From Nostocales cyanobacterium Centralia_MAG_434 (GTDB lineage Bacteria; Cyanobacteriota; Cyanobacteriia; Cyanobacteriales; Nostocaceae): a DNA stretch of 64,000 bases. Position 1 is the stretch's first letter. Each line of letters begins with the position of its first letter. Below, piece after piece: positions 1 through 64,000 of the stretch. Under the pieces are notes generated by a model, which saw only the letters and a program-made list of their open reading frames with translations, was not told the DNA's origin and searched no databases. Position numbers and translations under genes: made by a program. The stretch lies in contig JAJPJF010000080.1 of the NCBI GenBank assembly GCA_021324415.1, positions 1-64,000 of the forward strand, given 5' to 3'.

Positions 1-69
1 CCTTGTCTCCCTTGTCTCCCTTATCTCCCTTGTCTCCCTTGTCTCCCTTGTCTCCCTTGTCTCCCTTGT
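1..69. repeat. 9-bp tandem repeat (cttgtctcc)n
   Basis: Seven near-perfect copies of the 9-mer cttgtctcc run from the window edge, with one G-to-A variant in the third copy, then decay at about 65. The array may continue upstream of the window. The same unit recurs at 33.4-33.8 kb and, in frame, inside the rsmB gene near 62.9 kb, so it is a family of minisatellites. Confidence 0.95.
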
Positions 70-123
70 TTGGATATTCAAAAGGATTGCTATATGATCC
101 TGATACAACTTAACAGCTAGTTT

Positions 124-237
124 ATGGATCAAGACAAAGTTCTTTTTCTAATCGGCGTCGGTCTATTTATTCTTTATCTCTTCTTCTCGGCATTTACTGA
201 AATGGGAACTAAATTGCCTTGGAGGAAAAAAGATTAG
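124..237 (+). CDS. small single-pass membrane protein, 37 aa
   Basis: A short open frame starts MDQDKVLFLIG and ends PWRRKKD-like (residues PWRKKD before the stop). It has a charged N-terminus, one hydrophobic segment at about residues 7-24, and a basic C-terminus, the layout of small thylakoid or plasma-membrane proteins of cyanobacteria. I do not recognise a named family (it is not PetG, PetN or a known Psb subunit). It lies alone between the minisatellite and the cyclic-nucleotide-binding gene. A conventional Shine-Dalgarno is not evident. It could be a real microprotein or chance; conservation in relatives would decide. Confidence 0.5.
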   Translation: MDQDKVLFLIGVGLFILYLFFSAFTEMGTKLPWRKKD

Positions 238-342
238 GCAATCTTAAGCCCGCGTTCTCAATTGTCTAAATTGAGTCTAGCAAATATGCAAAATAGGACA
301 CACAATAGCTTAAACTTGCCTTGGAACTAGATTGAAAAAGCC

Positions 343-711
343 ATGTTAGAGTCTACACAAACCATTGCTATCTTTCAAAAACAACCCGATCCTAAGAGCT
401 TTCTAGCTGGTCAAGTCATCTTTAAGGAAGGAGAACCAGGAGATTGTCTGTATGGCATCTTGGAAGGAGCGGTTGACTTATCAGTCAATGGCAAGATTGT
501 GGAGACAATTCAAACGGGAGATGTGTTTGGCGTGGGAGTGCTTGTTGGTCTAGAAGGCAGAACTTACACAGCGATCGCTAAAACAGACTGTAAGCTGGCT
601 TTTCTAGACAGATATAGGTTTCTGTTTGCCGTTCAAGAAACACCAATGTTTGCACTTGAGGTCATGAGAAGCTACTCTGAACGCATAAGTCGTTTAGCAC
701 TTAAGGTATGA
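343..711 (+). CDS. cyclic nucleotide-binding domain protein
   Basis: A 122-residue protein that is almost entirely one Crp-type cyclic nucleotide-binding domain: the beta-roll motif around FKEGEPGDCLYGILEG (about residues 28-43), then a GDVFGVGVL phosphate-cassette-like segment and a TAIAKTDCKLAFLDR strand. It ends with a helix (FALEVMRSYSERISRL) where Crp proteins would enter the dimerisation helix, but no helix-turn-helix DNA-binding domain follows. It is therefore a stand-alone cNMP-binding module, a type common in cyanobacteria, perhaps acting as a signalling adaptor. Whether it binds cAMP is unknown; the canonical R in the phosphate cassette is not obvious. No strong ribosome-binding site precedes the ATG. 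Confidence 0.85.
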   Translation: MLESTQTIAIFQKQPDPKSFLAGQVIFKEGEPGDCLYGILEGAVDLSVNGKIVETIQTGDVFGVGVLVGLEGRTYTAIAKTDCKLAFLDRYRFLFAVQETPMFALEVMRSYSERISRLALKV

Positions 712-957
712 GATCCAACCGTTTTTGGTTGTAGCGAAAATGACTCAGGAAAACTACTTAATACTAAACGCGGTGTTTGTCGTTCATGGTGGAGTGATGG
801 GAGTTATTTCTCCTTGACTCTCCAATTAAAGGAGATGAAGTAACAGCCTCTGAGCCATAAGACTGCAGAGTATGGATTCTATGTCTTAATGCAGATTATT
901 CTCCTGCTTACAGCATTTAGATTGGGCAATAGCAGGATAGGAGGAGATAATCAACTC

Positions 958-1701
958 ATGCCAGATGGACAACGGCTAGAAGAACAACTGCTTGCACAGG
1001 AAGCTGGAAGAAGGCTATCGGAGGAGCTAGATGAGGTAGAAAATGTAGACATAAATCTGCAAACAGACCTGCTGAAAATCATTCAGGGACAGGCAGATGC
1101 GGTTTATATGACAGGACAAGGACTGGTGATCAAAGGTATACGAGTGCAGGACATAAGACTGCGAACGGATAATATTGCCGTTAATCCTTTTAGTGCTCTT
1201 TTTGGGCAAATTGAACTGAATGAGCCAGTAAACGTAATCACTCGCCTTGTGCTGACAGAAGCGGATCTTAACCATGCTTTGGCTTCAGATCTTGTTCATG
1301 GGAACATGCTCAAGTTTGACTTGAACTTAAATGTGGATGGCAAAATTGTGAGTTTGAAGGCTGAAGAGATACAACTTTCTCTACCAGAAACCAACAAAAT
1401 GATATTTACAGGAAAAGTGTTGCTACAAGAAACAGGTAAGACTCGTCCACTCAGTTTCCATGCAAAGCTTCGTCCACAAACAACGCAACAACCGATCATT
1501 TTGGAAAGCTTCGACTGCACTCAAGGAGATGGCATCTCTCTAGAAGTTGTTACTGCCTTATTACAGAAGGCCAAAGAACTTCTGAGTCTACCATATTTTG
1601 ATTTTGAGGATATGATGTTACGTGTTAAAAATCTGGTTGTAGAGAAAGGTAAATTAATACTTTTGGTAGAAGGACACGTGAAACAAATACCTTCTCAGTA
1701 A
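958..1701 (+). CDS. DUF2993 (LmeA-type) protein
   Basis: The product matches the cyanobacterial DUF2993 family: an N-terminal helix with ERR-like repeats (MPDGQRLEEQLLAQE), then the conserved run DLLKIIQGQADAV, ALFGQIELNEP and TEADLNHAL. The open frame extends upstream to 889, but I chose the ATG at 958 because family members start with MPDGQRLEEQ and an AGGAGA sequence lies 10 bases upstream. This gives 247 residues. DUF2993 includes mycobacterial LmeA, a mannan-elongation factor, but in cyanobacteria the role is unknown; the lipid-binding tubular fold is a family-level inference. No signal peptide is seen in the chosen start. It is a single gene, followed by a 228-bp gap before crtO. Confidence 0.85.
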   Translation: MPDGQRLEEQLLAQEAGRRLSEELDEVENVDINLQTDLLKIIQGQADAVYMTGQGLVIKGIRVQDIRLRTDNIAVNPFSALFGQIELNEPVNVITRLVLTEADLNHALASDLVHGNMLKFDLNLNVDGKIVSLKAEEIQLSLPETNKMIFTGKVLLQETGKTRPLSFHAKLRPQTTQQPIILESFDCTQGDGISLEVVTALLQKAKELLSLPYFDFEDMMLRVKNLVVEKGKLILLVEGHVKQIPSQ

Positions 1702-1745
1702 GAAGTAACAAGAAAATCTCTACTCTTAAATATAGTTTCTTTACA

Positions 1746-1761
1746 AAATAAGCGCTTATTT
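1746..1761. promoter_or_regulatory. 16-bp perfect palindrome
   Basis: AAATAAGCGCTTATTT is a perfect palindrome 45 bases after the DUF2993 stop and about 170 bases upstream of crtO. It has no U-run, so it is not a typical terminator; a dimeric regulator site is possible but unproven. Confidence 0.35.
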
Positions 1762-1929
1762 ATCAGCATGTATTCTCCGTTCTGTGTTCTGCTTTTTTTT
1801 CAATGAATCATCCATACATCTTACTTAACTCAGCATTTCTATAACTACCGAATGATATAAAGTTGTGTAACGCTTTGTAATATTGAAATACTAGCGTATA
1901 TCACGAGATCTCAATTCAATATTTGAATT

Positions 1930-3624
1930 ATGCAAGAGTATGATGTTGTTATTATAGGCGCAGGACACAATGGATTGGTTTGTGCTGCCTATTTACTAAA
2001 AGCGGGCTACAGTGTTTTGTTACTGGAAAAGCGCTCAGTTCCTGGTGGTGCGGCAACAACTGAGGAATGTTTGCCACAAGAAGCTCCAGGGTTTAAGTTT
2101 AACTTGTGTGCTATTGACCATGAGTTTATTCATTTAGGTCCAGTTGTTGAAGAATTAGAATTAGAAAAATATGGATTGAAATATCTGGAGTGTGATCCTG
2201 TTGTTTTCTGTCCTCATCCTGATGGCAAATATTTTTTAGCTCATAAATCAGTTCAACAAACATGTGCAGAAATTGCTCGTTACAATGAGCGCGATGCTAG
2301 AAAGTATGGAGAATTCATAGACTACTGGCAGCGAGCAATTTCTGCAATGGTTCCTATATTCAATGCACCACCAAAGTCAGTTTTAGATATTCTTGGCAAT
2401 TATGACATTGCGAAGTTGAAAGATTTATTTTCAGTGATTGGTTCACCATCCAAGACGCTAGATTTTATTCGCAATATGTTGACTAGTGCTGAAGATATTC
2501 TCAACGAATGGTTTGACTCAGAATTTCTGATAGCACCTCTAGCAAGACTAGCATCAGAACTCGGTGCACCACCTTCGCAAAAAACCCTTGCCATTGGTGC
2601 AATTATGATGGCAATGCGTCATAATCCTGGTATGGCAAGACCTCGTGGTGGTACAGGTGCACTCGTGCAAGCTTTAGTCAACCTAGTGACTAGTAAAGGC
2701 GGCGTTATCTTAACTGATCAGCATGTTGATAGAGTATTGATTGATAATGGTCGTGCTGTTGGTGTGCGAGTTAAAAATGGCACAGAGTATCGTGCTAAGT
2801 ACGGGGTAATCTCGAATATTGATGCCAAACGGTTATTTTTGCAATTGGTAGATAGTAGCGATGTTGACGCTGCTGACCCAGATTTACGGGAAAGATTGGA
2901 GCGCCGCATCGTCAATAACAATGAAACTATTCTCAAAATTGACCTAGCTTTAAATGAACCTCTGCGTTTTGAACATCACGAGCATAAGGATGAATATCTT
3001 ATTGGATCTATCTTGATTGCAGATTCTTTCAATCACGTGGAACAGGCTCATAGTAAATGTACCTTGGGAGAAATTCCAGATTCTGACCCATCAATGTATG
3101 TTGTGGTGCCAACAATGTTAGATCCATCAATGGCTCCACCTGGCAAGCATACAGTGTGGATTGAGTTTTTTGCGCCATATCAAATTGCAGGTGCAGAAGG
3201 TACAGGGTTGAAAGGTACAGGGTGGACAGATGAACTTAAAAACAAAGTTGCAGATAGGGTGATTGACAAGTTGGCAACTTACGCACCAAATGTGAAAAAT
3301 GCTACTATCGCCCGTCGTGTGGAAAGCCCAGCCGAACTAGGAGAAAGATTGGGTGCGTACAAGGGTAACTATTACCATATTGATATGACTTTAGATCAAA
3401 TGGTATTTTTCCGTCCTCTACCAGAGATAGCAAACTACAAAACACCAATTGAAGATTTATTCTTGACAGGTGCAGGAACTCATCCAGGTGGTTCAATTTC
3501 TGGAATGCCAGGACGCAATTGTGCACGCATGTTCTTGCAGACAAAACACCCGTTCACGCAAACATTCAAAGATGCACGAGATTCAATTAAATCCACAGTT
3601 GAATCAGTGTTTAAGATTAGTTAG
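1930..3624 (+). CDS. crtO: CrtO-type beta-carotene ketolase
   Basis: This 564-residue flavoprotein begins with a dinucleotide-binding motif (VVIIGAGHNGLVCAAYLL) followed by LLEKRSVPGGAATTEE, and ends with the FAD-binding carotenoid-desaturase signature around LFLTGAGTHPGGSISGMPG. Internal segments such as LNEWFDSE, ARPRGGTGAL, VISNIDAKRLFLQLV and TVWIEFFAPYQIAG agree closely with what I recall of the CrtO ketolase of Synechocystis (slr0088, 542 residues). CrtO adds 4-keto groups to beta-carotene to give echinenone, in membranes. CrtO is related to phytoene desaturases, not to CrtW. The gene stands alone; a strong palindrome lies just after it. Length is normal with about 20 extra C-terminal residues. 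Confidence 0.87.
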   Translation: MQEYDVVIIGAGHNGLVCAAYLLKAGYSVLLLEKRSVPGGAATTEECLPQEAPGFKFNLCAIDHEFIHLGPVVEELELEKYGLKYLECDPVVFCPHPDGKYFLAHKSVQQTCAEIARYNERDARKYGEFIDYWQRAISAMVPIFNAPPKSVLDILGNYDIAKLKDLFSVIGSPSKTLDFIRNMLTSAEDILNEWFDSEFLIAPLARLASELGAPPSQKTLAIGAIMMAMRHNPGMARPRGGTGALVQALVNLVTSKGGVILTDQHVDRVLIDNGRAVGVRVKNGTEYRAKYGVISNIDAKRLFLQLVDSSDVDAADPDLRERLERRIVNNNETILKIDLALNEPLRFEHHEHKDEYLIGSILIADSFNHVEQAHSKCTLGEIPDSDPSMYVVVPTMLDPSMAPPGKHTVWIEFFAPYQIAGAEGTGLKGTGWTDELKNKVADRVIDKLATYAPNVKNATIARRVESPAELGERLGAYKGNYYHIDMTLDQMVFFRPLPEIANYKTPIEDLFLTGAGTHPGGSISGMPGRNCARMFLQTKHPFTQTFKDARDSIKSTVESVFKIS

Positions 3625-3662
3625 ATTCGTGAGCAACGAGAATCCTTCATAAGCTACCAGCA

Positions 3663-3687
3663 TCCCGGTTTCTTGAAGAAACCGGGA
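3663..3687. terminator. bidirectional hairpin (repeat family A)
   Basis: A perfect 11-bp stem (TCCCGGTTTCT / AGAAACCGGGA) with a 3-base loop sits between the converging crtO and SnoaL-like genes, so it can end both transcripts. Near-copies occur at 47439-47465 and 61811-61835. Confidence 0.7.
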
Positions 3688-3695
3688 TTCTAAGA

Positions 3696-4085
3696 CTAGC
3701 GGATTATTGGACTACCATGATGATGAATTAAGTACCACTTACCACCCAACATTTCAAACACATTTGTCGCCATTGACTGTGCTTCAATTCTTCTACCATT
3801 GACAACTTGAAGAATATTTTCCACAAGCACGACGTAGGCGATGTTGTTACGAATTTCTGTAGCAATTATGTCAGTATTAATTTCAATATAAGCAGTATTT
3901 TTAAAAATCTTCACCCAAGATGATTGAATTTCCTTCCAACCTTGCAATACATTCCATCCAGGGTGGATACAGAGACTACCAGTGCCTTGAGACCATACTG
4001 TACTCATGGCTTCGATATCTTTTTTTTCAAAAGCTCTATAAAAAGCTTCGTTAGTGGCTAAGACTTCAGAACGTTGGTTGGACAT
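3696..4085 (-). CDS. SnoaL/NTF2-like (DUF4440-type) protein
   Basis: A 129-residue protein of the NTF2-like fold: an N-terminal helical part (NEAFYRAFEKKDIEAM), a W-rich middle (GWNVLQGWKEIQSSWVKIF), beta strands (VVLVENILQV) and the C-terminal GGKWYLIHHHGSPI typical of the SnoaL_3 nuclear-transport-factor-2 family. Members are small cone-shaped proteins that act as enzymes or ligand-binding modules; no catalytic assignment can be made here. The His-rich end (HHHGS) is a family feature. It is the last gene of a leftward run, 40 bases after the hybrid kinase stop, and may be co-transcribed with it. Confidence 0.8.
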   Translation of the reverse strand: MSNQRSEVLATNEAFYRAFEKKDIEAMSTVWSQGTGSLCIHPGWNVLQGWKEIQSSWVKIFKNTAYIEINTDIIATEIRNNIAYVVLVENILQVVNGRRIEAQSMATNVFEMLGGKWYLIHHHGSPIIR

Positions 4086-4125
4086 AATTTAGAGTTTGGG
4101 GTTATTAAGGGTGGGCTGTCCGCCT

Positions 4126-6018
4126 TTAATAACTATTTTTTACGGTGTTAATAGTTTGCAGTAATTGCTGAGCAGTATAGGGTTTAGCCAAAAAGGCTTG
4201 AATGCCCATATGTTTGACTAAATTAACTTTTTCGTGAGAAGCAAGTCCACTGACAGCGATAATTTTAACATCAGGATTAATTTTTTTCAATGTACGGATA
4301 GTTGTTAATCCATCCATAGTAGGCATTATCATATCAGTTAATACCACAGATATTTGATCTCGATTTTCTGCATAAAGAGCGATCGCCTCAATACCATCAC
4401 GGGCAGTTATCACTTGATAATTATAATTTTCTAGAGATGTTTTTGTAGTCTCACGAATAGAATCTTCATCATCAACGACTAAAATCACTTCTCCATGACC
4501 ATAAGGCGATTTTTGTTCTTGCTCTTCTAGAGTTTCTGTTGCTTCTTGTGCAGGTAAATATACTTTGAATTGGCTACCTTTTCCTAACTCACTATATACA
4601 TTTACAAAACCACTATGACTTTTAATAATACCAAGCACAGTAGAAAGACCTAGACCAGTTCCTTCAGTAAGTTCTTTGGTGGTAAAAAACGGCTCAAATA
4701 TGCGATCTATGATTTCAGGCGAAATACCAACTCCTGTATCAGTAACAGAAATCGTAACGTAGAAACCAATTCGAGCATCTATATGCATGCTTGCATAGTT
4801 TTTATCAATAAAAACATTTTCGGCTGAAATCTTCAAAACCCCACCATTGGGCATAGCATCACGAGCATTGACACATAGATTAATGAGTACCTGATGTAAT
4901 TGAGTTGCATTACCCGAAACTGTCCATAAATTTTGTGGTGTTTCAATTTCAACTTCAATAGATTTAGGAAATGTTTCTTGAATAACTTGTTGAACTTCTC
5001 TAATTAAATACTTTAATTGTAGCGTTGTGTGGTCGCCCTCAATTCCTCGACTAAAAGAAAGCACTTGTTTAACTAAATTTGCGCCACGTTTAGCATTAGA
5101 GATCAATATTGGTAGTAGTCGCTTACTCAAATCATCATCTAGTTTTGGTTCTAAAAGCTGTGCTGCCATCAAAATAGGAGCAAGGATATTGTTAAGATCG
5201 TGGGCAATACCACTAGCTAGAGTGCCAATACTTTCTAAACGCTGTGCGCGGAAAAATTGCGCTTCTAGGTCTTTTTTTTGTGTAATATCTGTATTGACAA
5301 CTAAGACTGATTGCCCTTGTCTCCCAAAACCATGCACTAACTTCCAGCGACTTTCAACGATAATCTCTTTATCGAATTTTGTTTTTTGCTGCAGTTCACC
5401 TTCCCATGAACCATTTTGTAGTAAAATTTTCATTGATTCCTGCAATTGTTCTGGATTTTTTTCACGCCAAAGTTCAGAAGTCTTTTTCCCAATTGCTTGA
5501 TTTGCTGTCCAACCATATAGAAGCTCAGCAGCTTTATTCCAATATAAGATTAAATGTTGTAAATTGTGTACAAAGATTGCATTAGTAGCAATATCAAGTA
5601 GTGCTGCTTGTTCACGTATTTTCTGTTCTGCTCTTCTACGTTCTATTGCATAGCGAATTGAACGCTCCAGTAAAGGAGCAGTCAATTGGCTTTTCTCTAA
5701 ATAATCTGCTGCTCCTGCCTGTATGGCTTCAAGGTCTATTTCTCGGTCTCCTTGACCTGTTAGCAAGATAATGGGAGAAGAACAGCCAACAGCAACTGCT
5801 TCACGTAATAATTCCAGTCCGTTATGCATACCTAAGCGATAATCAACGAGATAAACATCAAATTGATTATTCGCCATTGAATTTCTTGCGACTTGATAAT
5901 TGTCCACCCATTCTAATTCACATCCAGTTACCTGAAATTCACTAAACCAATCACGAGTTAAAATATAGTCGTCTTCATCATCATCAACTAAAAGAACTTT
6001 AAGTAGGCTATTATTCAT
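4126..6018 (-). CDS. hybrid histidine kinase (REC-PAS-HisKA-HATPase-REC)
   Basis: This 630-residue cytosolic kinase has an N-terminal receiver (phosphoacceptor D59 in YLVDYR), a PAS domain (about 135-250), a HisKA helix with H273 in GIAHDLNN, a HATPase with ARDAMPNGG and GTGLGLSTV, and a C-terminal receiver (VVDDED near 510; LTDMIMPTMDG). The H-box HDLNN and trailing receiver are typical of NtrB-like cyanobacterial hybrid kinases. No membrane segment is seen. AGGAGA eight bases before the ATG supports the start. It lies 16 bp downstream of the CheY-like gene, so the two are co-transcribed. Its last three domains are paralogous to the kinase at 9337-12132. The input signal is unknown. Confidence 0.9.
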   Translation of the reverse strand: MNNSLLKVLLVDDDEDDYILTRDWFSEFQVTGCELEWVDNYQVARNSMANNQFDVYLVDYRLGMHNGLELLREAVAVGCSSPIILLTGQGDREIDLEAIQAGAADYLEKSQLTAPLLERSIRYAIERRRAEQKIREQAALLDIATNAIFVHNLQHLILYWNKAAELLYGWTANQAIGKKTSELWREKNPEQLQESMKILLQNGSWEGELQQKTKFDKEIIVESRWKLVHGFGRQGQSVLVVNTDITQKKDLEAQFFRAQRLESIGTLASGIAHDLNNILAPILMAAQLLEPKLDDDLSKRLLPILISNAKRGANLVKQVLSFSRGIEGDHTTLQLKYLIREVQQVIQETFPKSIEVEIETPQNLWTVSGNATQLHQVLINLCVNARDAMPNGGVLKISAENVFIDKNYASMHIDARIGFYVTISVTDTGVGISPEIIDRIFEPFFTTKELTEGTGLGLSTVLGIIKSHSGFVNVYSELGKGSQFKVYLPAQEATETLEEQEQKSPYGHGEVILVVDDEDSIRETTKTSLENYNYQVITARDGIEAIALYAENRDQISVVLTDMIMPTMDGLTTIRTLKKINPDVKIIAVSGLASHEKVNLVKHMGIQAFLAKPYTAQQLLQTINTVKNSY

Positions 6019-6034
6019 TTCGTTCTCCTACTGC

Positions 6035-6481
6035 TCATAGTGGCAGTTCCACTGTTTCAAACCAGTAGCTTCCTATCGCTTTCATTATTTTTACTAGGGA
6101 TGCAAATTGCATGGGTTTAATAATGAACGAATTTGCCCCTAAATTATAAGTATGATAGATATCTTCCTCTGCTTTTGATGTCGTCAAAACCACTACAGGA
6201 ATTTTCCGCAGATAGGGATTAGCTTTAATTTCCTTGAGCACTTCACGACCATCTTTTTTTGGCATATTTAAATCTAGCAAAATCAATTCAGGACGTGGTG
6301 AAGTTGTCTCTTCAGCATAGTGGCCACGACGATAGAGATAGTTTAACAACTCCTCACCATCTTTAACAATGTATAGCTTACTTGGATATTGACTTTCTGC
6401 TAAGGCTTCTCGCGCTAACATACAATCATCCTCATCATCATCAGCCATTAAAATTGTGAGGCTTGTTCGCTGACCCTTCAC
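6035..6481 (-). CDS. Rcp/CheY-type single-domain response regulator
   Basis: A 148-residue stand-alone receiver: acidic pocket MADDDEDD, phosphoacceptor in LILLDLNMPKKDG, the switch VVLTTSKAEED and the KP pair in FIIKPMQF. The NYLYRRGHY insertion and the LLDLNMPKKDGREVL run are typical of the Rcp1 family that pairs with phytochromes and other kinases. It has no output domain. The start is GTG (translation begins GTG-AAG-GGT), supported by AAGGAG seven bases upstream; the overlapping ATG would hit a stop at once. It sits between two kinases and probably shuttles phosphate between them. Confidence 0.92.
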   Translation of the reverse strand: MKGQRTSLTILMADDDEDDCMLAREALAESQYPSKLYIVKDGEELLNYLYRRGHYAEETTSPRPELILLDLNMPKKDGREVLKEIKANPYLRKIPVVVLTTSKAEEDIYHTYNLGANSFIIKPMQFASLVKIMKAIGSYWFETVELPL

Positions 6482-6605
6482 ATATTTTCTCCTTTACTTA
6501 GGTTATCAAATTAACGTATAGTTAAATGACAGATCATGCTGAGCTAAAGCCGTTTCATTCTAAAGCTTTTGCAAGAGTATGATAATCCCTTTAGAGTTAG
6601 AAAAA

Positions 6606-9152
6606 TTAGGACACGGAATTTATAGGTAACGTGACAATAAAACTTGCTCCTTGTCCTGGTTGACTTGTTGTGGTGATGCTCCCGTGGTGGCGTTCGACAA
6701 TTTTCCGACAGATAGCTAGACCTATGCCAGTGCCATCATATTCGTTACGACCGTGCAACCGTTGAAAGACGCTGAATATACGTTCGCTATATTTTTCATC
6801 AAACCCAATACCATTGTCCTCCACAATAACTTGACAAAGTTCAACACCTCCGTCTGGCGTCTTAGGCATTTGACTGTAGACACTAACGATGGGCGGCACT
6901 TCTTGTCGATGAAATTTTAGTGCATTGACGATTAAGTTTTGCAGCAATTGACGCATCTGTAGAGGATCAGCTTTGATTGTTGGTAGCTCCCCTACTGTGA
7001 CACTTCCTTTGGTTTGTTGGATCAAGACTTCCAAATCAGATAAGACCTCTTGTGTCACTTGAGTAAGATTAACTGACACAAAGGGCTGTGCTCTAGTAGT
7101 CACTCTTGAGAGGGTCAATAAATCTTCAATAAGAGCCTGCATTCTGCAAACCGCGTTCTGCATTCTTTTTAGATAGTCCTGTGCTTGTTCAGATAATGAG
7201 TCACGCTCAGAAGTTATGATGCGATCGCTGAAAGTTTTAATTTTGCGCAGAGGCTCTTGTAAGTCGTGGGAGGCAATAAAGGCAAATTGTTGTAGCTCTT
7301 CATTAGATCGGGCTAATTCTTGCCGTTGGCGAGTTTCTTGCTCTAGCATTCTTGCTTGAGTCAAGGCAATTCCTATTTGATCTGCTAATTGCCCTAACAA
7401 TTCAGTTTCCCAATTCGTCCATTGGCGGGGATGATGGCACTGATGAGCAATGAGTAGCCCCCACAGCTGATCTGTATGGATAATTGGAACAACAAGATTA
7501 GCTTTGACACCAAATTGTTTAAGAAATTCCACATGACAAGATTGGATATCAGCCTGCTCAATATCGCCAATAGCACTTATGTGCCCTTGGCGATATTTTG
7601 GAATGTAATCTTTTGCAAAGCAAGGATCGTGGACCAGTTGCCCCAGAACAACGGGCACCCCTGGAACGACTGCCTCTTTAACGACTGTCCCAGAGCCATC
7701 TAGGTGCAGCTTAAAGATCAATACACGGTCAGCGTGCAGAAGCTTTTGTACCTCTGTGACACTAGTTTGAAGAATTTCGTCAATTTGTAAAGACTGACGA
7801 ATCTTTAGAGTCACATCTGCAAACAATTTGGAGCGTAAGCTTTGACGTTGTAACTCTTGTTGTACAACCTTAAGTTCAGTAATATCCATCATTGCTCCAA
7901 TCATCCGCACTGGTTGACCAAGGTTGTTTTGGACAACGCAACCACGCTCAAAGATGTGAGCATAGGAACCGTCATGGCGGCGAAAGCGGTATTCATTTGA
8001 CCAACATTGTTTTCCAGTGTTGATCACAGTATCAATGTCGGATATGACTTTCTGCTTATTGTCTGGATGTATATACTCAAACCGCCAATTTACCTGATTT
8101 CCAACATCCTCTTTTGAGTAACCAAAGAGCGTTTGGACTCCATCATTCCAGAACACTTCATTGGTCAGCAAATCCCAATCCCAAACTGCATTGTTAGTGG
8201 CACGAGCAACTATCTGAAAACGCTCTTCACTGTTTCTGAGGGCATCTTCAACCCGTTTGCGTTCAATGGCTGTAGTTAAAACATTAGCAACAACTTGCAA
8301 GAAGTAAATATCATCTTTGCTAAAGGTACGTGGTTGTGTTGTGTATGCACCTAGAACACCAAAAGGTTGCTTTTTACCTTGAATCACGACTGAGATCCCA
8401 CTGACCACTTGATGATCAAGCAGCAGCTTTGGTTTATTAAAACGTGTTTCTTGTGAAAGATCGTTCACAATAACTGGTTCTTGACAGAGTAGGGTATAAC
8501 CAGCTTGCGAATTAACTTCAGCACTAATGGTTGCACATCCCATAAGATCTTGTTGCCAACCAACTCCCGCCCTTAACAGCAAAGTATTCCCATTTGGCAA
8601 TAGTTCCAAAACTTTGGAATACTCAACTTCAAGGCTTTGGGCAACGAGAGCAGCAGCTTTGTTTATCAGAGTCGTTAAATCTACACCCGACAGTGCCAGT
8701 TGACTGAGGTCAGCTATATGCGCCTGTCTACGTGCATAGCTCTGTGCTTGCTCAGTTTGCTGTCTTAACTCTTCCATTGCACTCTTAGCATTTAAGAGGC
8801 GACAAACTCTATGATGTAATACTTGCCATTGAATGGGTTTGAGAATAACATCAGATGCGCCAGCGGCAAAAGCCTGCTCCATAGATGCTTGGTCATCAAG
8901 ACTAGTCATCACTAATACTGGCGTGTTGCTGCTACCTGGATGTTTTAGTAATTCTGCACAACAACTGACCCCATCCATTTCCAAAATAAAAGCATCTAGC
9001 AATACGAGGTCTGGTTGTATCTGCTTATATAAAGCTAACGCTTGCTCACTATCTCTTGCTTCCACGACCCGATACCCTGCTTGTTCTAGCCACTCCCGCA
9101 GGTGCATCCGAGTTACACTGTTGTTGTCTACAACTAGGATTAAACCAGCCAT
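6606..9152 (-). CDS. REC-GAF-PAS-GAF(cyanobacteriochrome-like) histidine kinase
   Basis: An 848-residue cytosolic kinase. Domains: receiver 4-118 (D53 in LLDAF), GAF about 155-297, PAS 305-427, a second GAF about 445-600, HisKA with H629 (IASHDLQEPLRKI) and a HATPase with DGTGIGLAICRKI. The second GAF contains DPCF (C511) and, exactly 28 residues later, the CH pair (C539-H540), plus ANLVVPI and [10 protein letters not shown]. Those are features of DXCF-class cyanobacteriochromes, in which both cysteines attach a bilin; bilin binding is inferred. The kinase core is the phytochrome-like type also seen in the bacteriophytochrome gene at 49826. It is part of the leftward signalling run; the gap to the next gene is 124 bp. 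Confidence 0.88.
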   Translation of the reverse strand: MAGLILVVDNNSVTRMHLREWLEQAGYRVVEARDSEQALALYKQIQPDLVLLDAFILEMDGVSCCAELLKHPGSSNTPVLVMTSLDDQASMEQAFAAGASDVILKPIQWQVLHHRVCRLLNAKSAMEELRQQTEQAQSYARRQAHIADLSQLALSGVDLTTLINKAAALVAQSLEVEYSKVLELLPNGNTLLLRAGVGWQQDLMGCATISAEVNSQAGYTLLCQEPVIVNDLSQETRFNKPKLLLDHQVVSGISVVIQGKKQPFGVLGAYTTQPRTFSKDDIYFLQVVANVLTTAIERKRVEDALRNSEERFQIVARATNNAVWDWDLLTNEVFWNDGVQTLFGYSKEDVGNQVNWRFEYIHPDNKQKVISDIDTVINTGKQCWSNEYRFRRHDGSYAHIFERGCVVQNNLGQPVRMIGAMMDITELKVVQQELQRQSLRSKLFADVTLKIRQSLQIDEILQTSVTEVQKLLHADRVLIFKLHLDGSGTVVKEAVVPGVPVVLGQLVHDPCFAKDYIPKYRQGHISAIGDIEQADIQSCHVEFLKQFGVKANLVVPIIHTDQLWGLLIAHQCHHPRQWTNWETELLGQLADQIGIALTQARMLEQETRQRQELARSNEELQQFAFIASHDLQEPLRKIKTFSDRIITSERDSLSEQAQDYLKRMQNAVCRMQALIEDLLTLSRVTTRAQPFVSVNLTQVTQEVLSDLEVLIQQTKGSVTVGELPTIKADPLQMRQLLQNLIVNALKFHRQEVPPIVSVYSQMPKTPDGGVELCQVIVEDNGIGFDEKYSERIFSVFQRLHGRNEYDGTGIGLAICRKIVERHHGSITTTSQPGQGASFIVTLPINSVS

Positions 9153-9160
9153 GTTTTTAT

Positions 9161-9188
9161 GAGTTAGGAGTTAGGAGTTAGGAGTTAA
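9161..9188. repeat. GTTAGGA heptamer repeat (STRR)
   Basis: Three to four tandem copies of gttagga lie in the 184-bp gap between two kinase genes. Such short tandem repeats are a mark of heterocystous cyanobacterial genomes. Shorter or degenerate versions occur near 20796, 33611 and 61180. Confidence 0.85.
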
Positions 9189-9336
9189 TTTTTTTTACTA
9201 TTTTAACGGGTGATATCAATTTTTAGAAAGAAATGTTACAAATGTGTATCCAAGTATTAAAATAGCAATATTTTTTACATATATACTGCCTGACTTGATT
9301 TTAAATAATGTAGAGTTTCATACCCTAACCCAACTC

Positions 9337-12132
9337 CTAACTCTTAATCACTGTGTGTAAGGTTTTTAATAATTCTTGTGCTGTGTAGGGCTTAGGTAAA
9401 AAAGCTGTGAGATTTGATGTTTTGTCAACGTTTAATTGCTCGTTTCTTGTCAATCCACTTACGGCAATGATACGTAGTAGCGGATTCATTTTTTGCAGTG
9501 TGCAGATAGTTGTTTGTCCATCCATATTTGGCATCATCATATCGATGATGGCAGCACTAATTTTGTCTTTATGTTGTGCATATACTGCTAATGCCTCAAT
9601 TCCATCACTAGCTGTTAATGCTTTGTAATTGTAATTTTCTAAAGAAGCTTTTGTGATCTCCCGAACTGCAGCTTCATCATCGACAACCAAAATCCATTCG
9701 CCATATCCACTCATAGGTTCCAATTCTTCTGATGATTGGATTGTCCCTGCTTGAACTGCTGGTAAGTAAACTTTAAATTGTGTGCCTTTGCCTACGGAGC
9801 TTGATACTGTAATAAAACCACCATGACCTTTGATAATGCCCATGACTGTTGACAGCCCTAAGCCGGTACCTTTACCAAATTCTTTTGTTGTGAAGAATGG
9901 CTCAAAAATTCTATCCAATTGTTCTTGTGGAATACCACATCCTGTATCAGAAACACTCAGAACAATGTAAGAACCCACTCGAGAATCAAGATGCATCTTG
10001 GCATAGTTTTCATCTATAAATATATTTTTAGCAGAAATTTGTAAGTTTCCACCTTCTGGCATGGCATCCCGAGCATTTAGACACAAATTCATTAGAACTT
10101 GATGTAGTTGAGTACTATCGCCACAAACTTGCCACAAATCAGGTTTAATTTCGGTAGAGACTGTTATTGATTTGGGAAATGTTTGTTCGACAATTTGTTT
10201 CATTTCAAAAATAAGGTGTTTCACCTGTAGGAAAGTGTGATCACCATCTATTCCTCGTACAAATGATAAAACTTGTTTGACTAAATTAGCGCCACGTTTG
10301 GCATTGCTTTCTACAATTGTTAGTATCTGACGAGTATGATCATCGTAGCATTTTGACTTGAGCAGTTGTACTGACATCAAAATCGGAGATAGTACATTGT
10401 TCAAATCATGTGCAATACCACTAGCAAGAGTGCCAATACTTTCCATTCGCTGAGCACGTAAAAATTGCTTTTCTAGTTGTTTTTTCTGTGTAATATCAGT
10501 ATCTACAACGAGGATAGATTTTGCTTGTTTATATTCATCAAGTACTAGGGTCCAGCGACTTTCAACTATAATTTGCTTGCCAGATTTTACTCTTTTTTGT
10601 AGCTCTCCCTGCCAAGAGCCAAACTTTAAAACATGTTGATAAATTTCTGAGTGTTGCGCCAGTGGTTCATTATAAAAAATTTGATTAGCATCATTACCAA
10701 TAGCTTCTACTGCTTCCCAGCCATAAAGCTTTTGGGCACTTTTATTCCATAATAAAATTTTATTAGATAAATCTCGCACTACAATGGCGTCTGTAGCGAT
10801 ATCCAGTAGTGCTGCTTGTTCACGAACTTGATGTTCTGCCTGCTTGCGAGCAGTAATGTCCTCGAAAATATATAAACGCCCGAAATATTTATCATTCTCA
10901 TCGCGGACTTGTGTAGAGAAACGTCGGATGGTCCGCCCGTTGATTAATTGAAGTTCGTCTTCAACAACGCAACGATTGTCTTCACTTTGTAAAGGTTGGC
11001 AAGACTCACGAAAGGCTGAAATATCTACTATTAATTTTAGGCACTCGGGAATGATATCTTGATTCCTTAATTCGCGACGCGTCATCTGCTGTTTGAGATG
11101 TTCAATGCCCCAAATTTCACAGAAGCGCTCATTGAAATAAAGGATGTTGTCTGTACGGTTATCCACAACATAAAATGCCAATGGAGAAACACTAGTCATT
11201 GAGCGTAAAAGTGCTTCCTTCCAACATAATTGTTCTTCTGCTTGCTTGCGTTCAGTAATGTCTTCCAGAATATAAGCAAATCGAGGACGGTCAGCAGAAC
11301 TTCCTGCAATTGCTGAGACTGTAGCCCTTAGCCATCTTCTATTGTTAGGAGTATCGTACGGATATTCAAAGTTGACAGAGGCTTGAGTATCCTGTGCCTG
11401 ACGGTAATAATCAATACACTGGCACATGTACTGATTTGCCATACCCATATTGTTAGTAGGGGTTAGCCCAAAAAATTTGACTGTGGCAGCGTTATCAGAG
11501 ATGTGCCTGATTTCGTTATCTACTAACTCTACAATTCCCATCATCATTGGAGCATTGTTGAAAAAGCTTCCAAGAGTCGATTCGCTTTGCCGCAGTGCTT
11601 CTTGTGCTTTTTGGTACTCCATTTTGCTGTGTGCCAGTTCAGCTAGATTCCGTCGGATCTCTAATTGTCTAACTGTTAGGCGTGCGAGAGAGACTAGTGC
11701 TGCTAACTGTTCTGAGTTGATTTGGCGTGGAATATGGTCAGCGACACACAGCACTCCAATTGCCTCTCCTTCAGGTATCATCAAGGGCACACCAGCGTAA
11801 AATCTTACATGAGGCTCAGATATAACTACAGGATTCTTAGCATACCGTTCATCAGCTAAGGTGTCAGGAATAATTAAAACTTCGCCTAGATGCATGCAAA
11901 TGGGAGCAAACCCACTGTCTAACGGTATTTCTTCCAGATCTATACCGATTTTGGCTTTAAACCACTGACGATGACCATCAATTAGATTAATGACTGCGAT
12001 CGGTGTATCGCAAATCTGTGTTGCCAAGAAAACGAGATCATCAAAGGCTTGTTCTGGAGGAGTGTCGAGAATATCATACTGGTGAAGAGCTTCAAGCCTT
12101 GCTACGTTATCGTGACACTCTAGGGTTTGCAT
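9337..12132 (-). CDS. hybrid histidine kinase (GAF-PAS-PAS-PAS-HisKA-HATPase-REC)
   Basis: A 931-residue kinase. The N-terminus is a GAF domain of the type that begins RLEALHQYDILDTPPE (about 10-165), followed by three PAS domains (about 180-300, 305-430, 437-555), HisKA with H575 in GIAHDLNN, HATPase with GTGLGLSTVMG and a C-terminal receiver (VVDDEA; IIDMMMPNMDG). No transmembrane segments are present. From the third PAS onward it parallels the 630-residue kinase at 4126-6018 (shared REQAALLDIAT, VESRW, DITQKK), showing an internal duplication of the cluster. It is the first gene of the leftward set; AGGAAAA precedes the ATG. Confidence 0.9.
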   Translation of the reverse strand: MQTLECHDNVARLEALHQYDILDTPPEQAFDDLVFLATQICDTPIAVINLIDGHRQWFKAKIGIDLEEIPLDSGFAPICMHLGEVLIIPDTLADERYAKNPVVISEPHVRFYAGVPLMIPEGEAIGVLCVADHIPRQINSEQLAALVSLARLTVRQLEIRRNLAELAHSKMEYQKAQEALRQSESTLGSFFNNAPMMMGIVELVDNEIRHISDNAATVKFFGLTPTNNMGMANQYMCQCIDYYRQAQDTQASVNFEYPYDTPNNRRWLRATVSAIAGSSADRPRFAYILEDITERKQAEEQLCWKEALLRSMTSVSPLAFYVVDNRTDNILYFNERFCEIWGIEHLKQQMTRRELRNQDIIPECLKLIVDISAFRESCQPLQSEDNRCVVEDELQLINGRTIRRFSTQVRDENDKYFGRLYIFEDITARKQAEHQVREQAALLDIATDAIVVRDLSNKILLWNKSAQKLYGWEAVEAIGNDANQIFYNEPLAQHSEIYQHVLKFGSWQGELQKRVKSGKQIIVESRWTLVLDEYKQAKSILVVDTDITQKKQLEKQFLRAQRMESIGTLASGIAHDLNNVLSPILMSVQLLKSKCYDDHTRQILTIVESNAKRGANLVKQVLSFVRGIDGDHTFLQVKHLIFEMKQIVEQTFPKSITVSTEIKPDLWQVCGDSTQLHQVLMNLCLNARDAMPEGGNLQISAKNIFIDENYAKMHLDSRVGSYIVLSVSDTGCGIPQEQLDRIFEPFFTTKEFGKGTGLGLSTVMGIIKGHGGFITVSSSVGKGTQFKVYLPAVQAGTIQSSEELEPMSGYGEWILVVDDEAAVREITKASLENYNYKALTASDGIEALAVYAQHKDKISAAIIDMMMPNMDGQTTICTLQKMNPLLRIIAVSGLTRNEQLNVDKTSNLTAFLPKPYTAQELLKTLHTVIKS

Positions 12133-12674
12133 TATATTTTTCCTACTTTTATTAAATTATGACTTTCCTTATGGGGTATACCAAATACTTGCTGTTATCT
12201 TGATGGTTCTCCCAATCTCCAAAGCAGGGAAGCTGTAAAGATTTAGATAAAGCTTTTTGCTTGTTAAGAGTCTCTTTATTACTGCCATACACATTGACAC
12301 CGTCAGTTTTGAGCCTCGAGCCGTAAAAAGTAACGCTTTCTGGAGCTTCATGGTGAGATCCAATCGCGATCTAACTTTTGGTTAACTAAGCATTGACTAC
12401 AATTGAGCTTTTTCTAGAAAAGTTGGTAGATGATTTTGTCACTAAACCTATAGTAATATGTCTTAGGGAGGATGACGAAGTAATATTCTAAATCCCGTAT
12501 TTATACGTAAAATATGCTTACATTACGTAGTTATTTGCATCTTTTGTCTAAACTAAGAATCTTCCTACTCCAGAAAAATCAGCCTTAGAGTCGAGTACCA
12601 ACTAGAACAGTGTGGTATCAAGAGTAGAAATACTTTACACTGAGCAGCACTACTAAGTCGGCGTAATGACTATT
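12133..12674. other. intergenic gap with a startless open frame
   Basis: No convincing gene. On the minus strand 12152-12370 is open for 72 codons after an in-frame TAG, without ATG, and reads like protein (FGDWENHQDN, VYGSNKE); it may be a decayed gene fragment. A competing minus-strand frame here looks like chance. The rest (12371-12674) is AT-rich with nothing I can name. Confidence 0.4.
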
Positions 12675-13697
12675 TCATGACTTGATCAAGACATCCAAAG
12701 ACTTCACCAGTTCATACAATGAATGATAGATAAATACAGCCTTACCGTTTGTTGTTCGCCAAAAAACTGAACTTGGTTCGGATATCACTTCTACGAAAAT
12801 ATTGGACGAGGTAGTGTGCTGGGTCACATGGAATCCAATACGTTGTAGGGCGCGAGTTGTCCAAATTGCTTCTAAACCCTGACCCACTAAATGAATTTTG
12901 CCTCTGTCAACTCTCTGAAGAGAGAATTCTCCGGACGAGATATTAAACTCTACACCTTCACTGCGGAACGTATCAGCAAAAGCACCACTCAGTACTAAGT
13001 CTTCCGGTGCACCAACGTACAAATTTCCATTGCTTGCTAGTAGCCAAACCTGATCAGCAAGGCGCAAAGCTAAATTTAAGTCGTGGGTGGAAAGGAGAAT
13101 TGCCCCTTTTGTGTCTCGTACCAGCTGGCGGAGTAGTTGCATGATCTCTACACGCCGAGGTAGATCTAAAAATGCTGTTGGCTCATCGAGTAACATGGCA
13201 ATAGAAGACTGCGCTAAAGCACGAGCAATCATGATTTTTTGACGTTCACCGTCACTCAATTCACTCAAATTACGTTGTGCTAAATGTGCTGCACCAACGG
13301 CTTCTATTGCCCAAGTGGCGATCGCCTGATCTTGCTTAGTCAACTTTCCCCACCAGTCGGTATGAGGATAGCGTCCTAACGTTACCAACGTATAAGCTGA
13401 TAACATTCCTACATCCACCTGTTCTGTTAGTACCAAACTCAAACGTTTTGCTAATTCTTGTGGAGGGAGTTTATAAACATCATCTCCTAACAATCTGACT
13501 TCGCCTTTTAGTGGAGGTAGCATTCCAGAAAGGGTTCGTAACAAGGTTGACTTACCTACACCATTAGGACCCAGTAAGCAAACAAGTTCTCCTGGTTGGA
13601 GAGATACAGAAATATTAGATGCAATATTGTGAAAAGTTTTTGGAGATGTTTTGTAACCAATAGCAAGGTTGTGAGTTGTGAGAATGGCATCACTCAT
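12675..13697 (-). CDS. ABC transporter ATPase, siderophore/cobalamin type
   Basis: A 340-residue FecE/BtuD-type ATPase with Walker A (LLGPNGVGKSTLL), Q-loop region, signature LSDGERQK, Walker B (IAMLLDEPTAFLD) and the H-loop LLSTHDLNLAL. The frame extends to 13739, but the ATG at 13697 overlaps the permease stop as ATGA, the usual translational coupling, so I prefer it. The ATPase proper ends near residue 255; about 80 further residues (FSLQRVDRGKIHLVG onward) form a C-terminal extension seen in some cobalamin/siderophore ATPases, perhaps regulatory. It energises uptake through the permease and binding protein encoded upstream. Confidence 0.9.
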   Translation of the reverse strand: MSDAILTTHNLAIGYKTSPKTFHNIASNISVSLQPGELVCLLGPNGVGKSTLLRTLSGMLPPLKGEVRLLGDDVYKLPPQELAKRLSLVLTEQVDVGMLSAYTLVTLGRYPHTDWWGKLTKQDQAIATWAIEAVGAAHLAQRNLSELSDGERQKIMIARALAQSSIAMLLDEPTAFLDLPRRVEIMQLLRQLVRDTKGAILLSTHDLNLALRLADQVWLLASNGNLYVGAPEDLVLSGAFADTFRSEGVEFNISSGEFSLQRVDRGKIHLVGQGLEAIWTTRALQRIGFHVTQHTTSSNIFVEVISEPSSVFWRTTNGKAVFIYHSLYELVKSLDVLIKS

Positions 13698-14740
13698 GTG
13701 GGAAAGGATTTTTGTGAGTTGCGTCGCAGAACAATCCAAGTGACTACAGGAGTCCCGATCAAAGCAGTGACTGCATTTAAAGGTAAAACAATTTGACTCC
13801 CTGGAAGTTGCGAAATTAAATCCGCTATCAATGCTAAAATTCCGCCCATCATCGTCACTGCAGGAATTAAGACACGATGATCTGAGGTATTGAACAGACT
13901 ACGACAAAGGTGGGGAATTGCCACACCTAAAAAAGCAATGGGACCGCAAAAAGCAGTGATTGTTCCTGCTAACACCGAAGCACTGGTAATGATCCAAAAT
14001 CGAGCTTTTTGCACGGTTAATCCTAAACTACGTGCATAAGATTCACCTAGTAACAGAGCATTGAGTGGTTTTGACAGCACTAGTGCCACAATCAATCCTA
14101 AAAGCACCACAGGTGCTAAAACTGTCATTTGATTCCAACTCACACCAGCAAAACTGCCGAAAGTCCAAATCAGGTAACTTTGGATTTGCTCTGATGAGCT
14201 AAAGCCAAGCAAAATATTTACAACTGCACTGGTAGCATAACCAAACAATAAACCTAAAATTAGTAATGTTGTTGTGTCTTGAACACGCCGCGCAACGATT
14301 AGTACAATTCCTAAAGTCAGTGCTGCACCTAGACTAGCTGCGACTATTAAAGTAAAATCGCCCAAGATCCCTAAATCTTTTAAAAACATAGGGTTTCCTA
14401 TCGCTATTGCTGTTAGCACAACTAAAGCAACACCCAAACTTGCACCAGAACTAATTCCTAAGACAAATGGTCCTGCTAAGGGATTTCTAAATAAGGTTTG
14501 CATCTGTAATCCACTGACACCTAAAGCTGCACCTGCAAGAGATGCAGTTAAAGCCTTGGGTAAACGCAATTTAAGAATAATATTCGTCCAACTAGTTTTG
14601 GCAGCTTGTCCACCTAGGAGTGTGGTAATAACTTCACTTAGGGGTATGTGGACTGAACCAAGGGCTAGGTCTAGTAGGAATACGAAGATCAATGTTATGA
14701 GTAAGGTGGGAAGAAAAAGTTTCCGGTTTGGATTTGGCAT
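13694..14740 (-). CDS. FecCD-family ABC permease
   Basis: A 348-residue polytopic inner-membrane protein with the FecCD/BtuC pattern: N-terminal hydrophobic helix, LRLPKALTASLAGAALGVSG, QTLFRNPLAGPFVLGISSGA, and the late GPIAFLGVAIPHLCR motif that contacts the ATPase. Family members have about ten transmembrane helices and form homodimers for ferric-siderophore, haem or cobalamin import. The frame could begin with TTG at 14770, but the ATG at 14740 gives the usual N-terminus. Its stop overlaps the ATPase start; the binding-protein gene lies just upstream, so the three form one operon. Confidence 0.92.
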   Translation of the reverse strand: MPNPNRKLFLPTLLITLIFVFLLDLALGSVHIPLSEVITTLLGGQAAKTSWTNIILKLRLPKALTASLAGAALGVSGLQMQTLFRNPLAGPFVLGISSGASLGVALVVLTAIAIGNPMFLKDLGILGDFTLIVAASLGAALTLGIVLIVARRVQDTTTLLILGLLFGYATSAVVNILLGFSSSEQIQSYLIWTFGSFAGVSWNQMTVLAPVVLLGLIVALVLSKPLNALLLGESYARSLGLTVQKARFWIITSASVLAGTITAFCGPIAFLGVAIPHLCRSLFNTSDHRVLIPAVTMMGGILALIADLISQLPGSQIVLPLNAVTALIGTPVVTWIVLRRNSQKSFPT

Positions 14741-14794
14741 AAAAAACCGCCAATGAGCCAAGGACGCCAAGAAAGGGAAGAGATAACAGAAGTG

Positions 14795-16021
14795 CTATAG
14801 TTTGCGGTAGTAGAAAAGATGATGGTTTGGTAGGAGTTCAGGATGGAAAATTTTAATGAGATCAGATAAGACTAGATCAGGATTGCTAATTCCTCCTTCC
14901 CAGTAATCATTACCACCATTAGGATTTACACGAGCGTTGTTATTATATAAATTCCCATTTTTTACGGCTTTAAAGTCAGCATAACGGTTATCTTCAGCAA
15001 GTACATCTTGTAGGGTTTTCCAAGATAAGCTAAGATTTAGCCAGTAATCGGCATTGGCAGCACGTTCAAACACCTGCTCAAATGATAGAGGCAGATTAGG
15101 AGATGATTTTGTATCTTTCCAAAGGTAGTTAGCTCCTGCATCAGCGAGATATTTTGCAACATAACTGTTACCAGTTGGCATATACCAAGTGCCTTTAAAG
15201 TTGAGTCCTACAAAGACACTAGGACGAGTGGTGACAGATTTGACCTTGGCTGCGATCGCCTCATATTTTTTCGCTATCTGTCCAAACACTTTTTCGGCTT
15301 TTGTCTCAAGGTTAAAAAACAAAGCTGTAAACTTTAGCCATTCTGCTCGTCCTAATGGGGATGTTTCCATATACTCAGAATTAAGTGCCACCTTTAACCC
15401 AGCCTCTAATAATTTAGGATAACTATCTATGTTGGAATTTCCTACTCCATAAGTCATTACTAAATCTGGGTTTAATTCTAGTAACTTCTCAATGTTCAAA
15501 TTTGTATCATTTCCCAATTCCACTAATTGACCAGCTTTTATTTTTTTGATAACACTATCGGTATTGACTCTCTTAGCGTCGCTAATACCAATAAGTTGAT
15601 CAATCACGCCTAGTTTATCAAGATGGGGTAAGTGAGTGGTGGAAAGAGAAACTATCTTCTTAATAGGAACTTGAATGACTTGTGTTTTTTTAAATCCTTT
15701 TGGTACAGGTGTACCACACTGAAGTAAAACATATTGAAATGTTGTATCAGCATTTCGCCAAGGATTCTTGAGAGTCACAACTTTGTAGTTCTTGTGATAC
15801 TCAACTACAAAACCTTTAGCATAGTTGACGCTGATTTTATCTGGGAAATAATCAATTTTTGAGTTATAAGTTTGAACACATTCTTGAAGAAGATTAGAGT
15901 TAGAGTTAAATGTACTATAAGAAGATTTACTAATGTTACTTGTTTGAATTCTACTGTGACACGCAACAACCAAGATAGCTATTAAAAAGATGATGACTTG
16001 AAAGTTCAGGAATTTTATCAT
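14795..16021 (-). CDS. periplasmic iron/cobalamin-type substrate-binding lipoprotein
   Basis: The 408-residue product begins with a hydrophobic signal and a lipobox (ILVVAC), predicting a lipoprotein with Cys21. After about 110 residues with a YHKNYKVVTLKNPW segment, typical of cyanobacterial FecB-like proteins, comes the class III binding-protein fold: KKIVSLSTTHLPHLDKLG, NIEKLLELNPDLVMTYG, and C-terminal YADFKAVKNGNLYN. Such proteins deliver Fe-siderophore, haem or B12 to the FecCD permease; the sequence alone does not choose. First gene of the importer operon. The upstream 226 bp carry two copies of a 49-bp hairpin repeat; no B12 riboswitch or clear Fur box was recognised. Confidence 0.85.
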   Translation of the reverse strand: MIKFLNFQVIIFLIAILVVACHSRIQTSNISKSSYSTFNSNSNLLQECVQTYNSKIDYFPDKISVNYAKGFVVEYHKNYKVVTLKNPWRNADTTFQYVLLQCGTPVPKGFKKTQVIQVPIKKIVSLSTTHLPHLDKLGVIDQLIGISDAKRVNTDSVIKKIKAGQLVELGNDTNLNIEKLLELNPDLVMTYGVGNSNIDSYPKLLEAGLKVALNSEYMETSPLGRAEWLKFTALFFNLETKAEKVFGQIAKKYEAIAAKVKSVTTRPSVFVGLNFKGTWYMPTGNSYVAKYLADAGANYLWKDTKSSPNLPLSFEQVFERAANADYWLNLSLSWKTLQDVLAEDNRYADFKAVKNGNLYNNNARVNPNGGNDYWEGGISNPDLVLSDLIKIFHPELLPNHHLFYYRKL

Positions 16022-16070
16022 TAGTCAGGGAACATCACAAATGTGTAAATTTATTTTATTGCATAGTGCG

Positions 16071-16168
16071 ATCATCTTGATTGTTTTGTTAATCAAGTAG
16101 GGAGTAAGATGCTCCCATTATCATCTTGATTGCTTTGTTGATTAAGTAGGGAGCAAGATGCTCCCACT
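16071..16168. repeat. 49-bp tandem duplication with two hairpins per unit
   Basis: Units at 16071-16119 and 16120-16168 differ at a few bases. Each contains two palindromes: CTTGATT...AATCAAG and GGGAGyAAGATGCTCCC. Substitutions such as AATCAAG/GATTAAG keep most pairing. It lies in the leader of the ABC importer operon, downstream of the GT39 gene. Confidence 0.85.
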
Positions 16169-16247
16169 ACCATTTGTTTTACAAAATTGGGATACTCCAA
16201 TTAGTTATTGATTACAAATCATAAAAAACATTCAATTCAATCTTGAT

Positions 16248-17738
16248 TCACTTTATCAAATAATGAGTTCCACTATGACTTTCATATGTTTTTAAGTAGT
16301 GTTCGCTGAGATAGCTATTTAAATAGCCTTGAATAACTTTAGATTTACATAGTAAAGCTTGCTCTGGATGATAAGTTTTCATCACGGAGAGGATTTGCTC
16401 ACGTGTTATGCTTCTTGATTCTATGCGGATATTGGAAAGAACTGCAATCTCTGGAGGAACTGGTAAACCTGAATAAAAGGCATACATGGGGCAGTCGGTA
16501 AAAAACCAATGAGTATATTTTTTGTGTTCTAATACAACATTGAGCAATTGTAAATTCTCTCTACTTTTCTCCATAAGTCTATGGTTTTCTAGCTGAGTGA
16601 TTTCCAATTTAAGAGGAATAGCAAGAATTGAGATCATCAGAAATACTACAGCAAACTCTGATAAGGTTAATTGCCTGAAACGGTTTTGTTTAAAATTCAA
16701 ATACCAGTGCCTCTTTTGAAAAAAAGGAAATGATAATGTCACTCCGTAGGTAGCCAACCAAGTTAGAGGGATAGATACTAAAAGATAGTGATGGTACCAG
16801 ACAGGTCGATGATTGAATAAAAGCATAATCGAAACGATTAGCCAAATAAGAGGAAAAGATTGTTCCCATTGTTTGCTTTTTATAATTTTTATAGTCGCTA
16901 CTATAGACAATAAAAAATAATCAAAATCTAACACAAAAAATGACCATACTAACCCTAGGCTATTTTGCTGATTGAATGCTGTTTTTACTTTGCTAGCAAA
17001 ATGAGATTTTAAGAGTTCTTCGTAATTAAGTGAATTAAATAAAAGACCAACTACAATGAAAACAGTTAAAAAAGAGCCTAGCCATACAGCTATTTCATAA
17101 AATAGACGATACTTTGATTTTTGTAAATGATAATTAGTTAAATTATTTTTGATAAGTTCAAAAATAATTAAAGGTACTATAAATGCAGTGAATAACTTTA
17201 TCTGTAATGATAAGGCTAGTAAACTACCCGAGAATACAAGTAAGAAATAGGAGCCTCTTTGTTTATAAAGGGTTAAAAAATAAATTGCAAGCATAGCGAA
17301 TGCTAAAGCTGGCAACCCAATCATTACAGAAACGCTTAATCTAAGAAAGTTGCAAGAAATAACTAATAATAAAGTACCAATAATGGCAGCAAAATTTCCT
17401 AAATAAATACGTAAATTTTGGCAGAAAGACCATACAAGTATTGTCGAGAAGCTCAGAGTTAAAAGCCGTGCTGCAAAGATTGACTTCCCAAATAAACCAA
17501 GCCAAAAGGATAAAATGATAGTTGAAAATGGTGGTTGGTCATTCCAAATCTGTGTATAAAGAGCAAAGCCTTCTGAGTGAAGTACGGCTTTTATCAATTC
17601 AATACCTTCATCACTTGGATCAAATTGGAAGACTTGCCCTATAGGCATAAAGCAAAGGGCAAAAACAAAAAAAGTAGCAGGAATGAAAAGGTTAAATAAT
17701 AATTTTTGTCTTGATTCAATGAATGAGAGGTGATGCAT
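16248..17738 (-). CDS. GT39/ArnT-like membrane glycosyltransferase
   Basis: A 496-residue integral membrane protein with about ten hydrophobic helices. The first periplasmic loop has the acidic pair FDPSDEGIELIKAV and, later, QIWNDQPPFSTI, which match the GT39/ArnT (PMT_2) active-site and substrate signature. Family enzymes transfer sugars from polyprenyl-phosphate to lipid or protein acceptors at the periplasmic face. The C-terminal part (from about residue 385) is soluble and includes TDCPMYAFYSGLPVPPE. The acceptor is unknown. A single gene, AT-rich compared with its neighbours. Confidence 0.8.
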   Translation of the reverse strand: MHHLSFIESRQKLLFNLFIPATFFVFALCFMPIGQVFQFDPSDEGIELIKAVLHSEGFALYTQIWNDQPPFSTIILSFWLGLFGKSIFAARLLTLSFSTILVWSFCQNLRIYLGNFAAIIGTLLLVISCNFLRLSVSVMIGLPALAFAMLAIYFLTLYKQRGSYFLLVFSGSLLALSLQIKLFTAFIVPLIIFELIKNNLTNYHLQKSKYRLFYEIAVWLGSFLTVFIVVGLLFNSLNYEELLKSHFASKVKTAFNQQNSLGLVWSFFVLDFDYFLLSIVATIKIIKSKQWEQSFPLIWLIVSIMLLFNHRPVWYHHYLLVSIPLTWLATYGVTLSFPFFQKRHWYLNFKQNRFRQLTLSEFAVVFLMISILAIPLKLEITQLENHRLMEKSRENLQLLNVVLEHKKYTHWFFTDCPMYAFYSGLPVPPEIAVLSNIRIESRSITREQILSVMKTYHPEQALLCKSKVIQGYLNSYLSEHYLKTYESHSGTHYLIK

Positions 17739-17973
17739 AAATTAACAAGAGAAAACGGGTGTAGGTGGTAGGGTGTGGGGTGTAGGGGTAAAAAGAAATT
17801 CTTCAAGAAAATGAACACCCTACTCTACACCCAAGCTGCTTGAAAGCCCCTGAATTTATTTATGGATATTCATGAATGAAATCCCCTCAATTCATTGATG
17901 GGGATACCCTACACTCCACACCCTTCTTAATATATAATCACAATTAAATATTAAAGTATAAATCTCTACTTAA
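17739..17973. other. divergent intergenic with GTGTAGGG-type inverted repeats
   Basis: Between the GT39 gene and moaE, transcribed away from each other, the text is rich in ggtgtaggg on one side and its complement (accctaca, acaccc) further right, and in ATTCAT/ATGAAT and CCCCTCAA/TTGATGGGG palindromes. It must hold both promoters. Confidence 0.5.
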
Positions 17974-18471
17974 ATGAACTCGGGTTTAAAAACTACACTT
18001 GCATCTCCTATTAAACCAAGACCAGAAGACAGTTTTGCTATTACCTTTGCACCATTGTCGATAGAGGAAGTTTACTTGAGCGCTAATGATCAATCTAATG
18101 GTGCAGTGGTGATGATGAGTGGTATGGTTCGCAATCAAACTGATGGCAAGCCTGTAACTGCTCTGGAATATCAAGCATACGAACCAATGGCACTACGAGT
18201 GTTTTATCAAATTGCTGCTGATATTCGCTCTAAATGGTCTGATGTGAACCGTGTCGTGATTCATCATCGCACTGGGCGCTTGCAAATAGGGGAAATCAGT
18301 GTTTTAGTGGCAGTAGGCTGTCCTCATCGTCAGGAGGCTTTTGAAGCTTGCCGTTATGCTATTGATACTCTCAAACACAATGCCCCTATCTGGAAAAAGG
18401 AATGGTACACAGGGATAGATGGGAATTTATCTAGTAGTTGGGTGAGTATTGCTGCCTGTGAGGAATGTTAG
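17974..18471 (+). CDS. moaE: molybdopterin synthase catalytic subunit MoaE
   Basis: The 165-residue protein matches MoaE: GAVVMMSGMVRNQTDGKPV, LEYQAYEPMA, VVIHHRTGRLQIGEISVLVAVGCPHRQEAFEACRYAID, then KHNAPIWKKEWYTG. MoaE, with MoaD carrying a C-terminal thiocarboxylate, converts precursor Z (cPMP) into molybdopterin in the cytosol; the Lys of KKEW is the usual active-site lysine. The first 25 residues are an extension. No other moa gene lies here. The next gene follows after 23 bp. The cofactor is needed by the formate-dehydrogenase-like enzyme at 33889. Confidence 0.93.
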   Translation: MNSGLKTTLASPIKPRPEDSFAITFAPLSIEEVYLSANDQSNGAVVMMSGMVRNQTDGKPVTALEYQAYEPMALRVFYQIAADIRSKWSDVNRVVIHHRTGRLQIGEISVLVAVGCPHRQEAFEACRYAIDTLKHNAPIWKKEWYTGIDGNLSSSWVSIAACEEC

Positions 18472-18494
18472 ATTAGCAAAGAAGAATTTCGTCC

Positions 18495-19625
18495 ATGCGC
18501 CTTACATCACTTGATGTCTTTCGCGGTATTGCGATCGCCGGTATGATCCTCGTCAATATGGCAAGCATCGCAGAACCTAATGTTTATCCTGCACTACTCC
18601 ATGCTGATTGGCACGGTTGCACACTTGCTGACCTAGTCTTTCCGTTTTTTCTCTTTATTGTCGGTGTAGCAATGGCGTTTTCTCTATCTAAGTACACCGA
18701 CAACAACAAACCCAAAGCGTCTCTCTACTGGCGTATCTTGCGCCGCACCGCAATTTTATTTGCTTTGGGGTTACTGCTGAATGGCTTTTGGAATAAAGGA
18801 CTATGGACCTTTGACTTAAGCACCATCCGCATTATGGGGATATTGCAGCGTATTAGCTTGACCTACCTGCTTGCATCTCTTGCCGTCCTCAACCTACCAC
18901 GTAAAGCACAATGGATATTGGCGGGGGTGCTGCTGATCGGCTATTGGCTAGCAATGATGTATGTCACCGTTCCAGGTTATGGCGCTGGCGTGCTAACGCG
19001 AGAAGGAAATCTAGGCGCTTATATTGATCGCTTGATTATCCCTAAAGCACATCTGTATAAAGCCGATGGTTTTAACAATTTGGGAGATCCAGAGGGACTT
19101 TTCAGTACTCTTCCAGCAGTAGTAAGTGTTCTTGCTGGCTATTTTACTGGATATTGGATACGTAACCAAGCCGTAAAATCACGTACAAGCATAGGGTTAG
19201 CACTATTTGGCATTGGTTGCTTACTTGGTGGTTGGGTGTGGGACTTGGCTTTCCCTATCAGCAAGAAAATGTGGACAAGTTCCTTTGTGATCTTCACTGT
19301 TGGTTGGGCATTATTGTTACTTGCTGCATGTTATGAACTGATTGAAGTGCGGCGAGTGCGGCGATGGGGTAAACCTTTTGAAGTGATGGGGTTAAATGCG
19401 ATCGTTGTCTTCGTGGCTTCCGTGCTACTGATTAAAATTCTCGTAAAAACCAACATTGGGACAGGGGAAAATGCTCCCAGTACTTATGATTGGATATACC
19501 ACAATCTTTTCGCATCTTGGGCAGGTGCACTTAACGGCTCACTATTGTTTGCTATTGTCACTCTACTGTTATGGCTAGCAGTTGCTTATGGCATGTATCG
19601 ACGACACTGGTTTATAAAAGTCTGA
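18495..19625 (+). CDS. COG4299 membrane acyltransferase (HGSNAT-like)
   Basis: A 376-residue integral membrane protein with about ten helices. It starts MRLTSLDVFRGIAIAGMILVN, followed by HADWHGCTLADLVFPFFLFIVGVAM, the hallmark of COG4299/DUF5009 proteins related to heparan-alpha-glucosaminide N-acetyltransferase. The WHGCTLADLVFP motif holds the conserved His. These enzymes pass acyl groups across the membrane to sugar acceptors; the substrate in cyanobacteria is unknown. It follows moaE by 23 bp and may be co-transcribed, though no functional link is clear. Confidence 0.85.
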   Translation: MRLTSLDVFRGIAIAGMILVNMASIAEPNVYPALLHADWHGCTLADLVFPFFLFIVGVAMAFSLSKYTDNNKPKASLYWRILRRTAILFALGLLLNGFWNKGLWTFDLSTIRIMGILQRISLTYLLASLAVLNLPRKAQWILAGVLLIGYWLAMMYVTVPGYGAGVLTREGNLGAYIDRLIIPKAHLYKADGFNNLGDPEGLFSTLPAVVSVLAGYFTGYWIRNQAVKSRTSIGLALFGIGCLLGGWVWDLAFPISKKMWTSSFVIFTVGWALLLLAACYELIEVRRVRRWGKPFEVMGLNAIVVFVASVLLIKILVKTNIGTGENAPSTYDWIYHNLFASWAGALNGSLLFAIVTLLLWLAVAYGMYRRHWFIKV

Positions 19626-19732
19626 ACCACAGATGAACAAGCCAGTGCCTTGGGTAGACAATGTCCGACTTGTGGTAGCTGGGGTGCAGCTTATTATCTG
19701 CAGTTACTAGATTTATTTAGTCATGAGGCAGT

Positions 19733-20776
19733 TCATTCTACACTTACATTTGTCAGAAGCTCATCTGTTTGACTACTATTAAGTTGGTCGAGCATTGACC
19801 AAATCTGTTGTAACATTGGCTCCAATCCGGTACCAGTAACCGCTGAGATTGTGAAGACTGGAGCATGAGATAGGTGATTTAGCTCTACAGCTAGCTTTTC
19901 TAAATCCTGAGTTTCTCGATCAACAGCGTCAATTTTGTTCAATGCCAAAATTTGTGGACGTTCTGTTAAACCTCTTCCGTAGGCTTGTAACTCTTGCTGA
20001 ATTGTATTGTAGTCGCCGATGACATTCTCACTGGTGGCATCAATGAGGTGTAATAGCAAACGCGTACGCTCAATATGGCGTAAAAAATCATGTCCTAATC
20101 CCACTCCTTGAGAAGCACCCTCAATTAAGCCAGGAATATCCGCAAAAACCGTACCATCACCCGTTGGTTTGCGTACCACACCCAAATTTGGCACGAGAGT
20201 GGTGAAAGGGTAGTCGGCAATTTTTGGGCGCGCGGCTGATAAAGCGGAAATCAACGTGGATTTTCCTGCATTTGGTAGTCCGATAATACCGACTTCAGCC
20301 AAAAGTTTGAGTTCAAGGCGCAGAAGTTTCAATTCCCCCGGTAATCCAGGAAGGGCGTATTCAGGGGCGCGATTGCGATTACTTAAAAAATGCTGATTTC
20401 CTAATCCACCTTTCCCGCCATGAGCAACCAGCAAAGTTTGCTTAGGTTCAATTAAGTCTCCTAGTGACTCGCCAGTGTGAGCATCATAAACGACAGTACC
20501 ACAGGGCACTTCAAGTATCAAATCCTTTCCATTTGCCCCAGTGCGGTTGTTTGGTCCTCCACGAGAACCATTTTCTGCTTGAAAACGATGATTGTATTTG
20601 AAGTCAAGCAAGGTTTGCAAATTTTCCTCAGCAATTAAAATGACCGAACCGCCTCGCCCTCCATTACCACCAGATGGACCACCAGCGGGTACATACTTCT
20701 CGCGTCGGAAGGCGACAATACCATCACCACCCTTACCAGATTCTACTTCGATTTCTACTTGGTCGATAAATTGCAT
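19733..20776 (-). CDS. obgE: Obg-family GTPase
   Basis: A 347-residue GTPase: N-terminal glycine-rich Obg fold ([27 protein letters not shown]), then a G domain with G1 GLPNAGKST, the TTLVPNLG switch I, G3 [10 protein letters not shown]4 NKID and a SAVTGTGL G5-like end. Obg proteins bind the large ribosomal subunit and link ribosome maturation to stress. Obg family length is normal for the cyanobacterial short form, without the C-terminal OCT domain. It runs opposite to the acyltransferase, with convergent ends. Confidence 0.97.
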
Positions 20777-20853
20777 AGCCGATATTTACAGTTAACAGTT
20801 AGGAGTTAGGAATTAAGAATAATAACTCCTAACTCCTAAATCTTTACTCCTTA

Positions 20854-21525
20854 CTATATATATTGTGAAACATCTTCACCGCACTCGTCCGTCAGATAGG
20901 ATAGGGCACGGAAACGCAAGCTCATCAGTTGCTCATAAAGTGGGTTGATCTTGCATAGGGGTGGAATCCGAATAATTTTGCGATTAAACAGGGTAATATT
21001 GCGCTCAAAAGGGCACTGTGATGGAATCATTTTGCACAAAAAGTGGGCAACCTTAGAATCTTGAATGTCCAACCTGTCAAGCCAGTCACGCAAAGGATGT
21101 AGTGCATCAACTTGACGCTTTGTTCGTACAGCAACAGGTGTGTCTGTTAAGTCTTGTTTTTCTAGAGTATGACGCAGAGCTTCTATGATATCTTCTGGTT
21201 GTTCTAGAGCTTTGCATAACTGGTGCAGGTGATAGTCTTCGCTAGAAGAATATGTGCCATCTGCGATCGCTACCATCACTGCTGTGCGTAGAAAATTTGC
21301 TGCTGCTTGTGTACCTTTGCCTAAAATAGCAGCTAATTCTTCTGGTTCTATGGCTTCTAGTGACTCTAAATTTATGCCAAGAGCCAGATCTTGATTGGTC
21401 AAACTAGCGATCAATTTCTGTTCTTGGATATCAAAGTCGCCATCTGCCCAAGCAATAGTGAGTAAGCCACGTAGCCACGCTACAACTTGTTCGTTGGTGT
21501 AAGGAGATTTTACGGCAGTTGTCAT
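20854..21525 (-). CDS. TerB-like N-domain fused to Mo-dependent nitrogenase C-terminal domain
   Basis: The 223-residue protein has two parts. Residues about 10-125 form a helical TerB-like domain (GLLTIAWADGDFDIQEQKLI; MVAIADGTYSSSEDYHL), with the acidic loops typical of TerB. Residues about 140-223 match the Mo-dependent nitrogenase C-terminus family (PLRDWLDRLDI, IPSQCPFERNI, IPPLCKINPLYEQL, YLTDECGEDV), which has conserved cysteines and is widespread in cyanobacteria despite its name; it is not nitrogenase. Function is unknown. It lies 77 bp before obgE on the same strand and could share its transcript. Confidence 0.75.
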   Translation of the reverse strand: MTTAVKSPYTNEQVVAWLRGLLTIAWADGDFDIQEQKLIASLTNQDLALGINLESLEAIEPEELAAILGKGTQAAANFLRTAVMVAIADGTYSSSEDYHLHQLCKALEQPEDIIEALRHTLEKQDLTDTPVAVRTKRQVDALHPLRDWLDRLDIQDSKVAHFLCKMIPSQCPFERNITLFNRKIIRIPPLCKINPLYEQLMSLRFRALSYLTDECGEDVSQYI

Positions 21526-21712
21526 AAGTCACGCATCAACATTGTCTCTTGTACATGCTATCCCGCATAAAAAAACCAGATTGTGGTGGTTAATGCCAAA
21601 GTTTTTGTGAAGGGTGATCACTACGAGCATCAACAAAAGACTTCTCCTAAAAACCCTATGATAAAATTATTGAGAATTTTTTTAATCAATTTATTTTATA
21701 AGAGAATACTTG

Positions 21713-21928
21713 ATGACTAAAAACACAGTTGACTCGGTCTTATTCAATAGACACCACTCATCCCTCTATGATGAAAGAGTAAAAGAACTTCAGCAACCCA
21801 ACCCTATTATTTCTGATTTCAAATCGTCTGAAATTCTTCAAGCAAGTGATTATGATTTTGATAAATTCGCTACTGCAAAAAACTCTCTAAGTATGCGCTT
21901 ACTGTTTTTGTATATTCCAGTCTTGTAA
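21713..21928 (+). CDS. small uncharacterised protein, 71 aa
   Basis: An open frame of 71 codons starting MTKNTVDSVLFNRHHSSLYD and ending in a hydrophobic LLFLYIPVL. The ATG at 21713 is the natural start; a TTG precedes it. It has no cysteine. It lies 69 bp upstream of a GCS2-type ligase gene and on the same strand, so a shared transcript is likely. I do not recognise the family. It could be a substrate or partner of the ligase, or the remains of a longer gene. Confidence 0.5.
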   Translation: MTKNTVDSVLFNRHHSSLYDERVKELQQPNPIISDFKSSEILQASDYDFDKFATAKNSLSMRLLFLYIPVL

Positions 21929-21997
21929 AATTTCCCTATCTTAGCATTAGTCAATTTAGATCGAAATCAAGTTATTATTGTTTATAAGGTATACATA

Positions 21998-23110
21998 ATG
22001 TTCTATTTTGGTGTCGAGCACGAAGTCGCTTTTCTAAACAAAGAAGGAAAGTTTGCAGATTTTTCCTGCACAAAATTTGCTGATTTCGACCACATTATTG
22101 AAAGACTACCTACCTACTCCAGTGACTATCCTCGTTTGCGGACTGGGGGTGGTGGCATCAGAAAGAAAAGGTGGTACATTGAAGGTTTTGAAAGATTTGC
22201 TGAGTCTGGAGAACTGATTGACTACATTCCCAAAGGTATCGAAATTAGAACAAGCATACACTCTGACATTCACAGTACTATCACTGAATTAACAGAAAGT
22301 TTTCGCTTGTTACGCAATGTTGCTGTACAGTTTGGGTTTTCACCAGTTTTGATTAGTTTTAATCCCTACCACGCTGTTTTTGAGCCAGAACCCCCTCTAA
22401 ATGACTATGAAAATAGATGGCGAGCAGCCTCCCCTGAAAGACAAACTGAGAATATTGCTACACTGACCTATGGTCCAGACTTAAATATTTCTGTAGCAGG
22501 ATTGTCTTACGAGCGCATAATTGATATCGGTAGAAAGCTAACTTATTATAGTCCCTACATTGTTCCTTTTAGTTACAGTTCTCCTTTTTATCTAGGCAAA
22601 TTATGGCAAGGACTATCGGTAAGAACGTTTCTGCGAACAGGTAAAAGACCCTCAGCACTAGTTTTTGTCGAGAAACCAGAGCAACTGATTAAGACCATTC
22701 CTTCATTGACAAAAATCGCACGCATTCCTGCAGAAGTGGGCCGTATTGAATTTAAAGCATTTGATAGCTGTGATAATTTTGATATTTATGCTGGTCTACT
22801 GGCATTACTAAAAGGTCTTGTTTTAGATCAATCGCTACCGGGTAGTGCAAGTGTACCCGATGCAGCTTTGCACCAACTTTCAGCGCAAGAGGGATTTGAT
22901 AACGAAGATATTTTTGAAACTGCGACACAGGTTTTACAGGCAGTAGAGGCAGCACTTGTGCTAGACCCAGATATTCATTTGCTAAAGCCACTAAAAAACC
23001 TTCTCATAAGGCGAGAAACAAAAGCCCATGAATTGATCAAGGCATTTAACAAAGTGGGCTCAATAGAAGCCGCACTTAGATACTCTTACGAGAATAGTAT
23101 AAATTCATAA
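21998..23110 (+). CDS. glutamate-cysteine ligase (GCS2) family protein
   Basis: The 370-residue product starts with FYFGVEHEVAFLNKEGKF, matching the GCS2 opening (GxExE-type metal ligands), then has YIPKGIEIRTSIHSD and VGRIEFKAFDSCDN, which resemble the acidic/arginine motifs of the carboxylate-amine ligases GshA(EgtA)/YbdK. Such enzymes form gamma-glutamyl or related amide bonds using ATP. It is not the usual cyanobacterial GshA as I recall it, so its substrate is uncertain. The upstream 71-residue ORF is its only neighbour on the strand; the next gene is convergent, 6 bp away. Confidence 0.6.
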   Translation: MFYFGVEHEVAFLNKEGKFADFSCTKFADFDHIIERLPTYSSDYPRLRTGGGGIRKKRWYIEGFERFAESGELIDYIPKGIEIRTSIHSDIHSTITELTESFRLLRNVAVQFGFSPVLISFNPYHAVFEPEPPLNDYENRWRAASPERQTENIATLTYGPDLNISVAGLSYERIIDIGRKLTYYSPYIVPFSYSSPFYLGKLWQGLSVRTFLRTGKRPSALVFVEKPEQLIKTIPSLTKIARIPAEVGRIEFKAFDSCDNFDIYAGLLALLKGLVLDQSLPGSASVPDAALHQLSAQEGFDNEDIFETATQVLQAVEAALVLDPDIHLLKPLKNLLIRRETKAHELIKAFNKVGSIEAALRYSYENSINS

Positions 23111-23115
23111 TATTT

Positions 23116-23688
23116 TTATTGATTGCTGGTCCAAAAGACGTAATCAGCAGTATAGTTTATCTTCACTGTAGTGTTTGCATGGGCTGGATTGCATCCTTGG
23201 GTAGGAGCCTTACCCCCTACAGTCTTGACTCTTTGAATGTATGTTACTTTACTTAGCGTACCATTGCCTTGATGTGATTTTGCTTCAAGTAATAACCAAG
23301 GAATGGCATGATCTTGTGGTGAGTTGGCAGTTGCCTGAACTTGACCAACAACTTTGCTACCATCATTTGCCTCCCAAGTAGGACCTGCATAGTGCTTGAT
23401 AATTTTTTGACCTTGGTCGTTGAAAAGGTTAGCATCTGGTGCTTTTAACTTCCATTCAAATTGGTTAGGATTGTCTGCTTTGTTCTTGCACTCATAAATT
23501 TGCACCCCCTTTGCTCTCCCTTGTAGCAGTGGCGTTTGTCCTGTTGGTACTCGTAAGTTTTGGGGAACCTGAGGTGGTGCGATCGCTGCTGTTTTTGTTG
23601 TTTGCGCTACCCCTACTTGTGCAAGTAGGAATGGCAGTAGTAACGAACAAAAAGCTTGTTGACTTTTTCTTTTTATTGTGAGTTTCAT
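23116..23688 (-). CDS. DUF3455 secreted protein
   Basis: A 190-residue protein with a Sec signal peptide (basic MKLTIKRKSQQ, hydrophobic FCSLLLPFLLAQVGVAQ). The mature part fits DUF3455: RAKGVQIYECKN, FEWKLKAPDANLF, HYAGPTWEANDGSKVVG, AIPWLLLEAKSHQGNG, YIQRVKTVGGKAPTQGC and a final YTADYVFW. Members are exported proteins of unknown function found in bacteria and fungi. Two cysteines remain in the mature protein. The gene ends 6 bp from the GCS2 gene stop, convergently. Confidence 0.85.
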   Translation of the reverse strand: MKLTIKRKSQQAFCSLLLPFLLAQVGVAQTTKTAAIAPPQVPQNLRVPTGQTPLLQGRAKGVQIYECKNKADNPNQFEWKLKAPDANLFNDQGQKIIKHYAGPTWEANDGSKVVGQVQATANSPQDHAIPWLLLEAKSHQGNGTLSKVTYIQRVKTVGGKAPTQGCNPAHANTTVKINYTADYVFWTSNQ

Positions 23689-23807
23689 TTTAAAAACACA
23701 TTGAGGGTATTTTATTGTTCATAGATTAGCTTACTTGATAGAGAAACAAAAACCCCCATCTGCTTGAGCAGTGGGGAGTGTCAACGAGCTGTTATTAGAG
23801 TGCTAGG

Positions 23808-24554
23808 TTAAGCTTTCTGCAGATTTTGTTGGAATAGTTCCAGAACTTGTTTCCAAGCATCACTAGCAGCTTCTGAATTGTAGCTAGCACGCTGATCGCA
23901 AAAAAAGCCATGGTCTGCAGGATAGCGAAAAATGCGATGCGGAATCTGGTATTTTTGTAGTTCTGCTTCAATCTCCTCGGTTTGCTCTAGTGGAATGCTG
24001 CGATCATGTGTACCGAAGAATGCGTAAAGAGTACCTTTAATTGCAGAAGTATGAGTAATTGTAGGTGCACCACCACCAGGAATCGAGGTCGTAATCCCAG
24101 CACCGTAAAAAGAAGCTGTGGCTTTGATATCCGGTAGGATCGATGCTAGGTAAACAACGTGACCACCAAAGCAGAACCCAATTGAGCCGATCGCATCTCC
24201 TTTCACATTTGGTAGATTTTTCAAATAGGCAATTGTTGCTTGGATATCGCTCAATAATTCATCTGCTTTTGTTTGATCTTTGTACTTTCTCCCAATTTCA
24301 ATATCCTCAGGTGTGTAGCCAGTTTCAAAACCAGGAGCAAGGCGTTGATAGATAGCAGGAGCGATCGCCACATATCCTTCTTTAGCAATCCGCTCTGTGA
24401 CATCTCGAATGTGACTATTGACCCCAAAGATTTCCTGAATAACAATCACGGCTGGGAAAACCCCCTCATTTTTGGGCTCAGCTAGGTAAGCATCTATCTG
24501 CAAATCTTTATTGGGAATTTTGACGTGAGAGGTACGAATTTCTGTGTTTGTCAT
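23808..24554 (-). CDS. dienelactone hydrolase family protein
   Basis: A 248-residue alpha/beta hydrolase. The nucleophile elbow GFCFGGH (Cys), the late Asp in FGTHDRSIPL and the His in YPADHGFFCDQR fit the Cys-Asp-His triad of dienelactone hydrolases, as does the early VIQEIFGVNSHIRD motif. Such enzymes hydrolyse lactones or related esters in the cytosol; cyanobacterial members have no assigned substrate. It is divergent from the GNAT gene at 24646, with 91 bp between for both promoters. Confidence 0.9.
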   Translation of the reverse strand: MTNTEIRTSHVKIPNKDLQIDAYLAEPKNEGVFPAVIVIQEIFGVNSHIRDVTERIAKEGYVAIAPAIYQRLAPGFETGYTPEDIEIGRKYKDQTKADELLSDIQATIAYLKNLPNVKGDAIGSIGFCFGGHVVYLASILPDIKATASFYGAGITTSIPGGGAPTITHTSAIKGTLYAFFGTHDRSIPLEQTEEIEAELQKYQIPHRIFRYPADHGFFCDQRASYNSEAASDAWKQVLELFQQNLQKA

Positions 24555-24645
24555 TTTAGGTTTTGGGCTGGAGTTTTGTACAATATGTCTCAGTGATAAG
24601 ACTACTGTAAATCTGCCGATTTAATGATTTTTTTACCTAAGACTC

Positions 24646-24846
24646 ATGAATATTAGACTGTATCAACCATCAGATGCTGAGTCAGTCACTACCCTTTGGA
24701 AGGAGGTGTTTCCTGATAACCCGCCACACAGTATTCCAGAAGTGATCATTAGCAAAAAGCTTTCTTTACAGCCAGAGTTATTTTTCGTGGCGGAGATTGA
24801 TTGTGCGATCGCTGGTACAATCATGGCAGGATATGATGGACACCGT
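24646..24846 (+). pseudogene. GNAT acetyltransferase, 5' part, split by IscB element
   Basis: The first 67 codons encode the N-terminal half of a GNAT N-acetyltransferase (MNIRLYQPSDAESVTTLW, then FFVAEIDCAIAGTIMAGYDGHR). The IscB element interrupts the frame right after the CGT codon at 24846; reading into the element adds ten foreign residues before a stop. The remaining 70 codons (with stop) are at 26443-26652 and the phase is exactly kept. So the original gene had about 136 residues, and it is disrupted here. Confidence 0.88.
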
Positions 24847-25085
24847 CAGGGCTCTCTAGTTGAGTGTCAACCCCATACCTAAAGGCTAGGGGCTTGGTAG
24901 TTGACTCCACCTGACCAGACTATCGTTTAGGGCAAGTGTTAAAGAACCTACTCCGGGATGCTCGCTAGTTCCGTGACCCTAGAACCGAACGATTAAACAG
25001 GCTTACAGAGAATAAACCAGTGTCGTTTGGAAAGTACCGACCCTAAACACTGTCGAAGCACACATTACTCTTAAAAGTTGCAGAA
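24829..25085 (+). ncRNA. candidate omega RNA of IscB
   Basis: The 200-bp noncoding stretch between the left end and iscB is where IscB omega RNAs lie (established for the family: guide at the 5' end, scaffold next, IscB gene downstream). It has an outer stem GTCAAC (24866-24871) with GTTGAC (24900-24905) around a CCCC...GGGG hairpin, then further structured text up to about 25070. The guide would be the roughly 16 bases of GNAT sequence left of 24847. Boundaries are estimates; transcription is not shown by the sequence. Confidence 0.6.
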
Positions 25086-26360
25086 ATGCAAAATTATGTT
25101 TTCGTGATTGATACTGAATTGCAACCACTTAACCCAGTCACCCCAAGACGGGCACGAGAATTGCTAACCAAAGGCAAGGCTGCTGTGTTCAGAATGTATC
25201 CGTTCACAATTGTCTTGAAGCATGCCGTCCTTAATCCCGTTTTGCGCCCACTCACAATTAAGTTAGATCCGGGTAGTAGAACAACAGGTATTGCTTTGTT
25301 GGATGGAGAATCGGTTATCTGGTGTGCTGAACTAGAACACCGAGGATGGCAAATCAAAAATGCAATTGAGTCTAGACGTTCACTGCGTCGTGGTCGTCGT
25401 CATCGCAAAACCCGTTATCGTGCTCCAAGATTTAATAACCGCAAACGTCAAGAGGGTTGGCTTGCCCCGTCATTAATGCATCGGGTTGTGAGTATTGAGA
25501 CTTGGGTAAATCGCCTTTGTCGATATACTCCTGTTACCAATTGCGTGATGGAGTTGGTGAAGTTTGACACCCAAAAGATGCAAAACCCGGAGGTAGACGG
25601 GGTGGAGTATCAACAAGGAGAGATAGCGGGTTACGAAGTACGCGAATACCTATTAGAGAAGTGGGGACGCAAATGTGCTTATTGTGATAAACAAGATGTG
25701 CAATTGCAGATAGAACACATTCATCCACGCGCTAAGGGTGGTAGCAACCGTATCTCCAACCTCACCCTAAGTTGCGAAAAGTGCAATCAAAACAAAGGAA
25801 CCAACTCGATTGACGAATTCCTCAAAAAGGATTGTACGCGACTAGAGAAGATTAAGCGACAGGCTAAAGCGCCCTTACCAGACGCTGCTGCTGTCAACTC
25901 TACTCGTTGGAAGTTGTACAACACTCTAAAGCAAATTCTGCCAACTTCCACAGGTACGGGTGGGCAAACCAAGTTCAATAGAACCCGACTTGGATTAGAA
26001 AAGCAGCATTGGATTGATGCCGCGTGTGTTGGGGATGTAGAGACAATTAAGTTATTGACCAATCAGCCATTGCGTATTAAAGCGATGGGTTGGGGCAATC
26101 GCCAAATGTGTGGAACCGACAAATACGGATTCCCCATTCGTCACCGAGAACGCAAGCAAGTTCACTTTGGGTTTAGAACGGGCGATATTGTTAAAGCGAT
26201 TGTCGAGAAAGGCAAAAGGGCGGGTAAACACATTGGTCGTGTTTTATGTCGCACTAGAGGTAGTTTTGATATCTCCACTAAATCAGGAAGAGTAACTGAT
26301 ATTAGCTACAAATACTGCACACACATTCACAAAAAGGACGGGTACAATTATGCGTTCTAA
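25086..26360 (+). CDS. iscB: IscB RNA-guided nuclease
   Basis: A 424-residue IscB. Order: PLMP-like N-domain (PLNPVTPRRARELL, about 14-27), RuvC-I with D61 (KLDPGSRTTGIAL), arginine-rich bridge helix (about 97-122), RuvC-II with E156 (VMELVKF), HNH with zinc cysteines C197/C200 and C230/C233 and H211 (EHIHPRAKGGSN), RuvC-III with H308 and D311 (HWIDAACVG), and a C-terminal TAM-interaction-like domain ending HKKDGYNYAF. All catalytic residues are present, so it is probably active. IscB cuts DNA matching its omega-RNA guide next to a TAM and helps to keep the element by cutting empty sites (inferred for the family). The ATG fits the usual start. Confidence 0.95.
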   Translation: MQNYVFVIDTELQPLNPVTPRRARELLTKGKAAVFRMYPFTIVLKHAVLNPVLRPLTIKLDPGSRTTGIALLDGESVIWCAELEHRGWQIKNAIESRRSLRRGRRHRKTRYRAPRFNNRKRQEGWLAPSLMHRVVSIETWVNRLCRYTPVTNCVMELVKFDTQKMQNPEVDGVEYQQGEIAGYEVREYLLEKWGRKCAYCDKQDVQLQIEHIHPRAKGGSNRISNLTLSCEKCNQNKGTNSIDEFLKKDCTRLEKIKRQAKAPLPDAAAVNSTRWKLYNTLKQILPTSTGTGGQTKFNRTRLGLEKQHWIDAACVGDVETIKLLTNQPLRIKAMGWGNRQMCGTDKYGFPIRHRERKQVHFGFRTGDIVKAIVEKGKRAGKHIGRVLCRTRGSFDISTKSGRVTDISYKYCTHIHKKDGYNYAF

Positions 26361-26368
26361 GATATCTG

Positions 26369-26389
26369 GACGGGGACTAAAGTCCCGTC
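26369..26389. repeat. right-end inner hairpin of IscB element
   Basis: GACGGG(G)ACT pairs with AGTCCCGTC around a two-base loop, nine bases past the IscB stop. It may end the iscB transcript or belong to the right-end structure read by a transposase. Confidence 0.6.
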
Positions 26390-26442
26390 GGTCTTCACCC
26401 CCATGTCTAAAGCCAGGGGCATCCGCCCTTGGAGTTTTTGGT

Positions 26443-26652
26443 GGTTGGCTATATACAGTTGCAGTTAGCCCTCAGTATCAGAGGCAGGGAATTGGCAGAA
26501 AGCTGGTTCAGCAGGCAGAAAGCGCACTGATTGCGATGGGATGTCCCAAAATTAACTTACAGGTTCGTAGCTCCAATGCAGAGGTCGTAGCATTTTATCG
26601 ACGACTCGGCTATGCTATCGAAGAACGCATCAGCATGGGAAAAGTACTTTAA
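26443..26652 (+). pseudogene. GNAT acetyltransferase, 3' part
   Basis: This half holds the acetyl-CoA binding core: GWLYTVAVSPQYQRQGIGRKLV (V-strand and QxxGxG/A loop), then the MGCPKINLQVRSSNAEVVAFYRRLGY end and a stop. It joins the 5' part in phase. An ATG-like start at 26350 would translate it with a foreign N-terminus, but that product would lack half of the fold, so I treat it as disrupted. Confidence 0.85.
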
Positions 26653-26673
26653 CACTAGATTAGGACTGTGAAG

Positions 26674-27048
26674 ATGTGGATCAACGCAATTGATCATATT
26701 CAGATTACATCGTCTCCTGAAGTGGAGAAAGAAATGTTATTTTTCTATGGCAAAGTTTTAGCACTTACAGAAATTCCCAAGCCAGAACCTCTGCAGGCTA
26801 ATAGAGGAGCATGGTATTTGCTAGGGGATATTCAGCTTCATGTTAGTCTAGAGAAAAACCCTAGTAACGAAACATCCCGACGACACATATGTTTCAAAGT
26901 GCCTAACTTAGCTGATTTTCAGCAACATCTGATGGCTCATGGGGTAGAAATTATTCCCGACCAACAACCGATCCCAGGATACAACCGATTTTATCTTCGT
27001 GACCCAGGCGGAAATCGCATCGAGATCGTAGAGTTAATTCCTAATTGA
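26674..27048 (+). CDS. VOC (glyoxalase-like) protein
   Basis: A 124-residue vicinal-oxygen-chelate protein: first motif INAIDHIQITSS (metal His), GAWYLLGDIQLHVSLEKN, then RRHICFKVPNLADFQQHL and FYLRDPGGNRIEIVEL with the final Glu. The two babb modules fit glyoxalase/bleomycin-resistance family members, which bind a divalent metal through His and Glu. The substrate is unknown. The start ATG at 26674 follows GTG at 26668. It lies only 21 bp after the GNAT stop on the same strand, so the two genes probably shared an operon before the insertion. Confidence 0.88.
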   Translation: MWINAIDHIQITSSPEVEKEMLFFYGKVLALTEIPKPEPLQANRGAWYLLGDIQLHVSLEKNPSNETSRRHICFKVPNLADFQQHLMAHGVEIIPDQQPIPGYNRFYLRDPGGNRIEIVELIPN

Positions 27049-27340
27049 CGCTTGTTTGTTCAAGAGCAGAGCTAACATATGTTACTTCTATATTACAGAT
27101 GTCTTGCGTTTTGACGCTGGCTATGGTTTAATATAGTCTTACCTGAAAATACGATATTCCTATACATTTATAGGGTTTTATGAAATAACTACCCCATTGT
27201 AAAAAAACTGTAATTTTTCCCTATCTGACCAATACAATACTGTGTCTGACAGAACTATCATGCCTTGCTAAGTTACAACAGATAGTTCGTATCGTTTTCT
27301 TTCGAAGAATATATAAGTCACTAAACTGGAATCTGTTTCC

Positions 27341-27985
27341 ATGTCTCAACAACTAGAGAATAAAGGTACTCAAACACTACCTTCTGTCAAAGAACGTGCA
27401 ACCCGCAGACGGAATCAGCGTTCCCATCAAGCAATTCTCAAAGCAACAGCGGAGTTATTAGAAGAAAAAGGTTATGGTGATGTTTGTATTGAGGCGATCG
27501 CTTCTCGCGCTAGAGTTGGCAAGCAAACAATCTACCGCTGGTGGTCTTGTAAAGCAGCAGTGATTATGGAAGCTTTTGCCACCCAAGCTGCACGAGATAA
27601 TTTGTTACCTGACACAGGAAGCGTTGAACAAGACCTATGTCAAATCCTGCAACAAATGTTTACACTATTGACAAAGACGACAACTGGTGTAGCTCTTTGT
27701 GGACTGATTGCAGAAACGCAAATTGATCCAAGTTTAGTTGAGGCGTTCCGCGAGCAATTTATTAAGAGCCGCAGACAAGTCACCCGCACCATTTTAGAGC
27801 GGGGTATTGAACGAGGAGAACTTCGCAAAGGCTTGAATTTGGAATTAGTTATTGATGCAATTTATGGTCCAGTCTGGTATCGAATGTTGTTGAAGCATGC
27901 ACCTTTAGATGATGCGTTTGCTGAAGAGTTAGTGAGTTTTTTGATAGTTGGGATACAAGCAACCGATGTTAAAGCGGGGAGTTAG
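27341..27985 (+). CDS. TetR-family transcriptional regulator
   Basis: The 214-residue protein has a TetR N-terminal helix-turn-helix: RSHQAILKATAELLEEKGYGD, then IEAIASRARVGKQTIYRWW, followed by a ligand domain with the TetR_C-type run EAFREQFIKSRRQVTRTILERGIERGEL. TetR proteins repress genes until a small ligand binds. Neither ligand nor operator can be named. The 292-bp upstream region carries no gene; it is AT-rich and could hold its own operator. The next gene is convergent. Confidence 0.95.
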   Translation: MSQQLENKGTQTLPSVKERATRRRNQRSHQAILKATAELLEEKGYGDVCIEAIASRARVGKQTIYRWWSCKAAVIMEAFATQAARDNLLPDTGSVEQDLCQILQQMFTLLTKTTTGVALCGLIAETQIDPSLVEAFREQFIKSRRQVTRTILERGIERGELRKGLNLELVIDAIYGPVWYRMLLKHAPLDDAFAEELVSFLIVGIQATDVKAGS

Positions 27986-27986
27986 A

Positions 27987-28033
27987 AGGAGCCACTGCGT
28001 TGGGGGGGTTTCCCAACAGTCCCGCAAGTGGCA
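27987..28033. repeat. dispersed repeat, GGAGCCASTGCGTTGGG family
   Basis: GGAGCCACTGCGTTGGG with a following CCCAAC/GTTGGG-type fold, just after the TetR stop. Better copies lie at 31388-31510 (inverted, in tandem) and 61132-61177. It may end the TetR and TerB transcripts. Confidence 0.7.
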
Positions 28034-28063
28034 CGAGGAAATAGCGTTTTTGTCTTTTGGGAA

Positions 28064-28516
28064 TTATTCTTCGTCGTCTTCGCCAAACACTTCGTCGATG
28101 AGTTCTTGTGCTCGCTCATCGGAAATATTTAAGGCTTCTTGAAGCTCAGAGATAAAGTCTTGTTCACTCTCGGGGACCTCACCATCTATTCCTACAACCA
28201 AGATAGCAGTGATGTATGCAGCTTCTCTATAACCTTGATTGGGTAAGGAAGCAATTGCCTGCGCGATTAAATCTGCGGGTTCTTCTTCGTCTAAGTAGCT
28301 TTCCACTTGATCCGTTAACTCTTGGAAGTCCTCATCTGTATAATCTTCGAAGTGGGAAATGCTACCAAGTATTTCACTCAAAGCATATTCTTCTTGTATC
28401 GATATATCTTCGCCATCAGCAGATGCAGCAAACAATCCAATAACTGCGATCGCGGCCTCTGGTTCTAGAGTCACTGAAGACTGACTACGGCTTTTTAACA
28501 ACGCGCTTCTAGACAT
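28064..28516 (-). CDS. TerB-like acidic protein
   Basis: A 150-residue, strongly acidic helical protein with two TerB-type repeats: AIAVIGLFAASADGEDISIQEEYALSEI and AAYITAILVVGIDGEVPESEQDFISEL. TerB-type domains have paired acidic loops thought to bind metal, at the membrane or in stress responses. The end is EEVFGEDDEE-like (residues VFGEDDEE). It is one of three TerB-like proteins in this window (also 20854 and 61306). Its exact function is unknown. Confidence 0.8.
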   Translation of the reverse strand: MSRSALLKSRSQSSVTLEPEAAIAVIGLFAASADGEDISIQEEYALSEILGSISHFEDYTDEDFQELTDQVESYLDEEEPADLIAQAIASLPNQGYREAAYITAILVVGIDGEVPESEQDFISELQEALNISDERAQELIDEVFGEDDEE

Positions 28517-28808
28517 AAATTATCCTTTCAAAGTTCCTGAATGGATTAGAAAGCAATCAACAGAGACTTATAGCGAGCAATGCTATTTGAGCCTCCTAAC
28601 ATTCAGGATTCCCAAAAGGATGAAGGAAAACACACAAGCTGCTGTTTTTTAGCTAGAGTGTTAAATCCTTGATTCAAAGTTAAACTTAATACACCTACAT
28701 ATAATTATTAAAATTTCAGACAAGAAATAAGGACAAACACCTCAAGTATTTTTGCTCCTAAACGAGATAATGTAGATGAATTAAGAAATTGCTCCGCAAA
28801 AACAAGCC

Positions 28809-29585
28809 ATGCAAAATCCCGGCAGATCACAAACAAAAGGGCTTAGGTTAGAGCTTTTTCATGTGCAAACTAACACTTCTTTTGAATTGCCCCCAATTCC
28901 TGTGATTCGCATTGGCAAACCGAAAGATCGCATACTACCAGATATCAATATTGCTAGCTTACCCAATGCTGATTATGTTTCTCGGCTCCATGCAGAAATT
29001 CACGTAGAAGAAGGCAATTACTATATTGTAGATATGGGAAGCTCCAATGGTACGTATCTTAACAACATTAGAATAGAACCAAAAAAGCGCTATCCACTCA
29101 ACCCAGGAGATAAGATAGACCTGGGTTATGGAAGTAGAGTCACATTTCTATTTCTTAATCAACAGCCTGTGGCTCATCAATCAGATACCTTATTAAACAA
29201 TCCACCCACAGTTATTCAAATTGAACTTGTTGCCAATACTCAACAATTTCCTATGAACCGCCTTAGTAAGTTCCTAGGTTTGGCACTCATAGCTGTAGGA
29301 ATTGTGATTTTAGCTGCGAATACTCAGATTGGTATTATGGTACGTCTTCCGGGTATTATCTTGTGTATTGTAGGAGTTGTACTCCCTATGTGGCGTCCTA
29401 CATACCGGAATTTAGGATGGGCTTTACTAGCGACAGGAATTGCAATCATAATTTTTACAGGTCATGCCTTTGCATCAGTTTCTCTTTTGATCATCCTGAT
29501 ATCGTGCGCTTTATTAGTAGCTGGATATCAACTATTTAGTACTGGGAAACTCTGGAATTTGAGTTTGTGGTCAAGAGATTGGTAA
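28809..29585 (+). CDS. FHA-domain membrane protein
   Basis: A 258-residue protein with an N-terminal FHA domain (about 15-120): PVIRIGKP, YVSRLHAEIHVE and GSSNGTYLNN are the phosphothreonine-binding signatures. After a linker come four hydrophobic segments (about 150-245: FLGLALIAVGIVILAA; GIILCIVGVVLP; LLATGIAIIIF; LLIILISCALLVAGY), which anchor it in a membrane with FHA in the cytosol. FHA modules read Thr phosphorylation, so a Ser/Thr kinase partner is expected elsewhere. It ends 85 bp before gatB; cotranscription is possible. Confidence 0.88.
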   Translation: MQNPGRSQTKGLRLELFHVQTNTSFELPPIPVIRIGKPKDRILPDINIASLPNADYVSRLHAEIHVEEGNYYIVDMGSSNGTYLNNIRIEPKKRYPLNPGDKIDLGYGSRVTFLFLNQQPVAHQSDTLLNNPPTVIQIELVANTQQFPMNRLSKFLGLALIAVGIVILAANTQIGIMVRLPGIILCIVGVVLPMWRPTYRNLGWALLATGIAIIIFTGHAFASVSLLIILISCALLVAGYQLFSTGKLWNLSLWSRDW

Positions 29586-29670
29586 GCTTTCTGCTTCGAT
29601 TTCTGTAAAAGCTTGGTTTAACTCACTAAAATACTAGAGTGAATGAGGATTAGCCACAATTTGCGATTTT

Positions 29671-31146
29671 ATGACTTCTTCTGCTTTAGTAAAAACTGAG
29701 TACGAGGCAATTATTGGTTTAGAAACCCATTGTCAGCTTAGTACCGACACCAAAATTTTCTCCAGTAGCTCTACCGCATTTGGTGCTGACCCCAATACTA
29801 ACATCGATCCGGTATGCATGGGTTTGCCTGGGGTTTTGCCCGTTCTCAACGAGAAGGTACTAGAGTACGCTGTCAAAGCGGGTTTAGCGTTGAATTGCCA
29901 AATAGCTAAATATAGTAAATTTGACCGTAAGCAGTATTTTTATCCGGACTTACCCAAAAACTACCAAATTTCTCAATATGATCTACCGATCGCAGAACAT
30001 GGGTGGTTAGAAATTGAACTCGTCGATGCCAATGGCAATCCGCAGCGGAAAAAGATTGGCATCACTCGCTTGCATATGGAAGAAGATGCCGGCAAATTAG
30101 TACATGCTGGTAGCGATCGCCTTTCGGGTTCCACTTACTCTCTAGTAGACTACAACAGAGCAGGTGTGCCATTGGTGGAAATTGTCTCAGAACCTGATCT
30201 ACGTTCTGGACAAGAAGCTGCTGAATATGCTCAAGAATTGCGCCGAATTTTACGCTACCTTGGCGTTAGCGATGGCAATATGCAAGAAGGTTCTCTACGT
30301 TGCGATGTCAATATCTCTGTACGTCCTGTAGGACAAGAGAAGTTTGGCACAAAAGTAGAAATCAAAAATATGAACTCGTTCAATGCTATCCAAAGAGCAA
30401 TTGAATATGAAATTGAACGGCAAATTGCAGCCATAGAAGCTGGAGAACGCATTATACAGGAAACTCGTCTGTGGGAAGAAGGTAGTCAACGCACAATCAG
30501 TATGCGGGTTAAAGAAGGTTCCAGCGATTACCGCTACTTTCCCGAACCAGATTTAGCACCAATTGAGGTGAATGAGGCTCAATTAACACAATGGCGTAAT
30601 GAATTGCCAGAACTACCAGCACAAAAACGCTATCGTTATGAAGATGATCTAGGGCTTTCTGCCTATGATGCGAGAGTCTTGACAGAAGAGTATGCAGTTG
30701 CTCAATATTTTGAAGCAGCGATCTCCAGTGGAGCCAATCCCAAACAAGCTGCTAACTGGATTACCCAAGATATTGCCGCTTACCTCAACAAGCAAAAACT
30801 CAGCATCACCGAAATTGCCCTGACACCAACCAATCTAGCCAAGACGATCACTCTAATTGAAAAGGGTACTATCAGCAATAAACAAGCTAAAGACAAGTTA
30901 TCAGACTTATTGACTGGTCGTTCTCCTGACGAAGTTTTTAAAGGTGAAGAGAAAATCTCTGATGCTAGCGTCCTGGAACCCATCATTGATCAGATCATAG
31001 CTGCAAATCCCAAAGAACTTGAAAAGTATAAGAGTGGCAAAACCAACCTTAAGGGCTTTTTCGTTGGTCAAGTGCTTAAACAAACTGGAGGACGTGCTGA
31101 TCCTAAATTGACCAATGAATTGGTTGACAAAAAACTAAACGCCTAG
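29671..31146 (+). CDS. gatB: Asp-tRNA(Asn)/Glu-tRNA(Gln) amidotransferase subunit B
   Basis: The 491-residue product matches GatB at full length: YEAIIGLETHCQLSTDTKIFSS, GVLPVLNEKVLEYAVK, FDRKQYFYPDLPKNYQISQYD, LHMEEDAGK, DYNRAGVPLVEIVSEPD, then the C-terminal helical YqeY-like domain (KLTNELVDKKL end). GatB with GatA and GatC converts misacylated Glu-tRNA(Gln) to Gln-tRNA(Gln), as most cyanobacteria lack GlnRS. The partner genes are not in this window, which is usual in cyanobacteria. Confidence 0.97.
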   Translation: MTSSALVKTEYEAIIGLETHCQLSTDTKIFSSSSTAFGADPNTNIDPVCMGLPGVLPVLNEKVLEYAVKAGLALNCQIAKYSKFDRKQYFYPDLPKNYQISQYDLPIAEHGWLEIELVDANGNPQRKKIGITRLHMEEDAGKLVHAGSDRLSGSTYSLVDYNRAGVPLVEIVSEPDLRSGQEAAEYAQELRRILRYLGVSDGNMQEGSLRCDVNISVRPVGQEKFGTKVEIKNMNSFNAIQRAIEYEIERQIAAIEAGERIIQETRLWEEGSQRTISMRVKEGSSDYRYFPEPDLAPIEVNEAQLTQWRNELPELPAQKRYRYEDDLGLSAYDARVLTEEYAVAQYFEAAISSGANPKQAANWITQDIAAYLNKQKLSITEIALTPTNLAKTITLIEKGTISNKQAKDKLSDLLTGRSPDEVFKGEEKISDASVLEPIIDQIIAANPKELEKYKSGKTNLKGFFVGQVLKQTGGRADPKLTNELVDKKLNA

Positions 31147-31223
31147 CTTTTAGTCTGTCATCATCACAACGAAAGGTTTTTCAGGATATTTCTTCACAGT
31201 ATCTTTAGCAAAAAACCACAAAT

Positions 31224-31319
31224 GAGGGGTCATACCCCCCAGTGTAAAAATGATATACTCACGTACGTAGATGCACCCTGATGATCTGGAGAGCTGCCCA
31301 AGTAGCTCTCCTTTTTTTT
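31224..31319 (+). ncRNA. candidate small RNA, copy 1 (promoter-RNA-terminator unit)
   Basis: A compact unit: upstream inverted repeat GAGGGGT-cata-CCCCC (31224-31239), -10 box TATACT (31254-31259), transcribed part from about 31266 with the 35-base text starting agatgcaccc (31269), and an intrinsic terminator, GGAGAGCT (31288-31295) paired with AGCTCTCC (31304-31311) and eight T. Predicted RNA is about 54 nt. A second unit with the same spacing is at 31889. No ORF fits. Confidence 0.65.
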
Positions 31320-31387
31320 GTATTTGTCTCCCCTGTCCTGGGAAGTTAGGAGTTGGGCATGGGGCATAGCATAGAGTGCCCCCTTGT

Positions 31388-31531
31388 CCACGCCAGTTGC
31401 TTCAAGTCGGCGAAGCCGCCCAACGCACTGGCTCCCCTTGTCCTCCTTGCCCCCCTTGTCCACGCCAGTTGCTTCAAGTCGGCGAAGCCGCCCAACGCAC
31501 TGGCTCCCCTTGTCCCCCTTGCCGCCCTTCC
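31388..31531. repeat. 72-bp direct repeat, two copies
   Basis: Two almost identical 72-bp units (first base of each CCACGCC at 31388 and 31460) contain the reverse of the GGAGCCAGTGCGTTGGGCGGC repeat (here GCCGCCCAACGCACTGGC) and cttgtcctcc-like minisatellite text. Small ORFs read from this DNA in several frames are artefacts of the repeat. Confidence 0.9.
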
Positions 31532-31888
31532 CTCTTGTTTTGTTTCAAAAGTTATTGTCAAAAACTGACTCGGGGCTATTTGTTTTGATTTTTGTAACAA
31601 AAGTGGGGATAACTTGGTATAATTGTTCATCTATCAAAAGATATTGATAGCTGTAAATTTAATCTGGCGAAAGTTTAAAAATGTCAGAAAATCACGCACT
31701 CTACTTTGTAGAGACAGTGTGGTTTTCTTAGAAGTAGGATTGCACCCAGAACACGGACATGCTCTCTCTAGTTCAACCCTTATTTATGAATCCTAGCTGG
31801 CTCGAGTATTCATTAAAGTCAGTACGAAATTTTTTGTTGAGTATTAATGCTGAGAGATCTTAATACTTTTTTACAAAAAAAGTGGGTT

Positions 31889-31982
31889 GAGGGGTCTCAC
31901 CCCTCAGTCTTAAGGTGCTATACTCTGATATGAAGATGCACCCTGATGATCTGGAGAGCTGCCCAAGTGGCTCTCTTTTTTC
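31889..31982 (+). ncRNA. candidate small RNA, copy 2
   Basis: The same layout as copy 1: inverted repeat TGAGGGGT-CTC-ACCCCTCA (31888-31906, perfect 8-bp stem), TATACT at 31919-31924, identical 35-base RNA text from 31934 and a terminator, GAGAGCT (31954-31960) with GGCTCTC (31969-31975) and T-run. The one change in the terminator stem keeps pairing through G-U. Distances from GAGGGGT to TATACT (30) and from TATACT to the RNA text (9 between) equal copy 1. Confidence 0.65.
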
Positions 31983-32142
31983 TTTTTTAGCTGTTAGTGA
32001 ATAGCCGTTGGTTAAGACACACCACTTCTGTACCTTGAGTGTTTCCGAACACTATTAACAACTAACAACTAACAACTGAATAACAGACAAAAGCTTGATA
32101 TAATCGCTCCTCAAGCAGCGAATAGTTGTGAGGGAGAAGTTC

Positions 32143-33432
32143 ATGACAGACTGGCAGGAAATTACTGGTGGTGTCACAGCACCAAGAGGATATCGGGCGG
32201 CAGGCATTGCCGCTGGGCTGAAACCTTCGGGATTACCGGATTTAGCTCTGATAATATCAGACGTAGATGCGATCGCCGCAGGAGTATTTACCACCAGTCA
32301 AGTGAGAGCAGCCTGTGTGGATTATTGCCGTCAGCAGCTGCTCTCCAAACAGACTGCTCGTGCAATATTGTGCAATGCTGGACAAGCAAATGCTGCTACA
32401 GGCACTCAAGGCTGGATAGATGCGTTAGAAAGTGCATTGTTGTTGGGACAAGTACTCAATATCCCTTCAGAATCTGTCCTATTGGCTTCCACTGGTGTCA
32501 TTGGGCAAAGAATTCGGATGGACGCACTGAAAGCTGGAGTCCCTCAACTAGTAGCAGCACTCTCAGAAACAGGATCAGATGCAGCAGCTAGCGCAATTAT
32601 CACTACAGACTTGGTCACAAAATCTATTGCACTTGAGACAACTATAGGCGATCGCCCAGTCAGAATTGGTGGAATTGCTAAAGGTTCTGGGATGATTCAT
32701 CCCAATATGGCAACGATGTTAGCATTTGTAACTTGCGATGCAGCAGTATCACCTGTTCTATGGCAGCAAATGTTAAGTCGGGCAGCCGATAGAAGCTTCA
32801 ACTCCATCACTGTTGATGGCGACACGAGTACAAATGACAGTTTGATCGCCCTTGCTAATGGACAATCTCGTACCCCAGCAATTACGGATATGGGGATAGA
32901 AGCAGAAAAATTAGAGGCAATGTTAACAGCAGTTTGCCAGCATTTAGCAAAAGCGATCGCCCGTGATGGTGAAGGTGCAACTTGTTTGATTGAAGTCCAA
33001 GTGACTGGTGCACCTGATGAACTGACAGCACGTCAAGTTGCCAAAACTATAGTTGGTTCTTCTTTAGTCAAGTCTGCTATCTTTGGACGTGATCCCAATT
33101 GGGGACGTATCGCCGCAGCTGCAGGACGTGCAGGAGTGCCTTTTGAACAAGAAAACCTCAAAATTCAGTTAGGGAATTTTTTGCTCCTAGAAAATGGTCA
33201 ACCATTACCATTTGATCGTGCAGCAGCGAGTGCATATTTAAAGCAGGCTGCAGCAGATGCTTCTTTGCCAAAGAATGATTTGTCCGTAGATCGCCGCTTG
33301 CTTAGAACCCAAAGGGTAGATAATCCAGTGATTATTGCTGTCAGCATTGGCAATGGTCCAGGTTCAGGCAAAGCTTGGGGTTGTGATTTGAGTTATGACT
33401 ACGTGAAGATTAACGCGGAGTATACGACGTGA
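32143..33432 (+). CDS. argJ: ArgJ bifunctional ornithine acetyltransferase/N-acetylglutamate synthase
   Basis: The 429-residue product matches ArgJ: ITGGVTAPRGYRAAGIAAGLK, CNAGQANAATG, SVLLASTGVIGQ, and the self-cleavage region GSGMIHPNMATMLAFVTCD, where the precursor splits before the Thr of MAT and that Thr becomes the nucleophile. The end SIGNGPGSGKAWGCDLSYDYVKINAEYTT is typical. ArgJ recycles acetyl groups in arginine synthesis. The frame opens at 32128 with GTG, but ATG at 32143, with GGGAGAAG just upstream, gives the family N-terminus. Confidence 0.97.
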   Translation: MTDWQEITGGVTAPRGYRAAGIAAGLKPSGLPDLALIISDVDAIAAGVFTTSQVRAACVDYCRQQLLSKQTARAILCNAGQANAATGTQGWIDALESALLLGQVLNIPSESVLLASTGVIGQRIRMDALKAGVPQLVAALSETGSDAAASAIITTDLVTKSIALETTIGDRPVRIGGIAKGSGMIHPNMATMLAFVTCDAAVSPVLWQQMLSRAADRSFNSITVDGDTSTNDSLIALANGQSRTPAITDMGIEAEKLEAMLTAVCQHLAKAIARDGEGATCLIEVQVTGAPDELTARQVAKTIVGSSLVKSAIFGRDPNWGRIAAAAGRAGVPFEQENLKIQLGNFLLLENGQPLPFDRAAASAYLKQAAADASLPKNDLSVDRRLLRTQRVDNPVIIAVSIGNGPGSGKAWGCDLSYDYVKINAEYTT

Positions 33433-33888
33433 GAATGGTTTAGGGGGCAGAGGAGGACAAGGGGCAGGGGAGGACAAGGAGGACAAGGGGACAAGGGGAC
33501 AAGGAGGACAAGGGGGAGACAAGGAGGACAAGGAGGACAAGGAGGACAAGGAGACAAGGAGGACAAGGAGGACAAGGGAGAGGATTAGTATCTAGAATTT
33601 TAGTGAGATGGTATTAGGAGTTAGGAGTAGGGGCGCAATGCCTTGTACCCATAAGGATAGGAGTTAGAAGTTAGGGCATGGGACATAGGGCTTATAGAGT
33701 ATTCCCCTTGTCCCCTTGTCCCCTTGTCTCCCTTGTCCCCTTGTCCCCCCTGCTCCTAGTGCTCCTCTGCCCCAGTTTATTCTCAACGACCTACTTGCGT
33801 GTCAATGATTCTGTCTCAGGGGAGAGCCAAAAAATCTCTATAAGATTACACTAATGACAGTTGACTAACCAAACCTCAAGTAAGTCAT
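33433..33888. repeat. minisatellite region with opposite-strand repeats
   Basis: Between argJ and the molybdoenzyme gene are ggacaagga-type units (33437-33583), a spacer with GTTAGGAGTTAGGAGT heptamers, then ccccttgtcccc units (33707-33770). The two arrays are complementary in sense, so they could pair into a long imperfect hairpin. No gene is seen; the promoter of the next gene probably lies in 33780-33888. Confidence 0.85.
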
Positions 33889-36159
33889 ATGGACACAAAC
33901 AAACAGCAAAATGTCCAACCCATCCCACCGTTTAATGAGAAAAATGAAGAAACACCGGATATGGGAGGTGGCTTATCTGTAGTCGAGTATTGGGCAGAAC
34001 ATACCCTATCTACAGAAGGACCTAAACTGTGGCAGACGTTGTTACATAAAAGTGCCTGTTTATCGTGTTCTTGGGGGACTGGTGGACAGAAAGGTGGCTT
34101 CACGAACGAAACTGGAGAAAAACTCCAGCGGTGCATGAAGAGTGTGGAGGCGATTTCTGCTGAAATTAAACCACCTATTCCTAATAATTTCTTTGGACAG
34201 TACAGCATTGAAAACTTACAGCAGCTCACATCGCTGGAAGCAGACAGGCTAGGACGGCTGAGTTTTCCTGTGATTCTGAGGGAGGGTAAGTCCTACTATG
34301 AGCGGATTTCCTGGGATGAAATTTATGAAATTGCTGAAGCAGCTTTCCGCAAATTACCGGAACGCGTGGCTTCTTACAGTTCTGGGCGTTCTTCTAATGA
34401 AGCAGCTTTTCTGCTGCAATTGATGATGCGAACGTTAGGTTCTAACAACCTAGCAGATTGTTCTGATCTTTGCCATGCTCCCTCGACGGTTGGGCTGAAT
34501 CAGATGTTTGGCACTCGCACCTCGATGGTGAGTTTAGAAAACTTAAAGAACGCCGACTGTGTGGTGTTGGCAGGTAGCAATTGTGCTTACAACCATCCCC
34601 GGTTAATGAACGAGTTGATCAAATTGCGCGATCGCGGTGGTAAGGTTATTGTCATCAACCCCATGATGGAAATTGGGTTGGTCAAATTTGGCTCACCAGC
34701 ATTCCCTCTCAAGTCTCTATTGACTGGCTCAGAAATTTCTTCACTGTACTTACAACCCATTCCTGGCAGTGATACAGCACTGTTTATTGGGATTCAAAAG
34801 TCCTTGATTGAACAGGGTTTGATTCAAAAAGAATATCTGCAAGCTCATACCGAGGGTTGGGAAGCAGTGGTTGAAAATGCACGAGAACTATCTTGGGAAA
34901 CCATCACTAACACATGTGGAGTTTCTCAAGCAGAAATTGAAGCAGCAGCAACGCTCATCGGTAGATCTCAACGGGTTGTGTTTGCTTGGGCAATGGGAAT
35001 TACTCAGCAGGCAAACGGTGTAGATAACGTCTATAGTATTGCCAATACAGCACTGATGACGGGCAATGTGGGAAAAGAAGGCTCAGGCGTGATGCCTGTT
35101 CGCGGTCATTCCAATGTGCAAGGTTTTGGTTCCATGGGCGTGACAGTAAAGCTGAGAAAAGAGATTCAAGAGGCTTTAGAAAAACTATTGGGACGTTCTC
35201 TCAGTCGCGTTCAGGGCTATGACACTCGCTGTTTGATTGAAGCAGCACAAGCAGGTAAAGTAGATACGCTGATCTGTCTGGGAGGTAACTTGTATGCAGC
35301 TAATCCTGACTCCACACAGGCAAAACGTGCTTTAGGTAATATTGAAACCATCATCTATCTGGCAACAAAACCTAATTTAGGACACTTTCATGGCTTGGCA
35401 AGTAAAAATACTATTATTATTCCGGTGCTAAGTCGGTTTGAAAATCCCCATAAAACAACTGTGGAGTCGGGGAATAACTTTGTACGCCTTAATGATGAGG
35501 GTCAAACCCTTCTCAAGAGTGCTGACCTAATTTCTGAAGTGGAGTTTTTAACCGAACTGGCTCATCTTATTCATGGTGATTATCCAGTGAACTGGCGCCA
35601 ACTCCAAGATACTCGCTATATCCGACAATTAATTTCTCAAACGATTCCTGGATTTGAGAAGATGGCGACTATCGACGATACAAAAGAAGAATTCACAATC
35701 AGTGGACGCATTTTCACAGAACCAAGATTCCCAACCCCCACAGGGAAAGCCACAATGTTTGTCACGCCTCTACCTCAGTTGACGTTGCCACAACCTAAAG
35801 ATTTTGGTCTCCCTGATTCAACACAGGGTGTGGTAGTAGCGCTGATGACGGGACGTAGTTATTCACAGCATAATACGGTCGTTTATAAAATTGGCGATCG
35901 CTACAGGGGTATGCCTCACCGAAATTGCATATTGATGAATCGTGTTGATGCAGAAAAGGCAAATTTGCAAGAACATCAACATGTTACAGTCCAGGGGAAT
36001 GCAGGCAAAATGGAAAACGTTGAGGTTATCTATGGTGCCGTTCGCCAGGGGGCTGCTGTGATGTTTTATCCGGAAGTCAATACGATCTTTAATCCACTTA
36101 TTGAGAAGCGATCAGGCACTCCTGCATATAAGCGTGTGCCTGTTTGTGTTTATACATAA
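33889..36159 (+). CDS. FdhF/YdeP-type molybdopterin oxidoreductase
   Basis: A 756-residue bis-MGD enzyme of the formate-dehydrogenase-alpha-like (FdhF/YdeP) type. An N-terminal cysteine group (C57-x2-C60, then C82) may hold a partial Fe-S site. DLCHAPSTVGL places C195 at the position of the selenocysteine/Mo ligand in FdhH. It also has the GGKVIVINPMME, VRGHSNVQGFGSMGV and late MTGRSYSQHNT/PEVNTIFNP segments that bind the pterins. No signal peptide, so cytosolic. The reaction and electron partner are unknown; YdeP-type enzymes have been tied to acid or stress tolerance. The aldo/keto reductase follows after 21 bp. Confidence 0.85.
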   Translation: MDTNKQQNVQPIPPFNEKNEETPDMGGGLSVVEYWAEHTLSTEGPKLWQTLLHKSACLSCSWGTGGQKGGFTNETGEKLQRCMKSVEAISAEIKPPIPNNFFGQYSIENLQQLTSLEADRLGRLSFPVILREGKSYYERISWDEIYEIAEAAFRKLPERVASYSSGRSSNEAAFLLQLMMRTLGSNNLADCSDLCHAPSTVGLNQMFGTRTSMVSLENLKNADCVVLAGSNCAYNHPRLMNELIKLRDRGGKVIVINPMMEIGLVKFGSPAFPLKSLLTGSEISSLYLQPIPGSDTALFIGIQKSLIEQGLIQKEYLQAHTEGWEAVVENARELSWETITNTCGVSQAEIEAAATLIGRSQRVVFAWAMGITQQANGVDNVYSIANTALMTGNVGKEGSGVMPVRGHSNVQGFGSMGVTVKLRKEIQEALEKLLGRSLSRVQGYDTRCLIEAAQAGKVDTLICLGGNLYAANPDSTQAKRALGNIETIIYLATKPNLGHFHGLASKNTIIIPVLSRFENPHKTTVESGNNFVRLNDEGQTLLKSADLISEVEFLTELAHLIHGDYPVNWRQLQDTRYIRQLISQTIPGFEKMATIDDTKEEFTISGRIFTEPRFPTPTGKATMFVTPLPQLTLPQPKDFGLPDSTQGVVVALMTGRSYSQHNTVVYKIGDRYRGMPHRNCILMNRVDAEKANLQEHQHVTVQGNAGKMENVEVIYGAVRQGAAVMFYPEVNTIFNPLIEKRSGTPAYKRVPVCVYT

Positions 36160-36180
36160 GTTCAATTAAGAGTAAAAGAT

Positions 36181-37137
36181 ATGGAAAAACGCAAACTGGG
36201 ACGTTCTGCACTAGAGGTCACACCCGTGTGTTTTGGCGGCAACGTCTTTGGATGGACGATTGATGAAGCGACCTCATTTGAGATTCTAGACGCCTTTGTG
36301 GCGGCTGGAGGCAACTTTATTGATACAGCCGATGTATATTCTAAATGGGTTCCAGGTAATCAGGGTGGAGAATCTGAAACGATCCTGGGAAAATGGCTGA
36401 AGCAACGCGGTAACCGTGACCAAGTGGTGATTGCAACCAAAGTAGGTAATGATATGGGTCCGAGGGGTAAAGGGCTATCTCGAAAGCATATCCTGCAAGC
36501 TATTGAAGATTCACTACAAAGATTACAAACAGATTACATTGATCTCTATCAATCACATATTGATGATGAAAGTGCTCCTCTTGAAGAAACCCTCGAAACC
36601 TATGGGGAGCTGATCCGTCAGGGAAAGGTACGTGCAATTGGTGCCTCTAACTATAGTGCAGCTCGTCTCAAGCAGGCCCTCCAAATTAGCCAGCAGTATG
36701 GGTATCCACGCTATGAGAGCCTTCAGCCTCTCTACAATTTGTATGACCGAGCCGACTATGAAAAGGAGCTAGAACCTCTTACTCAAGAACAAGAAATTGG
36801 TGTCATTAGCTATTTTTCTCTTGCCAGTGGTTTCCTCTCTGGAAAATATCGCTCAGAAAAAGATCTCGCCAATAGCTCCCGTGCTGGTTATGTGAAGAAA
36901 TATTTAAACGTTCGTGGCTTTCAGATTCTGGAGGCAATTGATAAGGTAGCAAAAATTTATCATACGACTCCGACCCAAGTCTCTCTGGCATGGCTGATTG
37001 CACGTAAGAGTGTTACTGCTCCCATTGTCAGTGCAACTAAGATTGAGCAACTGAATGAAATTGTTAAAGCGATCGCTCTAAAACTCGACCCTGCCTCTAT
37101 TGAGATCCTAGACCGTGCCAGTGCCTGGGATACTTGA
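36181..37137 (+). CDS. aldo/keto reductase
   Basis: A 318-residue TIM-barrel reductase with AKR motifs: GGNVFGWTIDEATSFEILDAF, NFIDTADVYS (Asp and Tyr of the catalytic tetrad), VIATKVG (Lys), YIDLYQSHIDDES (His), GASNYSA, and the NADPH-binding end APIVSATKIEQLNE. Family members reduce aldehydes and ketones with NADPH. It lies 21 bp after the molybdoenzyme gene with no terminator between, so one transcript is likely and the reductase may clear a product of, or a stress shared with, that enzyme. Confidence 0.92.
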   Translation: MEKRKLGRSALEVTPVCFGGNVFGWTIDEATSFEILDAFVAAGGNFIDTADVYSKWVPGNQGGESETILGKWLKQRGNRDQVVIATKVGNDMGPRGKGLSRKHILQAIEDSLQRLQTDYIDLYQSHIDDESAPLEETLETYGELIRQGKVRAIGASNYSAARLKQALQISQQYGYPRYESLQPLYNLYDRADYEKELEPLTQEQEIGVISYFSLASGFLSGKYRSEKDLANSSRAGYVKKYLNVRGFQILEAIDKVAKIYHTTPTQVSLAWLIARKSVTAPIVSATKIEQLNEIVKAIALKLDPASIEILDRASAWDT

Positions 37138-37192
37138 CAAAAGCAGGCTACTATAGTAAGTAACTTCGTAAATGAGGCAAAACTTTGAGACT

Positions 37193-37224
37193 ACAAAAAA
37201 ACGTGACGCTGAGGACGTCACGTT
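37193..37224 (-). terminator. intrinsic terminator of the BON lipoprotein gene
   Basis: AACGTGACG (37200-37208) pairs with CGTCACGTT (37216-37224). On the minus strand the stem is followed by a T-run (37194-37200), so it ends the leftward BON gene; on the plus strand it may slow the AKR transcript too. Confidence 0.8.
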
Positions 37225-37380
37225 ACTTTAACACAACTATGAATACACACACATAAAGGTCTTTGTACCACATATTTTACTGTTTAAGTAACACGATAAC
37301 CTTCGTGGTAGTACTGAATATTTTATTGGTACTCTCACAGCTTTTGCATCGATATCAGCTGTAGGTGTAGTAGCGTGATA

Positions 37381-37848
37381 TTAGCTTTTGGTAGCCTTAG
37401 GTGTAACAGCCTCAACCTTATTGACTACGCCTTTGACACCTTTAATCTGTTTTGCTAGGTCAATCTTTCTGAGATCTCTCTGGTGAGGAATAGTTCCTGA
37501 TACAGTGACTACCCCATTTTTAGCATCAACAACTAGCTGACTTCCAGGTATGTTCGCTTCTAGCTTGTCTCGAACTTCTGTAGCTAGAGCCGCATCAGTT
37601 CTATCTGTCTGACCTTTGTTAAAGGTATTATTACGTTCTTCATGAGCTCGGATATCAGCATTGAGCTGATTTCTGCGTGTTTGACTTTGCGCATCTTGTT
37701 TGCTTTCCTGAACTGTCTTTGCATCGGGAACCTTGGGACTTTCTTGAGTTGTATCAGGAGCATTAGTACTAGTCTTAGCATTGTTTTCACAAGACATAGT
37801 ACCTACAAGTAAAAGACTACTCAGGAGCAATAAAGTTATTTTTTTCAT
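37381..37848 (-). CDS. BON-domain lipoprotein
   Basis: A 155-residue protein. The N-terminus has a signal with lipobox-like cleavage (LLLVGTMSC, Cys20), then a low-complexity linker rich in Thr, Gln, Lys and Asn, and a C-terminal BON domain (about 83-150): TDAALATEVRDKLEAN, LVVDAKNGVVTVSGTIPHQRDL, IKGVKGVVNKVEAV. BON domains bind phospholipid or other membranes in periplasmic and osmotic-stress proteins such as OsmY. It is monocistronic, with a strong terminator downstream. Confidence 0.88.
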   Translation of the reverse strand: MKKITLLLLSSLLLVGTMSCENNAKTSTNAPDTTQESPKVPDAKTVQESKQDAQSQTRRNQLNADIRAHEERNNTFNKGQTDRTDAALATEVRDKLEANIPGSQLVVDAKNGVVTVSGTIPHQRDLRKIDLAKQIKGVKGVVNKVEAVTPKATKS

Positions 37849-38408
37849 TTTTACTGACTCGATTATTTACTAGATAAATGAAACAGGTAAACTTACAACC
37901 CCAAGAAAAAAGGGAGTAAAAATAATAGAAACAGTTACTGACTCAACACAATCTGTCTGCTCTCAAAGTTTTACAATGTGTTATTCTTTGAGATATGTCT
38001 GTTAAGGTTAGATTCTTGAATTGTCTCTATCTATAAGAATTATTAGCGTTTTTATCTTAAAAAATACATCTAGCTAATGAATGATTTATTATTTTAGAGC
38101 CTTGATTTCAATAATCCGAAATGTTGATCTTAAATCATAGCCAATCTATCTAGCGATTGATTATCCAGAAAATATAACAATCAGCACGAAAAATTGCCTA
38201 TCGTGAATGCAATTTGGTATCATACTTACTACTCTATTAAATAATGTGACATATCTTGTAGAGAAGATCTCTATACTTTTAAGAGAGTAGACATTTGTAC
38301 CTATTATTCTTTGAGTTAGTATTATTCCTTAAGCAAGAGTAATGATATTAAGCAAATGTATGCAGACTTAGTTAAGTAGCCATAATCTCTTCACTTAAAA
38401 ATTGGAAT
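37849..38408. other. 560-bp gap upstream of IS607 recombinase
   Basis: AT-rich text with no ORF and no hairpin that I would call. It must hold the BON promoter at left and probably the left end of the IS607-type element, whose boundary I could not find by eye. Confidence 0.4.
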
Positions 38409-39026
38409 ATGAAAGTAGGAATTGGTCAAGCTGCTGCTGAGTTAGGAGTCTCCCGTGACACCTTGCGCCGATGGGAAGCAGCTGGAAAGATTACAGTTGA
38501 GCGCACTCCCTCAGGACATCGTCGCTATGACTTGGTTCAACTACGAGGTCTTGTTCCTTCCAGGTCAGCCTCGGATCGCATAACATTGGCTTATGCGCGT
38601 GTTTCTAATCAAAAGCACAAAAAAGACCTTAAGCAACAAATCAATATTCTTGCATCTTTTTGTATTGCCAATAATTGGAAGTTTGAGATCATTCAAGACA
38701 TTGGTTCAGGAATGAACTACCGCAAAAGTGGTTTACGACAACTTATTCAGCGCATTTGCCAAGGAGATGTTGGTCGGCTAGTACTTACTCACCGCGATCG
38801 GCTCTTGCGGTTTGGTATCGAGATCATCTTCTCTTTATGCGAACACTTTGGCACAGAGGTCGTTATTCTCAATGCTAGCTCCTTAGCAGAGTTTGAGGAA
38901 GAGATTGCTGAAGACGTGATGGAGATTGTGACTATCTTTTCCGCACGTCTCTATGGCAGTCGCAATGAAAAAAACCGCGATATTATTAAGAAATTAAAAG
39001 AAATTGCTCAAGAACTGGAATCATAG
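38409..39026 (+). CDS. tnpA: IS607-type serine recombinase (TnpA)
   Basis: A 205-residue protein with an N-terminal MerR-like helix-turn-helix (IGQAAAELGVSRDTLRRW, then GHRRYDL) and a catalytic serine-recombinase domain (AYARVSNQKHKKDL with S66; GSGMNYRKSGLRQLI; VLTHRDRLLRFG; ending ARLYGSRNEKN). That order is the IS607 TnpA signature. IS607 elements normally also carry TnpB; none follows within the window, so this is either a minimal element or a solitary copy. It is not related to the IscB element, which uses another transposition type. Confidence 0.93.
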   Translation: MKVGIGQAAAELGVSRDTLRRWEAAGKITVERTPSGHRRYDLVQLRGLVPSRSASDRITLAYARVSNQKHKKDLKQQINILASFCIANNWKFEIIQDIGSGMNYRKSGLRQLIQRICQGDVGRLVLTHRDRLLRFGIEIIFSLCEHFGTEVVILNASSLAEFEEEIAEDVMEIVTIFSARLYGSRNEKNRDIIKKLKEIAQELES

Positions 39027-39164
39027 CCTTACTGCATAGTTTTGCCTAAGATTTACCTCTCTAATGGACTATTATGCAATTTATTTCAAGGGACAGAGGT
39101 TTTTCAGTACTTTTCATTGATAAATTAAAGGCGTCAACTCAAAACCTTGTGGAGACTTTGAATT

Positions 39165-39434
39165 ATGAATATAATTGCTTGGATTGTTCTAGGTTTGATT
39201 GCAGGAGCTATAGCTAAAGCTGTTGACCCAGCTGCTAGAGGGAGTGGAATTTTAGGAACAATATTGCTGGGTATTATTGGTGCATTTGTTGGTGGTACAC
39301 TTGCAACTTTACTCACTACGGGTAGACTTGTACTTACAGCTGCAAGCCTGAGTATTCCTGGCATTATCGTTGCTATTTTGGGTGCAATTATTGCTGTTTT
39401 CATTTGGCACAGAATTGTAGGACCAGCAATTTGA
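39165..39434 (+). CDS. GlsB/YeaQ/YmgE-family membrane protein
   Basis: An 89-residue hydrophobic protein with three helices: MNIIAWIVLGLIAGAIAKAVDPAARGSGILGTILLGIIGAFVGGTLATLL, then IIVAILGAIIAVFIWHRIVG. This is the transglycosylase-associated (GlsB/YeaQ/YmgE) family, linked to stress in other bacteria, with no enzyme activity known. It is a single gene. The reverse strand frame of the same DNA is an artefact of low complexity. Confidence 0.9.
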   Translation: MNIIAWIVLGLIAGAIAKAVDPAARGSGILGTILLGIIGAFVGGTLATLLTTGRLVLTAASLSIPGIIVAILGAIIAVFIWHRIVGPAI

Positions 39435-39693
39435 CAAATTTAGTTCCCGATTTTTTACTGCTGGTGCGACTGCCCTATACCGTAAGGCAAAATTAACATC
39501 GAGATGGCTACCTCGCATTTAAGATATGATGTGTGAGCGCAAATAACTAACTAAATGTTTTTATCATTCAGTAGGAAAACAATTGGCCTAGAGTAGCCAT
39601 CAAAGTCTTTACCTTTGGTGTAGGGAAGTCGCTTTCACATGTGCCGGTTTTATCCAGCTGTTTGCAAGAGAAAAAATTTACTAACTCTAAAGA

Positions 39694-39909
39694 ATGAAAA
39701 AGCCAATAACTGAAAAAGCTTTTGGTAATTGGCGAGTGAGTGTTTATCCGCATCCTATCATCAAAGACAAATTTTCATACACATTAGCACTTACCGAGCA
39801 ATTACGAACAAATCCTGACCCCATCACTCCTACACATCCTTGTCTGTTTGGGTGCTTCGATAGTTTGCAAGAGGCATTAGAAGCAGGAGTTGAGGAAATC
39901 AAAAACTAA
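39694..39909 (+). CDS. small conserved-looking protein, 71 aa
   Basis: The 71-residue product starts MKKPITEKAFGNWRVSVYPHP and has FSYTLALTEQL, CLFGCFDSLQEALEAGVEEIKN. The clear amphipathic end, Trp and two cysteines look like a real globular protein, but I do not know the family. The ATG lies behind a weak AAAG. It is followed after about 95 bp by a good hairpin, which supports a real transcript. Confidence 0.55.
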   Translation: MKKPITEKAFGNWRVSVYPHPIIKDKFSYTLALTEQLRTNPDPITPTHPCLFGCFDSLQEALEAGVEEIKN

Positions 39910-40004
39910 AACTGTTCACTAACTTTTGTATCTCCTTTTTTCTAGCTTATATTCCACTGTATTATGGAGTAACAAATTAACTACATAACGATTAAAATCA
40001 AATT

Positions 40005-40037
40005 ATGGTGAGCTATGGCTAAGCTACAGCTCACCAT
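40005..40037 (+). terminator. hairpin downstream of the 71-aa gene
   Basis: ATGGTGAGCT (40005-40014) pairs with AGCTCACCAT (40028-40037) and is followed by TTTAAATTTTT. It fits an intrinsic terminator for the plus-strand gene at 39694. Confidence 0.65.
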
Positions 40038-40251
40038 TTAAATTTTTAAGTAAAGCCACTTAGCAGTGGTGTAATACAAGAGTGTAGAAAAATTACAAAT
40101 CACGTGATGTAGTGCGTTCGCGAAGCGTGTGCTTTGCACTCACATCCTGCTCGCTGAATATATCACGCGAGTGAGACACTCACACTACTTATTCCATTTA
40201 GGGGATGCTTTCAATTGCTACAATTCAAAATCCTGAACCCAAAATTTTCAT
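40038..40251. other. remainder of a 342-bp gap (39910-40251), with GCGTTCGCGAAGCG repeat
   Basis: After the terminator the text holds gtgcgttcgcgaagcgtgtg and tcacgcgagtgagacactcac. GCTTCGCGAACGC-like palindromes of this kind are frequent intergenic repeats in cyanobacteria. No gene seen. Confidence 0.5.
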
Positions 40252-40680
40252 TCAATCCACGATGACAACATTCAAGCCAAGAGGAACTGTGAAAACATAA
40301 TAGATTACGCCTATGCCTAAGAGTAAGACAGTCAAGCTAGAGAGGATCACCAAACGGTCGGCTGGTTCATAAGTGTCTTCCTCTATATCACGCCGAACAA
40401 CACGGTAGTGCTGAGTAGAATACAGCACGGTCAGAAGACCTACAATTGCAAAGGCTAAACCTAACTTCCAACCAGTACCTGGAGACTGAGGCGCAAGAGG
40501 GGGACGAAGGATACGAAGACGGACAATGAGAACGCCAAACCCCATCAACGCAATTCCACTTCTCATCCAAGCTAGATAGGTACGCTCATTAGCTAGATGT
40601 TCTCGTACCTTATCTGCACTGCGTTTCTGCGTCTTTGAATTTTCTTGTAACTTCTCTATTGTATTTGTATCTGTCTTCAT
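40252..40680 (-). CDS. YidH/DUF202-family membrane protein
   Basis: A 142-residue membrane protein of the DUF202 type: ADKVREHLANERTYLAWMRSGIALMGFGVLIVRL is the family hallmark (charged start, WMRSGIA), with two further hydrophobic helices (LGLAFAIVGLLTVLYS and ILSSLTVLLLGIGVIYYVF). Members are small inner-membrane proteins of unknown role, found with transporters or stress genes. Single gene with no tight neighbours. Confidence 0.88.
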   Translation of the reverse strand: MKTDTNTIEKLQENSKTQKRSADKVREHLANERTYLAWMRSGIALMGFGVLIVRLRILRPPLAPQSPGTGWKLGLAFAIVGLLTVLYSTQHYRVVRRDIEEDTYEPADRLVILSSLTVLLLGIGVIYYVFTVPLGLNVVIVD

Positions 40681-41023
40681 AAATTTAAATAGTAGCTAGT
40701 CTTACAGCATTCTCAAGAGCCCGTTTGTTAAGCTTGATAAAATCTACTCATTTATGGCATGAGCCACAAAGCCGCTAAGAATTAAACAGGTTCCTCTATA
40801 AATAGAGAAACTCTGAAGGTTAAGTTGGTATAAATCTTTTATCTAATTATATAACACTTGATATTTTTTTATATTTTATCAGAAAAATTTAGGGAAATTT
40901 ATGAATAAAGGTATATTACTTTGATATGAGTTGTCAATATTAAAAAGTATTTTAAATCACAATTCGTGTAGAGACGTTGCATTGCAACATCTCTACGTTG
41001 TTTGTACCAGACTGATGCTTAGC
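40681..41023. other. 343-bp gap with a GTAGAGACGT hairpin
   Basis: The only structured item is the stem at 40968-40996 (GTAGAGACGTTGC / GCAACATCTCTAC, one mismatch, loop ATT), a copy of repeat family B, 28 bases past the stop of the next leftward gene and so a likely terminator for it. The rest is AT-rich and holds the DUF202 promoter. Confidence 0.6.
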
Positions 41024-41659
41024 TTAATCATCAATTGGTGCGTTTGTCGTTCCTTGATCTAAGAGTGCCTGTAACGTATCAGGAATAAACCAATTGGTTT
41101 CGTCACCAGCTTGAAAAACTTTAGCAGGCGGAACATTAAATTCAATTTGAGATGTTTCTGGATTGGTTGTAGCAACTAGCCGAGTGCCATCAACAATTTT
41201 GTAGGCTAAAGCACCTCTTGGTTCTTGTCCCTCAGCAGGCTCAAGAGGATCTATCCCTGCGACCTTTACGTCGGTTGGTAGATAAACGCCGTCACAATCC
41301 CAATCATTGTCAGTTTCTTGACCACTGGGTAGAAAATATAGGGAATTGTCAAAGGTGGATTTAGATTTTTTGCTTTTCCGACCGTAGACCACTAAGGTTT
41401 TGTCGGTTTCATTACGACACTGACCTCCCTTTTTTCCTGTTTCTAAAATGTATTTTTGGAACCGCAAATCAGCAATCTTTTGCACATTCTCTGGTGTAAT
41501 GCCTTCTTCTTGCTGTTGCTTCAAGACACTATCTAGGGTTTGAGTCACCTCAATATAGTCAGGATTTTCTGTCAGTTTCTTACCTGCCAAAGAGGGTTGA
41601 GCAAAACCTAAATTCACAAGAAAAAACAAGACGATAAGAACGATTTTAAAAAGCTTCAT
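41024..41659 (-). CDS. secreted protein of unknown function, 211 aa
   Basis: The N-terminus is a clear Sec signal peptide (MKLFKIVLIVLFFLVNLGFAQPSLAG), so the protein is exported. The mature part starts with a helical stretch (VTQTLDSVLKQQQEEG), then CRNETDKTLVVYGRKSKKS and NDWDCDGVYLPTDVKV, with two cysteines, then FNVPPAKVF. I do not recognise the family. It is monocistronic with a repeat hairpin just downstream. Confidence 0.7.
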   Translation of the reverse strand: MKLFKIVLIVLFFLVNLGFAQPSLAGKKLTENPDYIEVTQTLDSVLKQQQEEGITPENVQKIADLRFQKYILETGKKGGQCRNETDKTLVVYGRKSKKSKSTFDNSLYFLPSGQETDNDWDCDGVYLPTDVKVAGIDPLEPAEGQEPRGALAYKIVDGTRLVATTNPETSQIEFNVPPAKVFQAGDETNWFIPDTLQALLDQGTTNAPIDD

Positions 41660-41777
41660 GAGTTTTCTCCTCTTCTAGCAACGACAAGTATTTTTTACTA
41701 AAACTCTTTGACTTTGTTGGCCATTGTTAAAATTGTAACCACTGCAACAATTGATTTAAGAACACTGGGCCTAAATC

Positions 41778-42488
41778 TCAATTTTTCCCTACTTCCGGCA
41801 TACGCCAAATGTTTTTACTCTGAGTCAATAGGTAACAACCGCTGATTACTATAGTGAGTACTGCTAAACCAGGGTTTTCTAAAGTGTGACTTTTCGAGAG
41901 AATCAACACACCCAGCCCAATCAAGACAAATGGAACGAAGTGATTACCATAGCGGGCGAAAATACTGGCGATCACAGGAGTGCGGGTTAACAGGTAAGCG
42001 GCATAGCACCAAACTCCCACCATTGAGAAGAAGACACTTAAAACAACTAGAAGGCTCTCCCAACTACTACTAGCAAACAATGGTGTATAGATAGCGATAT
42101 TGTCTCCGCCATTAGCAATTGTTACCGCTGCCACACTGTAGGTTTGGGGAGACAAAAAGCTGCTAAACCAAGAGTTAACAGATTGTTCGGTTTCAGTTTC
42201 TGTTTCAGTCTCATCATTCTGGCTCAGCCAACGATTGATCCCAATCATCATAGGCGCGATACCGAGCAATCCAATCCAAGGCTGCGGCAAGAAGAGGCTG
42301 CCGCAGAAACCAATTAAACTAGCAGAAACCAAAGTACCGAAACCAAGGTATTGACCTAATACGATGTGGCGACGACGGAATATTGTATTCACTTGGGAGA
42401 ACAACAGCGACAAAATCACTATGTCGTCAAGATTGGTTGCAGCGAAGGCTGTTAACCCAGTAGGAATCGAAGTCAATAATCCGCTCAT
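41778..42488 (-). CDS. CadD-family transporter (copy 1)
   Basis: A 236-residue membrane protein of the cadmium-resistance (CadD) type: LTAFAATNLDDIVILSLLFSQV with the DD pair in helix 1, IVLGQYLGFGTLV, then FLSPQTYSVAAVTIANGGDNI and HFVPFVLIGLGVLIL. The D-D and N-G-D pairs are the family metal/ion motifs. A loop contains a Glu-Thr repeat (ETETETETE) coded by 6-bp units. It is a paralogue of the protein at 45434-46114. Its cargo is unknown; the neighbouring APC permease starts 63 bp upstream on the same strand, so the two may form an operon. Confidence 0.85.
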   Translation of the reverse strand: MSGLLTSIPTGLTAFAATNLDDIVILSLLFSQVNTIFRRRHIVLGQYLGFGTLVSASLIGFCGSLFLPQPWIGLLGIAPMMIGINRWLSQNDETETETETEQSVNSWFSSFLSPQTYSVAAVTIANGGDNIAIYTPLFASSSWESLLVVLSVFFSMVGVWCYAAYLLTRTPVIASIFARYGNHFVPFVLIGLGVLILSKSHTLENPGLAVLTIVISGCYLLTQSKNIWRMPEVGKN

Positions 42489-42551
42489 TTATCCTTGTCC
42501 TTTGTTTCTCGTACTTGTCTTTGGATTTGTCTTTTAGTGATTAGGAAGTGA

Positions 42552-44018
42552 CTATTGGGGTGGAGTGGTAAATCCTTCATGAATCTCATCAATACCCCGT
42601 TGCATTGAGCGCACAATTCCAGGAGAACGGCGTCTTTGCTTGAAAAACCATCCGCAGGTAACGACTAAGTACACTAAGAACAGGTAGGGGAATGTATTGT
42701 AAGGAGCTTCTGGCACTGGAAAAAGAGTACTACCGGGAACGCCCACACTTCCCAACACTGGAATCATCATGAATGCAATTCCCAGTAAAGAAAACACCAT
42801 ATCTAAAGGGCGAAGTTTTCTGATTTTGTACAGGTAAAATGGAGCAGCAATAGAAATAAGGATGTATACCGTTACAAATCCGAAGCTAGAGATGGCTCCC
42901 AAATAACCCATGCTGTCAAACAATTTGATGTGACAGAACGACATTACTGCTGGGATCACAAATGTAATCAGCGAACACATAGTCACTGCAATGTGGGGAG
43001 TTTTGTTGGATGAGTGTGCTGAACCAAGCTTAGAGTGAAACAGACCGTGACGTGCCATCATGAAGAACACGCGTGCAGCTGGATTAATACAACCAAGCAC
43101 ACAACCAAAGAAACTAAATAGTGCACCAAAAGCGACTAACTCCCCTAAAAACCCCAATCCCATCTGTTGTGAGAGAAAACCTAGTGGCTCTTCAGATTTG
43201 GTGATTGATACGCCGGTACCACTGAAACCCAACACTTCAATATAAGTTGTAGCAACGAAGAATATTCCAGCCATGATTGCGCTTCCCATCACAGCTCTTG
43301 GAATGTTGCGTAATGGGCGTTTTGCTTCATCTCCCAAAGTTGTCGCACTTTCAAAGCCAGAGAAACCAAACATCACTAGCACCAATCCCATCGCTACCTT
43401 ACCTGGAGTCACACCTTGCAGGGTGAGTTGGGGCATATCGAAGGCAAAACCCTTATGTGCCCAGATAAGGAGACACAAGATTGAGATCAGAGCAATTGAT
43501 GCTCCCTCTAGCCACAACATTGCCATTGCTGAGAGCTGGATATCTTTATATGCTGCATACCAGGAAATCCCAGCACCTAAAGCTAACAGTGTAATACTTG
43601 ATGGGTGAATCCCTAAATGACCAATCAAGATGCCACTAAAGTTAGCAAAACCACACAAGACTGACATCCCTGTAAATAAATATGCCAGTACTAAACTCCA
43701 ACCACAAATCACACCTGCTGTTGGACCGAGACCTTTAACAATGTAAGAATAAAACGAACCAGGCGAGGCAGAACGGCTGGCAAATTGATTGATATTTACG
43801 CTAACAAACACTAACCCAACCAATCCAACCAAAAAGCTAAGCCAAGTGCCATTGCCTGAAAGAGCTACAATTAAACCAATGTTGGATGCAGGTATGGTTG
43901 TAGGTGCAATGACGGCAAATGATTGTGCTAGAACTTCTCCGAAAGAAAGGCAGTTAGTTTTTAAGCCATGTTTACTCTGTGTAGTCTGCGTTTGCGTAAG
44001 TTGAATTTCTGCGGTCAT
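42552..44018 (-). CDS. APC-family amino acid permease
   Basis: A 488-residue transporter with about twelve helices. It has the APC pattern in the first helix pair (SFAVIAPTTIPASNIGLIVAL), VNINQFASRSASPGSFYSYI, FGFSGFESATTLGDEAKRPLRNIPRAV and later MMARHGLFHSKLG. APC porters take up amino acids by proton or sodium symport. The frame starts with TTG at 44024; I prefer ATG at 44018. It is divergent from the LysR gene across a 495-bp gap, a classic arrangement for LysR control of the permease. Confidence 0.9.
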   Translation of the reverse strand: MTAEIQLTQTQTTQSKHGLKTNCLSFGEVLAQSFAVIAPTTIPASNIGLIVALSGNGTWLSFLVGLVGLVFVSVNINQFASRSASPGSFYSYIVKGLGPTAGVICGWSLVLAYLFTGMSVLCGFANFSGILIGHLGIHPSSITLLALGAGISWYAAYKDIQLSAMAMLWLEGASIALISILCLLIWAHKGFAFDMPQLTLQGVTPGKVAMGLVLVMFGFSGFESATTLGDEAKRPLRNIPRAVMGSAIMAGIFFVATTYIEVLGFSGTGVSITKSEEPLGFLSQQMGLGFLGELVAFGALFSFFGCVLGCINPAARVFFMMARHGLFHSKLGSAHSSNKTPHIAVTMCSLITFVIPAVMSFCHIKLFDSMGYLGAISSFGFVTVYILISIAAPFYLYKIRKLRPLDMVFSLLGIAFMMIPVLGSVGVPGSTLFPVPEAPYNTFPYLFLVYLVVTCGWFFKQRRRSPGIVRSMQRGIDEIHEGFTTPPQ

Positions 44019-44513
44019 TCGCAAATTTCCCCAGTATGTTAACGTTCAAGTTGGGTAGTTTTTCCCCGCATTGAACTGGTGAACTTTGCCTTCTGCAAGG
44101 ATCCTTTGACTCAGGCGTAATTTTTAATGTACGGTTACTTGTAAATAGGATCAAATACTCTTTTTTGTCAGTCTGATAGAATAAATTTATTGATACCCAA
44201 TGAAAAGTAATATAAATAACAATATTGTTTCTTAATTTATGTAGTATAAATAATGGTTCATTTGCGCTAAAAATCTTGATTTGATTCGTATTACAAGTCA
44301 ATTTATAGTCATAAAATATCTAGGTGATATTTATTACTTAAAATTACGTTACAGATTTACAAAACAACCCATCACTGATATGATTTGTTAGTATAGTTTT
44401 ACATTTTAGGAAATTTAACTGCTGTTTTTAGATAGGATTACCGTATAATAAGAATCTATAGAACAACAATGAATGAGCAAAAACAATAGCCCAAGAAGCT
44501 CTAAGCACCCAAA
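44019..44513. promoter_or_regulatory. divergent promoter region between permease and LysR gene
   Basis: AT-rich DNA between divergent genes, with no ORF of note. LysR regulators usually bind T-N11-A sites in such a region; I see several A/T-rich imperfect dyads (for example near 44385-44410) but none clear enough to assign. Confidence 0.45.
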
Positions 44514-45437
44514 ATGACGTTTGAGCAGTTGCGAATTTTTTTGGCAGTTTCCGAGTTTCTGCATTTCACTCGTGCCGCCGAAGCCCTTTACTTGACACAG
44601 CCAGCGGTAAGTGCTGCTATCCACACCTTAGAAGCAGAATACGACGTGAAACTGTTCCATAGGACTGGTCGTAATATCCAACTCACTGATGCTGGCAAGT
44701 TGCTACTAAAAGAAGCAAAGCAAATTCTTGACCAAGTTGCTTTGACCGAACGAGGCTTGCGGGAATTGAACAATATGCAACAGGGTGAGTTGAAGTTAGG
44801 CTCAAGTTTGACTATTGGTAACTACTGGCTACCTGATAAGATTAGTCAATTCAAGCGTCAATATCCCGGTATTGTTGTCAACTGTACACTAGGCAATGCA
44901 GAAGAAATTGCTGAAGGCACAGCAACCGGACTGTTTGATTTAGGGTTAGTCACAGGAGAAATCAAAGCATCTTTGAAGAGTTGTCTACAGCAAGAAGTTG
45001 TAGGAAGCGATCGCCTACAAATTGTTGTTGGCAAATCTCATCCTTGGTACAAACGTTCAGAGATCTCGCCCAAGGAACTGTTGACAACGACGTGGGTTAT
45101 GCGAGAGTTTGGTTCTGGAGCACAGCAGATATTTGAGCAAACATTACAAAGCTGGGGAATAGAACCTCAGCAATTAAATGTGATCCTTGTCTTAAGTAGT
45201 AGCGAGATGGTCAAGGCTGTTGTTGAAAGGGGTGTTGGTGCAGCGGCAATTCCTGAATTGATGGTACAAAAAGAACTGAAACTGTCTACACTGCATGCCA
45301 TCCCAGTTGTAGATAGAGATAAGAATTTTACTAAAAAATTGGAAATCGTTCAACCTGTTTGTAAGTTGAAGCGCCAGCAACGGTTTCAAACTCGTATTGC
45401 CAGTGCTTTTGAGGGGATATTAACTCAAGGATTTTAA
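44514..45437 (+). CDS. LysR-family transcriptional regulator
   Basis: A 307-residue LTTR: N-terminal winged HTH (MTFEQLRIFLAVSEFLHFTRAAEALYLTQPAVSAAIHTLEAEYDVKLFHR), linker helix and an effector domain with LGSSLTIGNYWLP and EVVGSDRLQIVVG. The text resembles CysB/CbbR-like LTTRs, but the effector cannot be deduced. Flanked by transporters on both sides (APC permease, two CadD, TauE), it is the obvious local regulator. Its stop overlaps the CadD copy 2 stop by four bases, convergently. Confidence 0.93.
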   Translation: MTFEQLRIFLAVSEFLHFTRAAEALYLTQPAVSAAIHTLEAEYDVKLFHRTGRNIQLTDAGKLLLKEAKQILDQVALTERGLRELNNMQQGELKLGSSLTIGNYWLPDKISQFKRQYPGIVVNCTLGNAEEIAEGTATGLFDLGLVTGEIKASLKSCLQQEVVGSDRLQIVVGKSHPWYKRSEISPKELLTTTWVMREFGSGAQQIFEQTLQSWGIEPQQLNVILVLSSSEMVKAVVERGVGAAAIPELMVQKELKLSTLHAIPVVDRDKNFTKKLEIVQPVCKLKRQQRFQTRIASAFEGILTQGF

Positions 45438-46114
45438 GTTTCATTATTTCTGACTATAACAATCAAACATAAATAGCTAGCAATGAGCTTAGTTAAATTA
45501 AAAGCTCCACTTTTTAAAACAATAAAAGTGCCCAATCCTATCAAAACAAAAGGCACGAAATGACTTGCATAAATTGTTAGAACATTAGAAATAAATTTTT
45601 GATAGGTTAATTTGTATGCTGCGTAGCACCAAACTCCTATTAATAAAAAAAATACGACTATAATGACTAAACAACTTCTGAAGTCCAGACTGGCAAATAA
45701 TGGAACATATACACTAATATTGTCACTACCGTTAGCAATAGTGATTGCTGCAACACTATAAGTTTGTGGAGAAAGAAAATTCTTGATATCCGAGTCTCTA
45801 GGGTATTCTGTTTCGGGATTAATCTCTTCTAATACATCTTCTTGCTGATTCACTAAACTGCTAATACCGATAGCGATAGGGATTAAACCAAGTAATCCAA
45901 TCCAATGTTGCGATATCACTAATCCTCCGAATAAACCAGGAAGACTAGCAAGGACTAGTGCGGCAAAACCTAGATACTGCCCAACAACAATATGTCTAAG
46001 CGTAAAGTCAGCATTGACCTGAGAAAACAGTAGTAACAAAACCACGATATCGTCAATATTGGTGGCACTAAAGGCTAAGAACCCTGTGCTAATTGCAGTG
46101 AATAACCAATTCAT
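45434..46114 (-). CDS. CadD-family transporter (copy 2)
   Basis: A 226-residue paralogue of copy 1: TNIDDIVVLLLLFSQV, HIVVGQYLGFAALV, FLSPQTYSVAAITIANGSDNI, GVWCYAAYKL and HFVPFVLIGLGTFIVL. Its start codon abuts the TauE stop (TAG then ATG, no gap), so both come from one transcript and may be translated in turn. The paired TauE points to sulfur or organic-anion export more than to cadmium, but this is inference. It ends by overlapping the LysR gene end. Confidence 0.85.
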   Translation of the reverse strand: MNWLFTAISTGFLAFSATNIDDIVVLLLLFSQVNADFTLRHIVVGQYLGFAALVLASLPGLFGGLVISQHWIGLLGLIPIAIGISSLVNQQEDVLEEINPETEYPRDSDIKNFLSPQTYSVAAITIANGSDNISVYVPLFASLDFRSCLVIIVVFFLLIGVWCYAAYKLTYQKFISNVLTIYASHFVPFVLIGLGTFIVLKSGAFNLTKLIASYLCLIVIVRNNET

Positions 46115-46972
46115 CTACACTTGATAAACTAATTTGTAACTTACCATCAGTAAGAGTGTATATATGACAAACTTAAGTGGGCGTTGAGGAGCTACCTGAC
46201 AGAGTTTAGCACCTATCAACACCCCAGGCACAGAACCTAACCATATTGGTAATACCAAACTCCAATCAACGGTTCCAAGAGTTAGGTGTCCAAGGGAAGT
46301 AAAGGTTAACAAAATTGCTGCCTGTGAGATATCTGTACCTACTAGTTTATGAGGATCTAACTGGAAAAGGGTAATCAGCGCTAATGCAAACATTGAACCA
46401 GAAGACACGCTGGTTAGACCTACCAAAAAGCCTAAAACTGCCCCCACCATCATGGCTACAATACGACCTGATAGGGTATCTAAGTCTAACTTTGGCAGTT
46501 CCGGTAACTTTAACTCAGGGAAAACAGTCAACAATATCAATTGTGTTAATGCTAATAAAGTGACCAACAGAATCATCATTCCAACTAAGTTAAGCAGGAC
46601 ACCATTCAGATGATATTCTCCAGTCTGTTTGATGAGATGCAAAATACCTACCCCACAAAGTGAGCCAGGAACACTCCCAAATGCCAGCCACTGAACCACT
46701 CTGAGATCAAGGGTTTTCTGTTGCCAGTGTTTAAAGCCGCCAACAAACTTCATCAGAGTCGCAGCTACAACGTCAGAACTTACGGCGATCGCTGGCGGAA
46801 CCTGAAAAACAAAAATCAACATTGGCGTAATCAGAGATGCGCCACCAATCCCCGTTAAACCAACGACAATGCCAACACAGAAGCTGAAAAGTGGTAGTAA
46901 GGAGTAATACATGGAGTTGTCTAGATATAAGGTTTGATGCACTTGAGCAAATGTCCACAATTCCGACGTCAT
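46115..46972 (-). CDS. TauE/SafE-family anion exporter
   Basis: A 285-residue membrane protein with about eight helices in the TauE/SafE (DUF81) pattern: FCVGIVVGLTGIGGASLITPML, VSSDVVAATLMKFVGGFKHW, and the second repeat GFLVGLTSVSSGSMFALALI. Members export sulfite, sulfoacetate, taurine-related or other organic anions. It is the first gene of a two-gene operon with CadD copy 2. Translation should start at ATG 46972. Confidence 0.9.
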   Translation of the reverse strand: MTSELWTFAQVHQTLYLDNSMYYSLLPLFSFCVGIVVGLTGIGGASLITPMLIFVFQVPPAIAVSSDVVAATLMKFVGGFKHWQQKTLDLRVVQWLAFGSVPGSLCGVGILHLIKQTGEYHLNGVLLNLVGMMILLVTLLALTQLILLTVFPELKLPELPKLDLDTLSGRIVAMMVGAVLGFLVGLTSVSSGSMFALALITLFQLDPHKLVGTDISQAAILLTFTSLGHLTLGTVDWSLVLPIWLGSVPGVLIGAKLCQVAPQRPLKFVIYTLLLMVSYKLVYQV

Positions 46973-47801
46973 TTTCGTAGTTTACCTAAAAAATGTAGTT
47001 TTAGTCCAGTGTCAAGCTCATGAGTATTTAAAAGGCATAAATACTCGTTGAGATTGTTAAATGTTGATTGTTGACAAAATATTTGAATAGCAATACCCTT
47101 CGGTTAGGGACGTGCGTGTAGAGACGCAGAATTGATACATTTCTACGGGGTTCGTAGATGAAAAAATATCTTACACCTGCATCAAAAACAGACTTTCTTA
47201 TCAAGAAATTAGCCTAAAAACATTAATATACAGTAGAAAAATCTAGTTTTTTAGGTCTTTCCCTTGAATGTTTCAAATCCGAGAATAGAGTATTTTAGGC
47301 GTTATAACAAATTGCTACTTGTAGCAATGATACCAATTGATAAAGTAGAAATTACTTTCTTTGACTTGATTTTTAGGATTTCCTCTTGAGGATTCTCTAT
47401 TTATCCAGACTTGAGTAATAAATTTGTTAATTGCACCCAACCCAGTTTCTTAAAGAAACTGGGTTTCTCGATATTTACAAGTGATTTAGGATTGTTATAG
47501 ATGAACTTATGCAGTTATCTCAACTGTAGTGACTGACTATTACTTACAGAAGCTTTTATGGCAATAGTATTTATAACTATAGATAGAGGGTAATTATATT
47601 TTCAATTTTTAGACTCTATTTAAATAGAAAAAATAACTAAAGTAGGTTGAAACTGGAAAATCTTAGTAGAGAAGCAAATATAAGGAGAAATCATTAGAGC
47701 TAAACAATATGACGCATCACTGACATTTCTATTTCATGTGTTGTGTGTATTCCCATCTACTTCCTTAGTTATATTTATTATCATTCAGGGTGTAAATACT
47801 T
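46973..47801. other. 829-bp gap with two dispersed hairpin repeats
   Basis: Contains a decayed family-B repeat (GTAGAGACGC...TTTCTAC, about 47117-47146) and a perfect 12-bp stem of family A (AACCCAGTTTCT / AGAAACTGGGTT, 47439-47465, loop TAA). No ORF is convincing. The tail near 47700-47790 is AT-rich and should hold the next promoter. Confidence 0.6.
47439..47465. repeat. palindromic repeat family A, copy 2
   Basis: A perfect 12-bp stem with loop TAA. Related to the hairpins at 3663-3687 and 61811-61835; this copy has T and A changes that keep pairing (CCCAG / CTGGG in place of CCCGG / CCGGG). Confidence 0.8.
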
Positions 47802-48698
47802 ATGTCTAATAATATTGTTAAGCATAATAGTAGCAAAACAACAGAAGAGCCTCAACTTATAGAAGATAGATTAGCTCGTTTTCGATTAAATTTCCAAAAT
47901 GGAATTTGGCTGTTTGGTATTCCATCATGGATTTTCGGGATTTCTGATAGAACTATAGCAGCATTTTCTGATGGCTATTTGTCACCTATAGAAGTGCTTC
48001 ACCTATTTACAGCTTCTTTATTCTTTTTGACATGGCTGTATTTAAAACCTGAGCAAAGCATTAGTGGCGATCCTCCACAAGCAAGCTTGGATCTGAAAAA
48101 GCTACACATGATTAGTCAAGAATATATTTTACCTTTTCCATATATCTGTCAAATCTATCACTTGTTAAATTTAAAACATTTAGAAACAATTCATAAATGT
48201 AGTCTCAATAATTTAAAAGTCATTAGAATTAATAAATTCAACTCTACACCCACTGGGGGCCAAATTACCTTTGAGACATATTTAGACTCTCCACTAAATA
48301 TTTTAAGAATTTGGAGAGAACCAACTGCTGAGGTAGAGTTGATATTGCATACTCCTTATACTGTAGAACTCAGTATTCCAGTTTATAAAAACAAAAGAAT
48401 TGTTGTAATGTTTACAGCATATCCATTAACACCTGATGAACATTACTTTTTCATTGATATTTACAGTGATTTAGATTGGCCAAAACCCTGCCTACAAATC
48501 CTCTTACACATTGCCTCTTGTATAACCTTGTTTGAAGATTTCCCTTATTACCGAAAATTAGCTGAAAGAAATATAGCTTATCTTGTGAACCGCAACAAGA
48601 TTTCAAACCATGCAACTATGTGGCTTTTTCGTAGATTTGTGGAGTTAAATGGAGCAGACCAGGCGATTCCTATGTTGCCACAAGGAAGTGATGATTAG
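47802..48698 (+). CDS. orphan protein with two hydrophobic segments, 298 aa
   Basis: An AT-rich gene. The product has a charged N-terminus, two hydrophobic stretches (about 30-48, GIWLFGIPSWIFGISD; 62-80, LHLFTASLFFLTWLYL), then a soluble part with beta strands (AEVELILHTPYTVELSIPV; RIVVMFTAYPLTPDEHYFFIDI) and helices (PYYRKLAERNIAYLVNRN). The soluble part loosely recalls the C-terminal half of Rieske-type oxygenases, but no Rieske cluster is present, so I leave it unassigned. It stands alone between two repeat-rich gaps. Confidence 0.6.
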   Translation: MSNNIVKHNSSKTTEEPQLIEDRLARFRLNFQNGIWLFGIPSWIFGISDRTIAAFSDGYLSPIEVLHLFTASLFFLTWLYLKPEQSISGDPPQASLDLKKLHMISQEYILPFPYICQIYHLLNLKHLETIHKCSLNNLKVIRINKFNSTPTGGQITFETYLDSPLNILRIWREPTAEVELILHTPYTVELSIPVYKNKRIVVMFTAYPLTPDEHYFFIDIYSDLDWPKPCLQILLHIASCITLFEDFPYYRKLAERNIAYLVNRNKISNHATMWLFRRFVELNGADQAIPMLPQGSDD

Positions 48699-48724
48699 GT
48701 TTAGCCATCCTAGTTAACCCTCCA

Positions 48725-48753
48725 GTAGAGACGTAGCAGTGCTACGTCTCTAC
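48725..48753. repeat. palindromic repeat family B, perfect copy
   Basis: GTAGAGACGTAGC (48725-48737) pairs perfectly with GCTACGTCTCTAC (48741-48753), loop AGT. It lies 27 bp after the orphan gene stop and may act as its terminator. Other copies: 40968-40996 (one mismatch) and 47117-47146 (decayed). Confidence 0.85.
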
Positions 48754-48981
48754 ACACGCAGATTTTATAGAGAATTTATGGTGTTACAGCCCTAGAAGTA
48801 GTTGCAATACACAGAATTTCACTCATAGCGCATATCGTCTAGATGTAAGCTCAAGGGTGAGTTCGTTGGCATCTCTGGGAAACAACATTAGCCTAACGAT
48901 AGTTGTGGGAGCGTCAAGTTACCATCATTATTGGTCTTTGACGTTTGTAAGTTCATCACAGCTTATCAACTTGAGTTAAAC

Positions 48982-49710
48982 ATGCTAAAGTCTTTTGTCA
49001 ACTTTTTCCAGCAGTTGTTCGTAGCACACTGGCGTTCTCTACTGTCGCTATTGATAGGCGTTTATCTACCGCTCCAAATATTTGGATTGCTGGCATTAGA
49101 TCTGCGTCAAAATGAAGGTGGTTTTTCGTGGGATTTACCAATCCTAGTAGCAATTCATACAACATCTCAAGCCTATCTTGATACTTTTGCGGTTACACTA
49201 ACCAAATTTGGGTCCTTTCCTGTTGTGCTTTTTTTGGTTTGTGTGATTGGTCTCATATTTTTGCTTATGAGACGATGGCGATCGCTCACCTATTTACTCA
49301 TAACGATATTAGGAAGTTCTTTCATCACCCGTACACTCAAGGAATTAATGCATCGAGTGCGTCCTCAACTATGGGACTCGCTTTCTCCAGAATTAGATTA
49401 TGCATTTCCGAGCGGACATGCAACGGCAAGTATGGCATTGGTAGCCGCCTTAGTTGTTTTGACTTGGGGTAGTGCCTGGTGCTGGTTTATTTTAATTTTT
49501 GGTAGCTTGTTCGTATTAGCTATTGCCTGGACACGACTTTACTTGGGGGTTCACTTTCCTAGCGACATTTTGGCAGGTTGGATGATTTCAGTCGCCTGGG
49601 CTGTGGGTGTTGGTCTGATCCTCAAACCGCATTTGACGAATTCCCCTGCTATAAATGAATCTCAGGCTGTAAACGAAACAACATTAAATCCTGAGAAAGA
49701 ACTTTTATAG
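48982..49710 (+). CDS. PAP2-family membrane phosphatase
   Basis: A 242-residue membrane protein with the three PAP2 motifs: KELMHRVRPQ, FPSGHATAS and TRLYLGVHFPSDILAGW, the last including the catalytic His. Family enzymes hydrolyse phosphatidic acid, undecaprenyl diphosphate or similar lipids. The open frame starts at 48931, but I chose the ATG at 48982 because the hydrophobic N-terminus begins there. The next gene starts 115 bp later and is unrelated. Confidence 0.92.
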   Translation: MLKSFVNFFQQLFVAHWRSLLSLLIGVYLPLQIFGLLALDLRQNEGGFSWDLPILVAIHTTSQAYLDTFAVTLTKFGSFPVVLFLVCVIGLIFLLMRRWRSLTYLLITILGSSFITRTLKELMHRVRPQLWDSLSPELDYAFPSGHATASMALVAALVVLTWGSAWCWFILIFGSLFVLAIAWTRLYLGVHFPSDILAGWMISVAWAVGVGLILKPHLTNSPAINESQAVNETTLNPEKELL

Positions 49711-49825
49711 TATAAGTAAGGATATAGTTAAGGGTGAGTATTTAGTGTGGGATTTTATGCAAATTCCATAGTTTTAACAAAAAAATATAGTAGGCACAAA
49801 TAATCATTAAGTTGAACCACACAGA

Positions 49826-52165
49826 ATGTCATGCAATGATTGCGACCTAACAAAAAATCCGCTAAGTCAGAGTGAAATTGTTACTGCTCAGACTGTTGAT
49901 TTGACCAACTGCGAGCGAGAGCAAATTCATATTCCCGGTTCTATTCAACCACATGGAATACTTTTCGCTCTACAAGAACCGGAGTTACAAATATTACAAA
50001 TTAGTAATAATACCTTTGATTTGATTGGTCGTCATCCTCAGGAATTACTGAATCAACCATTAGTAAACTTGCTGAGTGCGAACCAAATTAGTTTAATTAA
50101 AGAATGTTTATTAGAAGAATTTGAAACTGTCAATCCTCTAGAAATCTCAATTAAAAATCAGCAGAACGAAACATTACTGTTTGATGGGATCATTCATCGC
50201 TTTAATGGAGTGTTAATCTTAGAGCTAGAGCCGAAACATATTGAAGAGAATGCTGATTTTGTTAGATTTTATCATTTAATCAAAAGCTCTATTACAAAAC
50301 TACAAAAAGCACATACCGTAATTAATATGTGTGAGGCTGTAGTTAAGGAAGTGCGAAGACTTACAGGTTTTGACAGAGTCATGGTTTATCAATTTGATAC
50401 TGACGGAGCAGGCGCAGTTATTGCTGAAGACAAAGATGAAAATTTGAGCCCTTATCTTGGCTTACACTATCCATCTACAGATATTCCTAGACAAGCTATA
50501 CAGCTATACACTCTCAATAGGCTGCGGTTAATACCAAACACTCATTATCAGCCTGTAGAGCTTATTTCTGAACACAATCCACTGACGAATCAACCCGTGG
50601 ATTTGAGCTTATCGGTTTTAAGGAGTGTTTCTCCCATCCACATTGAGTACCTGCATAACATGAATGTAGTTGCTTCCATGTCTATCTCATTAATTCGGGA
50701 TAACAAATTGTGGGGATTAATTGCTTGTCACCACCTATTGCCTAAATATGTGACTTATGAGATACGAACGGCTTGTGAGTTTCTTGGTCACATTATGTCT
50801 TTAGAACTGTTAACAAAAGAAGCTCACGAAGACCTAGATTACAAAATAAAACTGAAGACAATTCAATCAAAATTTATTGAATCCATTCCTCTAGAAAAAA
50901 ACTTTATAGAAGGTTTGGTTAAATCTGAATCCAACTTACTAGAACTTGTTAGTGCCCAAGGGGTAGCTATCTGCTTTGAGGAACAATGGACTATTATTGG
51001 TACCACACCCTCAAAAGAAGACCTGCAAGATCTACGTGTGTGGATAGAAAACCACAGTCAAGATAATATTTTTTCCACAAATTATTTGTCAAAAATTTAT
51101 CCATCTGCTGAGAAGTTTCGAGATATCGCTAGTGGATTGCTAGCGTTAACAATTTCCAAAGTCCATAAAAATTATATTTTTTGGTTTCGTCCAGAAGTTA
51201 TCCAAACTATTAACTGGGGAGGTAACCCCAATAAACCAGTGGAACTGTCAGCAGATGGTAGTTTGCGTCTGTCTCCGCGAAAATCCTTCGAGTTGTGGCA
51301 GGAGACTGTTCAAGGGCGGTCTTTGGCTTGGAAGTCTTGTGAAATTGAAGCAGTTGCCGAACTTAGAAGCGCTATTGTTGGAATTGTGCTGCGGCAAGCA
51401 GATGAACTTGCGAAAATTAATATCGAGTTAGAACGTAGCAATAATGAACTGGATGCCTTTGCCTACATTGCTTCCCATGACTTAAAAGAACCACTCCGAG
51501 GAATTCATAACTACTCCACCTTTTTAATTGAAGATTATACTCATCTGCTTGATGAAGAAGGAGTCTCAAAGCTGCAGACGCTGATGCGGCTCACTCAGCG
51601 GATGGAAGATTTAATCGATTCTCTGCTGCATTTTTCCCGCTTAGGCCGTGTGGAGATGTCTGTACAAAAGATAGACTTAAATGTTCTGGTACAGAATGTT
51701 ATAGATTTATTAAACCTCAGCCGAGGTCAACCTCCAGTGAACATTCACATTCCCCGCCCTTTGCCTTCAATTGACTGTGACCGGGTGCAAGTCAATGAGT
51801 TATTTACTAATTTAATTAGTAATGCAATCAAATACAACAATAAAGCAGAGAAATTTGTCGAAATTGGGTTTCTTAATGCTGCTGATTTGCCACAGCAGCA
51901 ACAACACAACATCCAGATAGATAACCAAAAACCTCAATCAGCATTGGTTTTTTACGTTAAAGACAATGGTATTGGAATTCGCGAGCGTCACTTAGAGACA
52001 ATTTTCCGTATTTTTAAACGTCTGCATGGACGTTCTGAATACGGTGGAGGAACAGGTGCTGGCTTAACTATTGCCAAGAAGATTGTGGAGCGTCATCATG
52101 GTCGTATTTGGGTAGAGTCTATCTATGGCGAGGGTAGTAGTTTTTACTTTACATTACCAGGTTGA
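49826..52165 (+). CDS. cphB: bacteriophytochrome-type sensor kinase (CphB-like)
   Basis: A 779-residue PAS-GAF-PHY-HisKA-HATPase phytochrome. The N-terminal segment has C29 in TNCEREQIHIPGSIQPHG, the biliverdin-binding position of bacteriophytochromes. The GAF has PSTDIPRQA and, where plant/Cph1-type proteins have the CH chromophore cysteine, RSVSPIHIEYL, with no Cys. PHY-tongue text WRPEV-like (FWFRPEVIQTINWGGNP) follows. HisKA H551 lies in IASHDLKEPLRGI; HATPase has GGGTGAGLTIAKKI. It therefore resembles CphB/AphB of other cyanobacteria, red/far-red sensor with biliverdin (family knowledge). The Rcp-type regulator follows 9 bp later. Confidence 0.93.
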   Translation: MSCNDCDLTKNPLSQSEIVTAQTVDLTNCEREQIHIPGSIQPHGILFALQEPELQILQISNNTFDLIGRHPQELLNQPLVNLLSANQISLIKECLLEEFETVNPLEISIKNQQNETLLFDGIIHRFNGVLILELEPKHIEENADFVRFYHLIKSSITKLQKAHTVINMCEAVVKEVRRLTGFDRVMVYQFDTDGAGAVIAEDKDENLSPYLGLHYPSTDIPRQAIQLYTLNRLRLIPNTHYQPVELISEHNPLTNQPVDLSLSVLRSVSPIHIEYLHNMNVVASMSISLIRDNKLWGLIACHHLLPKYVTYEIRTACEFLGHIMSLELLTKEAHEDLDYKIKLKTIQSKFIESIPLEKNFIEGLVKSESNLLELVSAQGVAICFEEQWTIIGTTPSKEDLQDLRVWIENHSQDNIFSTNYLSKIYPSAEKFRDIASGLLALTISKVHKNYIFWFRPEVIQTINWGGNPNKPVELSADGSLRLSPRKSFELWQETVQGRSLAWKSCEIEAVAELRSAIVGIVLRQADELAKINIELERSNNELDAFAYIASHDLKEPLRGIHNYSTFLIEDYTHLLDEEGVSKLQTLMRLTQRMEDLIDSLLHFSRLGRVEMSVQKIDLNVLVQNVIDLLNLSRGQPPVNIHIPRPLPSIDCDRVQVNELFTNLISNAIKYNNKAEKFVEIGFLNAADLPQQQQHNIQIDNQKPQSALVFYVKDNGIGIRERHLETIFRIFKRLHGRSEYGGGTGAGLTIAKKIVERHHGRIWVESIYGEGSSFYFTLPG

Positions 52166-52174
52166 GGTGAGCAA

Positions 52175-52630
52175 ATGAGCAGTACAAAAACACAATCCTT
52201 ACTGGTGATTGAAGACAGTGATGAAGATTTTGAAGCTTTTGGGAGAGTTATCCGTCAATTGTCTTTTGTTTGTCCTGTATACCGTTGCGTGAATGGAGAT
52301 GAAGCCCTTGACTTTCTCTACCATACTGGCAAATATGCCAACGACACAAGTCAACCCCGCCCAGGAATAATTTTGCTTGATCTCAATCTACCGGGTACCG
52401 ATGGGCGCGAGGTTCTCAGTCAGATCAAGCAAGACCAGATCCTCAAAAGTATTCCGGTCGTAGTCTTTACCACCTCTTCTAACCCTAAAGACATCGAAGC
52501 TTGTTATCAGCAGGGGGCTAATGGGTATATTATCAAACCGATCAATGTTCATGAATTAATTAAAAACATCCAAGCTTTCATAGATTACTGGTTTGAGGTG
52601 AGTACACTTCCCGCTCAATTTATAAGGTAG
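52175..52630 (+). CDS. rcpB: Rcp-type response regulator for the phytochrome
   Basis: A 151-residue stand-alone receiver with [12 protein letters not shown], phosphoacceptor in [29 protein letters not shown] and [10 protein letters not shown]; Rcp-type insertion [17 protein letters not shown]. Rcp proteins take phosphate from their phytochrome kinase and have no DNA-binding output. Placed between the phytochrome gene and a kinase gene, with a Shine-Dalgarno-like GAGGTGAG upstream, it should be the first phosphoacceptor of the phytochrome. The 2-bp gap to the next gene indicates translational coupling. Confidence 0.93.
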
Positions 52631-52632
52631 CC

Positions 52633-55581
52633 ATGACCAAGCAGCGCACAGTTTTGCTCATTGATGATAACCCTGAAGATCGGCAGACTTATCAACGATT
52701 TCTTCTAAAGGATACATATCATAGCTACTCTATATTAGAAGCAGGATTGGGAGAAGAGGGACTGGAACTGTGCCAACACAACCCACCAGATGGGGTGTTA
52801 TTAGATTATCTTTTGCCTGATCTTGATGGATTAGAATTCCTAGCAAAGCTGCGAGAACTGACGAATGAAAATCACCCGCCTGTGATTATGATCACGGGTC
52901 AAGGGAGTGAAGCGATCGCAGTCCAGGCGATCAAAGCAGGCGCTGCAGACTACTTAGTTAAGGGAAGGATGACCCCTGAGAGGTTACGCTCAGCATTACA
53001 TAGTGCCATGGAAAAAGCTCAGTTACGTAACCAACTTCAACAAAGTGAAGAAAGACTGAAGTTAGCCCTACAAGCTGCTCAAATGGGCACTTGGGAGTGG
53101 AAAATCTTATCCAATAGCATGTTATGGTCAGATCTGGCTGGATCTGTATTTGGGTTGCCATCAGGTTTGTGTTTACCAACCTATGAGGCATTTGTTAATG
53201 TTGTCCACCCTGAAGACCGGGATTATATCACTCAATCCATAACTCGTGTTTTGGAGACGGGTACAGATTACAACGTAGAATACCGCATTCTCTGGCCTGA
53301 CGATTCTGTGCATTGGGTCTGTAGCAAAGGCAAGGTCTACTATGATAAGACAGGTCAGCCGATACGAATGCTTGGAACAGTCATGGATATTACTGAGTCT
53401 AAGCAGGCAGAAATAGCAAGGCAACAGCAAATCCAACGAGAACAGCTGGTTATGCAGATTGCCCAGTATATTCGTCAATCTCTCAATTTAAGTGATATTT
53501 TGAACACAACTGTCCAGGAAGTGCGGCAGTTTTTGCATAGCGATCGCGTACTTATTTTCCGCTTTGCAGAAGACTGGCAAGGCACAGTGGTTGTGGAATC
53601 TGTCACTCCTGAATGTACGTCAATCTTGTCTACAAATATCTATGATCCTTGCTTTGCCCAAACCAGGATTGAATTATACAAACAAGGTCGGATCAATGCA
53701 GTTGACGATATCCACACAGGAGACTTAGCTGAATGCCACGTTGAGTTATTGTCACGGTTCCAAGTGAGAGCAAATCTAGTGGTCCCAATTCTGCAAGGTG
53801 AACAGCTATGGGGATTGCTGATTGCTCATCAGTGTTTGAAACCACGAAAATGGCAGCAGTGGGAGATCGATTTGCTGTATACACTCGCAACACAGCTAGG
53901 AATTGCCATCCAGCAATCGATGCTTTTTGAACAGGCGCAACTTGAACTGAATGAGCGTCAACGAACTGAGGAAGCATTGCGTTATGCTCTCAAGAGGCTC
54001 AACTTCTTAGTTGAAAACTCCCCTCTAGGTGTGGTCGAATGGGATGAGCAATTTCGGATATGCCGTTGGTCAGCAGAAGCCGAACGAATTTTTGGGTGGA
54101 AAGCGCAAGAAGTTATTGGGAAAAAGTTTAGTGATTGGCAGTTTGTTTTTACAGAGGACGCAGGATTTGTTGTAGCCAAAGTAACTCGATTGATTAGGGG
54201 AATTGAACAGCGTAATATTTGTTACAATCGTAATTATACAAAAGATGGTGCAATTGTTCATTGTGAGTGGTACAACTCCGTTTTATTGGGAGAATCAGGA
54301 AACTTAATTTCCGTACTGTCAATTGTCTTAGATGTGACTGAACGTAAACGTGTAGAAGCAGCTTTACGGGAGAGTGAGGAGCGCTTTCGTAACATGGCTG
54401 ATTCCGCACCTGTTCTGATTTGGCTGTCGGATGTTAACAAGCACCGTTATTACTTTAATAAGTCCTGGCTAGACTTTACGGGACGGAAAATGGAAGAAGA
54501 AATAGGCACAGGTTGGTCTAAAGGCGTTCATCCCAAGGATTTCCAGTCCTATTTAGGAACATATATCGATGCATTTGATGCTCGTGAAGAATTTAGAATG
54601 GAGTATCGTCTTAAGCATCATGATGACGAGTATCATTGGGTATTAGATATAGGCATACCACGCTTTACATCAGATGGTCATTTTGTCGGTTACATTGGCT
54701 CATGTATTGATATTAGCGATCGCAAACAAGTAGAAGTAGAACGGATGCGGCTGCTAGAAAGAGAACAAGCAGCGCGCGCAGAAGCAGAAGCTGCTAATCG
54801 CATCAAAGATGAATTTTTAGCAGTCCTCTCTCATGAGTTGCGTACTCCCTTAAATCCAATCTTGGGTTGGTCTCAACTACTCCAAAAAGGCAAACTTAAT
54901 CAAGCAAAGACTATTGAAGCTCTAGCAACAATTGAGCGTAATGCTAGGTTACAAGCTCAGTTGATTGAAGATTTGCTTGATGTTTCCCGAATTTTGCAAG
55001 GCAAACTAACACTAAATGTTTCCTCAGTTAATCTAGAATCTACAATTTTGTCAGCACTAGAAACTGTACGTTTGGCAGCCCAAGCCAAGTCAATTAACCT
55101 TCAGGTGCTATTAGAACCAAATGTGGGTGAAGTCACAGGTGATTTAACTCGTCTGCACCAAATTATCTGGAATCTTTTGTCTAATGCTGTTAAGTTTACA
55201 CCTGTTGGCGGAAGTGTCAAAGTTCGGCTAGAGAATGTGGAAGACTATGCTCAAATTACAGTCAGCGATACCGGTCAAGGAATCATAGAAGAGTTTTTGC
55301 CTTATGTGTTTGATTACTTCCGGCAAGCAGATAGCAGCACGACAAGAAAGTTTGGTGGTTTGGGACTAGGACTTGCGATCGTACGGCAATTGGTAGAACT
55401 CCACGGTGGGACAATCACAGCAGAAAGTCCAGGTGAAGGACTAGGAGCCAATTTTACTGTCAAGTTACCACTGCAGAGTTCTAAAAGAGTGGAGAAGCAC
55501 AAAAACCCAATAGAAGAAAATTCTACTCCTTTGCTAAGTCGGAAGGAAATGCATGCGTTAACTGTTGATGATCCTGATTAG
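52633..55581 (+). CDS. REC-PAS-GAF(cyanobacteriochrome-like)-PAS-PAS histidine kinase
   Basis: A 982-residue kinase, third gene of the phytochrome operon. Receiver 5-125 (D58 in VLLDYLLPD), PAS 135-258, GAF about 273-430, PAS about 455-572, PAS about 577-702, HisKA with H734 ([14 protein letters not shown]), HATPase ending [18 protein letters not shown]. The GAF has DPCF (C340), CH (C368-H369) exactly 28 residues apart, ANLVVPI and [14 protein letters not shown]-type cyanobacteriochrome features. After the HATPase it ends with ALTVDDPD and a stop, resembling the start of a lost receiver. The start two bases past the Rcp stop is unambiguous. Confidence 0.9.
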
Positions 55582-55663
55582 CTGTGACGCTTTCAACCAG
55601 TACTAGACTTTTGCTATATTTTTATAATAAACTACGGTAATTCGATAGTATTTAGTATTTATC

Positions 55664-56131
55664 ATGGAATCCACCCAATCGGTCAATCAGGAATTGAAGT
55701 TAGCAGAACAAACAATTTCTGAGGAGTCCCAGCCAATTTTTACGAGAAACTTTCAACAAGTTTGGTTGAAAAAACTTAGAGGCGGATTTTTTCTAGTGCT
55801 TGGTTATTTACTTTCTCCACTATGTTGGTGGAATGATCTATTATTTAATTTACCAATTGCTTATTTCTTTGGATATCTCTGTAGTTTGCTTTCTCCAAAG
55901 TTACTTCTACCTTGCACAATTATAGGTTATTGGCTATCTAACATTGTTGGAATTATTTTAATGCAAGTAGGAGCAGTAGATATTTTTCAAAACCAACCCA
56001 AAAAGGGTACTTTAAAACAAGAGCTAATTACAGGTTTTATATCTTCAACTATTTATACTCTCATCATTCTAGCATTAGTTCAATTTAAAATTCTCGATAC
56101 TCCCATTTTTTCCTCATTCTTTACTAGCTAA
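55664..56131 (+). CDS. hydrophobic protein of unknown function, 155 aa
   Basis: After a soluble N-terminus (1-35) the protein has four predicted membrane helices (about 42-60, 64-82, 87-106, 125-145), including YLLSPLCWWNDLLFNLPIAYFFG and CTIIGYWLSNIVGIILM. It has no motif that I can name. It is AT-rich. It follows the kinase gene by 82 bp and may be a downstream member of that operon or separate; the next gene is convergent. Confidence 0.65.
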   Translation: MESTQSVNQELKLAEQTISEESQPIFTRNFQQVWLKKLRGGFFLVLGYLLSPLCWWNDLLFNLPIAYFFGYLCSLLSPKLLLPCTIIGYWLSNIVGIILMQVGAVDIFQNQPKKGTLKQELITGFISSTIYTLIILALVQFKILDTPIFSSFFTS

Positions 56132-56151
56132 GAAGATAGCTTAGCTTACTG

Positions 56152-56961
56152 TTAGTTATTATACAGTTTAACCAATTCACTCAGATCTAAAAATTTAGGT
56201 TCACTATTACCAACAATGAGTGGGAGCTTTCCATTCCATTTTTCTATTGCTTGCCTTTTTAGTAAATCAGGAGTCAAATTCTCACGTAGCAACTTTTGCG
56301 CTTCAGCTTCTCCTTTAGCGAGATTAACTCTAGCCTCAGCTTGTTTCAATGTCTTTAGCGCGACAAACTCCGCTCTTTTTGCCTCCTGTTCGGCAATTTG
56401 TTTTGCTTCTACTGCTTCGCTAAACTGCTCAGAAAAGTGAACGTGTACTAAGGAAATATCATCCACTGCTACATGATAGTCAGCCAGTCGTGTGGTCAAA
56501 GCATTATCGACTTCTGCTTTCACTTCCCCTCGATTGGTGATAATCTCTTCAGCAGTATATTTTGCCATAACTGCCTTTAAGACTTCTTCCACTGCCGGGT
56601 TTATAATCCGGTCAGTGACATTTTTTTCATCTCCAATTTGTTGAAATAGGACGTTCGCTTCTCCTGGAATAATATGCCAGTTAAGTGCTACATCAGTAAA
56701 AACATCCTGTAGATCTTTTGAAGAGGCTTCAGCAGAAATTTCTTGCTTTTGTACACGGACACTCAACTTTTTAACAGTATTGACCACAGGGATAATTATG
56801 TGAATTCCTTCTCCTAATATCTGGTCTTGCACTTTCCCGAATTGCATCAAAACCCCTCGTTCTCCAGCATTTACAATGACAAAAGGTGTGAGCAAAAGAG
56901 TGACTAGACATAAAATTGCAGTCAGCTTACCAGCATTGTTAAATGCTTTATTTTTTTCCAT
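56152..56961 (-). CDS. prohibitin/SPFH-family protein
   Basis: A 269-residue SPFH protein: one N-terminal membrane helix (LTAILCLVTLLLTPFVIVNAGERGVLMQFGKV), the SPFH domain with GEGIHIIIPVVNTVKKLSVRVQKQEISAEASSKDLQDV, and a coiled-coil C-terminal part (EQEAKRAEFVALKTLKQAEARVNLAKGEAEAQ). Prohibitin-type proteins form ring complexes on membranes and affect proteases and lipid order. I chose ATG at 56961 over TTG at 56973. The Nudix gene lies upstream on the same strand (13 bp), making a two-gene unit. Confidence 0.93.
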   Translation of the reverse strand: MEKNKAFNNAGKLTAILCLVTLLLTPFVIVNAGERGVLMQFGKVQDQILGEGIHIIIPVVNTVKKLSVRVQKQEISAEASSKDLQDVFTDVALNWHIIPGEANVLFQQIGDEKNVTDRIINPAVEEVLKAVMAKYTAEEIITNRGEVKAEVDNALTTRLADYHVAVDDISLVHVHFSEQFSEAVEAKQIAEQEAKRAEFVALKTLKQAEARVNLAKGEAEAQKLLRENLTPDLLKRQAIEKWNGKLPLIVGNSEPKFLDLSELVKLYNN

Positions 56962-56974
56962 AGCGATTTTCAAT

Positions 56975-57517
56975 TTATAAAAATGAACGCGCTAGAAAAA
57001 AGCTAGCAATTGATTTAGCGTCTACTGCACCCTCAACAATAGCTTTCTCCAACTGTTCAGGGGTGAAAAGCAGTGTTTCAATATCCTCATCCTCATCTTG
57101 AGCTGGTTGAGTTTCCAGCTTTTCCAAATCCTGTGCCATGTAAGCGTAGATAATTTCGTCAGAGTAGCCAGGGGCTAAGAAAAACTCTCCTAGTTTTTGC
57201 CATTGATGAGCGCGATAGCCTGTTTCTTCCTCAATTTCACGTTGAATTGTGACCAGAGGATCTTCATGTGGTTCTAAAGTCCCAGCCGGAAACTCTAACA
57301 ACCGTCCTTGAACGGCAAAACGATACTGACGCACGAGTATGAGCTGACCATCTGCTGTGACAGGCACAGCTAGAGCTCCTCCTGGATGGCGAACGCATTC
57401 CCATTCTCCCTCTGCATTATTCGGCAACCGCAAGCTATTAACCTCAAAATTAAACTTGCGTCCTTTGTAGAATAGGCGTTGTCTCAGTAGCTGCGGTAAT
57501 TCTCTACCTAATGGCAT
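56975..57517 (-). CDS. Nudix hydrolase (ADP-ribose pyrophosphatase-like)
   Basis: A 180-residue Nudix enzyme. The Nudix box is seen as LEFPAGTLEPHEDPLVTIQREIEEETGYRA (G-x5-E-x7-REUxEE pattern), preceded by VRHPGGALAVPVTADGQLILVRQYRFAVQG, a run typical of ADP-ribose and ADP-sugar pyrophosphatases. It hydrolyses nucleoside diphosphates linked to X with Mg2+. It sits just upstream of the SPFH gene and 73 bp after folK, all leftward. Confidence 0.93.
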   Translation of the reverse strand: MPLGRELPQLLRQRLFYKGRKFNFEVNSLRLPNNAEGEWECVRHPGGALAVPVTADGQLILVRQYRFAVQGRLLEFPAGTLEPHEDPLVTIQREIEEETGYRAHQWQKLGEFFLAPGYSDEIIYAYMAQDLEKLETQPAQDEDEDIETLLFTPEQLEKAIVEGAVDAKSIASFFLARSFL

Positions 57518-57590
57518 AGTTTAGCTCTTGTGTTTAACAATACTCAGAGTAAATACTTTTGTTTCTCACTTATTGGTGGTACTATTGACT

Positions 57591-58124
57591 TCAATTTAAT
57601 AAGTACACACCAGAACAGTCTACCTTTTTTACGAGTTCTTTAATTGCACAACCAGAAACAGGCTCGACCCAATCAGGGGCAATTTCTGCCAGTGGTACTA
57701 GCACAAAAGCTCTCTGGTTCATCCGTGGATGAGGAATCTGCAATTTTGGTGTATCAATAATTAAGTCATCGTATAACAACAAATCTAAATCAAGCGATCG
57801 CGGTCCCCAACGTTCTTGTCGAACACGTCCAAATTGATTTTCAATTTGTAACAAAGTATCTAACAATGTTTGTGGGTTTATTTCTACTTGCAGTATGGCG
57901 CAGCCATTTAGATAATCTGGTTGTGTTGGTCCCACAGGTTTTGTTTTGTACCAACTAGATTTTGCTTTTAAGCTAATACCAGGTGTTCGTGCTAAAGTTT
58001 CAATAGCTGCTTCTAAAATTGACAAGGAATCACCAAGATTGCTACCTAAAGCAATAGCACTAGTCTTCAATAAGCTATCCATTTGGCTTTGGCAAAGTTG
58101 GTTAGCTACATCACTACTAGACAT
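57591..58124 (-). CDS. folK: FolK, 6-hydroxymethyl-7,8-dihydropterin pyrophosphokinase
   Basis: The 177-residue product matches HPPK: AIALGSNLGDSLSILEAAIETLAR, SSWYKTKPVGPTQPDYLNGCAIL, QIENQFGRVRQERWGPRSLDLDLLLYDDLII and PHPRMNQRAFVLVPLAEIAP. The Mg-binding DLDLLLYDD is clear. FolK makes the pyrophosphate form of the pterin for folate synthesis. About 18 extra N-terminal residues precede the core. First gene of a leftward group with the Nudix and SPFH genes. Confidence 0.95.
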   Translation of the reverse strand: MSSSDVANQLCQSQMDSLLKTSAIALGSNLGDSLSILEAAIETLARTPGISLKAKSSWYKTKPVGPTQPDYLNGCAILQVEINPQTLLDTLLQIENQFGRVRQERWGPRSLDLDLLLYDDLIIDTPKLQIPHPRMNQRAFVLVPLAEIAPDWVEPVSGCAIKELVKKVDCSGVYLLN

Positions 58125-58325
58125 TTACAAAAACTGCATTGCTTTTAACAATATTTAAGCCTGTAGCTATATTAACAAGAATAACTAAAATGAATTATAA
58201 AAAGTATGGAATTATGCTGAATTTAATCAATTCTTCTATAGAGTGGTATACTAACACAAAGCTGATACACTAACAGAGTATTTTTGTAATGATTTGCTTG
58301 CAACTGCTTGGAGTGAGGAACAGAC

Positions 58326-60770
58326 GTGGTAAAGTTTACCTCTTGGTTCAAGGAAAGATCAACTAAGTTGAGTGCGTCTTCTCAGGACAACCCAGAATTG
58401 CCGTCCGATCATCAGGTAAACGAGGAATCAACAGACGAAAGCTTACCTTCAACAACGCAAGTCGAGGAAAGGCAATTAGAGACCCAAGATAGAAAAAACT
58501 CGTCTGGGATAATAGCCAAATTACTGGGTAACAAGCCCTTTTATCGTCGGTATTTATTTTGGTTAATTGTGGGTCTGGGTGGTGGTGGAATTGTTGCCAC
58601 CAATTACTTGATTGGGTCAATAGACCGCAGTTTGCCAGATAAAGCGGAACTGAATGCTGTTACCCGAGAGCAAACATTAACCATCAAAGCTGCTGATGGT
58701 TCAGTTTTACAGCAGCAAGGAGATGCGACTAGGGAACAACTCAAGCTGGATCAAATACCAAATTATCTAAAAAAAGCTTTTATTGCCTCTGAAGATAGAA
58801 GGTTCAGGCAACATAATGGAGTCGATACGCAGGGAATAGTCAGAGCCGTTTTCAATAACTTGCGATCGCAAGATGTCGTAGAAGGTGGTAGTACAATCAC
58901 ACAACAGCTAGCACGAATTCTCTTCCTTAAACAAGAGCGTACAGTCTGGCGAAAGTTAAAGGAAGCCCGCTTAGCACAGGAATTAGAACAAACATTGACA
59001 AAAGATGAGATTCTAGAGCGCTACCTGAATCTTGTCTATTTGGGTTCTGGAGCTTACGGTGTAGCAGATGCAGCACAAGTTTACTTCAGTAAACCAGTAA
59101 ATCAACTCACCTTAGGCGAAATGGCAACAATTGCCGGCTTACCTCCCGCCCCAAACCGCTTTTCGCCAAGGGTGAATTTAGAAGCAGCCAGGCAGCGGCG
59201 GAATATAGTGTTACAGCGAATGCTAGAAGATGGATACATTACATCTGCTCAAAAACAAGCAGCTATGGCTGAACCATTAACACTTCACCCTAGTCCGCCC
59301 AAACGATGGCAAGTGGAGTCTCCCTACTTTATCAGCTACATCCAAAAAGAATTGCCAAAGTATGTTTCCCCCAAAGTGCTGCAAGAAGGCGGTTTAACTG
59401 TGGAAACATCCCTCAATCCGACTTGGCAAAAAGCAGCAGAAAATGCTGTCACTAAAGTGTTACGTAATCAAGGTCGCTGGGAAAACTTTAAGCAAGCAGC
59501 AATGGTTGCCATTGACCCCCGTAATGGTGAAATTCAGGCAATGGTGGGAGGCAAAGATTTTGGCAAAAACCAATTTAATCGCGTTACCCAAGCACAGCGT
59601 CAGCCTGGATCAACATTTAAAGGTTTTGTGTATGCAGCTGCCATAGCAAGTGGCAAGAGTCCCTACGATACCTATGTAGATGAACCCTTTAAAGTGAATG
59701 GCTACGAGCCAAAAAACTTCAGTAAAAACTTCCATGGTCAGATAGACATGCTCGACGCTCTCACCAAGTCGATTAACGTTGTTGCGGTGAAGGTGTTGCT
59801 TGATGTAGGATTTAAGCCTATTATCAAACTCGCCCATAATATGGGAATTAAATCAGAACTAAAGCCAAACTACTCGTTGGCTCTCGGCTCTAATGAAGTG
59901 AATTTGTTAGAACTGACCAGCGCTTATGGTAGCTTTGCCACTAATGGATTGCACACAGAAGTTCATGGTATCCGTCGTATCCTTAACCGGAGAGGTAAGG
60001 TGATCTGGTCAGCCAACTTCAAATCACACCGTGCTCTTGACGCTGATAGTGCCGCCATCATGACCTGGATGTTAGGCAATGTGGTGACTGATGGTACTGG
60101 TCGTGCTGCTCAGTTAGATCGACCTGTTGCCGGCAAAACTGGCACAACGGATGACGCTCGGGATTTGTGGTTTATTGGCTACATTCCCCAATTGGTAACA
60201 GGTGTTTGGCTAGGTAATGACAACAATAACCCCACTGATGGTAGCAGTAGTAGTGCCGCTGAGACTTGGCATGATTTTATGGCAAAAGCCGTAAAGGGAA
60301 TGCCCGTAGAAAAGTTCCCAGCACGACCTAAGCTAGAAGGTCGCAAAGGCAAAATTAAGGCAGAACCTATTAAAGCTAAACAGATTGTTAGAGGATATGC
60401 TGCTGATGATGATTCCGATCAGCATCAACAAGATGAGAATGGCGATCGCTCTAATGAGAGACGCAGACGTAGGCATTATTCTGAAGACAATCAAGATCAA
60501 CAGCAAGAAAGCACTTCCAGACACAGAAGACGATACTCTGACGAAGAACAAAATCAAGACTCCACATCAGGTAAAAGCTATCGTCACAGATCTCATAATG
60601 GATCAAGCTCTGGAGAATTTGCCTCAGAGTCATCTCGTTCACAAAAACATTCCACCGCATCATCTACAACAGCTAAATCTCAGCAACATTCTTCAAATTC
60701 CTCTGCTTCATCATCACAAGCCATATCTTGGCGGGAGAGACTTAGACCTACTTCATTAGGTGGAAAATAA
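58326..60770 (+). CDS. class A penicillin-binding protein (PBP1A type)
   Basis: An 814-residue bifunctional peptidoglycan synthase: cytosolic N-tail, one membrane helix (about 75-98, LFWLIVGLGGGGIVATNYLI), GT51 domain with AFIASEDRRFRQHNGVD and GGSTITQQLARILFL, then the transpeptidase with RQPGSTFKGF, KSINVVAVK and KTGTTDDARD. It builds and cross-links glycan in the periplasm. The start is GTG at 58326 with AGGAA five bases upstream. The last 115 residues are a hydrophilic, low-complexity tail rich in Ser, Gln, Arg and Asp, common in cyanobacterial PBPs. Confidence 0.95.
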   Translation: MVKFTSWFKERSTKLSASSQDNPELPSDHQVNEESTDESLPSTTQVEERQLETQDRKNSSGIIAKLLGNKPFYRRYLFWLIVGLGGGGIVATNYLIGSIDRSLPDKAELNAVTREQTLTIKAADGSVLQQQGDATREQLKLDQIPNYLKKAFIASEDRRFRQHNGVDTQGIVRAVFNNLRSQDVVEGGSTITQQLARILFLKQERTVWRKLKEARLAQELEQTLTKDEILERYLNLVYLGSGAYGVADAAQVYFSKPVNQLTLGEMATIAGLPPAPNRFSPRVNLEAARQRRNIVLQRMLEDGYITSAQKQAAMAEPLTLHPSPPKRWQVESPYFISYIQKELPKYVSPKVLQEGGLTVETSLNPTWQKAAENAVTKVLRNQGRWENFKQAAMVAIDPRNGEIQAMVGGKDFGKNQFNRVTQAQRQPGSTFKGFVYAAAIASGKSPYDTYVDEPFKVNGYEPKNFSKNFHGQIDMLDALTKSINVVAVKVLLDVGFKPIIKLAHNMGIKSELKPNYSLALGSNEVNLLELTSAYGSFATNGLHTEVHGIRRILNRRGKVIWSANFKSHRALDADSAAIMTWMLGNVVTDGTGRAAQLDRPVAGKTGTTDDARDLWFIGYIPQLVTGVWLGNDNNNPTDGSSSSAAETWHDFMAKAVKGMPVEKFPARPKLEGRKGKIKAEPIKAKQIVRGYAADDDSDQHQQDENGDRSNERRRRRHYSEDNQDQQQESTSRHRRRYSDEEQNQDSTSGKSYRHRSHNGSSSGEFASESSRSQKHSTASSTTAKSQQHSSNSSASSSQAISWRERLRPTSLGGK

Positions 60771-60892
60771 CCTCAAAGTTTTGTTTTGCCACTCCCTCAC
60801 GTTCTTACTCTCCTTCTCGCGGTGGATGTGGGCTGTACGCTATTTGTATACGGTCTTAATAAGTAGAGTTGCTTATAATCGGAGAAAAATTT

Positions 60893-61120
60893 ATGTACTT
60901 GTTCATGCAAGCAGCAGCTGCGGCAGCAGAAAATGGACCCCATTTTCCATGGGCAGCAACTTTTGTCTATGTAGCTGGTTTTATAGCCGCTGTTACGATT
61001 GGTTCTATTGCTTGGTACAACTCTAAGCGTCCTGCTGGCTGGGAAGACAAAGAACGCCCCAGTGTTGTTCCCAAGATTGAGAAAGACAAGACACCAGGTT
61101 TTGGTGAACCCAAGTCCTAA
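60893..61120 (+). CDS. psb35: Psb35-like small photosystem II protein
   Basis: A 75-residue protein with one membrane helix (FVYVAGFIAAVTIGSIAWYNSK) and a conserved soluble end (RPAGWEDKERPSVVPKIEKD, then TPGFGEP). This agrees with the small cyanobacterial family I know as Psb35 (Synechocystis Ssl2148). TTG at 60869 could extend it by eight residues, but the ATG at 60893 with GGAG eight bases upstream is better. It follows the PBP gene by 122 bp. The protein is thought to associate with photosystem II; this is family knowledge. Confidence 0.7.
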   Translation: MYLFMQAAAAAAENGPHFPWAATFVYVAGFIAAVTIGSIAWYNSKRPAGWEDKERPSVVPKIEKDKTPGFGEPKS

Positions 61121-61131
61121 CAAAGTTAGGA

Positions 61132-61177
61132 GGAGCCAGTGCGTTGGGCGGCTCTGCCGACTTGTAGCAACTGGCGT
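61132..61177. repeat. dispersed repeat, GGAGCCAGTGCGTTGGGCGGC copy
   Basis: GGAGCCAGTGCGTTGGGCGGC followed by GCCGACTTGTAGCAACTGGCG; the two halves fold on each other (GCCAGT with ACTGGC). It lies directly after psb35 and may end its transcript. Heptamer GTCTAGGAGT-like text follows. Confidence 0.8.
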
Positions 61178-61305
61178 TTAGGAGTCTAGGAGTGAAGATC
61201 TTTAAATTTAACTTTGAGAGCATTGAATAACAAACATCAAAACTCAGAATTCATCAGCGAAAAAATTCCTAACTCCTAGCTCCTAAATCTTAATTCTCCT
61301 GAAGT

Positions 61306-61728
61306 TCACTTTTGAACTTCAACCCAACGACGATAAAGCTTTTGAATCTGTTTAAGAATGGAGTTATGGCTGAGTTGGGTTGACTTGTTTGCATTGGATA
61401 ATTGTTGTAATTTTGTCAGAAGCCTTGCTTCATCAAGAGCTACATCACCGTCGCTGTAGATTAAACCACTGATAGCTTCAATGAGGTTTTGATAGTCTTC
61501 ATTGCTAGGGTGATCGCCCAAATATTCTTTTACCCACTCATAGCACTGTGCAGGTTGTACAGGAACCAATTCGTGTAGCAAAGGTTGAATTTCTGGCTCG
61601 TTGGCTACACCTTTTTCTTGAGCTATTTGACGAAGATACTGACGTTCTTCGGATTGGATTCTACCATCAATCCAAGCGGCTCCAATCAAAATTTTTATTA
61701 AGGTTTTTGCATTAGAATTATTATTCAT
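61306..61728 (-). CDS. TerB-family protein
   Basis: A 140-residue helical protein with TerB-type text: KILIGAAWIDGRIQSEERQYLRQIAQEKG (acidic loop in DGRI) and a second repeat AISGLIYSDGDVALDEARLLTKLQ. The C-terminus is a basic helix (KQIQKLYRRWVEVQK). TerB-like domains may bind metal and pair with membrane or stress proteins. This is the third such protein in the window. It is monocistronic; the repeat hairpin at 61811 lies upstream. Confidence 0.82.
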   Translation of the reverse strand: MNNNSNAKTLIKILIGAAWIDGRIQSEERQYLRQIAQEKGVANEPEIQPLLHELVPVQPAQCYEWVKEYLGDHPSNEDYQNLIEAISGLIYSDGDVALDEARLLTKLQQLSNANKSTQLSHNSILKQIQKLYRRWVEVQK

Positions 61729-61810
61729 TGCTTGTTAAATTTTATCTATGTTTTGCTGACTATAAAAATGTATTCTATAGCAATCCTAAATCATTCCTAA
61801 AAAAGGAAAG

Positions 61811-61835
61811 TCCCCGTTTCTCTAAGAAACAGGGA
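61811..61835. repeat. palindromic repeat family A, copy 3
   Basis: TCCCCGTTTCT (61811-61821) against AGAAACAGGGA (61825-61835), loop CTA, one C-A mismatch. It lies between the rsmB stop and the TerB start on the minus strand, and can end rsmB. Confidence 0.75.
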
Positions 61836-61900
61836 TTCTGAGACTTTCAATTATTACAACTTATCTATGATTTCCAAATAAGTTGTGTTCTGCGTTCTGC

Positions 61901-63388
<1,488 letters not shown>

Positions 63389-63400
63389 AAAAAAAGCAAA

Positions 63401-63425
63401 AGCCCCCTATAACGATAAGGGGGCT
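63401..63425 (-). terminator. intrinsic terminator of the invertase gene
   Basis: AGCCCCCT (63401-63408) pairs with AGGGGGCT (63418-63425). On the minus strand the stem is followed by TTTTGCTTTTTTTAT, so it ends the leftward invertase gene 40 bases after its stop and just before the rsmB start. Confidence 0.9.
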
Positions 63426-63466
63426 ACAAGATTCTATGTATATTATATCTTTCAGTTTCTTGTCAG

Positions 63467-64000
63467 CTAGATACAAGATTTTGTTTCAAGACTACTGAGT
63501 TCAAACTCACATGCTCTAGAGACAAGTTCTGGTGGTAATTCCTCAAAACTCATTAATGGTAAATGAGTGGGGTTGTCTATCAATTCTTTTGCTAATAAGA
63601 AACCAGCAATTGTCCAGGTTTGATATTTTCTGGCTTGTTTTCCAATCAGCCGTCCACTCTTACCATCGTAATACTCTGGCCATTCATCTTCCAAAAGGCG
63701 TGCTTGTGCAATCTCAAAAGCCTGCTGTGCAATATGTACTCTACGAGTTTTTACAGCAGCGGCTGCTAACATCCACATTAAAACTGGCCAGTTTCCAGCG
63801 TTATGATACGACCAAGGTATATTTTTGGGATCACATCCAGTAATAATTTTGTACTCTTCATTTTCCACGGCTGGGAAACAAATTTTCATTGGCATATCTC
63901 CCACCAAGTCTTCCCACCGAGCCTCAATGAGATTCATAATTGCTTGAGACTGTTCCTCTGTAGCAAGGTCGGTAATGACAGCCATCAGGTTTCCTAGCGA
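63467..64000 (-). CDS. GH100 neutral/alkaline invertase, C-terminal part
   Basis: The frame runs off the right edge of the window, so the gene is partial and 178 codons (with stop) are seen. The text [16 protein letters not shown], then [70 protein letters not shown] is that of GH100 neutral invertases, which split sucrose to glucose and fructose in the cytosol. A Met at 63985 is internal, not the start, since the conserved SLGNL precedes it. A good terminator follows. Confidence 0.93.

What the first reader, a model, noticed from the sequence alone, without database searches (positions are those of the whole stretch)
24646..26652. IscB element whose empty site can be rebuilt: scarless split of a GNAT gene
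Joining 24646-24846 to 26443-26652 gives an uninterrupted GNAT frame of 136 codons across the junction (GYDGHR then GWLYTVAV). Junctions are fixed except for a shared GT, and no target duplication is present. A natural occupied site with known original sequence allows direct prediction of guide (about 24829-24846) and TAM (first bases of the right flank, GTGGTT or GGTTGG). The choice GTGGTT fits the first five positions of NWRRNA reported for OgeuIscB.
Basis: partly seen in the sequence, partly recalled or inferred. Interest (0 to 1): 0.8.

Follow-up and report, generated by a model that had tools for sequence, protein, structure and literature searches.

The report
IscB transposon in a GNAT gene
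A small jumping gene that carries IscB, an RNA-guided DNA cutter related to the ancestor of Cas9, sits inside an acetyltransferase gene of a cyanobacterium so cleanly that the original site, the RNA guide and the motif it needs beside its target can all be read from the sequence; it is an ordinary but unusually well-resolved member of a known family.

Summary
Confirmed, with the ends made exact. A 1,596-bp IscB element (omegaRNA plus a 424-aa HNH-IscB, no transposase gene) interrupts a GNAT gene without loss or duplication. Eleven relatives carry the uninterrupted gene, ungapped across the junction, ten of them beside the same VOC gene. So the element is 24845-26440, the 16-nt guide ends at 24844 (GGATATGATGGACACC, not 24846), and the TAM is GTGG(TT), not GGTTGG. 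In 62 IscB elements the first TAM base switches with its partner base in the transposon-end guide (8 of 8 well-supported independent switches), as the IS608 TnpA targeting model predicts; our element is one of two exceptions at the fourth TAM base. The guide fits only its own empty site: the one near-match in the genome, a paralogous GNAT, has three mismatches, and 8 of 11 orthologues lack the TAM through a silent difference. Activity and the donor transposase are inferred. New member of a known kind.

The parts
24646..24844 (+). 5' part of the GNAT (PRK03624-type acetyltransferase) gene; its last 16 nt serve as the omegaRNA guide
   Evidence: NF002959 positions 7-72, E=1e-18; 11 intact orthologues
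24829..24844 (+). predicted 16-nt omegaRNA guide GGATATGATGGACACC (host sequence)
   Evidence: element starts at 24845 by copy comparison and by the omegaRNA P1 helix; guide length follows OgeuIscB (PMC9640706)
24845..26440 (+). the IscB element, 1,596 bp, IS200/IS605-type, without its own tnpA
   Evidence: empty site in relatives; conserved ends in relatives
24845..25068 (+). omegaRNA scaffold (HEARO, RF02033). The Rfam match covers 24866-25068, but P1 starts at 24845
   Evidence: Rfam 93.8 bits, above gathering; P1 GTCAGG 24845-24850 pairs with CCTGAC 24910-24915 and covaries in relatives; fold
24871..24892 (-). subterminal hairpin at the omegaRNA side (IS200/IS605 right end on the bottom strand), also a hairpin of the omegaRNA
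   Evidence: CCCC..TTTAGG..GGGG on the bottom strand, same form as the other end (sequence; fold)
25086..26360 (+). HNH-type IscB, 424 aa; RuvC D61, E156, H308, D311 and HNH H211 with HNH core present
   Evidence: NF040563 E=1e-138, PF14239 and HNH domains, residues, match to OgeuIscB and other solved IscBs
26399..26419 (-). subterminal hairpin at the IscB 3' side (IS200/IS605 left end on the bottom strand): CCCCTGGCTTTAGACATGGGG, nearly identical to that of a TnpA element in the same genome
   Evidence: sequence; L150, C211 TnpA locus: CCCCTGGCTTTAGACAAGGGG
26420..26424 (-). left-end DNA guide region (plus strand CATCC, bottom strand GGATG) that pairs with the transposase target, i.e. the TAM
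   Evidence: covariation with the TAM across 62 elements; IS608 precedent (PMC5934647)
26441..26446 (+). TAM in the right flank, GTGG(TT)
   Evidence: RTGR at the same place in the relatives with a resolved end
26441..26652 (+). 3' part of the GNAT gene
   Evidence: NF002959 positions 73-141, E=1e-25; PF00583

Best explanation
A non-autonomous IS200/IS605-type transposon carrying HNH-IscB and its omegaRNA inserted into a GNAT gene at GGATATGATGGACACC|GTGGTTGG. A Y1 transposase (TnpA) supplied by another element peels it out and pastes it as single-stranded DNA next to a short target (CCAC on the bottom strand), chosen by base pairing with a guide at the transposon's end; this leaves no duplication. 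That target, read on the other strand, is the TAM. The omegaRNA takes its guide from the 16 host bases just outside the left end. When the element leaves, the rejoined site (guide match plus GTGG) can be cut by IscB-omegaRNA, and repair from a copy that still holds the element would restore it. The occupied site is not cut, because GTCA (pyrimidine at position 3) stands where the TAM should be. Shown here: the insertion, the exact ends, the RNA and protein parts, the TAM and the guide-target covariation. Inferred: cutting, restoration, and TnpA acting in trans.
For: Intact orthologues in 11 genomes, same neighbours. IscB and omegaRNA families well above cut-offs, catalytic residues kept. Ends identical in form in relatives and in near-identical copies at different sites: left |GTCA, right |RTGR. 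omegaRNA P1 starts at the element's first base and covaries: both variable pairs kept in 64 of 66 elements with a single candidate, many pair types, 0 of 20,000 shuffles. End guide against TAM: letter 1 complementary in 55 of 55, letter 4 in 53 of 55; 9 further elements, some from other phyla, agree; 8 of 8 supported independent switches of letter 1 go together, p=0.008; without choosing the boundary by hand 40 of 43 agree. Eight near-full TnpA genes in the genome, one with almost the same end hairpin.
Against: No activity was measured. No TnpA in the genome was found whose own end guide specifies this target: the one with the matching hairpin carries guide GCAAG and sits at TGAC. This element's end guide (GGATG) predicts GTGA, while the flank is GTGG: one of two exceptions among 62. 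The element is single-copy here, so no recent jump of this very element is seen.
Confidence: 0.93

Rival explanations
1. The ends are 24847-26442 (guide to 24846, TAM GGTTGG).
For: The shared GT makes this junction equally good in the window alone.
Against: Relatives and near-identical copies all begin GTCA and end just before RTGR; P1 of the omegaRNA starts with that GTCA; TAM letter 1 pairs with the end guide only in the other register.
Confidence: 0.03
2. GT is a 2-bp target-site duplication made by a DDE or other duplicating transposase, not an IS200/IS605 event.
For: GT stands on both sides of 24847-26440 and once in the empty site.
Against: GTCA is a fixed part of the element's left end whatever the flank, and the right flank begins AT in many copies whose left end stays GTCA, so the two are not copies of each other. 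End hairpins and guide-target pairing are those of IS200/IS605.
Confidence: 0.02
3. A dead relic: the element can neither move nor cut, and the guide only records where it landed.
For: No tnpA inside; single copy; the end guide mismatches its target at one position (A against C), which could impair excision.
Against: Full-length IscB with catalytic residues, omegaRNA with an intact covarying helix, both end hairpins, an uneroded GNAT frame on both sides (suggesting a recent insertion), and TnpA genes elsewhere in the genome.
Confidence: 0.25

Closest known systems
OgeuIscB (OMEGA IscB, PDB 7XHT, 7UTN, 8CSZ)
   Same: PLMP, RuvC, arginine-rich helix, HNH and C-terminal region order; 5' guide followed by an omegaRNA scaffold; 3' TAM with purines at positions 3 and 4 (NNRR, PMC9640706)
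   Different: 424 against 496 aa, low identity; HNH of the canonical cysteine-bearing type; TAM shows G1, T2, G3 in every near relative with a resolved end, although that may reflect the transposase target more than the nuclease
HEARO RNA (Rfam RF02033)
   Same: whole-model match at 93.8 bits
   Different: about 21 nt more between the element edge and the hairpin; Rfam places the start at an inner GTCA (24866), 21 nt inside the true start, which would give a wrong guide
IS608 / ISDra2 (IS200/IS605 with TnpA and TnpB)
   Same: subterminal hairpins, scarless insertion beside a short target, DNA guide next to the hairpin that pairs with the target (PMC5934647)
   Different: no tnpA or tnpB, cargo is IscB; the pairing register inferred here has one more unpaired base than the IS608 tetranucleotide guide
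IscB elements of Scytonema, Tolypothrix, Brasilonema, Nostoc, Microseira (72-79% identity)
   Same: same ends, omegaRNA and TAM class GTGR
   Different: different insertion sites and guides

Membership tests
IscB (OMEGA RNA-guided nuclease) | PLMP, split RuvC, bridge region and HNH with catalytic residues | tested here: met
   NF040563 E=1e-138 over residues 5-316; PF14239 and HNH; D61, E156, H308, D311, H211
IscB (OMEGA RNA-guided nuclease) | omegaRNA directly upstream, ending near the start codon | tested here: met
   RF02033 match 24866-25068, IscB starts at 25086; P1 to 24845
IscB (OMEGA RNA-guided nuclease) | guide equals the flank outside the left end, TAM in the right flank | tested here: met
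   empty site in 11 relatives; RTGR in the right flanks
IscB (OMEGA RNA-guided nuclease) | RNA-guided cleavage of double-stranded DNA | not testable with these tools
   needs biochemistry
IS200/IS605 transposon | subterminal hairpins, no target duplication, insertion beside a fixed short target | tested here: met
IS200/IS605 transposon | end guide complementary to the target | tested here: met
   letters 1 and 3 of the TAM complementary in this element; letter 4 mismatched here, 53 of 55 overall, covariation
IS200/IS605 transposon | Y1 transposase gene inside the element | tested here: not met
   only IscB within 24845-26440; TnpA genes elsewhere in the genome, hence filed as a non-autonomous member mobilised in trans, not as an autonomous IS
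GNAT acetyltransferase PRK03624 | full profile when the flanks are joined | tested here: met
   positions 7-72 and 73-141; orthologues

The most novel reading that the evidence does not exclude
Across IscB elements the TAM is written twice: once in the flank, which IscB must recognise, and once as its complement in the transposon-end DNA guide that tells TnpA where to land. The two switch together in evolution (ATGA, GTGA, GTGG, ATGG), so the TAM of an uncharacterised IscB can be read from the element alone. No description of this for IscB was found in the papers searched.
Probability: 0.4. Interest if true: 0.55.

Novelty: new member of a known kind. Interest (0 to 1): 0.42.

Why it matters
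It gives a compact (424 aa) IscB with a fixed scaffold start, guide and TAM prediction, backed by a natural empty site, so an assay can be set up without a TAM screen. It also shows that a covariance-model start can misplace the guide by 21 nt, and that TAMs of IscB elements can be cross-checked against the transposon's own end guide. It is otherwise an ordinary member of a well-described family.

Tried and rejected
Alternative junction 24847/26442 and TAM GGTTGG: rejected. GT as a target duplication: rejected. Rfam start 24866 as the scaffold start: rejected, because P1 pairs from 24845 and the inner GTCA is not kept in relatives. Homing into the paralogous or orthologous GNAT: judged unlikely, because mismatches fall at TAM-proximal positions 2, 5 and 8 (paralogue) and 8 of 11 orthologues read GCGG, and OgeuIscB does not tolerate mismatches at positions 1-14 (PMC9640706). 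Whole-RNA folding energy is not better than shuffles, so it was not used as evidence; the covariation was. A first automatic hairpin finder failed (and in part), so the ends were read from its output by eye and then checked with a rule that does not look at the guide. Pairing at the other end (bottom strand CCAAG with TGAC) fits this element but not all relatives, so no claim is made.

Full report
What is there. The window belongs to a cyanobacterial genome of 8.4 Mb in 551 contigs. At 25086-26360 lies an HNH-type IscB of 424 aa (NF040563, E=1e-138; RRXRR and HNH domains; nearest solved structures are IscBs). Upstream is an omegaRNA (HEARO, RF02033, 93.8 bits against a gathering score of 83). 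There is no transposase gene inside. On either side are the two parts of a GNAT gene.

The empty site. The two GNAT parts match one profile at positions 7-72 and 73-141. Joined, they give 136 codons and a stop. A search of 193 genomes of the family with the joined protein found 11 uninterrupted orthologues at 71-79% identity, all ungapped over the junction. The VOC gene that follows is beside it in 10 of 11 and the DLH gene that precedes it in 7 of 11, so these are true orthologues with an empty site. Neither GNAT part carries a stop or indel, which suggests a recent insertion (inference).

The ends. The window alone leaves two bases open (GT). Four lines settle them. First, the same element type in relatives at 57-79% identity begins GTCA (GTAA in a minority) whatever precedes it, and is followed on the right by RTGR. 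Second, near-identical copies at different sites in one genome or in related genomes lose similarity at |GTCA on the left and just after RTGA on the right, which is what is expected if RTGA is a fixed target beside the element. Third, the first helix of the omegaRNA pairs GTCA plus two variable bases with two variable bases plus TGAC; the variable pairs covary (AC/GT, GC/GC, GG/CC, GA/TC, GT/AC and others), both kept in 64 of 66 elements with a single candidate, reached in none of 20,000 shuffles (relatedness is not removed by that test). In this element the helix is 24845-24850 with 24910-24915. Fourth, the end guide, next paragraph. The element is 24845-26440, the guide ends at 24844 and the TAM begins at 26441. 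Rfam's start at 24866 is an inner GTCA; using it would put the guide inside the element.

How the site was chosen. In IS608 the transposase TnpA finds its target through base pairs between a short guide next to the end hairpin and the target tetranucleotide, which stays beside the left end; changing the guide changes the target (PMC5934647). In the IscB elements the corresponding end is the one after the IscB gene, read on the bottom strand. Reading five letters after the hairpin and four letters of flank on the plus strand: TTTCC goes with ATGA, CTTCC with GTGA, CTCCC or CACCC with GTGG, TCCCC with ATGG. Letter 1 is complementary to flank letter 1 in 55 of 55, and letter 3 to flank letter 4 in 53 of 55. 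In the same genome other IS200/IS605 ends read CTTGC with GTCA and CTTTC with GTAA, which adds letter 4 against flank letter 3. On a tree of 62 IscB proteins letter 1 changed 11 times and the flank 11 times; in 8 of 8 independent pairs on well-supported branches they change together (p=0.008). Letter 3 changed only 4 times, too few to test alone. A rule that picks the boundary without looking at the guide gives 40 of 43, and the three failures are misread hairpins. This element reads CATCC with GTGG, so letter 3 predicts GTGA: an exception, by a mutation after insertion or by landing at an imperfect site. A related lineage reads CACCC with GTGG (L047).

What the guide can reach. Searching the genome for guide plus TAM with up to three mismatches gives one place: a paralogous GNAT, GGATATGAAGGGCATC-GTGGTT, with mismatches 2, 5 and 8 bases from the TAM. 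OgeuIscB does not cut with mismatches at positions 1-14 (PMC9640706), so this paralogue is probably spared. In 8 of 11 orthologues the arginine codon is CGC instead of CGT, a silent difference that turns GTGG into GCGG; the other three keep GTGG with 1-3 guide mismatches. The guide is thus tuned to its own empty allele, as expected for a device that restores the element after excision, and not for spread to relatives.

What supplies the transposase. The genome has 13 matches to the Y1 transposase family, 8 of them near full length. One (C211) has almost the same end hairpin, CCCCTGGCTTTAGACA(A/T)GGGG, and is the best candidate for acting in trans. This is inference.

Limits. No cutting, no excision and no expression was measured. 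The guide and flank letters of the 62 elements were read semi-manually from the sequences and then checked. The statement that the end-guide and TAM relation is undescribed for IscB rests on six searches of an open-access library; the founding IscB paper (Altae-Tran 2021) was not read here. That flanks reveal guide and TAM is established practice for these elements (own knowledge), so the finding itself is a good example, not a new kind.

Noticed in passing
L002 (C8:10188-11462), L003 (C335:22135-23406): Two more full-length IscBs in the same genome (about 58-60% identical), with end guide TTTCC and TAM ATGA, a different TAM class from the window's element.
   Followed up: partly
L162, C235:5043-5064: A paralogous GNAT in the same genome carries the only near-match to guide plus TAM, with three mismatches at third codon positions.
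   Followed up: yes
26350-26652: An ATG inside the element's end opens a 100-aa frame that runs in frame into the GNAT C-terminal part; it may be chance.
   Followed up: no
24845-24866: The omegaRNA of this element and its closest relatives has about 21 extra nt between the element edge and the Rfam HEARO start, so model-based guide calls would be wrong.
   Followed up: yes
L004-L008: Several short IS200/IS605-type ends (about 80 bp) in the genome share the IscB element's end hairpin but carry other target guides (TGAC, TTAC).
   Followed up: partly
L080, L081, L087, L101, L120 and others: A second group of IscB elements has a longer, different end hairpin (CCACTGA...CAGTGG followed by GTCTCCTGGAGG) and ATGA flanks; its guide register was not worked out.
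   Followed up: no
L047, L048, L049: The same IscB insertion is shared by three genomes; one copy (L048) has lost its left end upstream of the omegaRNA's 3' half.
   Followed up: no
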